From positions 1 through 39,434 of the forward strand of contig NZ_CAMVEE010000019.1 in the NCBI RefSeq assembly GCF_947166415.1: a stretch of DNA of 39,434 bases, in the 5' to 3' direction. A program made the translations under genes and the position numbers. Shown here one piece after another: positions 1 to 39,434 of the stretch; positions within the stretch are counted from its first letter, which is position 1; every line of letters begins with the position of its first letter. This DNA comes from an uncultured Methanobrevibacter sp. GTDB taxonomy: Archaea > Methanobacteriota > Methanobacteria > Methanobacteriales > Methanobacteriaceae. The notes beneath the pieces are model-generated. The model was not told the origin of the DNA. It ran no database searches and saw nothing but the letters and a program-made list of their open reading frames with translations.

Positions 1-7
1 TATATTG

Positions 8-802
8 ATGGTAAAAAAAGAATTTTTAAGTAATCTGAAGGATAGGCATGCTGCTGTTACTGATGGTGTTTTTGCAATAGCCATGACAATTCTTGTTTTG
101 GAAATTGCTGTTCCTACAATGGTGGACATATCATCGGGTGTTGCTTTGAATAAATATTTAATAAATTATCTCGCGCCGTCTATCTTAATATATTTCGTAA
201 GTTTTTATCTCGTGTATAACTTTTGGGAAAACACTATTATTCTTTTCAATATTAAAAAAATGAACTATCTCATATTGACCTTGAACATGATTACGATGGC
301 AACTGTCTGTTTGATACCTTTTGCAACAGGATTCCTTTTTAAATTTTACAATTACACTAATGTAAACATATTCTTTTCATTGTTGATATTGATTATCAGT
401 TTATTGTATATCTTGATGTTCATATTATTGATTCGTGAGAATTTTAAGGGTTATTTTGAAAAGAAAGATGAAATTAAGACAGCAATGTATAATTCTTTCG
501 ATGATGGAATTGAATTTCCTAATTTGAAATTGTATATTAGGGGAGTTACATTAACTGTGTTTTATCTGTTGCTGGCTCCTGTATTTACTTCATTGATATC
601 TCTTGTCTTGGCATTCGTATCACCATTGGCAAGCATATTGTCTTTTGTATTGACTTTAATTTTAGTATTCATTATTCGTATGAAACGTTTTGGAAAAGAC
701 AATTTAGGGGATATTGATTTAACTGATGAAGAAAAGGAATTCGTGGGCAATATCAAACAAAGCATTTATGGAGAATATGCAGTAAACTGTTATAGTTGCT
801 AA
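8..802 (+). CDS. TMEM175-like (DUF1211) six-helix membrane protein, putative potassium channel
   Basis: The first transmembrane helix carries the family signature in altered form: R13, then V17-T18-D19-G20-V21-F22-A23-I24-A25, where TMEM175 proteins have R-x3-F-S-D-G-V-F-A-I-A. About six hydrophobic helices follow, as expected for the single-repeat prokaryotic TMEM175 channels, which conduct K+ across the cytoplasmic membrane. The length of 264 aa is slightly above the usual 200 or so, because of a charged C-terminal tail. I place the start at the ATG at 8; a TTG lies immediately upstream at 5. The ribosome binding site would fall before the window, so the N-terminus cannot be fully checked. 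Family membership is quite sure. Channel function is inferred, and the F-to-V and S-to-T changes in the filter-forming motif are a caution. Confidence 0.8.
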   Translation: MVKKEFLSNLKDRHAAVTDGVFAIAMTILVLEIAVPTMVDISSGVALNKYLINYLAPSILIYFVSFYLVYNFWENTIILFNIKKMNYLILTLNMITMATVCLIPFATGFLFKFYNYTNVNIFFSLLILIISLLYILMFILLIRENFKGYFEKKDEIKTAMYNSFDDGIEFPNLKLYIRGVTLTVFYLLLAPVFTSLISLVLAFVSPLASILSFVLTLILVFIIRMKRFGKDNLGDIDLTDEEKEFVGNIKQSIYGEYAVNCYSC

Positions 803-911
803 AATGAATATTTGGAGTATCTAAAATTTGTATTGATATGTTCCTAAAGGATATTTTAATTTTTTTAGCAGAGGATAATTTTAATATATTTTAATTAACT
901 AATATTTATCC

Positions 912-1788
912 ATGAATGAAAAGGAAAATAAATTTTCGGATTATGTTACTTTTCCAAGGACATTTGAGAAATATGTATGGTATAAGCCGTTAATAATGCT
1001 AGTTATTGGGGCAGTTTTGTATTTTGTATTCATGTTTGTTTTGGAGGAAATTTTTATTGCCGGATATGGGGTAGATGTTGTTAATGGAGTCATAAATGGA
1101 GGGTACGAATCTTTAAACACTTCTGATGCTTCAGTTTATTTTTCATATTTGTCGATTGCTATTTTCATTCCTATAATTTACATTGGATCTAAAATAGTTC
1201 GTGACAGACCGTTTTCTTCTTATTCTTCTTCCCGTGGGGGATGGAACTGGAAATTATATCTAAAATGCTTATCCATAGCTTTTGGAATATATTTAGCTTT
1301 TTTTTGCAGTATCTATATTGCTCGATGGTGAATCCGGAGCAAACAGTCAGGTTTCTCTAATGGCAATGATTTTATCTTTAATTCTTATACCTGCTCAATG
1401 TATTGCTGAAGAACATGTGTTTCGCGGATTTTTAATGCAGACTTTGGGGTCATGGTTTAAAAATCCATTTGTAGCAATCATTATTCAATCAGTAATTTTT
1501 GCTTACGTTCATTCATATAATGATATTGGCGTAATATCCATAGGTATTTCTGGAGTTATTTTCGGATTGTTGTCTTGGCGTACTAATGGTTTGGAAGCAG
1601 CATCTGCAATTCATTCAATTAATAATTTAATGGCTTTTTATATTGTGGCTTTAGGTTTAAGTTCAATTTCATCAACACTCTCTTTTATGGATTTGGTTGT
1701 CGATGTACTGATTACTTCAATTTCAGCAATTGCAGTATACTATATCGGTAATAAAAAGGGTTGGTTTGATGAAGAAACTCCAAGTTAG
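912..1788 (+). pseudogene. CPBP (Abi/CAAX-protease-like) intramembrane metalloprotease, split by a +1 frameshift at a T8 tract
   Basis: Two reading frames together make one CPBP-family membrane protease. The first (912-1331) gives the N-terminal membrane helices. The second, open from 1297 to 1788, holds all three catalytic motifs: E-E-H-V-F-R-G (the EExxxR motif), F-A-Y-V-H (FxxxH) and H-S-I-N-N (HxxxN). The frames switch at a run of eight T at 1298-1305. Removing one T joins them into a continuous protein of about 291 aa with no other defect. Members of the family are integral membrane proteases of the Rce1 type, involved in prenyl-protein processing or bacteriocin self-immunity. Whether this is a sequencing error, a recent pseudogene, a phase-variable gene or a slippage-expressed gene cannot be told from one sequence. 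Confidence 0.82.
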
Positions 1789-1821
1789 TTTAAAAATTTA
1801 TTTTCTTTTTATTTTTATGAA

Positions 1822-2595
1822 TTAAAATTTGGGGTCAACATATTCCCAAATTTCTTCAAAACTAGTTTTAACTCCCAGTTTTGTATATTCACGAACAAGG
1901 GTGTTGATGTCTCTTTCAAGAAGTTCCTTTGAAATGACATTGTCTAAAACTACGGATTGTGAAACGTCTATAATGACTGGTTCTTCATCCAAATTTAGGA
2001 TATTGTAATTGGACAGGTCTCCATGAACCAATTTCGCTTCGTTTACGAACAATTTCAATTGGACCAATAGCTTATTGAAGAATTCATCAGGATTTTTCGG
2101 AGGTTGGTTTTTAACAGGCTGTGCCGGATTGCCGTTTTCATATCCAATAAATTCGATGATTAAAACATTGTTTGAACTTGTTATCGGTTCGGGAACATTG
2201 ACTCCTGCGGTGTGTAATCTTGTGAGGTTTTTGAATTCTTTTGTGACCCAGGAATAGATTATTTTTCTTTTGTTTTTGGTTTTTATATTGAATCTTGGAT
2301 CTCCTTTAAGATAATAATCCATTTTTTTAAAATCAGAAGTGGCTATTCTATAGATCTTGACCGCCACGAATTTTTCATCATCTGTTATTCCGGTAAGCAC
2401 GTTTGCTTCTTTTCCTGTGCTTATTGCACCGTTTAAAATGTCAATGTATCCTTGGTTAGCTAATTTGTATAATGTTTCTAGGGTTAGTTTATCGAAAATT
2501 TCGTTTCCAACTTTTCTGTCAGAACTGTCTTTTTTTCTTTTTTGTGAATGTAATTTTTGGTGTTTAGCATCTGCTTTAGCTATTTTAGGATCCAT
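1822..2595 (-). CDS. rio1: RIO1-type serine/threonine protein kinase
   Basis: RIO kinases are atypical ATP-dependent kinases that act in late maturation of the small ribosomal subunit. The sequence shows the RIO1 signature S-T-G-K-E-A-N-V at residues 59-66 in place of a normal P-loop, the ATP-anchoring lysine K80 in A-V-K-I-Y, the catalytic H-G-D-L-S-N-Y-N at 191-198 (D193, N198), and the metal-binding I-I-D-V-S-Q-S around D210. The N-terminus is a basic tail of about 30 residues. At 257 aa it has the normal archaeal RIO1 length. It lies 28 bp downstream of the aIF1A gene on the same strand, a linkage common in archaea. The KH-domain (Pno1/Dim2-like) gene that often follows is not present here; the next gene is convergent. 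Confidence 0.96.
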   Translation of the reverse strand: MDPKIAKADAKHQKLHSQKRKKDSSDRKVGNEIFDKLTLETLYKLANQGYIDILNGAISTGKEANVLTGITDDEKFVAVKIYRIATSDFKKMDYYLKGDPRFNIKTKNKRKIIYSWVTKEFKNLTRLHTAGVNVPEPITSSNNVLIIEFIGYENGNPAQPVKNQPPKNPDEFFNKLLVQLKLFVNEAKLVHGDLSNYNILNLDEEPVIIDVSQSVVLDNVISKELLERDINTLVREYTKLGVKTSFEEIWEYVDPKF

Positions 2596-2623
2596 TTAAA
2601 TCAAAAAATAAGTTATGAAAGGC

Positions 2624-2929
2624 CTACATTTTTAGGTAGCCTTTTCTTTCAAGCCAGTTTGATTCGGTTTTTGTGTATCTCCAAATTACATCAGCTTTTT
2701 CATCAGCTTGGAAATCCCATGGTTTTACGAGGATTACGTCCCCTTCACGAATCCAAATACGTTTTTTCATTTTTCCAGGGATTCTAGTCATTCTAATATT
2801 TCCATCAGCGCAACGAACTTTTAGTTTTCCGTGGCCCATGATTTGTTCAACTACTCCAGGTATTTCTCCTTTTTTAGGAGTTCTCACTCTTCTATACTCT
2901 TGTTGTTGATTTTGATTAGGTTTAGACAA
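2624..2929 (-). CDS. eif1A: Translation initiation factor aIF1A
   Basis: This is the archaeal homologue of eIF1A and bacterial IF1, which binds the A site of the small ribosomal subunit during initiation. The 101-aa protein has a short basic, Q/N-rich N-terminal tail followed by an OB-fold: V-E-Q-I-M-G-H-G-K-L-K-V-R-C-A-D-G-N, then R-I-P-G-K-M-K-K-R-I-W-I, and D-V-I-L-V-K-P-W. The start codon is TTG at 2929: a GGAGGAG Shine-Dalgarno lies just upstream on the minus strand and no ATG is available. The RIO1 gene follows 28 bp downstream, so the two probably form a ribosome-biogenesis and initiation operon driven from the AT-rich divergent region shared with moeA. Confidence 0.97.
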   Translation of the reverse strand: MSKPNQNQQQEYRRVRTPKKGEIPGVVEQIMGHGKLKVRCADGNIRMTRIPGKMKKRIWIREGDVILVKPWDFQADEKADVIWRYTKTESNWLERKGYLKM

Positions 2930-3035
2930 ATACTCTCCTCCAAATATAATAGAATTCTATATAAGATTAAATTATTTATATATTTATGAATATATTAATA
3001 TATTAAGTTATTGGATATTATATAAAGTGGATATT
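2930..3035. promoter_or_regulatory. AT-rich divergent promoter region between aIF1A and moeA
   Basis: This 106-bp stretch is almost entirely A and T. It contains TTTATATA at 2975-2982, about 60 bp before the moeA start and correctly placed for a moeA TATA box. On the minus strand the same segment also offers TATA-like sequences (2970-2989 and 2956-2965) for the aIF1A-RIO1 operon. The near-palindromic composition makes it hard to assign one box per direction. Confidence 0.5.
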
Positions 3036-4259
3036 ATGGGTACCGAATTTTTAAGAATAAAAGAATGTGACGAAGCTATAGGCATAATTCAAAAATTATT
3101 TGACGATAATCTCAAGCCTCAAAGTGAAGAAATAGATGTAAGTGAAGCTTATGGAAGGATTCTTTTTGAGGATGTTTATTCAAGAATTGATTTTCCGCCA
3201 TTCGATAAGGCTTTAAAGGATGGTTTTGCCATTTTGGCTGAAGACAGTTTCGGCGCTTCAGAAGAATCTCCAAATACTTTGGAAGTCATTGATTTTTTAG
3301 AAGCAGGTTCCACTACAGACAAAAAAGTAGAAAAAGGAAAATGTGTTGAAATCAGTACTGGCGCAGCCATGCCAGAGGGTGCAGAAGCCGTTGTAATGGT
3401 GGAATATAGTGAGAAGTTTGATGATAAAGTCAACTTGCTTACAACAGCAACTCCTTTCCAGGATGTCGCTCGCAAAGGTTCAGATATCAAGGAAGGCAAT
3501 CTAATTCTTAAGAAAGGAGACTTCTTGAATCCAGGTAAAATTGGGGTGTTGCTTTCACAGGGATTTGAAACCATTGAAGTTTATAAAAAACCGTCAGTTG
3601 GTATAGTCTCTTCAGGTAATGAGATTATCCTTCAAGGGGAAGAGTTGGAATATGGAAAAATCTATGATGTAAACGGAAACATGATTAAAAACGATGCCGT
3701 TTCATGCGGTGCTGATGCAAAATTCTTGGGAGTCATGAAAGATGACTACGATGAAGTAAAGGAAAAGATTTCCACTGCCCTTGAAGATGTCGATATTCTG
3801 CTTTGTTCAGGGGGAACTTCTGCAGGACTTGGTGATGTAATGAAACATGTTCTTGATGAGCTTGGTGAAGTTCATATTCATGGAATTTCAGTCCAACCAG
3901 GTAAACCGACTATCGTAGGAGTAATTGATGAAAAAATAGTAATCGGCCTTCCGGGCAATCCTGTTTCCGCTTTGATGATATTCAATGCATTCATCTCTCA
4001 GCCATTGTCTAAATTGGCAGGTATTGAAAAGGAATTCGAATCAAAAATTGTTAAAGGAAAAATGACAAGAAGGATTCACTCTCCTGTTGGCCGTATGCAA
4101 TATCAGCTTGTAAAGGTCAATGGCGAAGAAATCCAACCGATTTTTAAGGATTCCGGTGCAATATTTTCATTGTCAAGTGCCGACGGTTATGTAAAAGTGC
4201 CTAAATCTGTTGAACTTTTAGATGAGGGTGAAGAAGTAGAAGTTTATTTATTCAATTAA
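3036..4259 (+). CDS. moeA: Molybdopterin molybdenumtransferase MoeA
   Basis: MoeA inserts molybdate (or tungstate) into adenylylated molybdopterin, the last step of the cofactor needed by formylmethanofuran dehydrogenase in hydrogenotrophic methanogens. Visible motifs are P-P-F-D-K-A-L-K-D-G-F-A near residue 55 (the MoeA N-terminal P-F-x-x-S-x-x-D-G-[FY]-A motif), G-A-A-M-P-E-G-A-E-A-V-V, the molybdopterin-binding S-G-G-T-S-A-G-L-G-D around residue 263, and G-L-P-G-N-P-V-S-A-L. The length of about 407 aa is that of a plain MoeA without an extra C-terminal domain. I chose the ATG at 3036, preceded by GTGGAT, over the in-frame GTG at 3027, because the same GTGGAT-N3-ATG arrangement starts another gene here (32510). 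The following gene starts 26 bp downstream and may be cotranscribed. Confidence 0.95.
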   Translation: MGTEFLRIKECDEAIGIIQKLFDDNLKPQSEEIDVSEAYGRILFEDVYSRIDFPPFDKALKDGFAILAEDSFGASEESPNTLEVIDFLEAGSTTDKKVEKGKCVEISTGAAMPEGAEAVVMVEYSEKFDDKVNLLTTATPFQDVARKGSDIKEGNLILKKGDFLNPGKIGVLLSQGFETIEVYKKPSVGIVSSGNEIILQGEELEYGKIYDVNGNMIKNDAVSCGADAKFLGVMKDDYDEVKEKISTALEDVDILLCSGGTSAGLGDVMKHVLDELGEVHIHGISVQPGKPTIVGVIDEKIVIGLPGNPVSALMIFNAFISQPLSKLAGIEKEFESKIVKGKMTRRIHSPVGRMQYQLVKVNGEEIQPIFKDSGAIFSLSSADGYVKVPKSVELLDEGEEVEVYLFN

Positions 4260-4285
4260 GTTTATAATTTAAGTAAGGTGTAATT

Positions 4286-4747
4286 ATGGAAAGCGAAGTT
4301 AAAGTAATTCCGGAACAGAAATTAGGAGTTATTAATTATAAAGGCCCAATTGAAGATTTGGACATTCTAGTTTCCAAATTAATGGGATGGGTCGATGCTG
4401 AAGAAATTGATTATGAAGGTGAACCGTTCATTGTCTATTTTTCACCAAGACATGAAGTGAATGACGGTGATGCGGTATTTGATGTGAGCATTGTAATCAA
4501 GGAGGATGCTGAAGAAAAGGACATAATCCGTGTTGTGGACATGATTGAACATAAAGTATTGTCCGGTGTTCATTACGGTTCCGTTGACAATATCCTTGAT
4601 ACTTACGCCGAATTGGCTGATGTTGCTCAGAAAAATCATTATGACATTATAGGATCTCCTAAAGAAGTACTGATAAAAGGTTTCCATAACTGCGATAATG
4701 AAGAAGACTTTGTAACTGAAATTCAATTGCCTATCATAGAAATGTAG
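4286..4747 (+). CDS. GyrI-like (AraC effector-binding) small-molecule-binding domain protein
   Basis: The 153-aa protein is a stand-alone domain of the GyrI-like/SOUL fold: an opening strand V-K-V-I-P-E-Q-K-L-G-V-I, then F-I-V-Y-F-S-P, D-V-S-I-V-I, and the second half K-V-L-S-G-V-H-Y-G-S, which resembles the family's G-x-Y-x-G segment, ending with V-T-E-I-Q-L-P-I. No DNA-binding domain is attached. Such single domains bind small, often hydrophobic ligands, and some hydrolyse cyclopropanoid toxins or inhibit gyrase; the ligand here is unknown. It lies 26 bp after moeA and 8 bp before the next small gene, whose Shine-Dalgarno overlaps this stop codon, so translation of those two is probably coupled. 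Confidence 0.72.
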   Translation: MESEVKVIPEQKLGVINYKGPIEDLDILVSKLMGWVDAEEIDYEGEPFIVYFSPRHEVNDGDAVFDVSIVIKEDAEEKDIIRVVDMIEHKVLSGVHYGSVDNILDTYAELADVAQKNHYDIIGSPKEVLIKGFHNCDNEEDFVTEIQLPIIEM

Positions 4748-4755
4748 GTGATAAA

Positions 4756-5001
4756 GTGTCTAAAGAATTTGATGTAGATGAAGAAATTGAAAAGTTGTCT
4801 CGTAAAACCAACATTAACATGAGAAGAACAGAATATGCTTTCGATAATCAATTAAGAAAATTGGAAAAGGACATTGACCACATTGTTAAAGATAAAATCA
4901 ATAATTTTGATGAGAATAAAGAATTGTCCACTAAATATTTGAATATTGATTACAGTTCTGATTCTATTGACAGATATAAAAAAAGATTAAAGAAAATTTA
5001 A
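4756..5001 (+). CDS. Small charged protein of unknown function (81 aa)
   Basis: I do not recognise the family. The start is GTG at 4756, supported by AGGTGAT at 4746-4752 with a 3-nt spacer, one of the best Shine-Dalgarno sequences in the window. The protein is highly charged, with D/E/K/R-rich heptad-like stretches (residues 1-50), which suggests a soluble helical or coiled-coil protein. There is no signal peptide, membrane segment or cysteine. It sits 8 bp after the GyrI-like gene, so it is probably coexpressed with it and could be its partner; that is inference only. A T-rich terminator follows. Confidence 0.7.
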   Translation: MSKEFDVDEEIEKLSRKTNINMRRTEYAFDNQLRKLEKDIDHIVKDKINNFDENKELSTKYLNIDYSSDSIDRYKKRLKKI

Positions 5002-5020
5002 TAATTTTCTTTTTTTTAAT
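5002..5020. terminator. T-rich terminator between convergent genes
   Basis: Directly after the small charged gene the plus strand reads through T runs (T8 at 5010-5017), typical of archaeal intrinsic termination. It lies between convergent genes; the last codons of pmbA on the other strand run into it. Confidence 0.45.
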
Positions 5021-6326
5021 TTTGACCGACTACCCTTAAATCATGCACCAGTAATTTAGGAATAATGAATGGGCCATACTGTTTGATTTCAGTGTTCAGG
5101 CCTTCTACTTTTTTCATGATTTCAAAAATATTTCCAGAAATCATTGCTTTATTGATTGGATCTGTAAGTTCTCCGTTTTCTATTTTGAATGCATTGCTTG
5201 CTTCTACAGAAAAGTCTCCAGAAATAGGGTTTGCGGTATGAGCTCCTAGGACGCTGGTGGTCAACATTCCTTTGTCAATTTCGGATAACTCTCTCTTTTC
5301 GCCGAATTCGAATTCAAGATTTGATGTTGAAATCATAGGTGTTGTCAGATAACTTCCTCTGTATCCATTGGCGGTAGTTCCTGTTCCCACTTTATTTGCG
5401 GTGTAAATGTCATAGATAAATGAATCCAAAACACCATCTTTTATCAAATCTGTTTTTTTAGAGACGCTGCCTTCGCCATCACACTTGCAGGTATACATTC
5501 CTTTTTCCAAAAGAGGGTTGTCAATGATTGAAAGTGTCGGATTAGCTATTTGCTCACCTACTTTATCCTTTAGAATAGACCTTCCCCTTCTCACATTTTC
5601 ACCATCAAAGGCATTTAAAAATGTTTGAAGAAGTCCTGTTGCAGCATAATAATCTAAAACTACATCATAATCATCGGTTTCGATAGGTTTTGTATCCAAT
5701 GAACTTTTTGCTAAGTCACATACTTCTTTTGCTAATTTGTCGCCATCCAGATCATAAAATCTGGAGGATGTTGAATTGTATGCGGTTGCAATTTTGCCTT
5801 CCTTTTGAATTGTCACGGATAGGCCAATTCCAAAGCCTGTGCCTTCATTTTCTATTGAAACCCCATTTGAATTAAGTATCAATGACCTTCCCGCACTTGC
5901 TGAAAAGCCGGATCCTGTCACGTCACATCCACTGTCTATGGCAAGGTTTATGACATTTTTCAACAGTTCAACAGATTCATCCAGACTCAATTCATTGAAT
6001 TTCTTATCGTAAACTCCTTTAACGTCATTCACCTTTTCAATTTGTGAAAATTCATAGTTTTCATCAACTTTATTTAGTTTTGTGTTCTCGACAGCTTGTA
6101 AAGCTGTTTCGGATATTTTATCTAAATTTGAGGTAAATGCAAATCCTATCTTGTGATCTTTAATGACTCTGATTCCAATTCCCTTTTCAATTTCTTCTTT
6201 TGCAAAGTTCAATTCTTCCTTTCTGGAATCCAGTTCTATGGATTTGGATTCATCAACGTAAATTTCGTATGCATCACAAATGTTTTCAACTTCTTTTTTT
6301 GCCTGTTGTGCTAATTCATATATCAT
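5016..6326 (-). CDS. pmbA: TldD/PmbA family protein, PmbA (TldE) type
   Basis: TldD and TldE/PmbA form a heteromeric metalloprotease that degrades unfolded peptides and matures some modified peptides. This protein (436 aa, normal length) shows the family layout: an N-terminal domain with S-R-K-E-E-L-N-F, the central G-I-G-I-R-V-I segment, and a C-terminal domain with T-A-N-G-Y-R-G-S-Y, G-A-H-T-A-N-P-I-S-G-D-F-S-V and a final G-P-F-I-I-P-K-L-L-V. It has no HExxxH zinc motif, so it is the TldE/PmbA subunit rather than the catalytic TldD. No TldD is in the window. It is the last gene of a probable hypD-phosphatase-pmbA operon, 8 bp after its neighbour. Confidence 0.93.
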   Translation of the reverse strand: MIYELAQQAKKEVENICDAYEIYVDESKSIELDSRKEELNFAKEEIEKGIGIRVIKDHKIGFAFTSNLDKISETALQAVENTKLNKVDENYEFSQIEKVNDVKGVYDKKFNELSLDESVELLKNVINLAIDSGCDVTGSGFSASAGRSLILNSNGVSIENEGTGFGIGLSVTIQKEGKIATAYNSTSSRFYDLDGDKLAKEVCDLAKSSLDTKPIETDDYDVVLDYYAATGLLQTFLNAFDGENVRRGRSILKDKVGEQIANPTLSIIDNPLLEKGMYTCKCDGEGSVSKKTDLIKDGVLDSFIYDIYTANKVGTGTTANGYRGSYLTTPMISTSNLEFEFGEKRELSEIDKGMLTTSVLGAHTANPISGDFSVEASNAFKIENGELTDPINKAMISGNIFEIMKKVEGLNTEIKQYGPFIIPKLLVHDLRVVGQN

Positions 6327-6334
6327 TTTATCAC

Positions 6335-7039
6335 TTACAATGCAAATTTTTCAATAGCTTCAGCCACACCGTCACCAAACTTGTTTTTACAGGTGTATGT
6401 GCTTATTTCCTTTAATTTATCTTCAGCATTTCCCACAGCTATTCTATAACCAACTTCCTTAAGGAAATCTTCATCATTCTGACTGTCCCCTATTGCCATT
6501 ACATTTTCCATGTTGATGCCGTTTCTTTCACATAAATACCTGAGTGAAGTGCCTTTGTTGACTCTTTTGTCTGTAATGTGTAAAGCAAATCCACTGTCAT
6601 AGATTTCAAGCTGGTCAATGTATTTGAAGTCTTCCAATGCTTCTTCAATTTCTTCCCTGGCAATTGTCTTGTAAAAAACGGTTTCAGTCAATCTATACAT
6701 ATTGTCATGGGAAGCATGTTTGTCGAATTTATCCCCTAATTTTTCCTTTAAGTGATTTTCTGCGGATGTAATGAAATCCTTTTCAACCAATGTTTCAACG
6801 GCGTTGTTGTTTTCACCTTCTTTAAAAACAACACCTCCATTTTCACAAACGATTCCTCCACTGCAGCCTATTAACACTTCTGTTGCATATGCGTAGTTTA
6901 CTACATTACCTGTTACAATTATTGTTGGAATTCCCGCATTTTCCGCTTTTCTCAAAGCTTCAATGGCTGAGATGCATATCTGTCTTTTTTCATCTGTTAT
7001 TGTACCGTCAATATCAACAGCAATTGCCTCTATTTTCAT
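6335..7039 (-). CDS. Phosphoglycolate phosphatase-type HAD hydrolase (Cof/IIB subclass)
   Basis: HAD phosphatase motif I is V-D-I-D-G-T at residues 8-13, with the nucleophilic and acid aspartates. Motif II is the threonine in I-I-V-T-G-N, and motif III/IV combines a lysine in the N-K-G-T-S-L segment with G-D-S-Q-N-D-E-D. The insertion (cap) between motifs II and III is of the IIB type, and the 234-aa length matches archaeal phosphoglycolate phosphatases such as the Thermoplasma enzyme. The predicted role is dephosphorylation of 2-phosphoglycolate; HAD substrate calls from sequence are uncertain, and a sugar phosphatase is possible. It lies between hypD (7 bp gap) and pmbA (8 bp gap). Confidence 0.88.
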   Translation of the reverse strand: MKIEAIAVDIDGTITDEKRQICISAIEALRKAENAGIPTIIVTGNVVNYAYATEVLIGCSGGIVCENGGVVFKEGENNNAVETLVEKDFITSAENHLKEKLGDKFDKHASHDNMYRLTETVFYKTIAREEIEEALEDFKYIDQLEIYDSGFALHITDKRVNKGTSLRYLCERNGINMENVMAIGDSQNDEDFLKEVGYRIAVGNAEDKLKEISTYTCKNKFGDGVAEAIEKFAL

Positions 7040-7046
7040 ATTATCA

Positions 7047-8093
7047 CTATCTTTTTGAATATCTGTGAGCGATGTTACATGTTCCTTCTTTACTTACCAT
7101 ACATGCTCCAATTGGGTGAAGCGGATTGCATTCTTTTCTAAATAGTTTGCAATCTTCCGGACGTGCCAATCCTCTGAGGATTGGTCCGCAGATACATCCT
7201 TTAGGGGCTTCATTAACGTCTTTAACTTCAATATCGTATTTTTCACGAGCATTAAATTCACTGAACTCGTCTTTAATTTCTAGGATGGAATTTGGTATTT
7301 TAGGAAATCCTCTCCATTCCCTTGATGTAACATCAAAGACTTGTTCCATCATGTCTTGAGCAATAACGTTTCCTTCTTCCCTAACGGCTCTGTTATATTC
7401 ATTGTCTATTTTCGGTGTTTCTTTGTGAATTTGTCTTAAAATCATATAAACTGACATCAATATGTCTAATGGGTTAAATCCCGCTACTGCTTGAGGAATT
7501 CCGAAGTCGGTTGAGAAATATTCGAATGGTTTAGTTCCAATGATTGTACAAACATGTCCAGGTTGGATTAATGCGTTTAATGATGTCTGTCCTGAATTGA
7601 TTAAAAAGTCAATTGCCGGAGGGATTAACCTGTGGCATGATAATACTGAGAAATTTTCAGGAGGTGTTGCAAGCAATTCCGCAGCGGTAGTCGGAGCAGT
7701 TGTTTCGAATCCTGCAGCTATGAATACAACATCATTGTCCTCTTTTTCAGCTATTTCGATTGCTCTATTGATTCCATAAACAACTCTCACATCTCCTCCT
7801 TCAGCTTTAGCATCTGCAAGTGAGGAATGTGATCCCGGAACTCTTAACATGTCTCCAAATGTTGTAATGGTAACTCCTTTATCAATAAGTTCTAATGCTT
7901 CATCGATTTCACGGGATGGAACGACACAAACGGGACATCCTGGTCCTGCAACGATTTCCACTTCTTCTGGAAGCAAGCTTCTAATTCCGTTTTCCATTAT
8001 TGTGTGTTCGTGAGAGCCACATACGTGCATTATTTTTACGGGGGTGGCTAATTTATTTATTCTATCTAATAACTCTTTTGACATATTTTTCAT
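7047..8093 (-). CDS. hypD: Hydrogenase maturation protein HypD
   Basis: HypD carries a [4Fe-4S] cluster and, with HypC, serves as the scaffold on which the Fe(CN)2CO moiety of [NiFe] hydrogenases is assembled. The 348-aa protein shows the invariant C-G-S-H-E-H-T (C25), G-P-G-C-P-V-C (C53, C56), a central G-F-E-T-T-A-P-T-T, G-F-N-P-L-D-I-L, and the cysteine-rich C-terminus (C-I-C-G-P-I-L-R-G-L, E-C-N-P, G-A-C-M-V-S-x-E-G-T-C). The start ATG at 8093 is preceded by GGTGTT with a 3-nt spacer. It is the first gene of a three-gene unit with the HAD phosphatase and pmbA. Methanogens use several [NiFe] hydrogenases, so the gene is expected. Confidence 0.98.
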   Translation of the reverse strand: MKNMSKELLDRINKLATPVKIMHVCGSHEHTIMENGIRSLLPEEVEIVAGPGCPVCVVPSREIDEALELIDKGVTITTFGDMLRVPGSHSSLADAKAEGGDVRVVYGINRAIEIAEKEDNDVVFIAAGFETTAPTTAAELLATPPENFSVLSCHRLIPPAIDFLINSGQTSLNALIQPGHVCTIIGTKPFEYFSTDFGIPQAVAGFNPLDILMSVYMILRQIHKETPKIDNEYNRAVREEGNVIAQDMMEQVFDVTSREWRGFPKIPNSILEIKDEFSEFNAREKYDIEVKDVNEAPKGCICGPILRGLARPEDCKLFRKECNPLHPIGACMVSKEGTCNIAHRYSKR

Positions 8094-8179
8094 ATTAACA
8101 CCGAAGATTTAATATTATACTATAGATATAATATTTAACATTAAATCTATTATATTTTATGTAATTTATAGGGATTCGC

Positions 8180-9847
8180 ATGTTTAATAATAATAAAATT
8201 TTAGTAGTTATTCCTGCAAGAGGGGGCTCAAAGGGCATTCCTCGCAAGAATATCCGCTTATTGAATGATAAACCATTAATTTCTTATTCTATCAATACTG
8301 CGAAATCTTCTCAATATGTGGATGATGTTGTAGTAACTACAGATGATTCTGAAATTGCATTGATTTCTGAAAAATTTGGAGCTAGTGTTATCAGACGTTC
8401 AGAAGAGTTATCTACAGATGAGGTCACTCTTGACCCCGTAGTGTATGATGCAATGGTTCAAAAAGAAAAATTGGCCTTTGATGAATATGATATTGTAATT
8501 ACAATAAAACCTACTTCTCCATTGCTCAAGGTGGAAACATTGGACAGGGCTATTGAAAAATTTGAAGATTTCTCTGTTGACAGTGTGATTTCTGTCGTTG
8601 ATGACAGGCATTTGAATTGGGGATATGATGAAAATAATGATAGATATTTCCCGCTTTATATGGAAAGATTGCCTAGACAGGAGTTGCCAAAGTCATTTAG
8701 GGAAACTGGAGCCTTTTTAGCGACTAGAAGATCTTTTGTCAATGAATTTTCACGTCTTGGAAGCAATATAGATATTGTGGAAGTTTCTAAGGAAGAAAGT
8801 GTTGACATCACCTGTTTTGAAGATTGGTGGATTGCAGAAAACTATCTTCAAAAGAAAAAAGTCGCCATCATAGTTAACGCATTTGAGGAAATAGGCACAG
8901 GAAATATGAATAGGTGTTTGACAATAGCTTCCAAACTGGTTTTCAATGATGTGGTGTTCTTCTTGGATGAAGCTCATCCTTTAGGAATTGATATGGTAAA
9001 CAGCTATAACTATAAATACATGATTTATGATGGTTTCGATAATTTATTTGATAAATTGGAGGAATATAATCCTGAAATTGTAATTAATGATATTTTAGAT
9101 ACAAATTCAGAGCATATCCTCAATTTGAAGAGTAAAGGTTATTTTGTTGTCAATTTTGAAGATTTAGGTACTGGTTCTGAATTTGCAGATGTTGTTTTCG
9201 ATGATCTGTATGAACATGATTTGTCTCAAAAGAATATATTTACAAGCTATAAATACTATATTCTAAGAGACGAATTTTATTTCCAACCTCAAAAGATAAT
9301 TACTAACGCTGTCAACAATGTTCTGATTGCTTTTCCAGGCACTGACCCAAACAACCTTACAGAAAAGGTCATAAACGCCATTCTTTCAACAAATTATGAA
9401 GGAAGGGTCAATGTTATTGTGGGAATAGGTTATCCGGATAAGGAAGGATTGGTAGCTAAGATAGAATCAAATCCATCAGTTCAAGTTTATACTAACGTTT
9501 CAAATATAAGTGAGTTCATGTTTAAAGCTGACATAATGTTCACATCAAGTGGACGTTTGATGTATGACATCTGTTCATTAGGTGTTCCGACAATATGTTT
9601 ATGTCAGGATGAACGGGAATTGACTCATGCATTCAGCAGCAATACAAACGGATTCATAAATATGGGTCTTGGCGAACCTCTTGAGGTAGCCGAAGTCAGA
9701 GACCAGTTCATCGAGTTGGTTAATAATTATGAGCAAAGATTAGAAATGCATAAAAGGATGTCTTCTATCGATGTAAAAAATGGATTTAAAAATATTTGGA
9801 CAGTAATTGATGACGAATATCGAAAATTCAAATTGGAAAATAGGTGA
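8180..9847 (+). CDS. Fusion: NeuA-like CMP-nonulosonate cytidylyltransferase + PseG/SpsG-like domain lacking the catalytic His
   Basis: Residues 1 to about 225 are an intact-looking acylneuraminate cytidylyltransferase: I-P-A-R-G-G-S-K-G-I-P-R-K-N (11-24), T-T-D-D-S-E-I-A, R-S-E-E-L-S-T-D, K-P-T-S-P-L and the acidic D-I-T-x-F-E-D near 209-215. These enzymes make CMP-activated sialic-like sugars from CTP. Residues 226 to 555 match the GT-B-like PseG/SpsG family, which hydrolyses UDP from a UDP-sugar in pseudaminate synthesis. Its glycine-rich loop reads G-T-G-N-M-N-R-C at 239-246, so the catalytic histidine of G-x-G-H-x-x-R-C is Asn242. The C-terminus keeps S-S-G-R-L-M-Y-D. Hydrolase activity is therefore doubtful. 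The NeuB homologue follows directly, with its ribosome binding site overlapping this stop codon. The likely product is a surface nonulosonate-type sugar, but the exact sugar is unknown. Confidence 0.85.
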   Translation: MFNNNKILVVIPARGGSKGIPRKNIRLLNDKPLISYSINTAKSSQYVDDVVVTTDDSEIALISEKFGASVIRRSEELSTDEVTLDPVVYDAMVQKEKLAFDEYDIVITIKPTSPLLKVETLDRAIEKFEDFSVDSVISVVDDRHLNWGYDENNDRYFPLYMERLPRQELPKSFRETGAFLATRRSFVNEFSRLGSNIDIVEVSKEESVDITCFEDWWIAENYLQKKKVAIIVNAFEEIGTGNMNRCLTIASKLVFNDVVFFLDEAHPLGIDMVNSYNYKYMIYDGFDNLFDKLEEYNPEIVINDILDTNSEHILNLKSKGYFVVNFEDLGTGSEFADVVFDDLYEHDLSQKNIFTSYKYYILRDEFYFQPQKIITNAVNNVLIAFPGTDPNNLTEKVINAILSTNYEGRVNVIVGIGYPDKEGLVAKIESNPSVQVYTNVSNISEFMFKADIMFTSSGRLMYDICSLGVPTICLCQDERELTHAFSSNTNGFINMGLGEPLEVAEVRDQFIELVNNYEQRLEMHKRMSSIDVKNGFKNIWTVIDDEYRKFKLENR

Positions 9848-9852
9848 TTATT

Positions 9853-10884
9853 TTGAATATTTTTACCAAAAAACCATTTTTAATCGCGGATGTTAGAAAT
9901 GACTTCCTTAAAATAGTCCAATCAAATAACATTTCCAATATGGATGCTGCAAAAAGTGCAATAAATCAGGCAAAATCATGCGGATTTGATGCAGTGAATT
10001 TTGAAGCATATCATTTAAAAAATCTATTTTCAAGAGATTATGTGGAATATCTCTCTAAAGAGCCCATAACATCTCATTTCTTTAAATTTGATGAATTTGG
10101 GTATGAAGAATTTCGTGAATTGGCAGATTATTGTCATGAGGTAAAAATTTCATTTTTAGCAACACCGATGGACTTTGAGTCAGCAGATTATTTGGAGGAA
10201 TTTGTGGACGTTTATAAGATTTCTTCTCATGATTTAACAAACATTCCATTCATCAAACATGTTGCAAGTAAGGACAAACCTATATTGCTCAACACAGGTG
10301 GTGCAACAATGAAAGAGATAAAGGATGCTGTCAGGGCAATTGAAGAGGACTCTCTTGTTGATATTGCGATAATGCATAGCGTCTTATCCTATCCGACATC
10401 ATATGATGATGCCAATCTATTGATGATTAAAGATCTTGTCAACAATTTCCCAGATTATGAAATAGGATATTGTGATTATACTGAAGTTGATGATGATTTG
10501 CTTATTCTGACAACCGCTTATAACTATGGTGCAGTTGTTTTGGAAAAGCAGTTCACATACGATAACATTACAACTGACAATAGTTGCGCTATAACTTATG
10601 ATGAGGTAATCAAATTCAAAAGTAAAATCGCATTCTTATCCAAGATTAACGGTCGCATCAATAAGCAGCCTTTGATTTGTGAATCCTTTGCAAGGAATGA
10701 AACTAGAAGGTCAATTGTCGCCAAAACCGATATTAAAAAGGGCGAACTGATTTCTGAAGATAAAATCACATTTAAAATGCCTAGCATTGGAATTTCACCG
10801 GCACAGGTTGAAGAAGTCATCGGAAAAAAAGCGAAAATGGATATCTTTAAAGATAACCTAATTGATTTTGATATGTTAGATTAA
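9853..10884 (+). CDS. NeuB/SpsE-like nonulosonate synthase homologue with divergent active site
   Basis: NeuB enzymes condense phosphoenolpyruvate with a C6 amino sugar to make sialic, pseudaminic or legionaminic acids. The fold is clear: A-T-P-M-D-F-E-S-A-D-Y-L, Y-K-I-S-S-H-D-L-T-N, I-L-L-N-T-G-G-A, M-H-S-V-L-S-Y-P-T, I-G-Y-C-D-Y, L-E-K-Q-F-T, and a C-terminal SAF domain from about residue 283 beginning T-R-R-S-I-V. The two Mn-binding histidines of characterised NeuB (His215 and His236 in the meningococcal enzyme) correspond to Y209 and Q233, and the N-terminal E-I-G-x-N-H motif is D-V-R-N-D-F. I prefer the TTG at 9853 as start, since AGGTGAT at 9842-9848 sits 4 nt upstream; an in-frame GTG at 9844 is the alternative. 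It is translationally coupled to the NeuA-PseG fusion. Confidence 0.82.
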   Translation: MNIFTKKPFLIADVRNDFLKIVQSNNISNMDAAKSAINQAKSCGFDAVNFEAYHLKNLFSRDYVEYLSKEPITSHFFKFDEFGYEEFRELADYCHEVKISFLATPMDFESADYLEEFVDVYKISSHDLTNIPFIKHVASKDKPILLNTGGATMKEIKDAVRAIEEDSLVDIAIMHSVLSYPTSYDDANLLMIKDLVNNFPDYEIGYCDYTEVDDDLLILTTAYNYGAVVLEKQFTYDNITTDNSCAITYDEVIKFKSKIAFLSKINGRINKQPLICESFARNETRRSIVAKTDIKKGELISEDKITFKMPSIGISPAQVEEVIGKKAKMDIFKDNLIDFDMLD

Positions 10885-10910
10885 AAAAAAGAAAAGATGG
10901 ATGGTTAAGT

Positions 10911-11093
10911 TTAGTCATCTATTGTAATACATTCGTTTGGACACATGTCCACGCATGTTTCACAGTAGCTGCATTCGTCCGGATCATTGATTGTTATTTT
11001 GCCATCCTTAAGTATTAGTACTTCCATTGGGCAAACATCACTACAATCCCCACAATTGTCACATTTACTTTCATCTATTGTTATTTTAGCCAT
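10911..11093 (-). CDS. 2[4Fe-4S] ferredoxin
   Basis: This 60-aa clostridial-type ferredoxin has two complete cluster motifs, C11-x2-C14-x2-C17-x3-C21-P and C41-x2-C44-x2-C47-x3-C51-P, each binding one [4Fe-4S] cluster. It is a soluble low-potential electron carrier for enzymes such as the 2-oxoacid oxidoreductases. The start ATG at 11093 has GGAGATT upstream on the minus strand. It is convergent with the neuB homologue (26 bp gap) and lies 60 bp downstream of the zinc-ribbon/NERD-like gene on the same strand, probably as its own unit, since an A/T-rich gap separates them. A specific partner cannot be named. Confidence 0.95.
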   Translation of the reverse strand: MAKITIDESKCDNCGDCSDVCPMEVLILKDGKITINDPDECSYCETCVDMCPNECITIDD

Positions 11094-11153
11094 TATTCAA
11101 TCTCCATAGTTTTTTCATAATTTTTATAAAATTAAAAATAAAAAAAAGAAAAA

Positions 11154-12686
11154 TTAAATTTCTGAAGAACAGTCTGCAGCATAGTTGTTAATCAAAACTG
11201 CACACTTGTCAATTGTTTCAGAATCTAATTTTATAGTGCTTGTTTGGATCTTATTCAATAATTCTTCAATAAATAGGTCCTCATCAGTCAAAGGCATATT
11301 TATAACGACAACTTCATTGTTTATAAAACCGACTAATGGTTCAACAAAGCAATTTCTGATGTTGTTGTCATTAAGGAAGTTTATTAAATCTTCACCTAAG
11401 CTTAAAGCTTTTTGTTTTACTTTATTGTCTTGAGAGAATTTTGCCTGTTTGGTTGTGTATCTGAATTTTCTTACATTTTCAGAGTTAGTAAATTCTTCAA
11501 GCTTGTCTTCATCTAATTCACTTGATCCAATTAAATTTAGATTTTCATTTTCAGAGTCTAATCTTAGTTTCGGATTATATTTTTGTGATAGAAGAGCATA
11601 AATTCCAGTTGGACCAACAACTAAATGGTTAATACCTGAGTTAGATGTTGGAGTTTTCACGTTGTAAAAGACATAATATTCTTCAGGGAGAGTTAACAAG
11701 TGTTCTCTTATGATTCTTGATCTTTCTTCAACTTCTTTTACATCACGAGTTTTATATAGTCCGTAACATAAGATAATTACTCCAATAATTAAAGTGAATA
11801 TACCTAAATTACTGTTGATAAGCAAAATCTCAATTATACTTATAACAAATACTGCCGCACCGATTGTTGTTATTGCGGAATTTTGGTCAATTTCATCATT
11901 TTCAAAGAAACTTCTTTCTTCTTCAATTGTATCGGTTTTGATAATATTGTTATCAGGTTCTTTTATAGCTAATTTATCGAGAAAACCTCCAAAGGAGTTT
12001 TCTGGCTCATTTGGGGTATCGTCTACATAATATTCTTTCATTCCTTTTAAGAATTCATCTTTCAGGAAATTTTTCAAAATATTATAATCATTAGTTTTTG
12101 GAACAGCAAATTCTCTTCCGAATTTTTTCATAACTGCTTTAGGAATAGTGGTTCTAGCAGTCTTACCGTTCATTTCAGCATCTAATTCTTCTTGTCTTTT
12201 CTCGTTATCAGCTATTTCTAGCATATGTTCTTCTGAGAAGAAATTTTCGATTTTGTTTGTAATTGACTTTATGGAGCGTATGTTATCTTCTGTTTCAGGT
12301 CCTTCAGATGCTGGATCTTTAGGTTTAGATTGTGCCCTGTATTTTTCTGCTTCTTTTTTTCTTTGTTCGAGATACTTGTCAAGTTCTTTGTTCATATCAT
12401 CATCTAAATATCTTAAAGAACCTCCACAACTATCACATTCGTAATCAAGTATGTTATCACTGCTTTTGATTTTATATTTCAATCCGCAGTCTTCACATTG
12501 GACAATATATGAATTATCATACTTGAATGAATCCATAAAAGAAGAACGAGACTTTTTGTCTCCATCAGAATACTCTTCTAAATATTCTAACTCTCCTGCA
12601 CATGAAGAACACTCGAATGTACTTATATCGTCATCATCATCGAGTTGGTATTTAGCACCACAGTTCTTACAGCATACAACTTTCAT
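11154..12686 (-). CDS. Membrane protein with two N-terminal zinc ribbons and a C-terminal NERD-like domain
   Basis: The 510-aa protein begins with two four-cysteine zinc ribbons: C6/C9 with C26/C29, and C64/C67 with C84/C87. A charged, probably helical linker (residues 95-265) follows, then two adjacent transmembrane helices (about 271-290 and 293-312). The cytosolic C-terminal domain resembles the NERD nuclease-related fold (Y-Y-V-F-Y-N-V, then G-I-N-H-L-V-V-G-P-T-G-I-Y at 351-363). The aspartate of the usual I-D-H-V-V-V is Asn353, and the E-x-K that should follow is replaced by L-S-Q-K, so nuclease activity seems unlikely. The start ATG at 12686 follows GAGGATAAT. Domain assignments for the zinc ribbons and helices are direct; NERD is a moderate-confidence call. 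The role is unknown. Confidence 0.72.
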   Translation of the reverse strand: MKVVCCKNCGAKYQLDDDDDISTFECSSCAGELEYLEEYSDGDKKSRSSFMDSFKYDNSYIVQCEDCGLKYKIKSSDNILDYECDSCGGSLRYLDDDMNKELDKYLEQRKKEAEKYRAQSKPKDPASEGPETEDNIRSIKSITNKIENFFSEEHMLEIADNEKRQEELDAEMNGKTARTTIPKAVMKKFGREFAVPKTNDYNILKNFLKDEFLKGMKEYYVDDTPNEPENSFGGFLDKLAIKEPDNNIIKTDTIEEERSFFENDEIDQNSAITTIGAAVFVISIIEILLINSNLGIFTLIIGVIILCYGLYKTRDVKEVEERSRIIREHLLTLPEEYYVFYNVKTPTSNSGINHLVVGPTGIYALLSQKYNPKLRLDSENENLNLIGSSELDEDKLEEFTNSENVRKFRYTTKQAKFSQDNKVKQKALSLGEDLINFLNDNNIRNCFVEPLVGFINNEVVVINMPLTDEDLFIEELLNKIQTSTIKLDSETIDKCAVLINNYAADCSSEI

Positions 12687-12861
12687 ATTATCCTCTTTAA
12701 ACTGAATTTTATGATATTATTTTTTTATTTTTTTTATTATATACCTTTCTAAAAAAGAGTATATTTTACTAAATATATTCGTAAAAATAAATTTTTAATT
12801 TGGCATGAAAAATCATTTTTCAATGCAAATGTCCAGATCAATCAAGAGATGAAAAAATTCC
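12687..12861. promoter_or_regulatory. Intergenic region: minus-strand promoter and a hairpin
   Basis: On the minus strand a GTATATAATA sequence (plus-strand 12738-12747) lies about 55 bp before the zinc-ribbon/NERD gene and is a plausible TATA box. Closer to the upstream glycosyltransferase gene, 12803-12826 forms a hairpin: GCAT-GAAAAA pairs with TTTTTC-A-ATGC, with a 1-nt bulge and a short loop. It may act as the transcription end of the GT39-like gene. Both assignments are inferences from position. Confidence 0.45.
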
Positions 12862-14439
12862 TCACATGCCCTTCTTTTGGTATAAATGCAAATTATTTAT
12901 ATTTTTTATTTCAGTATAATTGGTCAGGTTGTCCAATTTCGTATTTGCGATGTAATAAGTCAGATTACTGTTGTCAATTCCACTTTGATTGCTGACGGGT
13001 ATTCCAACTACGTTTCCTCCAATCCACCAGCGATATGGTCTGATGTTGTAGGTACCGATTGGAATGTCTTGATAATCAGGATTGTTTTCAATGATGTAGT
13101 TTGAGATTTCTTCTGTTGATGTGTATATTGTTGTAGGTTCGAATGTTTCGGTAAATGCGAAGCCTTGAATAACGAACAATACAATCAGGATTGCTGGAAT
13201 GATATTTTTATTAATCTTAAATTGATTTTGAATGATTTCAACCGCCTTTAGGATGAAGAATACGAATGCCGGAAATACGGGTATGATATATCTGTTGACT
13301 TTGATACTGTAATAACTGAAGAATATAAAGTTTGAAAGTATCCATGCCGCCATGAAGTATCCGTTTTTATTTTCGGAGTCTTTACCCAATAAATACAATC
13401 CAAGCAGGACTATCAAAGTTGTAATCACTGAACTGATTCTTGTATATGTTAGTGCAGCTATCAAAAATATTGCAAAAGGAATGGCATGTTTCTTTTCAGG
13501 TTTGATTTCGCTTTTGGCCAACCATATTATTGCACCTATTAGCAATATTGCAAAGACAATCCATGATAATGGGGTAGGATTTTCCAGTACAGGATTTCCG
13601 TCAAACACAGTATGTGAATTTGAAATAAAATTAGGGAAATTGAACAAGTAATATCCTAATTTGGTATTGTATGCAGGGTCTTTGCTTGATCCTTGCTTTC
13701 CGGAAATTCCATTGGCCATTTGTGAACCTGCTTCAAATTGGCCATGTCCCATAATAAGAACTATTGAAAAAATCATTATTGCAAGTATTATTCCAATTAA
13801 AAAACCTTGTTTGATGTATGGATAATCTTCCTTTTTAATTTTAAAGCCGTTTACATAGACATAGTAAAGCAATAATGCGGGCACGGTTAGAATAACGGTA
13901 TATCTTGTGAAAAATCCCAATACAAACAATACAATCAGATACCTGTAAAATTTAGGATTTTTATTGATGGCAATCATTGTAAATAAAACAAGCCAGATTG
14001 TTATTGCAACTGCAGGAATGTCCAAAGTACCATTAGCAAGCCAGGTCAAGTTAAGTGAAAGGGTGGTATAAATTATTGTCCCGGTCAAACTTAAGGTTTC
14101 ATCAAAATATTCCCTTAAAAGAAGGTACAGACCAACGTTTCCAAGGATTGCAAAAGCTCCTGTAACTATATAAATGGAAATTTGGCTTGTTATTCCCAAT
14201 CTGAACAAAATGGATGTTAAAAAGCAGATGATTGGGGATAAGAATATTGTACTAGTTGCATGGATGTTTGTTCCAGTATAGTAAAGCGCATTTATAAGAT
14301 AGATATAGACGTCACTGCAGCTTATTCCAATTTTCATATTGAAATTGATGTAATGAGCAACTAAAATTGCGCTAAAAATAACTAGAACTATCAGAAAGTA
14401 CTTATCTTTCTTGCTTGTATTGAAATCTTCAAACATCAT
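12862..14439 (-). CDS. GT39-like membrane glycosyltransferase (polyprenyl-phosphate-sugar dependent)
   Basis: The protein (525 aa) is polytopic with about 11-13 hydrophobic helices and a hydrophilic C-terminal part (from about residue 440) that would face the cell exterior. Features fit the GT-C superfamily of ArnT/PMT-type transferases: the first extracellular loop has an acidic residue in S-C-S-D-V-Y-I-Y, there is a T-R-Y-T segment, and a late S-Y-Y-S-I-K-V-N-R-Y-I-I-P-V-F-P motif is typical of GT39 proteins. These enzymes transfer a sugar from a polyprenyl-phosphate carrier to a lipid, protein or polymer outside the membrane; substrates are unknown here. It starts 35 bp downstream of the DGGGP synthase gene. 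No clear Shine-Dalgarno precedes ATG-ATG at 14439/14436. Confidence 0.75.
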   Translation of the reverse strand: MMFEDFNTSKKDKYFLIVLVIFSAILVAHYINFNMKIGISCSDVYIYLINALYYTGTNIHATSTIFLSPIICFLTSILFRLGITSQISIYIVTGAFAILGNVGLYLLLREYFDETLSLTGTIIYTTLSLNLTWLANGTLDIPAVAITIWLVLFTMIAINKNPKFYRYLIVLFVLGFFTRYTVILTVPALLLYYVYVNGFKIKKEDYPYIKQGFLIGIILAIMIFSIVLIMGHGQFEAGSQMANGISGKQGSSKDPAYNTKLGYYLFNFPNFISNSHTVFDGNPVLENPTPLSWIVFAILLIGAIIWLAKSEIKPEKKHAIPFAIFLIAALTYTRISSVITTLIVLLGLYLLGKDSENKNGYFMAAWILSNFIFFSYYSIKVNRYIIPVFPAFVFFILKAVEIIQNQFKINKNIIPAILIVLFVIQGFAFTETFEPTTIYTSTEEISNYIIENNPDYQDIPIGTYNIRPYRWWIGGNVVGIPVSNQSGIDNSNLTYYIANTKLDNLTNYTEIKNINNLHLYQKKGM

Positions 14440-14474
14440 TTAATATTTTTGCATAAATCAATATTTAATTATTG

Positions 14475-15323
14475 TTAAAAATTGAAAGATCCGAAAACAA
14501 ATGCAACAAATGCAATCAGCATTCCAATTTTCAGATATTTGGAAACTTTTTTTGCAGTTTCCCTATCCTGTGATTTAAAGATTAAAAATGCTGAGTATAA
14601 GAACAGCAACACTGCAATTGCTATCACGACAAGGTATAAAATACCAAATATATTATAATAATACAGTAAAGGACACAATGCGCTATCTATAATGATTAAA
14701 CAAACAGCTATCATTGCAGGAATCTTTTCACCAATCAAAATAGGCAAGGTTTTAGCACCTTCAATTTTATCTCCTTCAATGTCTTCTATATCTTTTACGA
14801 TTTCACGGGCGGTTGTCATAACAAATGCAAAGAAACCAAGATAAATTGAAGTCAAGATTATGTCTGGATTATTTAATGTAAATCCTCCGAATACAAATCC
14901 AAAACCGGTCATAAACCCTACTGTCAGATTTCCGATGAGTGGTGTTGATTTTAATTTGTATGCATACAGATAAAGGACAATGTCAGCTATCAATACAATT
15001 GCAAATGGAATCCAGTTATTTGTTAAATAGCTGATCAGGAATCCGCATATTGTTCCAAGCAAAAACAAGAGGTAACCGTGGTTTCTTCCATTTTTAGGGG
15101 AAATCCTTCCTGATGGAATTGGTCTTTCGGGTTTATTTATTAAATCAATTTTATAATCAAAATAATCATTGATTACATTTCCCGCAGCTGTTTCGAAAAA
15201 TACTGCAATCATTGCAAGTATAATGGGAATACTAATGGTTTTATCAATTATTGCGACTAATATTATAGCAATCGCACCCATTAATGCATTTCCCGGTCGT
15301 AATATCTCAATATAAGGATTCAT
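14475..15323 (-). CDS. UbiA-family prenyltransferase, probable (S)-2,3-di-O-geranylgeranylglyceryl phosphate synthase
   Basis: This integral membrane enzyme (282 aa, about eight helices) adds the second geranylgeranyl chain to geranylgeranylglyceryl phosphate, the second ether-bond step in archaeal lipid synthesis. The two aspartate-rich UbiA motifs are present: N-D-Y-F-D-Y-K-I-D (residues about 52-60, followed by K-P-E-R-P-I-P-S-G) and the second, R-E-I-V-K-D-I-E-D-I-E-G-D. Y-A-Y-K-L-K-S-T-P-L-I-G-N is typical of archaeal DGGGP synthases. An alternative UbiA substrate cannot be excluded by sequence alone. It is divergent from the inositol phosphate synthase gene across about 130 bp, placing two lipid genes back to back. 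Confidence 0.9.
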   Translation of the reverse strand: MNPYIEILRPGNALMGAIAIILVAIIDKTISIPIILAMIAVFFETAAGNVINDYFDYKIDLINKPERPIPSGRISPKNGRNHGYLLFLLGTICGFLISYLTNNWIPFAIVLIADIVLYLYAYKLKSTPLIGNLTVGFMTGFGFVFGGFTLNNPDIILTSIYLGFFAFVMTTAREIVKDIEDIEGDKIEGAKTLPILIGEKIPAMIAVCLIIIDSALCPLLYYYNIFGILYLVVIAIAVLLFLYSAFLIFKSQDRETAKKVSKYLKIGMLIAFVAFVFGSFNF

Positions 15324-15454
15324 TTTCTAACTCCATTATCAAATAAAAAATATTTTTAATAAATAATTATATAAAGTATATCAAATAATACATATATTAG
15401 TATTATCTTTATTTAAAGTATTACTTTATATTAACTAAAATAATTGGTGTTATG

Positions 15455-16549
15455 ATGGATAAAATTAAAATAGCTATTGTTGGAATGGGAAACTGTGCTA
15501 GCTCTCTCATTCAAGGAATTCACTATTATGATGGAAAAAATCCCGAAGATGCAATTGGACTTATGCATTGGGAAATCGGAGGATACAAACCTAGTGACAT
15601 TGAAGTTGTTGCCGCTTTTGATGTAGATGCAAGAAAAGTCGGAAAAACAATCGATGAAGCAATGTTTGCAAAACCTAACTGTACAACTGTATTTCAAAAG
15701 GATATTCCAAAATATGATGTAACCGTAAGCATGGGTCATGTTTTGGACGGGGTTGCAGAACACATGTCTAACTATGATGATGAGTACACATTTGTTGTAA
15801 GCGACGCCGAACCTGTAGATGTTGTTGAAGTGTTAAAGAAAAGCGGTGCTGAAATATTGGTCAATTATTTGCCTGTAGGTTCAGAAAAAGCTGCAAGATT
15901 CTACGCTCAATGCGCACTTGATGCCGAAATAGCATATGTTAACTGTATGCCTGTTTTCATTGTAAGTGATGATGAATGGGATGCCAAATTCAAAGAAAAA
16001 GGAATTCCTATTGTCGGAGACGACATTAAAGCCCAAATTGGTGCAACTATTACTCACAGAACATTAGCTAGTTTATTCATGGATAGGGGTGTAAAACTAG
16101 ATAGAACTTATCAAATTAACACCGGTGGAAACACTGACTTTTTAAATATGCTGAATAGGGAAAGATTAGACTCTAAAAAAGAATCTAAAACAGAAGCGGT
16201 TCAATCTGTCTTAACTGAAAGAATGGATGATCGTGATATTCACATTGGTCCTAGTGATTATGTCCCATGGCAAAATGATAATAAATTGTGCTTCCTCAGA
16301 ATGGAAGGACGTACCTTTGGTGATGTCCCAATGAACATTGAACTCAGGTTAAGTGTTGAAGATTCACCTAACTCTGCAGGATGTGTTATTGATGCAGTAA
16401 GATGCTGTAAAATCGGTTTGGAAAGAGGTATTGGTGGTCAACTTACTTCTATTTCTTCATACACTATGAAACATCCACCTATTCAATACACTGATGATGA
16501 AGCATATGAAAATGTTGAAAAATTCATTTCTGGCGAATTAGAAAGATAA
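15455..16549 (+). CDS. ino1: myo-Inositol-1-phosphate synthase family protein
   Basis: This NAD-dependent enzyme converts glucose 6-phosphate to inositol 1-phosphate (1L-myo-inositol 1-phosphate), the precursor of archaetidylinositol-type lipids. The 364-aa protein opens with the Rossmann motif I-A-I-V-G-M-G-N-C-A-S-S, then has V-A-A-F-D-V-D, E-I-L-V-N-Y-L-P-V-G-S-E, G-D-D-I-K-A-Q-I-G-A-T-I-T-H-R, N-T-G-G-N-T-D-F-L-N and S-K-K-E-S-K-T-E-A-V, all characteristic of the short prokaryotic/archaeal class of the family. Of two adjacent ATGs (15452, 15455) I choose the second, since GGTGTT at 15446-15451 then has the usual 3-nt spacing. The opposing DGGGP synthase supports a membrane-lipid role. Confidence 0.93.
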   Translation: MDKIKIAIVGMGNCASSLIQGIHYYDGKNPEDAIGLMHWEIGGYKPSDIEVVAAFDVDARKVGKTIDEAMFAKPNCTTVFQKDIPKYDVTVSMGHVLDGVAEHMSNYDDEYTFVVSDAEPVDVVEVLKKSGAEILVNYLPVGSEKAARFYAQCALDAEIAYVNCMPVFIVSDDEWDAKFKEKGIPIVGDDIKAQIGATITHRTLASLFMDRGVKLDRTYQINTGGNTDFLNMLNRERLDSKKESKTEAVQSVLTERMDDRDIHIGPSDYVPWQNDNKLCFLRMEGRTFGDVPMNIELRLSVEDSPNSAGCVIDAVRCCKIGLERGIGGQLTSISSYTMKHPPIQYTDDEAYENVEKFISGELER

Positions 16550-16600
16550 TTTTTCAATCTTTTTTTCACTTTTTTTCTTTTAACTTTTTTTTTAATATTT
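16550..16600 (+). terminator. Poly-T terminator after ino1
   Basis: Several T runs of 7-9 residues separated by short C/A-containing gaps follow the stop codon immediately. This is the usual form of intrinsic terminators in Methanobacteriales, where no hairpin is needed. Confidence 0.65.
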
Positions 16601-16634
16601 TTGAAAATTTTATAAAAATCGCTATTTAGTATCA

Positions 16635-16644
16635 TTTATATAAT
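16635..16644 (+). promoter_or_regulatory. TATA box of pycB
   Basis: TTTATATAAT lies about 72-81 bp before the pycB ATG, downstream of the ino1 terminator. A start site some 25 nt downstream would leave a leader of about 50 nt that includes the GAGGTG Shine-Dalgarno. Confidence 0.55.
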
Positions 16645-16715
16645 ACAAAAAACATATATTATAGTTGGATATTTTAGGATTACTTATAAAGAAAATTTGA
16701 AAGAGGTGTAAATTA

Positions 16716-18428
16716 ATGGCAAAAGTAAGGTTTACAGAAACAGCACTTCGTGATGCTCACCAATCTTTACTTGCAACTAGGATGAGAACTAGGGACATGA
16801 TTCCTATTGCAGAAGAAATGGATAAAGTAGGATATTTTTCAGTTGAAGCTTGGGGTGGAGCTACTTTTGATACATGTATTAGATATTTGAATGAAGATCC
16901 ATGGGAAAGATTAAGACAATTAAAATCTGAATTCAACAGAACTCCTATCCAAATGCTTTTAAGAGGACAGAACTTGGTCGGATACAAACATTATCCTGAT
17001 GATGTTGTAACTAAATTCGTAGAAAAATCATACGAAAACGGTGTAGATATATTTAGGGTTTTCGATGCATTGAATGATATTAGGAACATGGAAAAGTCAA
17101 TTAAAGTCGCTAAAGCACAAGGTGCTCATGTTCAAGGAACAATCAGTTACACAATAAGTCCGGTCCACACTTTAGATGACTTCGTAGATTTGGCAAAAAA
17201 TCTTGAAGCTCTTGATTGTGATTCAGTAGCCATCAAAGACATGGCTGGTTTGATTACTCCTACTGCAGCATATGATTTAGTTTCTGCATTAAAAGAAGAA
17301 ACCGATTTGCTTGTTGATTTACATTGTCATTGTACTAGTGGTATGACTCCAATAAGTTATTATGCAGCATGCCAAGCTGGTGTTGATGTATTGGATACAG
17401 CTATTTCACCTCTTGCATGGGGAACTTCACAGCCTCCTACAGAAAGTATGGTCGCTGCATTGCAAGGCACAGAATTTGACACAGGCCTTGATTTAAAGTT
17501 ATTGGCTCATATTAAAAAATACTTCGATGACATTAAAGAGAAATATCTGGGCATTCTTGACCCAATTTCTGAAAGTATTGACGCTGATGTATTGTTATAC
17601 CAAATCCCTGGAGGTATGCTTTCAAACCTTATTTCCCAACTCAAGGAACAAAATGCGCTTGACAGATATAATGATGTTCTTGAGGAAATGCCTCGCGTTA
17701 GAAAAGATATGGGATATCCACCTCTTGTAACTCCAACCAGTCAGATTGTTGGTATTCAATCAGTAATGAACGTGCTTGGTGGAGAAAGATACAAAACAGT
17801 ATCCAACGAAGTCAAAGAGTACATGAAAGGAATGTATGGTAAACCTCCAGCTCCAGTCGATCCGGAAATTTCCAAAAAAATCATTGGTGATGATGAAGTT
17901 ATTACTTGCAGACCTGCAGATTTATTAGAACCGGAATTCGATAAATTCAAATCTGAAGGTGAAGAAAAAGGATTTGTTAAATCTGATGAAGATGCTTTAA
18001 CTTATGCTTTATATCCACCAATTGCTCCTAAATTCCTCAAAGGGGAAGCAGAAGAAGAAGAACTTAAACCAGCAAAATCTTTCGATTCTGATGATGCAAT
18101 TGGAATTCCAACCCAATATAATGTTGAAGTTGATGGGGACATGTATGAGGTTAAAATCCTCCCTACAGGATTTATGGAAGTTGAAGAAACCTCAAAAGGC
18201 CCATTCACTCCTATTGAAGGTGGAGTATTCTCTTCAATGCAAGGAATGGTAATTAAACTCACAGTCAATGTGGGTGATAAAGTTACTGAAGGATCCACTA
18301 TTGCTGTAATTGAAGCTATGAAGATGGAAAACGACATCCAGTCTGAAGTCGATGGTGTTGTAAAAGAAATCTTTGTAGAGCCTGGTGATGCAGTAAGCGC
18401 TGGAGATATTTTAATGGTAATCGAATAG
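16716..18428 (+). CDS. pycB: Pyruvate carboxylase subunit B (carboxyltransferase + biotin carrier)
   Basis: PycB transfers CO2 from carboxybiotin to pyruvate, giving oxaloacetate for the incomplete reductive TCA branch. The carboxyltransferase domain begins F-T-E-T-A-L-R-D-A-H-Q-S-L-L-A-T-R-M-R-T (about residues 5-24) and contains Q-M-L-L-R-G-Q-N-L-V-G-Y, I-K-D-M-A-G and H-C-H-C-T-S-G. After a charged linker comes the biotinyl domain at about 495-570, with the biotinylation site E-A-M-K-M. At 570 aa it is a normal two-subunit-type PycB; the PycA biotin carboxylase subunit is not in the window. The ATG at 16716 has GAGGTG upstream. The closely related oxaloacetate decarboxylase alpha subunit is unlikely without the membrane beta subunit nearby. 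Confidence 0.95.
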   Translation: MAKVRFTETALRDAHQSLLATRMRTRDMIPIAEEMDKVGYFSVEAWGGATFDTCIRYLNEDPWERLRQLKSEFNRTPIQMLLRGQNLVGYKHYPDDVVTKFVEKSYENGVDIFRVFDALNDIRNMEKSIKVAKAQGAHVQGTISYTISPVHTLDDFVDLAKNLEALDCDSVAIKDMAGLITPTAAYDLVSALKEETDLLVDLHCHCTSGMTPISYYAACQAGVDVLDTAISPLAWGTSQPPTESMVAALQGTEFDTGLDLKLLAHIKKYFDDIKEKYLGILDPISESIDADVLLYQIPGGMLSNLISQLKEQNALDRYNDVLEEMPRVRKDMGYPPLVTPTSQIVGIQSVMNVLGGERYKTVSNEVKEYMKGMYGKPPAPVDPEISKKIIGDDEVITCRPADLLEPEFDKFKSEGEEKGFVKSDEDALTYALYPPIAPKFLKGEAEEEELKPAKSFDSDDAIGIPTQYNVEVDGDMYEVKILPTGFMEVEETSKGPFTPIEGGVFSSMQGMVIKLTVNVGDKVTEGSTIAVIEAMKMENDIQSEVDGVVKEIFVEPGDAVSAGDILMVIE

Positions 18429-18455
18429 ATTACCTTTATTTTACTTTTTTTTAAT
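18429..18455. terminator. T-rich terminator between convergent pycB and the TM2-like gene
   Basis: The short gap after pycB includes T8 at 18446-18453, suitable for plus-strand termination. It lies between convergent genes and runs into the last codons of the small membrane protein on the other strand. Confidence 0.4.
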
Positions 18456-18669
18456 TTACAATATTATAAGTGTCGTATGCGGCATAAACGCCATATAATA
18501 AACTGATTATTCCGGAAAATGGAATTCTTGTTGATAATTTCATTAAAAGCAGCCATATTACAACACCTATTGCAAAAAATATTGCTCCTCTTTTTATATT
18601 TCCAAGCAATGCTTGGCCCAAGCCAGGTATGAAAAAGGAAGCTATTGTAGCAAATTTTTTATCTATCAT
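18451..18669 (-). CDS. Small TM2-like membrane protein
   Basis: The protein has about 72 aa and two hydrophobic helices. The first part has the pattern A-S-F-F-I-P-G-L-G-Q-A-L-L-G-N-I-K-R-G, which matches the PGLGQ-Y-x-G-x-x-x-x-G signature of TM2/DUF5683-type proteins; it ends Y-G-V-Y-A-A-Y-D-T-Y. The start at 18669 is chosen over an ATG at 18681, because GGAGG lies inside those four extra codons at the correct distance from the ATG at 18669. The function of this family is unknown in archaea. It lies alone between pycB (convergent) and the OYE-like gene (divergent). Confidence 0.75.
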   Translation of the reverse strand: MIDKKFATIASFFIPGLGQALLGNIKRGAIFFAIGVVIWLLLMKLSTRIPFSGIISLLYGVYAAYDTYNIVN

Positions 18670-18738
18670 TTTTTCCTCCATTTCATTATGAATAATTTTA
18701 GATTTAATTTGTCTTTCTAATATAACTTTTTCCTTAAG

Positions 18739-18746
18739 TTTATATA
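18739..18746 (+). promoter_or_regulatory. TATA box of the OYE-like gene
   Basis: TTTATATA lies 48 bp upstream of the ATG at 18794, allowing a leader of about 25 nt containing GTGAT. Confidence 0.5.
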
Positions 18747-18793
18747 TTCTCAGTTTAGATAATGTATAATAATAATTTATTTGCTGTGATAAT

Positions 18794-19792
18794 ATGAAGG
18801 ATATTTTTGATGAATGTCAAATGGGTGATTTAAAACTTAAAAGCCGTATAATCAGAACTGGGACCTGGGAAACTGAAACAGATGAAGGGGGATTTTTAAC
18901 ACCCTCTATTTATGACAGGTACGAAAATATGGCAAAAAGCGGTGTTGGTGCAATAGTATCTGAGATATTTGCACTTGACCACAAGGACAGATTTTATCCT
19001 TATTCTACAAACATGAATTACAAGGGATTTATCAAAGACTATAAAATGGTCACTGATATAGTTCACAAGTATGATGTGCCTATTTTAGGCCAGCTTGCAT
19101 TCTTTTATTATGATGATGGAGAAAACCAAAAGGTAGAGGCTAACGATATTAGTCAAGAGGGAATTAGAAAATTGCAGGCTGAAGTAATTATGGCCGCTAA
19201 AAAATTTTCATTTGCAGGTTTTGATGGAATCCAAATAAACATGGGAAATAATTTTTATCTTGCCAGATTCATGAATCCATATTTCAATCAAAGGGATGAC
19301 AAATATGGTGGAAATACTGAAAATAGGGTAAGGATTTCATCTGAAATCATCAAGGTCATTAAAAGCACTATGGATATGCATGTAAGCTGCAGAATCAATC
19401 CGTGGGATGTTAGAAAGGGAGGAATGGCTTCCGATGAAAGCATAGCTATTGCATGTGAGCTTGAAAAGGCAGGTGCTGATAGCATACAGTTAACCGCAAG
19501 AACAATTTCACAGATTTATGATAAAGGTGTTAAACATCCGTTTTTAGTTTATGTTGATGATTTGATTGATGCGGTTGATATTCCAGTTGTTTTGGGGGGA
19601 TCTTTAAGGGATATGGCTACAATAAAAGAGGTTTTGAATAATTCCAATGTCGAACTTGTTTCAATGTCCAAACCTTTTGTAGCTCAAGCTGACTTTCTTT
19701 CAGACTGGAAGGAGAATGGTGATGGTGTTGCAATATGCCAAAGCTGCAATAATTGTTACAGTAAAAAGACTAGTACTTGTTTTAAATACTAA
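18794..19792 (+). CDS. NADH:flavin oxidoreductase of the Old Yellow Enzyme family
   Basis: This is a TIM-barrel FMN protein of 332 aa. It shows the N-terminal L-K-S-R-I-I-R-T-G-T-W-E, the core F-M-N-P-Y-F-N-Q-R-D-D-K-Y-G-G-N-T-E-N-R-V-R and, near the C-terminus, V-V-L-G-G-S and S-M-S-K-P-F for phosphate binding. In place of the usual substrate-binding I-H-G-A-H it has I-N-M-G-N, so both histidines are asparagines. The C-terminus carries C-Q-S-C-N-N-C and a further cysteine, reminiscent of the clusters of the larger clostridial enoate reductases, but the second Rossmann domains of those enzymes are absent. Substrate is unknown. It has its own promoter and a GTGAT ribosome binding site 3 nt before the ATG. 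Confidence 0.88.
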   Translation: MKDIFDECQMGDLKLKSRIIRTGTWETETDEGGFLTPSIYDRYENMAKSGVGAIVSEIFALDHKDRFYPYSTNMNYKGFIKDYKMVTDIVHKYDVPILGQLAFFYYDDGENQKVEANDISQEGIRKLQAEVIMAAKKFSFAGFDGIQINMGNNFYLARFMNPYFNQRDDKYGGNTENRVRISSEIIKVIKSTMDMHVSCRINPWDVRKGGMASDESIAIACELEKAGADSIQLTARTISQIYDKGVKHPFLVYVDDLIDAVDIPVVLGGSLRDMATIKEVLNNSNVELVSMSKPFVAQADFLSDWKENGDGVAICQSCNNCYSKKTSTCFKY

Positions 19793-19907
19793 TCTGCCGA
19801 TACAAAATAGAAAATAGTTGATGTAAAGGTTTAATTGTAATTAAAATAGAATATTAAAAAAAAGTTTATTTAAAGAATTAATCGCTTAATTCTCTAAATA
19901 TTTTTAA

Positions 19908-20627
19908 TTATCCCGCGAGGCTTTCAAATCCTTTGGTAGCCAGCAATTTAGTAAATGAACCTTCAGGTCTCATTATGATATTTCCATTGGAATATTCTTC
20001 TAAAGCTGTTTTTACCATAGTATTCTTTTTATCAGGATCTTTAGTGGCATTAGCAAGAGCTTTTGTTAATACCATTACTGCATCTCCTCTGGACATGGTT
20101 CCTTCAACGTTTTCGTTACCAGGATAACCGTTATATGCATCGTTTTGACGTATTATATCGGTTGCATTCAATTCAGTTTCAACACCATCTACATATAATG
20201 GTCTGATTGAGTTAATGACGTGATCTAAACCTTCATCGTAAACAATAACAACTGCATCAGAATGCATTCCAGTATTTGCTTCTACAATCTCTTTAGCATA
20301 CTCGGTTCCGACATCTACACCATCCCATAGACAATCGTGGAGATACATTTTTCCACCCAGGCCTCCTGGGGCAGGTTGTGAAGGATGCACCATTCCTCCA
20401 GGATATACTGGAGTATAATTTTTTAAACTTCCGTTTTCTAAATGAACCATGAATGCCATGTCGACTCCACCATTGGACTGTTCATATTTATCGGAAGCTA
20501 GCACTAAAATGTTCTTGCTTTCATTAGTCAAGTCAGGACCAGCAAATAGTGCTCCGTATATCACTGCAAGTAATCCGATAAGAATAACAACAAGGATTGC
20601 TATTATCAGTTTTTTTCTTCGTTTCAT
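19908..20627 (-). CDS. DUF4012 domain protein, membrane-anchored
   Basis: The 239-aa protein starts with a basic tail (M-K-R-R-K-K) and one hydrophobic helix (about residues 8-29), which looks like a signal anchor, so the rest should lie outside the membrane. The body resembles DUF4012 proteins, with K-N-I-L-V-L-A-S-D, G-G-V-D-M-A-F-M-V, L-K-N-Y-T-P-V-Y-P-G-G-M, and S-D-A-V-V-I-V-Y-D-E-G-L-D-H-V-I-N-S-I. These proteins are related to the LytR-CpsA-Psr enzymes that attach polymers to cell walls, so a role at the pseudomurein surface is possible but unproven. It has its own AT-rich promoter region upstream and is divergent from the M48 gene. Confidence 0.78.
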   Translation of the reverse strand: MKRRKKLIIAILVVILIGLLAVIYGALFAGPDLTNESKNILVLASDKYEQSNGGVDMAFMVHLENGSLKNYTPVYPGGMVHPSQPAPGGLGGKMYLHDCLWDGVDVGTEYAKEIVEANTGMHSDAVVIVYDEGLDHVINSIRPLYVDGVETELNATDIIRQNDAYNGYPGNENVEGTMSRGDAVMVLTKALANATKDPDKKNTMVKTALEEYSNGNIIMRPEGSFTKLLATKGFESLAG

Positions 20628-20928
20628 CTTAAATCAACATACCTATAGTCATTAAAAATTTACTTAATTATAGTATGTGGATAATTTTGTAAATTATATA
20701 AAATAAGTTTTTCCATAATGTATAAATATTAAAGTTAATTTTATTCTCTGTTAATATGTTTATGTTTGATAGAATTTTGTTATTGGGGGCATATGATTGC
20801 TAAGCATACTTTGATTTTGGATAATGCTATGAATTTAATATGAGACTTCCCTTTATGCATCATATTTTCACATATTAAAAAACTTTTTATACACAAATTA
20901 ACAATATAATTATTAAGATGTGATCATT
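20628..20928. other. 301-bp intergenic region, divergent promoters, no gene seen
   Basis: It lies between the divergent DUF4012 and M48 genes. TATA-like sequences occur at about 20690-20700 on the minus strand (TTTATATAAT) and at about 20719-20728 and 20884-20892 on the plus strand. The last is suitably placed for the M48 gene. A 15-codon ORF at 20756-20803 has no convincing ribosome binding site and I do not call it. I see no repeat or RNA gene. Confidence 0.5.
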
Positions 20929-21942
20929 ATGGCAAAGGATGATAGAAGCGCGGTTAATCCATTCACTGGAAAAAAGCATTTTGATATTATTGATGACGAT
21001 AAATTCTTACAGGATTCTTACAATGAGTATTATGCGATGATTAGTAAGGCCCAACTTCTGGATGATACTCCTCAGGGCCAAATAGTCAGGAATGTTGCCA
21101 TTAAATTAATTCAGGCCGTTGAAAATTACTTGGCGCAAATAGGCAGAAGTGATTATACTCAGGATTATTATGAATGGGATTTCCACTTGGTGGCTGACAA
21201 GATGGTAAATGCTTTTTGTATGCCTGGCGGTAAAATAGTAATGTTTTCAGGCATTCTTTCAGTTGCAGATACTGAAGAAAAAGTCGCCTTTATTTTAGGC
21301 CATGAAATGGCACACGCGCTTCTTGACCATTCGAGGACTCGGATGAGCGCTCAAAATGCTCAAAATGTAATTACGTCTGCAGCATGGGTTGGAAGTTTTG
21401 CACTTGATTTGTTGGGAATGGGAGGTGTCGGCAATCTTGCAAGAGCCGCAACAAATGTAGCAAGCATAGGTTCCCAATATTTCTTAATGAATCCTTGGGG
21501 AAGGGATCAGGAACTTGAAGCAGATAGGTTGGGCATGATGATAATTCACTGGGCAGGATATGACATATCAGGTATTCCTCAATTCTGGCAAAGTATGGCT
21601 GGAGGCAATCCGAATAGCCATGACTTTTTCTCTACACACCCTTCCGACGATAAGAGGATAGCAGGAATGAAAGAACTGATAATCGAAATTGAAAGTCAGA
21701 AAGACTTTTATTCAACACCTGTTTTAGGGGAAGGTGCAATTCCAAAAGTTGAATCCAATCCTTCTCATGAAACAAATGGAGACAAGATCAATTGTCCAAA
21801 ATGTGGTGCAGTCATAGATTCTGACTCTAAGTTTTGCACAAACTGCGGCACAAAATTTGAAAATGAATTAAAATGTCCTAAGTGCGGTTTTGAAGTTGGT
21901 GCAGGGGATGCATTTTGTATGAACTGCGGATATAAACTTTAA
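20929..21942 (+). CDS. M48-family metalloprotease with C-terminal double zinc ribbon
   Basis: The zinc protease motif H-E-M-A-H is at residues 125-129, and the third ligand region E-L-E-A-D begins at 195, as in the M48 Oma1/BepA/LoiP group. Those relatives are normally secreted or membrane proteins, whereas this protein has no signal peptide and starts with a soluble charged segment. Residues about 284-337 form two zinc ribbons: C-P-K-C with C-T-N-C-G, then C-P-K-C with C-M-N-C-G. A hydrophobic, glycine-rich stretch at 148-182 may be a re-entrant or membrane-associated loop. The start is the ATG at 20929, with GTGATC 3 nt upstream; the in-frame GTG at 20920 is part of that site. A winged-helix gene follows 9 bp downstream. 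Confidence 0.88.
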   Translation: MAKDDRSAVNPFTGKKHFDIIDDDKFLQDSYNEYYAMISKAQLLDDTPQGQIVRNVAIKLIQAVENYLAQIGRSDYTQDYYEWDFHLVADKMVNAFCMPGGKIVMFSGILSVADTEEKVAFILGHEMAHALLDHSRTRMSAQNAQNVITSAAWVGSFALDLLGMGGVGNLARAATNVASIGSQYFLMNPWGRDQELEADRLGMMIIHWAGYDISGIPQFWQSMAGGNPNSHDFFSTHPSDDKRIAGMKELIIEIESQKDFYSTPVLGEGAIPKVESNPSHETNGDKINCPKCGAVIDSDSKFCTNCGTKFENELKCPKCGFEVGAGDAFCMNCGYKL

Positions 21943-21951
21943 CGTGATAAT

Positions 21952-22206
21952 ATGGCTGATGATAAACTTGTTAAGTATGTTAAAAAATCTTCTTATAGAT
22001 TAAAAGTTTTAAAAACTCTTGGCAATGATGCGAAGATGCCTAAGGAGATTGCAAACGATAGTGGGATACTGCCAAACCACATATCCAATGTATTGAGGCA
22101 GCTAAAAGATAAGGAAATCGTTGAATGCATTAATCCGGAAGTCAGGAAAGGCAGGTTATACAGACTTTCAGATAATGGATTGGATGTTTTGGAAGAATTG
22201 GAATAA
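21952..22206 (+). CDS. Winged-helix (ArsR/MarR-like) transcriptional regulator
   Basis: This 84-aa single-domain DNA-binding protein has a winged-helix arrangement: R-L-K-V-L-K-T-L, then M-P-K-E-I-A-N-D-S-G-I-L-P-N-H-I-S-N-V-L-R-Q-L-K-D-K as helix-turn-helix (about residues 28-53), and the wing E-C-I-N-P-E-V-R-K-G-R-L-Y-R-L-S. No metal- or ligand-binding domain is visible. GTGAT is 3 nt before the ATG, and the gap after the M48 gene is only 9 bp, so the two form an operon; autoregulation of that operon is a reasonable but untested guess. Confidence 0.88.
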   Translation: MADDKLVKYVKKSSYRLKVLKTLGNDAKMPKEIANDSGILPNHISNVLRQLKDKEIVECINPEVRKGRLYRLSDNGLDVLEELE

Positions 22207-22222
22207 TTTCATATATTATTCT

Positions 22223-22273
22223 GATTTTTAACTTTTTTTACTCTATTTTTTTCACTTTTTCATGTTTTTTTTA
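22223..22273 (+). terminator. Poly-T terminator after the winged-helix gene
   Basis: Successive T5-T8 runs with short interruptions follow the stop codon by about 15 bp, separating the M48-regulator operon from the vWA gene. Confidence 0.55.
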
Positions 22274-22279
22274 GAAACA

Positions 22280-22337
22280 TTTATATACTATAAATAGTTA
22301 ATATATTGTGTGTAAGTTATTAACAACTTATTAACAA
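22280..22337 (+). promoter_or_regulatory. Promoter of the vWA gene with tandem repeat/palindrome downstream of the TATA box
   Basis: TTTATATA at 22280-22287 is preceded by a purine-rich GAAAC that could be a BRE. A start site would fall near 22310. Immediately after it, TTATTAACAA occurs twice (22317-22326 and 22328-22337) with an 11-nt period, close to one helical turn. Overlapping it is the inverted pair TAAGTT/AACTTA (22313-22318 and 22325-22330) with a 6-nt spacer. This is a good candidate operator; no regulator is identified, though the winged-helix gene is adjacent. Confidence 0.5.
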
Positions 22338-22380
22338 AGTCCATATTATACACCTAAAAAATTGAAGGATGTGAAAAGAC

Positions 22381-22992
22381 ATGAAAGATTTACCTGAAAA
22401 CCAAGTATTGGATTTGATATTTTTAATAGATAAGAGCGGATCAATGTACGGTTCCGAAAAGGATACTATTGGTGGATTCAATTCATTCATACAAAAGGAA
22501 AAACAGAAAGACCTTTCCACTAACGTAACCACCATTCTTTTTGACCATGAATACGATGTGTTATACAAAAGAAAATCAATTTATGAAGTTGAAGAACTCA
22601 CTGAAAATGAATATCAGGTTAGGGGTTCAACAGCTCTTCTTGATGCAATCGGAAAAACAATCACAACACTTGATAAAGAAATCGACAATAAAGTTCTTTT
22701 TGTCATCATGACTGACGGAATGGAAAACTCCTCTATTGAATTTTCAAAGTCCCAAATCAGCAACATGATAAACAGTCACAGTTGGGAATTCCTTTTCATC
22801 GGTGCAGACATCGACTCCTACAGCGAAGGCAGGGGCATCGGAATTAGAAAATCAAGAGTTGCAAACTATGAAAAGTCAGCAGGGGGTGTTGAAAAATTAT
22901 ATGAGTCCATCAGCGATGCATCTTGCTGTCTAAGAGAGGACATTTCCCTTGATGATGGAGAATGGAAAAAAAGATTAAGAGAGTTTGACTGA
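22381..22992 (+). CDS. Stand-alone von Willebrand factor A domain protein
   Basis: The 203-aa protein is a single vWA domain with a complete MIDAS metal site: D17-x-S19-x-S21 in L-I-D-K-S-G-S, T84 in R-G-S-T-A-L-L-D-A, and D112 in M-T-D-G-M-E-N. There is no signal peptide or membrane helix, so it should be cytosolic and act through protein contacts. Cytosolic vWA proteins often partner MoxR-type AAA ATPases, but none is in the window. The leader of about 70 nt contains a repeat that looks like an operator. The stop codon abuts the queC stop codon on the other strand with no spacer. Confidence 0.9.
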   Translation: MKDLPENQVLDLIFLIDKSGSMYGSEKDTIGGFNSFIQKEKQKDLSTNVTTILFDHEYDVLYKRKSIYEVEELTENEYQVRGSTALLDAIGKTITTLDKEIDNKVLFVIMTDGMENSSIEFSKSQISNMINSHSWEFLFIGADIDSYSEGRGIGIRKSRVANYEKSAGGVEKLYESISDASCCLREDISLDDGEWKKRLREFD

Positions 22993-23667
22993 TTACTGTT
23001 CATATTCAGTTGGATCATCTATTTTTAATTTTTTAAATGCTCGTTTCCGCCTCATACAACTTTCACAAACGCCGCAATGTTTTTCTCTGCCGGCATAGCA
23101 GGAGTAGCTTAACTCCATTGGAGCACCAACTTTTACACCCAATTCAACAATTTCCTCTTTATTTAAATCAATAGCTGGTGCTTCAATTTTTATATTGTCG
23201 GGGGAACCTATTTCAATCAGTTCATTGAATGCGTTTAAAAATTCTTTGGAATTGTCCGGGAAGGTAGCCGCCTCTTCACGGTCCCATCCTACAATTATTA
23301 TTTCAGCACCGATGCTTTCTGCATAGGATGTGGCAATTGATGTGAACACCATGTTTCTAGCAGGAACCCAGACACTGCTTGCACTGGATTTGCTTTTTTC
23401 CAGGTCATCCAATTCATCTTCTTTTACTTTAGGAATATCTTCGGAAGTGTTCAGGCTAGACGTGCTGATTTTAGACAGCCAAGGCAAATCAATAACCTCA
23501 TGGGTCCAATTCATTTTTTTGCAAATTTCCTTTGAAGCTTTCAGTTCCTGTTTGAAACTTTTTTGCCCGTAATTGAATGTTATTGCATGGATATCATAAT
23601 CATTGGCATATGCGCTTGTTGCCACTGTGCAGTCAAGGCCTCCAGACAGGACAGAAATTGCCTTCAT
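22993..23667 (-). CDS. queC: 7-Cyano-7-deazaguanine (preQ0) synthase QueC
   Basis: QueC converts 7-carboxy-7-deazaguanine to preQ0 with ATP and ammonia; in archaea preQ0 is used to make archaeosine in tRNA. The PP-loop is S-G-G-L-D-C-T at residues 8-14, with cysteine where most family members have serine in S-G-G-x-D-S. The zinc site is the C-terminal C-Y-A-G-R-E-K-H-C-G-V-C-E-S-C at about 189-205. P-A-R-N-M-V-F and W-D-R-E-E-A-A-T-F-P-D-N are also typical. Length 224 aa is normal. The start codon overlaps the larC stop (ATGA), so the two are translationally coupled. Confidence 0.96.
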   Translation of the reverse strand: MKAISVLSGGLDCTVATSAYANDYDIHAITFNYGQKSFKQELKASKEICKKMNWTHEVIDLPWLSKISTSSLNTSEDIPKVKEDELDDLEKSKSSASSVWVPARNMVFTSIATSYAESIGAEIIIVGWDREEAATFPDNSKEFLNAFNELIEIGSPDNIKIEAPAIDLNKEEIVELGVKVGAPMELSYSCYAGREKHCGVCESCMRRKRAFKKLKIDDPTEYEQ

Positions 23668-24833
23668 TTGATCATCTCTTTAATTTTCCTTAGTGGAAAA
23701 TTGGTTTTAAAAGCTATTTTTTTCAAGTCCTCATATTCCGGCCTTGATGAGATTACCTCTCCATTAACGTATCCTATTTTAAAGGTAACTTCAAATGTTT
23801 CGCCTTCGATTTCAAATTCCTTTTTGATGAATTCCCTTTTGCTTATTCCCCTATGGATGTTTGGTATGATTCTAATTCCCAAACTTCCAGTTTCCAGAAA
23901 TATTGCTTCAACCAGTTTTTCTCTATTTTTTCTGGCACAAATCACTTTCAATAAGCTTCCTTGGCGATTTTTCTTCATTATTATTGGCACAATGGACACA
24001 TCACTGGCTCCAGTTTCCAATAATTTATCAAACAGGTATCCTATTTCTTCACCGGTCAAATGATCGATGTTGGTTTCGATAACGTCCACTTCATCGCTTT
24101 CTCCAATATCAGAAGTTTCAATGATTCTTAATATGTTTGGATGGTCAAAATCTTTCTTTCCAGCACCATAACCCACTTTTTTAGGCCTGGCCTGCGGAAT
24201 GAATTCTTTGATTTCATCACAGATTTCGGCATAAATCGCACAGCCTGTAGGTGTTGCAAGCTCGCTTTCCACTGGGCCTCCACGAATATTTGCATCCTTT
24301 AGGATTTCCAGGACTGCAGGTGCAGGTACAGGAATTATTCCATGCGCTGTTTTAACAGTTCCTCCGCCAACGGCTATTGGGAGGCCGATAATTTTCTGCT
24401 GGTTTAGATTAAGTGAATAGTAAGCATATATTGACCCAATGACATCTGCAACAGCATCACTTGCACCAACTTCATGAAAATGGACCTTTTCCAATGTTTC
24501 TCCATGAACTGCACTTTCAGCTTTTGCAATCCTTTCAAACACATTCGCTGATGTTTTTTTAACTTCTTCAGGCAAATTCAAATCATTTATTTTTTCAATA
24601 AACTCATCATAATGGAGAGGTGGCTTTTTTTCAAGCATTTCAACATTACAATATGTTGATGCAATTCCATGCTTCTTGACTTTTTCAAAGGTCACTTCAA
24701 CTTTTCCAAACTCATAAGCTGATTTTTCCATTATCTCCTTCAGTTCATTCTCATCTGCACCTAAATCAACTAGTGCGCCAATAATCATGTTTCCAGCTAT
24801 TCCGCTAGATTGAGGGTCAATAATAATTGTCAT
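23664..24833 (-). CDS. larC: Nickel-pincer cofactor biosynthesis protein LarC
   Basis: LarC (formerly DUF111) is a CTP-dependent cyclometallase that inserts nickel into the pincer nucleotide cofactor of lactate racemase-type enzymes. The protein opens with I-I-I-D-P-Q-S-S-G-I-A-G-N-M-I-I-G-A-L (family form F-D-P-x-S-G-I-S-G-D-M), followed by H-F-H-E-V-G-A-S-D-A-V-A-D-V, I-P-V-P-A-P-A-V-L-E-I-L, E-L-A-T-P-T-G-C-A-I and V-D-V-I-E-T-N-I-D-H-L-T-G-E. Length about 389 aa is normal. I begin it at the ATG at 24833, since this places the family's opening strand right after Met; the ATG at 24851 would add six residues. LarB and LarE are not in the window, so its role here is not certain. Confidence 0.92.
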   Translation of the reverse strand: MTIIIDPQSSGIAGNMIIGALVDLGADENELKEIMEKSAYEFGKVEVTFEKVKKHGIASTYCNVEMLEKKPPLHYDEFIEKINDLNLPEEVKKTSANVFERIAKAESAVHGETLEKVHFHEVGASDAVADVIGSIYAYYSLNLNQQKIIGLPIAVGGGTVKTAHGIIPVPAPAVLEILKDANIRGGPVESELATPTGCAIYAEICDEIKEFIPQARPKKVGYGAGKKDFDHPNILRIIETSDIGESDEVDVIETNIDHLTGEEIGYLFDKLLETGASDVSIVPIIMKKNRQGSLLKVICARKNREKLVEAIFLETGSLGIRIIPNIHRGISKREFIKKEFEIEGETFEVTFKIGYVNGEVISSRPEYEDLKKIAFKTNFPLRKIKEMIK

Positions 24834-24919
24834 AATAACTTTTCCTTTCAAGTAGTCTAATATAATAATTTAAATTAAATAATTTATATAATATATGTAT
24901 AATTTGCTTAGGTCACAAA

Positions 24920-25996
24920 ATGAAAATCAATATTATTGAAAAAGATTATGGGATTGCAATCAATAATCCGAATCATTTCCTGGCTTTCAGTGATTTCACT
25001 GTAAGCGATGGAATAGATATTGTTGAGAATGTCAATATCATCAAAGCTAAAGATGAGTATAAATCAACCGCCAAAAAGGCAGAGATCTTCAATCAATCTG
25101 AAAGGTCATATATTGCACAGGCATCACAATCCCTTGATTATTTCACAAACAATTATGATGACTTAACCATTTTCACATTTACAAGCAATGATGTTGTTGT
25201 GGAGGATTTCACTGACCATTTGAGGGTTGCCAATTCCAAAAAAGGATTTGGGGATGCAAGAATCAATATAAGTCATGTAATTTATATTGATAAAGTATTA
25301 TCTCCAAAGGATTTGTTGAAAATCTTTAAAATCGCAACCAACATTAAAGCGAAAGTTTTGGCAAACATGGCACTGCCTTTACATATCCAGAATATTTTGA
25401 ATACTGATGATTTTCTGGCAGTGTTGGCCAATGTTCCTGAAAATGACTTGGATAGTTTAGACATTAATAATTTGGATGTTGATAATGTTGATTTTGATGA
25501 TTTAAAAATTAGAATTGAAGATGCTGTTGAAATCAGCATAGAAGATGCATTTGAAAAGCTGGAATTGACCTTTGGAATTCTCGATTATTTGGTGGCCGAA
25601 GGAATTCTTATAGGCGATTTGGTGGATGCTGGAATGGAACTTGCCGAGGGCGTTGAGGTAACCGATGAGTTAAGGGAAAAGATGAAGGTGCAAATTCTAA
25701 AATCCTTAACCGATATTAACGTCATCACACTTATTGCGGCAGCTATGAGGACTGAACAGGACTTAACCGGCAACCGCATAAGGGAAGTTGATGTAAGCGA
25801 TGATTCTGCTTATCTCTATGCAGATGAAGTATTGGGATTGGCAATTGCTAATCAGATTGCCGGAACTAAGGCAGCTTTCAATTTTAAACGTTATGATGAA
25901 GCAAAACCAGGTATCATTTATGGATTGCCTCCCCTGCTGGATGATATCTTTGCAGGTTTGATAGCTGGTTGCATGTCAAAAATATTTGAGGAATAA
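24920..25996 (+). CDS. cbiS: CbiS-like fusion: divergent CbiZ domain + CobZ-type alpha-ribazole-phosphate phosphatase
   Basis: CbiS of Methanopyrus kandleri joins an adenosylcobinamide amidohydrolase (CbiZ) to an alpha-ribazole-5'-phosphate phosphatase (CobZ, PgpA-related). Here residues 1-172 look like a shortened CbiZ: I-N-I (115-117), I-D-K-x-L-S-P, then I-A-T-N-I-K-A-K (138-145) where CbiZ has T-A-T-E-A-K, and [10 protein letters not shown] for its T-G-T-x-T-D segment. An acidic linker (175-210) leads to the C-terminal domain, with [14 protein letters not shown] and [14 protein letters not shown], fitting CobZ. The eroded CbiZ motifs make the first activity doubtful. CobS follows 2 bp downstream, consistent with the last steps of cobamide assembly. 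Confidence 0.75.
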
Positions 25997-25998
25997 TT

Positions 25999-26781
25999 AT
26001 GGAAGATGATAGTTACTTTGAAGATGAAGAATTTTCCCCAGTTAAATCTTTATTGGGGCTTTTAACCTTTTCAACAATTTTGCCGATTAGGGTGTATACT
26101 TCAATAGAGTATATGACTAAATTGACATGGTGCTGGCCGTTTATACATCTGTTCATTGGAATATTGGCAATGTTTTGCGGTTATATCTCTTTAAATATTC
26201 TGCATTTAAATTCATTCTTTGCAGCAGCTATTGTTTATGCATTTCTAATGATTATTTCAGGATATAACCATTTGGATGGCGTAATGGACATGGCCGATGG
26301 AGTCATGGTTCACGGCGATGCGGCCCGCAAGATTCGCGTAATGAAAGACTCATCTGTCGGTGCGGGAGGAGTTGCGACATTATTTTTAGTGGCTAGCTTA
26401 ACAATTGCTGGAATTTACAATATCTTGGATTACAATTTCATTTTTGGAATCATCATATGTGAAATGGTTGCGAAAACATCCCTATTGACAACAGCACTTT
26501 TATCCAAACCGTTAACTCCGGGAATCGGAAGCTATTTCATATTTGAAACCAACGGTGCCAATTACCTGATATCCACACTGGTCGTCACTGCCATTGCAAT
26601 TTTATTCGGTGGTTTTGTTGGTGTCAGCGGCGTTTTGGGAGCTATCGTTTCAGGAATGATAATTGCATTTATTGCAAAAAGAAATTTCGTATACGCGAAT
26701 GGTGACGTTTTGGGAATGAGTAATGAGGTTGGTCGTTTAATGGCTTTGCTGTTCATGGCCGTAACTTTATTTTATTTCTAA
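25999..26781 (+). CDS. cobS: Adenosylcobinamide-GDP ribazoletransferase (cobalamin synthase) CobS
   Basis: CobS joins adenosylcobinamide-GDP to alpha-ribazole or its phosphate at the membrane, the last assembly step of the corrinoid coenzyme that methanogens need for methyl transfer. The 260-aa protein has about six or seven helices. It begins L-L-G-L-L-T-F-S-T-I-L-P-I-R, shows the W-C-W-P-F-I-H-L-F-I-G type second helix, the acidic motif G-Y-N-H-L-D-G-V-M-D-M-A-D-G (about residues 89-102), and R-K-I-R-V-M-K-D-S-S-V-G-A-G-G-V. The ATG at 25999 lies 2 bp after cbiS, whose final codons and stop provide the GAGGAATAAT ribosome binding site. Confidence 0.95.
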   Translation: MEDDSYFEDEEFSPVKSLLGLLTFSTILPIRVYTSIEYMTKLTWCWPFIHLFIGILAMFCGYISLNILHLNSFFAAAIVYAFLMIISGYNHLDGVMDMADGVMVHGDAARKIRVMKDSSVGAGGVATLFLVASLTIAGIYNILDYNFIFGIIICEMVAKTSLLTTALLSKPLTPGIGSYFIFETNGANYLISTLVVTAIAILFGGFVGVSGVLGAIVSGMIIAFIAKRNFVYANGDVLGMSNEVGRLMALLFMAVTLFYF

Positions 26782-26792
26782 TTTTTCATTTT

Positions 26793-26838
26793 AAAAGCAA
26801 TTTATTAACTTTAATTCAATAATTGCTTTTTAAAAAGC
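26793..26838. terminator. Hairpin terminator after cobS, with a second nested palindrome
   Basis: AAAAGCAATT (26793-26802) is the exact inverse of AATTGCTTTT (26821-26830), giving a 10-bp stem with an 18-nt loop that can be extended with small bulges. The right arm also belongs to a perfect 14-nt palindrome, GCTTTTTAAAAAGC (26825-26838), so two mutually exclusive structures are possible. Position right after cobS suggests a transcription end, possibly for both strands. Confidence 0.55.
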
Positions 26839-26897
26839 ATTACTTTATTAATCAGGATTTGTATACTTATTTTTGATGTTATTTGCCACTTACCCAC
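26811..26897 (-). CDS. Possible 28-aa basic small protein behind a consensus Shine-Dalgarno
   Basis: On the minus strand a full GGAGGTGAT (plus-strand 26904-26912) is followed after 6 nt by GTG and an open frame of 28 codons, ending TAA. The predicted peptide starts M-G-K-W-Q-I and is rich in lysine, isoleucine and leucine, so it could be an amphipathic helix. A nearer ATG at 26901 gives only three codons before a stop. A TATA-like AAATATATAAT at about 27007-27017 on the minus strand could drive it, and the hairpin at 26793-26830 would end it. This is a candidate only: a perfect ribosome binding site by chance or a gene remnant remain possible. Confidence 0.3.
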   Translation of the reverse strand: MGKWQITSKISIQILINKVMLFKKQLLN

Positions 26898-27073
26898 TCA
26901 TACATCACCTCCATTTTATTATTTAAAAAACTTTCATTTAACCAATATCAATAGCCCATAATTCTCTAAAGCAAGTAAGTGGCATTTTCATCTTTTTTTA
27001 CAAAATTATTATATATTTAAAATTCGAAATATTAGATTAATTATTTTTCAATTAATTTATTTTTCTTGATATT
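26839..27073. other. Structured intergenic segment with a 10-bp inverted repeat
   Basis: The gap between cobS and trm56 is 292 bp in all. TGCCACTTAC at 26884-26893 is the exact inverse of GTAAGTGGCA at 26975-26984, separated by 81 nt, with weaker pairing outside (GATG against CATC). The repeat brackets the consensus Shine-Dalgarno on the minus strand, so a minus-strand transcript could fold across its ribosome binding site. The right end (from about 27005) is AT-rich and should include the trm56 promoter. A small mobile element with 10-bp terminal repeats is an alternative, but I see no clear target duplication. Confidence 0.45.
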
Positions 27074-27613
27074 ATGAAAGTCAATGTTTTAAGATTAGAT
27101 CACAGACTAAAAAGAGACACTCGTATAACAACTCACGTATGTTTAACCGCCCGTGCTTTTGGAGCCAGCAAAATTTTCCTTGCCGGTGAAAGGGATAATA
27201 ACCTTATGGAAAACGTAAGGGACACCGCTTCAAGATTCGGGGGAAATTTTGAAATAGAATATACTGAAAGCTATATGAGTGTTATCAATAAATGGAAAGC
27301 CGACGGCGGAAAAGTGGTGCATTTAACAATGTATGGTTCTCAAGCTCATGAGATTGCACCTGAAGTCAGAGAAGATGGTTCAGATATCCTGATTATTGTC
27401 GGAGGTTCCAAAGTTCCTGGAAAAGTGTATAAGGCTGCAGATTGGAATGTGTCAGTAACAACCCAACCACATTCGGAAGTATCTTCACTTGCAGTATTCC
27501 AGCATTTGCTGATGGATGGAGCGGAATTCGATTTGGAATTTGAAAATCCTGTGCTTGAAGTTATTCCAACAGCACATGGAAAAACAGTAAATATTCACAA
27601 CGAAAACCGTTAA
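27074..27613 (+). CDS. tRNA (cytidine(56)-2'-O)-methyltransferase Trm56
   Basis: This archaea-specific SPOUT methyltransferase (COG1303) methylates C56 in the T-loop of tRNAs using S-adenosylmethionine. The 179-aa protein opens V-L-R-L-D-H-R-L-K-R-D-T-R-I-T-T-H-V, typical of Trm56, then has A-R-A-F-G-A, H-L-T-M-Y-G, I-I-V-G-G-S-K-V-P, and the knot segment V-T-T-Q-P-H-S-E-V-S-S-L-A-V-F near residues 134-148. Length is normal. The leader is AT-rich with no strong Shine-Dalgarno. The last 4 bp overlap the end of the convergent DUF763 gene. Confidence 0.95.
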   Translation: MKVNVLRLDHRLKRDTRITTHVCLTARAFGASKIFLAGERDNNLMENVRDTASRFGGNFEIEYTESYMSVINKWKADGGKVVHLTMYGSQAHEIAPEVREDGSDILIIVGGSKVPGKVYKAADWNVSVTTQPHSEVSSLAVFQHLLMDGAEFDLEFENPVLEVIPTAHGKTVNIHNENR

Positions 27614-28704
27614 GAGATGAAATCATCAAGTCTCTTAATTGCTTTTAATTTTTCATCTTTTTTTATTCTTGCCTGGTCAAGCGCATCTCTGATGGTTTGA
27701 ATTGAATTGTCATAGACTTCCCTGTCAACCGGATATGGAAACCCATCTTTGCCTCCATGCGTAAAGCTATATTTTACAGGGTCTTTCCAGCTTGCAGGTT
27801 CTCCATAAACTAAATCGGATATTAATGCAAGTGCTCTTATTTTTTTTTGACCGATTCCCTGAAGTAAAATAAGTTCTTCATAATTTTCAGGTTGAATTTC
27901 ATAAGCTCTTGTAAGCACTTCAAATTCCGTATCTGAAATGTCCATGTCTAAAACAGGGTGATGCGCAGGCATTGTAAAGTCTTCTAAAAGCATTTGATTA
28001 TCTTTTCTTTTGAAATATTGTCTTAAATGATTTGGATTGTCATTAATCAAATCAACGCTTATCTTTTGGGCTTCTTTGCTTTCATCAGCGGACATATTCA
28101 GGGTTTGGGGTGTTATCTTGTCGCAGGAAATTCCGCTGTGTGGATCATTCAGGAGGTCATCCACTTCCTTGCCTAACCAGTGATATCTTCGAGCATACTT
28201 ATTTTCGGTATTCAATCCTTGCTGAACGACAGCCCAATCCCCCTTTTCTGTGATGAAGAAGTTGTGCTGGTACAGCGTATAGCCGTCCTGAATGCACGAA
28301 TTGTCAATCTTTGCTGATAGCTTGCTGGTTTCAACAAGTTTTTCAGTTGTTTTTGTTTTAAGGTTGAATATGTCTCCTGCATGCTTTATTCCATCTGGAG
28401 TTTTTCTGGATTTGGCGCCTTTGCCTCCAGTCAAATAGATTCCATGTTCTTCTGGGCTTAAAGATGCTTTCAGGGCGCCTAGGGTGGTGGTTGTAGTTCC
28501 GGAGGAATGCCAATCGAAACCCAACACGCAGGAAAATGCCTGAAACCAGTAAGGGTTTGAAATTCTATTCAGGAATTCATTTAGGCTGTATTCTTCGATA
28601 ATGACTGAAGCCAAAGCTCCTGATAGTTCCACCATTCTTGAAAATAGCCATTTTGGCGGATGCCCTCCATGGAGCGGTAGGTTGACTGCACCTCTTCTTT
28701 GCAT
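27610..28704 (-). CDS. DUF763 domain protein
   Basis: The 364-aa protein belongs to the DUF763 family: it starts Q-R-R-G-A-V-N-L-P-L-H-G-G-H-P-P-K-W-L-F, contains F-G-F-D-W-H-S-S-G-type sequence as V-L-G-F-D-W-H-S-S-G-T-T-T, and has M-P-A-H-H-P-V-L followed by a helix-hairpin-helix-like L-I-L-L-Q-G-I-G-Q-K-K-I-R-A-L-A near residues 282-297. The HhH-like element suggests nucleic acid binding; the biochemical role is unknown. No Shine-Dalgarno is visible, and a TATA-like AATATTATAAAA lies some 25-30 bp before the ATG on the minus strand, so the message may be nearly leaderless. Its last 4 bp overlap Trm56. Confidence 0.9.
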   Translation of the reverse strand: MQRRGAVNLPLHGGHPPKWLFSRMVELSGALASVIIEEYSLNEFLNRISNPYWFQAFSCVLGFDWHSSGTTTTTLGALKASLSPEEHGIYLTGGKGAKSRKTPDGIKHAGDIFNLKTKTTEKLVETSKLSAKIDNSCIQDGYTLYQHNFFITEKGDWAVVQQGLNTENKYARRYHWLGKEVDDLLNDPHSGISCDKITPQTLNMSADESKEAQKISVDLINDNPNHLRQYFKRKDNQMLLEDFTMPAHHPVLDMDISDTEFEVLTRAYEIQPENYEELILLQGIGQKKIRALALISDLVYGEPASWKDPVKYSFTHGGKDGFPYPVDREVYDNSIQTIRDALDQARIKKDEKLKAIKRLDDFIS

Positions 28705-28860
28705 GAATAATATTTTTTATTTAATTTTATAATATTTTTTAGAAAGAGCATTTGAAAAGTATTTTAAACAAAACTTTAATATACTAATTACTGATATATT
28801 TTATAATGTTATATTTATTAACAAATTATTTAATCAAAATTATTAAGGAGCGTAATTATT

Positions 28861-29595
28861 ATGGCTGTAGATAACGGAGATTTTGTAAGAGTAAATTTTA
28901 CAGGTAAAGTTAAAGAAACTGATGAAGTATTTGATACCACTTATGATGAAGTTGCACAAGAAGCAGGTATTTTTGAAGAAAATAAAACCTATAAACCAAT
29001 TCCTATTGTTGTTGGTGGAAACCACTTATTACCTGCAATTGAAGAAGCAATCATTGGATTAGAAGAAGGAGACACCAAACATATTGAAGTTGATTCCGAT
29101 AATGCATTTGGTCCTAGAGACCCTAAAATGATCCAATTAGTGCCTATGAAAGAATTCAGAAAACAAGGCATGAATCCTGTTCCAGGTATGAGAATCCAAT
29201 CTGAAGGCGCAAGCGGTAAAATCTTAACCGTAAACGGCGGAAGAGTAAAAGTAGATTTCAATCACGAATTAGCAGGAAAAGATTTAATTTACGATGTTCA
29301 AGTAACTGAAATCATCGAAGATGAATCAGAAAAAATCAAAAGTATGATTGAGTTACACTACTCCAACCCTAATGTTGACATCGATAAAACCGAAATCAGC
29401 ATCGAAGACGGTGTTGCAAACATCAAATTAGATGAAATGGCTAAATTCGACCAACAATCTTACATGGACATTACCTTTGCAAGATTCAGAATAGCTAAAG
29501 ATATTTGGGATAACATCGATGAAATTACCAAAGTTAATTTCGTTGACGGATTCGAAAAAAGAGAAGAATCCGATGATGAAGAAGACGAAGAATAA
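28861..29595 (+). CDS. FKBP-type peptidyl-prolyl cis-trans isomerase (SlyD-like, long archaeal form)
   Basis: This cytosolic folding catalyst combines an FKBP domain with an inserted chaperone flap. The FKBP part begins [12 protein letters not shown], with V-F-D-T-T; the active-site region is [22 protein letters not shown] (about 52-75). The insert follows A-F-G-P-R-D-P, and the domain closes with [16 protein letters not shown]. An additional C-terminal domain (about 155-235) and an acidic tail match the long archaeal FKBPs of Methanobacteriales. AAGGAG precedes the ATG at 28861, predicting strong translation. Codon use is markedly regular, as in highly expressed genes. Confidence 0.95.
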
Positions 29596-29604
29596 TTTCT
29601 TTGT

Positions 29605-30096
29605 CTAAATTTTTTTTCCCTTGTGGATAGCCACTATCCCAGGGATTTTTTCTACTTTTAATTCAAACATGGCTTCCATGCCCTCATTTTCAAATAGAAC
29701 ACATTTTTTTTCAAGAACTTTGTTTGTAAGCAATGCAGCTACCGGCGGGGTAATTACAAAAATAGAATTGTTTTTTTCCAGTGCATTTGTGGTATCATCA
29801 CTTAACATTCCCTTTCCGATATGGATTTTGACACCATTTTCGCTTAATATAGGTATTGATGATTCTATTTCTACTTTGCTGCTTGTTGTTGGAGCAATTC
29901 CCGCATCGCTAAAGGCAGTATGCATGATAACGCTTCCATTCAAATCGATAGGGACTTCATCATTTTCAATTAAGCCAACTAACTGGGGCAGCGCCGCATC
30001 ACGGCCAGTATAGATAGTGCCTGAAACGGTAATCTGGTCTCCAACATTCAGACCTTCCAAATCTTCATCGGTAATCGGGGTGGTTAAGTGTTTCAT
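29605..30096 (-). CDS. Class I fumarate hydratase, beta (C-terminal) subunit
   Basis: Class I fumarases are [4Fe-4S] hydratases; in archaea the two halves are separate proteins. This 163-aa protein matches the C-terminal (beta) half: I-T-V-S-G-T-I-Y-T-G-R-D-A-A near residues 22-36, G-S-V-I-M-H-T-A, A-P-T-T-S-S-K-V-E near 69-77, and I-H-I-G-K-G. The family includes L-tartrate dehydratase, but fumarase fits the TCA genes nearby. The alpha subunit that carries the cluster is not in the window. The gene is divergent from the korDABC-sucC operon across 133 bp and lies 9 bp from the end of the convergent FKBP gene. No Shine-Dalgarno is evident. Confidence 0.9.
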   Translation of the reverse strand: MKHLTTPITDEDLEGLNVGDQITVSGTIYTGRDAALPQLVGLIENDEVPIDLNGSVIMHTAFSDAGIAPTTSSKVEIESSIPILSENGVKIHIGKGMLSDDTTNALEKNNSIFVITPPVAALLTNKVLEKKCVLFENEGMEAMFELKVEKIPGIVAIHKGKKI

Positions 30097-30229
30097 ACTA
30101 ATACTCTGTTCTGATTTTTAATAAATTTTTTAATTTATCATGATTTTTGATAAGATATTTAAATGTTCATTAATAAAGATATATACATTCTATATTTATT
30201 TATGATGAATAGGTTAGGAGATTATTAAA
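30097..30229. promoter_or_regulatory. Divergent promoter region of the fumarase beta and kor-suc genes, with an inverted repeat
   Basis: GATATATA at 30178-30185 lies about 45 bp before the korD TTG and is a likely TATA box. In the middle, TTATCA (30135-30140) and TGATAA (30148-30153) form an inverted repeat with a 7-nt spacer. Its position between two promoters of the same pathway makes it a candidate shared operator. Confidence 0.4.
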
Positions 30230-30496
30230 TTGATTGTTATTGATGAGAATTTATGTAAAGGATGTCATCTTTGCTTGTTCATGTGCTACAAGAATGTATA
30301 TGCAATATCTCCTGAAACTAATAAAAAAGGCGTACAATTGCCTTATGTTAATTTCGAAGATAGATGTACTAAGTGCGGCACTTGCGAAGTTGCATGTCCT
30401 GATCAAGCTATTACAGTAGATTTGCCTGAAAATTGGTGGATGAATGAAGAGAATGATATTAACTTCAATCCTAATTTTACAAAGGGGAAAAAGTAG
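30230..30496 (+). CDS. korD: 2-Oxoglutarate:ferredoxin oxidoreductase, delta (ferredoxin-like) subunit
   Basis: KorD is the electron-transfer subunit of the four-subunit enzyme that carboxylates succinyl-CoA to 2-oxoglutarate with reduced ferredoxin. The 88-aa protein has two [4Fe-4S] motifs, C9-x2-C12-x2-C15-x3-C19 and C46-x2-C49-x2-C52-x3-C56-P. It starts with TTG at 30230, supported by GGAGAT at 30217-30222 and the lack of a better start. It is the first gene of korDABC-sucC, with korA following directly. Confidence 0.95.
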   Translation: MIVIDENLCKGCHLCLFMCYKNVYAISPETNKKGVQLPYVNFEDRCTKCGTCEVACPDQAITVDLPENWWMNEENDINFNPNFTKGKK

Positions 30497-30505
30497 GTGT
30501 TAAAA

Positions 30506-31636
30506 ATGGCTCAAGAATTTTTTATTCAAGGAAATGAAGCATGCGCTAAAGGTGCAATAGCTGCAGGTTGTAGATTTTTTGCAGGTTATCCAATCACTCC
30601 ATCTACAGAAGTTGCAGAAACTCTTGCACGCGAATTACCGAAAGTAGGAGGGTCATTTGTTCAGATGGAAGATGAAATCGCATCTGCAGGCGCTATTATT
30701 GGAGGTTCATGGGGAGGAACCAAATCCATGACAGCTACCTCAGGACCGGGTATTTCATTAATGCAGGAAAACATAGGATATGCGTTTATGAGCGAAACCC
30801 CTATTGTTATTGTTGATGTTCAAAGAGGTTCTCCATCAACCGCTCAGCCAACAATGACTTCACAAAGTGATATGATGCAGGCACGTTGGGGTTCTCATGG
30901 TGATTATGAACCAATCGCTCTTGCACCATCCAGCGTTCAGGAATTTTTCGATTTCACAATTAAGGCATTCAACTTGGCAGAAGAATTCAGGGTTCCTGTA
31001 TTCGTAATGGCAGATGAAATTGTCGGCCACATGAGAGAAAAGATTACTGTTGAAGACGATATTGAAATCGTTCCAAGAAAAAGGCCTGAAAAATCTGATG
31101 ATTATTTGCCGTTTGAAAATACTGAAAACGGAACAAATCCCATGCCGGCATTCGGTGACGGATTCAATATTCACGTAACCGGATTGACACACGATGAAAG
31201 AGGTTATCCGGACACTAACAATCCCGAAACTCATCAAAAACTTGTTCAAAGAATTTGCGATAAGATATTGAATAATAAAGATAAAATCTGTTCTGTCAAA
31301 TCTCAAAACTGTGAAGATGCAGACATGATAATTGTATCATACGGTTCTCCTGTAAGGTCCGTTGGGGAAGCAGTCACAAAAGCAAGAGAAGACGGTTTGA
31401 AAGTTGGTTACATTAAAATCGATACTCCTTGGCCGTTCCCTGATGAGCAACTCCTGGAATTGGCATCCAACGCAAAAGATGTTTTGGTCGTAGAAATGAA
31501 TTTGGGTCAAATGTATTATGAAGTTGACCGCGTACTTGGAAAAGGTGCCGATGTTCACTTGATGGGTGTAATCGGAGGGGTTATGCCAACTCCTGATGAA
31601 ATTGTAGAAAAAATTAAAGAGATAGGAGGAAACTAA
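30506..31636 (+). CDS. korA: 2-Oxoglutarate:ferredoxin oxidoreductase, alpha subunit
   Basis: The 376-aa subunit contains the family's opening G-N-E-A-C-A-K-G-A-I-A-A-G-C, F-A-G-Y-P-I-T-P-S-T-E-V-A-E (the Y-P-I-T-P-S motif of 2-oxoacid:ferredoxin oxidoreductases), Q-M-E-D-E-I-A-S-A-G-A-I-I-G, and T-S-G-P-G-I-S-L-M-Q-E. A transketolase-C-like domain fills the end (about 265-376). With KorB it forms the thiamin diphosphate site. The ATG at 30506 is preceded by AGGTGTT with a 4-nt spacer; the GTG at 30497 belongs to that site. The distance to korD and korB is minimal. Confidence 0.96.
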   Translation: MAQEFFIQGNEACAKGAIAAGCRFFAGYPITPSTEVAETLARELPKVGGSFVQMEDEIASAGAIIGGSWGGTKSMTATSGPGISLMQENIGYAFMSETPIVIVDVQRGSPSTAQPTMTSQSDMMQARWGSHGDYEPIALAPSSVQEFFDFTIKAFNLAEEFRVPVFVMADEIVGHMREKITVEDDIEIVPRKRPEKSDDYLPFENTENGTNPMPAFGDGFNIHVTGLTHDERGYPDTNNPETHQKLVQRICDKILNNKDKICSVKSQNCEDADMIIVSYGSPVRSVGEAVTKAREDGLKVGYIKIDTPWPFPDEQLLELASNAKDVLVVEMNLGQMYYEVDRVLGKGADVHLMGVIGGVMPTPDEIVEKIKEIGGN

Positions 31637-32500
31637 ATGTCACAACATAAAGAGAACAGATTTCTCCCTTATATGAGAGAAGATAGATTGCCTCATATTT
31701 TTTGCCCAGGTTGTGGAAATGGAGCTATCATCAATGCATTCCTTGCAGCTATGGAAAAAGCTGAAATGGATTTTGACAATATAGCTATGGTTTCAGGAAT
31801 TGGTTGTTCCTCAAGAATTCCAGGTTATTTAAATTGTGATTCTCTCCATACAACTCACGGAAGGGCCTTAAGTTTTGCAACCGGTTTGAAAGTTGCAAAT
31901 AAGGATTTGGATGTAGTTGTTTTCACTGGAGACGGTGATGCTGCTTCCATTGGTGGTAACCATTTGATTCACGCGGCAAGAAGAAACATTAATCTTACTG
32001 TAATATGTATCAACAATAATATTTATGGTATGACTGGTGGGCAAATCAGTCCTACATCTCCTAAAGGCAGTTTCGGAACAACAGCTCCATACGGTAATAG
32101 GGACACTCCATTTAACCTAGCTGAACTTGTTGCTGCTGCAGGAGCATCCTATTCCGCAAGATGGACCACTGTTCAAATTGAAAATCTTGTGCTCGCAATA
32201 AAAGACGGTTTAAAAAATCCAGGATTTTCATTTATTGAAGTTGCCACACAATGCCCTACTTATTATGGTCGTAAAAATAAACTCAGGACTCCTACAGCAA
32301 TGGCAGCAGTAATGAAAGCAAATACTGTATTCAAATCTGCAGCAGATAGGATGAGTGCAAAGGAATTAGAAGGAAAAATAGTTGTCGGTGAATTCGCCAA
32401 TAAACAAAAAGATGAATTCACACAAGGCATTGAGAATATCAGTGTAGAGAAATCTGGTAAGAAAACTCTTATCAATTCAGCATATGAATCAGAATTATAG
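31637..32500 (+). CDS. korB: 2-Oxoglutarate:ferredoxin oxidoreductase, beta subunit
   Basis: KorB binds thiamin diphosphate: F-C-P-G-C-G-N-G is at about residues 24-31, and the G-D-G-D-A-A-S...N-N-N-I-Y-G pyrophosphate/Mg motif at about 97-131. M-T-G-G-Q-I-S-P-T-S is also characteristic. Length 287 aa is normal. Its ATG at 31637 directly follows the korA stop, with GGAGG at 31625-31629 inside korA. It belongs to the korDABC-sucC operon. Confidence 0.97.
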   Translation: MSQHKENRFLPYMREDRLPHIFCPGCGNGAIINAFLAAMEKAEMDFDNIAMVSGIGCSSRIPGYLNCDSLHTTHGRALSFATGLKVANKDLDVVVFTGDGDAASIGGNHLIHAARRNINLTVICINNNIYGMTGGQISPTSPKGSFGTTAPYGNRDTPFNLAELVAAAGASYSARWTTVQIENLVLAIKDGLKNPGFSFIEVATQCPTYYGRKNKLRTPTAMAAVMKANTVFKSAADRMSAKELEGKIVVGEFANKQKDEFTQGIENISVEKSGKKTLINSAYESEL

Positions 32501-32509
32501 GTGGATGTT

Positions 32510-33058
32510 ATGAGAACTGAAATAAGAATTGGTGGATTTGGAGGTCAAGGTGTTATCCTTGCAGGAATTATTTTAGGTAAAGCCGCAAGTATCTTTGATC
32601 AAAAAGAAGCTGTTCAAACTCAATCTTACGGTCCGGAAGCTCGTGGGGGAGCTTCTAAATGTGAAGTTGTTATCAGCGATACCGAAATCGATTACCCTAA
32701 ATTTCAAAGTCCCGATATTTTAATCGCAATGTCTAACGAAGCTTTAATAAAGTATATCGTTGACTTGAAAGACAATGGAACTTTGATTGTTGATCCAGGA
32801 ACAACAGATATTGAAGATGTAAGAGAGTTCATTGATGAACATGACATTAAAGTTTATGAAGCTCCAGCTACAAAAACAGCAACCGATGAAATCGGCCTTA
32901 AGATTGTAGCCAATATCGTTATGGTCGGAGCAATTACAAAAATTACAGAGGTTATATCAAAAGAAGCTGCTATGAAAGCTATTGAAGACAGCGTTCCTAA
33001 AGGAACAGAAGAGAAAAACATTAAAGCTTTCGAAGCAGGATATGCTTTAGTGGAATAG
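32510..33058 (+). CDS. korC: 2-Oxoglutarate:ferredoxin oxidoreductase, gamma subunit
   Basis: This is the small catalytic-domain subunit (about 182 aa): it starts with I-R-I-G-G-F-G-G-Q-G-V-I-L-A-G, has Q-S-Y-G-P-E-A-R-G-G-A-S-K-C-E-V and D-I-L-I-A-M-S-N-E-A, all typical of the gamma subunit. The ATG at 32510 is chosen, since the GTGGAT before it (the in-frame GTG is at 32501) acts as the ribosome binding site overlapping the korB stop. sucC follows 8 bp downstream. Confidence 0.95.
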   Translation: MRTEIRIGGFGGQGVILAGIILGKAASIFDQKEAVQTQSYGPEARGGASKCEVVISDTEIDYPKFQSPDILIAMSNEALIKYIVDLKDNGTLIVDPGTTDIEDVREFIDEHDIKVYEAPATKTATDEIGLKIVANIVMVGAITKITEVISKEAAMKAIEDSVPKGTEEKNIKAFEAGYALVE

Positions 33059-33066
33059 GTGTAAAT

Positions 33067-34185
33067 ATGAGATTTTTTGAAAATGTAGCAAAACAAATTT
33101 TTAACGATGAAGGAATTCCAATTTTGGAAGGGCATATTGCAAATTATCCTGAAGAAGCAATGGCTATTTCTTCAGAGATGGGAGTGCCTGTTGTTATTAA
33201 AGCGCAAGTTTTAACCGGTGGAAGAGGTAAGGCCGGTGGTGTAAAATTCGCGGACAACCCTGGTGAAGCTTTAAAAGTTTCAGAAGAAATTTTAGGAATG
33301 GAAATTAAGGGTGAAAAAGTAAAACACTTGTTAGTTGAAGAAAAAGCAGAGATTCTCAACGAATTTTTCGTAACCGTTTCAGTTGACAGGGGCGCTAGAA
33401 GGCCTGTAATCTTAGCAAGTAAGGAAGGCGGAATTGAAATTGAAAACTTGGCTAAAACAAACCCTGAAAAAATTATTAAATATTGTCCAAATCCTTTGCT
33501 TGACTTTTTACCATATGAAGCACGTGAAATCGCACGTAAGATGGGCGTTTCATCAGAATTAATTTCTCCGATGGGTGATATTATATGGAAATTATACAAT
33601 GTTTTTACCAAATATGATGCTGTCACTGCTGAAATAAACCCATTGGTATTAACTCCTAAAGGGCTAATAGCTGCTGATGCAAAGTTGGTCGTTGAAAACG
33701 ATTCATTGTTCAGACATCAGGCTTTAGTTGACAGACTCCACTATAAACCGAAAGCTGTTGATTTTGTTCAGTTGGATGGGGACATTGCAGTTATTGGAAA
33801 TGGTGCAGGTTTAACATTGACTGCTATGGACATGATTAAGCTTAACGGAGGCGAACCGGCAACATTCCTGGATATTGGTGGCGGAGCTTCAGAGCATATT
33901 ATCAATCAGGCTTTAAATATTGTATTGAACTACGACCCAGTCAAAGTAGTGTTCTTGAATGTTTTAGGAGGAATTACTAAAGCTGACGACGTAGCTCGTG
34001 GTGTAATCAAAGCATTGGAACAAGCAGAACGCAAGGTTCATATTGTTATCAGATTAACCGGTACCAATGAAGAAGAAGGCCAAAGGCTTTTAGAAGAAGC
34101 AGGCATTCCATTTGAAACTTCAATGGAAAAGGCTGCTAAAAAGGCAGTTGAACTCTGTGAAGAAATAAAAGCGGAGGGCAGATAA
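33067..34185 (+). CDS. sucC: Succinyl-CoA synthetase (ADP-forming), beta subunit
   Basis: SucC provides the ATP-grasp half of the enzyme that makes succinyl-CoA from succinate for the Kor reaction. The 372-aa protein begins F-E-N-V-A-K-Q-I-F-N-D-E-G-I-P, has V-V-I-K-A-Q-V-L-T-G-G-R-G-K-A-G-G-V (about 39-56), E-I-N-P-L-V-L-T-P and D-A-K-L-V in the ATP-grasp domain, and a C-terminal ligase domain with G-N-G-A-G-L-T-L, F-L-D-I-G-G-G-A and V-V-F-L-N-V-L-G-G-I. The partner sucD is not in the window. It is the fifth gene of the kor operon; the flavoprotein gene begins at the very next base. Confidence 0.96.
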   Translation: MRFFENVAKQIFNDEGIPILEGHIANYPEEAMAISSEMGVPVVIKAQVLTGGRGKAGGVKFADNPGEALKVSEEILGMEIKGEKVKHLLVEEKAEILNEFFVTVSVDRGARRPVILASKEGGIEIENLAKTNPEKIIKYCPNPLLDFLPYEAREIARKMGVSSELISPMGDIIWKLYNVFTKYDAVTAEINPLVLTPKGLIAADAKLVVENDSLFRHQALVDRLHYKPKAVDFVQLDGDIAVIGNGAGLTLTAMDMIKLNGGEPATFLDIGGGASEHIINQALNIVLNYDPVKVVFLNVLGGITKADDVARGVIKALEQAERKVHIVIRLTGTNEEEGQRLLEEAGIPFETSMEKAAKKAVELCEEIKAEGR

Positions 34186-34848
34186 ATGAAATTCTTTGCC
34201 ATTAATGGTTCCCCAAGACCAAAATGTAATACTGCACTGCTTTTGGATAAGGCATTAGAAGGCGTAAAATCAGTTTTTCCAGATGCGGAAGTTGAAAGGA
34301 TTAATTTATATGATTTTCCATTCCATGGATGCAAGAGCTGTTTTGCATGTAAGGTAGTCAATGGAAAACATTATGGCAAATGCGTTCAAAAAGATGATTT
34401 AAAACCTATTCTAGAAGAAGTTGTTGAATCTGATGGCATTATATTGGGTTCACCAATCTATTTGAGCGATGTTACTGGGAATATGAGATGCTTTTTAGAG
34501 CGATTCTCATTTCCATTCGTTGCTTATAGCAAAACCGAAGTAGTTGAGCATAAAAGGATGCCATTGGCTTACATCTATACAATGAATGCATCCGAAGAAA
34601 TCTCTCATCAAATCGGTTATCACGATCTCCATGACCACTTTGAAAGGGGATTGGCTTTGACATTTAGTGAGATTGACCATCTCTATGTCTATGAAACATA
34701 TCAGTTTAAGGATTATTCCAGGTATGTTTCCGATGTATTTGATGAAAGTGAAAGAAGGGAAATCCGTAAAAACAGGTTTCCTAAAGATTTGGAATCTGCA
34801 TTTGAGTTGGGTAAAAAAATAGCTATTCGAGCAAAACAACTCGACTGA
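34186..34848 (+). CDS. NADPH-dependent FMN reductase / iron-sulfur flavoprotein family
   Basis: The 220-aa protein has a flavodoxin-like fold with the FMN phosphate loop I-N-G-S-P-R-P-K-C-N-T near residues 5-15, and L-G-S-P-I-Y-L-S-D-V-T-G at about 87-98. A cysteine group, C47-x2-C50-x2-C53-x10-C64 by my count, resembles the [4Fe-4S] site of methanogen iron-sulfur flavoprotein (CX2CX2CX4-7C) but with a longer last gap. Family members pass electrons from ferredoxin or NAD(P)H. It directly follows sucC (no gap), yet its 3' end overlaps the taw1 gene on the other strand by 26 bp. Substrate is not known. Confidence 0.85.
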   Translation: MKFFAINGSPRPKCNTALLLDKALEGVKSVFPDAEVERINLYDFPFHGCKSCFACKVVNGKHYGKCVQKDDLKPILEEVVESDGIILGSPIYLSDVTGNMRCFLERFSFPFVAYSKTEVVEHKRMPLAYIYTMNASEEISHQIGYHDLHDHFERGLALTFSEIDHLYVYETYQFKDYSRYVSDVFDESERREIRKNRFPKDLESAFELGKKIAIRAKQLD

Positions 34849-35740
34849 TTTCAGATTCGTTCACTATTTCTTTTCCACATTCAGCACCTATTTTTTGAGC
34901 AAAACTCTTAACCTCATCAAATAATGGCATGTTGTCCATTGTCAAGCGTTCACGAGAGGAACCGACACACATATATGCCTTGATTTCTACAAAATCAGGG
35001 TCTGCTTTTTTTATTAATTTGGCATATTCTTCAGGCTGTTCCATATTTCTTCCCCTAACGCAGGTATTTCGTATGCATGTACGGGAGTCAAAGCTAGCTA
35101 ACGTTTCAAGTGATTCGTTTAAATTGCTCCAAGCATCATTTATTCTAGGTCTGCACACGTCATTAAATATTTTCTCGTTGGGTGCATCCAAGGAAAGATA
35201 CAATTGGTAAGGATCGTTTTCCAGATTTCTGAGCCTTTCGACACATTGGCCGTTGCTTACAACAAATGTTGTAAAATCCCTTCTGTTAAACTCACCAATC
35301 AACTCATCAATTTTAGGATAAAGTGTCGGTTCGCCGGCTAGGGAAATTGCTGCATTATTCGGGTTTTTCATCTCTTCCAATTTTTTCTTGTTGGCTTTGT
35401 CATTTCCATAAAAACCGCATAACAAGTTGTTCTGTGCTTTAATAGCTTCGTTCACTATTGTTTTTGGGTCATCATATTCATCATCTTCCCAGTGGGTTTG
35501 CGTATAAGTCAGGTCTCTCCAGCAAAACTCACATTCCTGCTGGCAGTTCGGCACTGCTGGAGACATTTGAAGGCATCTGTGGGATTGGATTCCATAGAAC
35601 TTTTCCTTATAGCAAACACCTTTGTCTGAAATGCTTTGACGAGTCCAATGGCATGTTTTGACTGCCGCATGCCCATGGCTTCCGACGAATCTATATCCGC
35701 TTTTTTCTAATTTTTCTATTTGGTTTTTATTGAATGACAT
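34823..35740 (-). CDS. taw1: 4-Demethylwyosine synthase Taw1 (TYW1), radical SAM
   Basis: Taw1 builds the tricyclic 4-demethylwyosine from m1G37 and pyruvate in tRNA-Phe. The radical SAM cluster motif is C66-x3-C70-x2-C73 (C-Q-Q-E-C-E-F-C-W), the unusual CX3CX2C of most archaeal Taw1 proteins. C30, C43 and C56, spaced 13 and 13 residues, match the three ligands of the second [4Fe-4S] cluster that binds pyruvate. S-L-A-G-E-P-T-L-Y-P and Y-L-S-L-D-A-P are also typical. The 305-aa protein lacks the flavodoxin domain of eukaryotic TYW1, as expected in archaea. It is convergent with, and overlaps by 26 bp, a flavoprotein gene. Confidence 0.96.
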   Translation of the reverse strand: MSFNKNQIEKLEKSGYRFVGSHGHAAVKTCHWTRQSISDKGVCYKEKFYGIQSHRCLQMSPAVPNCQQECEFCWRDLTYTQTHWEDDEYDDPKTIVNEAIKAQNNLLCGFYGNDKANKKKLEEMKNPNNAAISLAGEPTLYPKIDELIGEFNRRDFTTFVVSNGQCVERLRNLENDPYQLYLSLDAPNEKIFNDVCRPRINDAWSNLNESLETLASFDSRTCIRNTCVRGRNMEQPEEYAKLIKKADPDFVEIKAYMCVGSSRERLTMDNMPLFDEVKSFAQKIGAECGKEIVNESEISRVVLLE

Positions 35741-35823
35741 ATTAAGTTTATGTTATATATTTTCTAATAATTTAAATATTCGGTAAATTAAAATATTATA
35801 TATAAAAATTAATCGGGGATACT

Positions 35824-36492
35824 ATGGATACACCAATTGTAATATTGAATTATAAAACTTATTTGGAATCTAGTGGAATAAAAGCATTGGAACTTGCACA
35901 TGATTTGGAAAGTGCAGCTAATGAATCTGGGATTACTATGGTTGCATCTCCTCAGGCAGCAGATATCTATAGGATTCATGAAGAGACTTCCCTTCCTATT
36001 TTCGCACAGCACATTGACCCAATTTCTCCTGGAGGACATACTGGGTCTAATTTAATCCAAACCTTAATTGAGGCAGGCATCAGCGGCTCATTGATAAACC
36101 ATTCAGAAAATAGAATGAAATTGGCTGACATCGATGAAGTCGTTAAATTATGCAGGGCTAATGAAATAGAATCCTGCGTTTGCACTAATAATATAGAAAC
36201 TTCAAAAGCGGTTGCTGCTCTTGCTCCTGATGCTGTGGCTGTCGAACCTCCGGAATTGATTGGTACTGGTATTCCTGTATCTCAAGCACAACCTGAAGTT
36301 GTGGAGGATACCGTAAAAGAGGTCAAAGCAATCAATAAAAATATTAAGGTATTGTGTGGCGCTGGAATAACCACTGGGGATGACATGAAAGCCGCAATGG
36401 ATTTGGGTGCTGATGGTGTATTGCTTGCATCAGGAATCATTAAAGCTGAAAGTCCAAAAGATGCTTTGCTTGATTTGGTTAGTAAGTTATAA
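35824..36492 (+). CDS. tpiA: Triosephosphate isomerase (archaeal type)
   Basis: TpiA interconverts dihydroxyacetone phosphate and glyceraldehyde 3-phosphate, here mainly for gluconeogenesis. At 222 aa it is the short archaeal, tetrameric type. Visible are N-Y-K-T-Y with the catalytic lysine (K11), the electrophilic histidine in L-I-N-H-S-E (about residue 94), the catalytic glutamate in V-A-V-E-P-P-E-L-I-G-T-G (about 139-150), and the phosphate loops C-G-A-G-I-T and G-V-L-L-A-S-G. GGGGAT is 3 nt before the ATG. The pgk gene follows 37 bp downstream, so the two are likely cotranscribed. Confidence 0.97.
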   Translation: MDTPIVILNYKTYLESSGIKALELAHDLESAANESGITMVASPQAADIYRIHEETSLPIFAQHIDPISPGGHTGSNLIQTLIEAGISGSLINHSENRMKLADIDEVVKLCRANEIESCVCTNNIETSKAVAALAPDAVAVEPPELIGTGIPVSQAQPEVVEDTVKEVKAINKNIKVLCGAGITTGDDMKAAMDLGADGVLLASGIIKAESPKDALLDLVSKL

Positions 36493-36529
36493 AAGCTTAT
36501 AATTTAATAAATATTCATGAGTGAGATAA

Positions 36530-37747
36530 ATGGCAGATAAATTTAATACAATTGATGATTTTGATATTGAAGATAAGACTGTACTTGTTAGAATTGATAT
36601 TAATGCTCCTGTAGATCCAAGTTCAGGTATTATATTGGATGATACAAGATTGAAACTTCATTCCCAAACTGTTAAGGAATTATCCAATAAGGGAGCTAAG
36701 GTTGTACTCCTTGCACACCAAAGCCGTCCGGGCAAAAAGGATTTTACAACTTTATCTCAGCATGCCGAAGCATTGTCTGAAATTTTAAATTTAAGAGTCA
36801 AATACATCGATTCCCTGTTTTCCAATGCAGCCAAAGAGGCTATCAAATCTCTCAAAGCTCATGAAATATTACTTCTTGAAAATGCACGTTTCTTTTCTGA
36901 AGAATCACTTTCAAGAACTCCTGAAGAGCAATCAAAAACATTGCTTGTAAGAAACTTATCTCCATTAATTGATTATTTTGTAAATGATGCATTTGCGGCC
37001 GCTCACAGGTCACAGGCATCTTTAGTTGGTTTTACAGTCAACACTCCTTCCGCTGCAGGTCGTGTAATGGAGGAGGAACTGACCGTAATTCAAAATGCAT
37101 TGGACAATGTTGAACATCCGTGTGTATTCCTTCTTGGAGGAATGAAGCCTGAAGATTCCATTGATGTTATGGAAAATGTTTTAGGCAATGGAACAGCAGA
37201 TTCCGTCCTAACAACAGGTATTGTCGGAAACATTGTTTTATGGGCTGCTGGTGTTGATATTGGTCAGGTAAATAAGGATTTCATAGCAAGCAGAGGATAT
37301 GAGAACATGGTCGAGAAAGCCAAAGAGCTCATAGACAGGTTCGGTGACAAGGTCAAGTATCCTATTGATGTTGCATGTGAAATCGATGGTGAACGTGTGG
37401 ATTATGACCTGGGAGATATTCCAAATGAAGCCATCTTTGACATTGGTGTAAAGACCATTTCAATGTATGCTAATGAAATCAGAAACGCAAAATACATTTT
37501 TGCAAACGGTCCTGCCGGCGTATTTGAAGACCCTAAATTTGCAATGGGTACTGAAGATTTAATCAACGCAATGGCAAGTTCTAAAGGTTTCTCATTAATC
37601 GGTGGAGGTCATATTGCCGCTGCTACTGCAGGTCTCGGACTGGAAGATCAGATGAGTCACTTGAGCAGTGGTGGTGGAGCTTGCATCAGCATGCTTGCCG
37701 GTAAAAAGTTAGCTGCCGTAGAGGCACTTAAAAACTGTAAAAAATAA
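36530..37747 (+). CDS. pgk: Phosphoglycerate kinase
   Basis: Pgk catalyses ATP-dependent exchange between 3-phosphoglycerate and 1,3-bisphosphoglycerate. The 405-aa protein has V-L-V-R-I-D-I-N-A-P-V-D near residues 19-30, A-H-Q-S-R-P-G where many have H-x-x-R-P-x-G, L-L-E-N-A-R-F, F-V-N-D-A-F-A-A-A-H-R, L-L-G-G-M-K-P-E-D-S, and the C-terminal nucleotide loop G-G-G-H-I-A-A-A-T. This is the slightly variant archaeal form. It follows tpiA and ends in a strong poly-T region. Confidence 0.97.
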   Translation: MADKFNTIDDFDIEDKTVLVRIDINAPVDPSSGIILDDTRLKLHSQTVKELSNKGAKVVLLAHQSRPGKKDFTTLSQHAEALSEILNLRVKYIDSLFSNAAKEAIKSLKAHEILLLENARFFSEESLSRTPEEQSKTLLVRNLSPLIDYFVNDAFAAAHRSQASLVGFTVNTPSAAGRVMEEELTVIQNALDNVEHPCVFLLGGMKPEDSIDVMENVLGNGTADSVLTTGIVGNIVLWAAGVDIGQVNKDFIASRGYENMVEKAKELIDRFGDKVKYPIDVACEIDGERVDYDLGDIPNEAIFDIGVKTISMYANEIRNAKYIFANGPAGVFEDPKFAMGTEDLINAMASSKGFSLIGGGHIAAATAGLGLEDQMSHLSSGGGACISMLAGKKLAAVEALKNCKK

Positions 37748-37783
37748 TATTTTTTTACAACTTTTTTTTTAAAAAAATAGGGA
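37748..37783. terminator. Bidirectional T/A-run terminator between pgk and thiE
   Basis: T7 and T9 runs after pgk are followed by an A7 run (37771-37777), which gives T runs on the minus strand after thiE. It serves as a terminator for the two convergent units. Confidence 0.55.
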
Positions 37784-38404
37784 TTAGCTATTAAAAATAT
37801 TTAATAGCTCTTCAGATGATTTTTTCGGATTATCAGAACTCATTATTGCACTCACAACAGATAATCCTGCAATTCCAGTATCTTTCAGTTGGCTTGCGTT
37901 TTCTAAGGTAATGCCGCCTATCGCAACTGTTGGAATATTTATTGATTCGGTAATTTCTTTTAGATCTTCTTTTGTTATTGAAGGAGCGTCATCTTTGGTT
38001 TCGGTTGGAAATACTGCTCCTGTTCCAATATAATCTGCACCATCTCTTTCAGCTTTTTTTGCCTCTTCGATGGTTGCGGCTGAAACTCCAAGTATCTTAT
38101 CTTTACCGATCAGTTTTCTTGTAATGTCGCAGGGCATATCGCTTTGGCCGACATGGACTCCATCAGCATCTATGGCCAGTGCAACATCGACTCTATCGTT
38201 AATGATTAACGGTACATTGTATTTTGTTGTAATTTCTTTAACTTGCAATGCCAAATTATAAAATTCCAGGGTATCTGCAGTCTTTTCTCTGATTTGAACT
38301 ACACTTACTCCTCCTTTTATTGCTTCTTCAATGGTGTTAAGGAATTTTTCCACATCATCGCTGTTGTCAGTTACAAGATAAAGAGATAAATCTATGTCTT
38401 TCAT
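37784..38404 (-). CDS. thiE: Thiamine-phosphate synthase ThiE
   Basis: ThiE couples hydroxymethylpyrimidine diphosphate and thiazole phosphate to thiamine phosphate; thiamine diphosphate is the cofactor of KorAB. The 206-aa TIM barrel has L-Y-L-V-T-D-N near residues 7-13, V-V-Q-I-R-E-K, L-I-I-N-D-R-V-D-V-A, G-V-H-V-G-Q-S-D-M, I-L-G-V-S-A-A-T and Y-I-G-T-G-A-V-F-P-T-x-T-K. It ends with I-A-G-L-S-V-V-S-A-I. Its start codon overlaps the thiM stop by 4 bp (ATGA), so it is the second gene of a thiM-thiE operon. Confidence 0.96.
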   Translation of the reverse strand: MKDIDLSLYLVTDNSDDVEKFLNTIEEAIKGGVSVVQIREKTADTLEFYNLALQVKEITTKYNVPLIINDRVDVALAIDADGVHVGQSDMPCDITRKLIGKDKILGVSAATIEEAKKAERDGADYIGTGAVFPTETKDDAPSITKEDLKEITESINIPTVAIGGITLENASQLKDTGIAGLSVVSAIMSSDNPKKSSEELLNIFNS

Positions 38405-39264
38405 AATATCATGATATTTGATTCTTCAACTAAGCTTTCGGCATTAGTCTTGTAAAGGTAATCTATTAAGTAAGTTCTAAATGAACCTGTTCCTTCATCT
38501 TTTTCGTCAACCTTGGCTCTTGCTTTTTCACCGGCAAGATTCATAGCTAAAATAGCAACCAGTGTTCCTTCTAGAGGTGTTGATCCTCCTACGCAGCTTC
38601 CAACAATTGAAGACAACATGCATCCGCTACCTGTAATCAAAGGCATCATATCGTCTCCGTTGTCAATCGCTATGGTTGTTTCACCGTCGCTTAAGATGTC
38701 GATAGGTCCGCTTGCGAGTACTGTCGTGTTCAATTTCTTTGCAAGCTCTTTTATTATTTCTCCATTTGCAGCTAAATTCTCTTCAGTGATTATGTCATCA
38801 GCATTAACGTCAACACCTTTTGCAGTATTGTTTTCATCAATAACACCTGTCAATTTTGCTATTGCTTTGATTTCACTGATGTTTCCGCGAATGGTGGTCA
38901 TTTGATAATTTTCAATAAGATTTAATGTGGTTTCATTTCTTAATTCTGTCACTCCAACTCCTACAGGATCAAGAACGATTGGTGTTCCTGTTTCATTTGC
39001 AACTTTTGCACTCACGTTCATTGATTTGATTTGTTCTTTGCTTAATTTTCCTATGTTGATTACTAAAGCATCGGCTATTGTCACGACTTCTTCAAGCTCT
39101 TCTGCATCTTCTGCCATGAATGGAGACCCTCCGATTGCAAGAACGGCATTGGCACAATCGTTTATTGTCACTGAATTGGTTATGCAGTGAGTTAAAGGGT
39201 TTTTTGCTTTTATTTCTGTTAATGATTTTGTGATTTTTTCTTTTAATTTATCATCATTTATCAT
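38401..39264 (-). CDS. thiM: Hydroxyethylthiazole kinase ThiM
   Basis: ThiM phosphorylates 4-methyl-5-(2-hydroxyethyl)thiazole for salvage into thiamine. The 287-aa ribokinase-like protein shows P-L-T-H-C-I-T-N-S-V-T-I-N-D-C-A-N, A-I-G-G-S-P-F-M-A, L-D-P-V-G-V-G and the catalytic loop T-G-S-G-C-M-L-S near residues 211-218. The gene heads the thiM-thiE operon. I looked for a TPP riboswitch in the 115 bp between it and the tRNA gene and found none. Confidence 0.96.
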   Translation of the reverse strand: MINDDKLKEKITKSLTEIKAKNPLTHCITNSVTINDCANAVLAIGGSPFMAEDAEELEEVVTIADALVINIGKLSKEQIKSMNVSAKVANETGTPIVLDPVGVGVTELRNETTLNLIENYQMTTIRGNISEIKAIAKLTGVIDENNTAKGVDVNADDIITEENLAANGEIIKELAKKLNTTVLASGPIDILSDGETTIAIDNGDDMMPLITGSGCMLSSIVGSCVGGSTPLEGTLVAILAMNLAGEKARAKVDEKDEGTGSFRTYLIDYLYKTNAESLVEESNIMIL

Positions 39265-39379
39265 GGTTATTAATATAAAGAAATTAATATTTAAGTTTTT
39301 GTTGAACTTTCATTGTTTTATCGCAAAGTATTTAAAGGACTTTAAACATAATTTATGTTGTTCTATAATATAGAGCTAA
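39265..39379. promoter_or_regulatory. Divergent promoter region of thiM and tRNA-Thr
   Basis: An AT-rich region with a TTTAAACATA sequence at 39341-39350, about 30-39 bp before the tRNA, which could be its TATA box. On the minus side an AT-rich segment near 39270-39300 should hold the thiM promoter. Assignments are tentative. Confidence 0.35.

Positions 39380-39434
<55 letters not shown>

Follow-up and report, generated by a model that had tools for sequence, protein, structure and literature searches.

The closest described relatives of the gene pair examined here are the NeuB/PseI/LegI nonulosonic-acid synthases, which join a NeuB domain (PF03102) to a SAF domain. The NeuB homologue of the present locus belongs to the same family, has the same fold and domain order and likewise lies in an operon with a CMP-transferase and PseG, but both of its Mn-binding histidines as well as E25, K53, Q55 and R314 (meningococcal NeuB numbering, used for NeuB throughout) are replaced. 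The NeuB proteins at the same locus in other Methanobacteriaceae, and homologues from Lachnospiraceae, Bacillus, Methanohalophilus and Halobacteria, share the gene pair and an N-terminus of the EIGVNYYDIA type and, unlike the protein studied here, appear catalytically intact. The archaeal relatives and certain bacteria, for example Bacillus marasmi (L147), have genes for a GT-B-fold enzyme, a flippase and an acyltransferase close by. An altered metal site is also found in the metal-independent KDO8P synthases of the same TIM-barrel superfamily; these keep the remaining catalytic machinery, which the present protein, unlike these class I KDO8PS-like enzymes, does not. Finally, pseudoenzymes in general have likewise lost catalytic residues while their fold stays under purifying selection. 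They usually stand beside a live paralogue, whereas here three active sites seem to have died side by side in a genome that holds no live paralogue.

The neuA and neuB annotations of Methanobrevibacter are commonly taken as evidence of sialic-acid-like sugars on gut and rumen methanogens. Specifically, neuA/neuB-like genes have been noted in the genus, with doubts for M. arboriphilus (PMC5467289), and a sialic-acid pathway has been predicted for M. ruminantium (PMC2812497). A search of the open literature for a NeuB pseudoenzyme, or for erosion of this kind, found nothing relevant. The comparative data presented here make it probable that the nonulosonic-acid pathway at this locus is dead and that its proteins, the fusion protein above all, have been retained as pseudoenzymes with a second role.

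The window, a stretch of 39,434 nucleotides from an uncultured Methanobrevibacter species, carries the pair between two conserved neighbours (Table 1). The operon ends with NeuB, whose gene overlaps the upstream fusion gene by 4 bp; an alternative TTG start at 9853 would give a protein of 343 aa and matches the N-terminus of most orthologues (MNIF..).

Table 1. Features of the locus in the window
Feature	Position	Strand	Remark
hypD	7047..8093	-	conserved divergent upstream neighbour, synteny anchor
CMP-nonulosonate synthetase (PseF/NeuA type) + PseG-type fusion	8180..9847	+	555 aa
NeuB-family protein (TIM barrel + SAF)	9844..10884	+	346 aa from GTG at 9844
Scar of deleted module	10885..11153	.	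directly 3' of NeuB
Zinc-ribbon/NERD-like protein	11154..12686	-	conserved convergent downstream neighbour, synteny anchor

An earlier note on this DNA had described a NeuB homologue that keeps its fold and SAF domain and has lost both Mn ligands, and both observations hold. Alignment to meningococcal NeuB places a tyrosine at H215 and a glutamine at H236 (Y209 and Q233 in the earlier note, Y212 and Q236 when counted from the GTG), and the losses reach considerably further, with E25 changed to D, K53 to N, Q55 to E, S154 to N, S213 to C and R314 to M, while K129, S132, Y186 and D247 are retained. The window protein differs at 32 of the 79 residues that do not vary among 62 sequences from beyond the genus. 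According to work cited in PMC6795526, Arg314 of meningococcal NeuB is essential to catalysis. The protein nonetheless matches Pfam NeuB (PF03102, E=8e-50) and SAF (E=3e-12), both above the gathering cut-off, and its predicted structure is an intact TIM barrel plus SAF domain (AF2 pLDDT 79), for which the best Foldseek matches are NmNeuB, SpsE and PseI (TM 0.79 to SpsE, 1vli). Its scores of 220 and 160 bits against TIGR03569 and TIGR03586, obtained for the window protein and not for intact members, fall below the equivalog cut-offs of 400 and 340. Judged by these residues, catalysis by the window NeuB has probably been lost. The reported loss of the EIGxNH motif, in turn, is no sign of degeneration, because its histidine is Tyr or Phe across the whole NeuB subfamily, catalytically intact members included (EIGVNYYDIA). 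The second, canonical NeuB that the earlier note proposed looking for is absent from the assembly (1.72 Mb, 91.7% complete), where PF03102 is found once.

The fusion protein is altered in a similar manner. It consists of a CMP-nonulosonate synthetase domain (about residues 1-222; Pfam CTP_transf_3, E 1e-25) and a PseG-type domain (about residues 226-480), with NCBIfam scores of 125 bits for PseF and 110 bits for PseG that both lie under the equivalog cut-offs. Six of 48 fusion residues constant outside the genus are lost in the window. The PseG domain has its catalytic His242 replaced by Asn, together with E463 to D and N477 to D, and the CMP domain has lost one Mg ligand (D211 to T) and kept D209. 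As such, all three active sites of the pair carry catalytic-residue changes. Among the genomes compared, the PseG histidine is gone in 15 of 65 fusions, the window's among them. The positions of D209/D211 hold D/D in each of the 13 scored fusions that come with the module; in the others, mostly N, E, S, T or V stand there. In meningococcal CMP-Neu5Ac synthetase, D209A and D211A greatly reduce turnover, with kcat about 15,000-fold lower in the one mutant that could be measured (PMC2901514). The residues thus point to loss of both the CMP-transferase and the PseG activity of the fusion.

The window's gene pair is not a lone oddity, since orthologues occupy the same locus throughout the genus. 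Most of its 67 genomes, the majority of the genomes compared being metagenome-assembled (MAGs), carry the fusion and NeuB between hypD and the zinc-ribbon gene, with the same flanks on both sides; we take this genus to be the M. smithii/gottschalkii/millerae clade. About ten other genomes, strictly syntenic and sharing long branches, have also lost one or both metal histidines, so that the loss at the positions of Y209 and Q233 recurs in orthologues, while the replacing residues differ between lineages. Canonical metal-site histidines, and in most cases the fusion neighbour, are found in the homologues from other Methanobacteriaceae genera, bacteria, Methanohalophilus and Halobacteria. The tree of the fusion-NeuB pair broadly agrees with that of the flanking genes, which indicates a vertical pattern; horizontal replacement, considered as a cause of the patchy distribution, was rejected on these grounds. 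NeuB itself has been deleted in at least four lineages (nine genomes), and in two MAGs (L041 and L042) it has a disrupted reading frame, whether by error or in reality; NeuB thus seems dispensable at least sometimes. In five loci with Tyr at both metal-histidine positions (L033, L036, L037, L038 and L040), a new conserved motif, FHVGDSE.LHC, replaces KFQ.

What distinguishes intact from eroded loci, with one exception, is a module directly downstream. Intact relatives have, at the position of the scar, about 3.4 kb that encode, in order after NeuB, a 475-aa GT-B-fold protein, a Wzx-type flippase and, on the opposite strand, a hexapeptide acyltransferase. No remnant of any of these three genes was found in the window's scar, and in many genomes the module has been excised without trace, leaving gaps of 9-13 bases; dispensable DNA is therefore not spared at this locus. 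The GT-B and flippase genes are present in 16 of the 67 genomes, the same 16 for both. With the module present, 14 of 15 loci have lost at most one of the 79 NeuB sites and none of the 48 fusion sites; with the module absent, the losses range from 2 to 40 NeuB residues and from 0 to 13 fusion residues, in sequences not cut by a contig end. The exception, L044 (G046:C28), has kept the module, yet has lost 20 NeuB and 5 fusion residues. It is the only locus in which both NeuB histidines are gone (to Asn and Pro) while the GT-B and flippase genes remain. Its GT-B gene, too, deviates more than any other (8 of 107 sites), and the locus looks like a case of decay begun ahead of module deletion. The genome of L044 also holds a second, canonical NeuB of another type.

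The association also holds among phylogenetically independent pairs, in which the module-less member shows the erosion in about 7 of 9 for NeuB (p ~0.016) and about 8 of 9 for the fusion (p ~0.008), never the reverse. The earlier suggestion that NeuB and the PseG-bearing fusion changed together is likewise upheld, as erosion of the two falls in one and the same lineage in about 9 of 10 independent pairs and in none runs the other way (p ~0.004). Mapped on the flanking-gene tree, the module changed state at least 10 times, and these changes are read as losses because the outgroups carry the module; the metal site and K53 each changed at least 6 times, K129 at least 9 times, the PseG histidine at least 12 times and NeuB presence at least 4 times. 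In module-less loci, losses have struck 31% of catalytic and 54% of substrate-loop NeuB residues and 13% of the other invariant ones (p 4e-7). The link to unusual surface sugars of pseudomurein-walled methanogens, a guess in the earlier note, finds no support, because other Methanobacteriaceae genera carry a fully canonical version and the erosion goes with the disappearance of the GT-B and flippase genes.

The ancestral operon thus comprised the CMP-transferase-PseG fusion, NeuB, the GT-B-fold enzyme, the flippase and the acyltransferase. Many times within the genus the last three disappeared, and in those loci the fusion and NeuB have shed active-site residues. If the GT-B enzyme and the flippase represent the steps that use and export the sugar, their loss would have ended selection for catalysis by NeuB, PseG and the CMP-transferase. 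The pair, mainly the fusion, may then have survived as pseudoenzymes that form a scaffold or a regulatory complex, in a second role that is independent of the active sites, with NeuB as an accessory partner that could finally be lost. Dozens of relatives appear, from their residues, to share the loss of active sites in fusion and NeuB. The fuller proposition, that a gene pair with three activities was turned independently in many gut-methanogen lineages into a dead but selected pair whose second function lies mainly in the fusion, seems to us evenly poised.

The strongest competitor is slow decay. On this view the pathway became useless once the GT-B and flippase genes were gone, NeuB and in time also the fusion, now functionless, are drifting towards deletion, and open frames merely reflect how recent this is. 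Much of the pattern would suit it: erosion accompanies module loss and is graded, NeuB has been deleted or possibly broken in several lineages, and the window's branch is about three times longer than that of L078, its nearest relative by tree path. The earlier note had held that same-context orthologues with canonical histidines would point to simple decay, and L078, with its intact operon, is such an orthologue, which makes this a probable loss of catalysis in the window's own lineage. Nevertheless, the retained frames and the dN/dS values are hard to square with plain pseudogene decay, and both proteins are under purifying selection with open frames. Five species that share a Tyr/Tyr metal site, and hence an already metal-less ancestor, have NeuB dN/dS of 0.11-0.21 by NG86 and below 0.05 by ML, both methods being used since dS is often saturated; these values lie above most intact pairs and far below 1. 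Simulated neutral drift over the divergence from L078 to the window produced about 8.6 nonsense events, and none of 400 simulated frames stayed open; the share left open was 4% when only half of the divergence was neutral and 18% when only a quarter was. On the branch leading to the window dS is close to saturation, so that a short spell of neutral evolution may have occurred there. Since NeuB is last in the operon, its open frame is not explained by a downstream gene or polarity.

The fusion provides a second argument against slow decay. It is kept in 66 of the 67 genus genomes and in all 37 high-quality ones, although neighbouring module genes have been removed without trace. M. smithii-like and other genomes have the fusion at the same locus with NeuB removed there, and fusion dN/dS in two NeuB-less pairs is 0.08 and 0.15. 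The losses are, moreover, focused on active sites and not evenly spread. Slow decay is thus unlikely, if still a serious contender, and retention as pseudoenzymes accounts better for a window NeuB that is an enzyme homologue lacking several catalytic residues, has relatives that remained under purifying selection after their metal site was gone, and shows neither a broken frame nor neutral evolution as a pseudogene would.

A neofunctionalised enzyme, in which NeuB and the fusion catalyse a different, metal-independent reaction on another substrate, is very unlikely. The NeuB superfamily is shared with the DAHP and KDO8P synthases, among which metal-independent members exist; K129, S132 and D247 are retained in the window protein, and the motif at the former KFQ is conserved in one clade. 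However, the replacements vary by lineage (H236 to Q, Y, F, N, P or L; K53 to N, M, E, D or L), a variety that speaks against one new chemistry common to all, and R314, E25, Q55 and the substrate loops are lost as well. The CMP-transferase and PseG sites erode alongside, leaving no single coherent new active site. Consequently, of the three options raised by the earlier note, a non-catalytic role fits best, and a different condensation or substrate lacks support, as the residues for metal, PEP and sugar have no coherent substitute. An assembly artefact, or a normal NeuB with misread residues, is hardly credible even for a 62-contig assembly that is 91.7% complete, since 32 of 79 invariant sites differ and one or both of the same histidines are lost in about ten more syntenic genomes, and these parallel changes exclude sequencing error as a general cause.

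The findings have implications for how these genomes are read. A neuA/neuB annotation at this locus would be wrong for most species of the genus, and the downstream GT-B and flippase genes offer a simple predictor of which species are probably still able to produce the sugar. That three active sites were lost repeatedly and independently while the proteins stayed would constitute a natural experiment on how a pathway becomes a set of pseudoenzymes. It also points to a further function of the fusion, which hardly any genome lacks in this clade, the dominant one among human and ruminant methanogens.

Several further observations were made along the way. A pseudaminic-acid route by way of PseB and PseC was considered for the operon, but neither enzyme passed the curated cut-off in the genome of the window or in those intact-operon genomes that were tested. 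Both pass it in an M. smithii-like chromosome (G042:C1:1569582-1574786), about 3 kb from that genome's only NeuB, and this is a pseudaminic-acid cluster; it agrees with a published correction of M. smithii from sialic to pseudaminic acid, as cited in PMC6137143. The 475-aa protein matches no Pfam or NCBIfam model and has no PDB sequence relative at E 1; it is predicted to be a GT-B enzyme (pLDDT 91), and its fold matches, which include NeuC, TarL/TagF and a polysialyltransferase, are too unspecific for a name. Its family, exemplified by L061:5265-6689 (-) and L147:3562-4935 (+) and marked by invariant HP and T...EG motifs, adjoins CMP-transferase-PseG/NeuB in archaea and bacteria alike, and the protein is a candidate nonulosonate transferase. 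The scar of the window contains a 60-aa ORF (10911-11093, -) with two CxxCxxC...C motifs, which resembles a small 2x[4Fe-4S] ferredoxin. A membrane segment is predicted for the neighbouring zinc-ribbon protein, which is weakly similar to NERD and is kept at this locus in nearly all members of the genus. At L050, a DDE transposase gene (4196-5542, -) sits where the GT-B and flippase genes vanished, and it is possibly the agent of one deletion.
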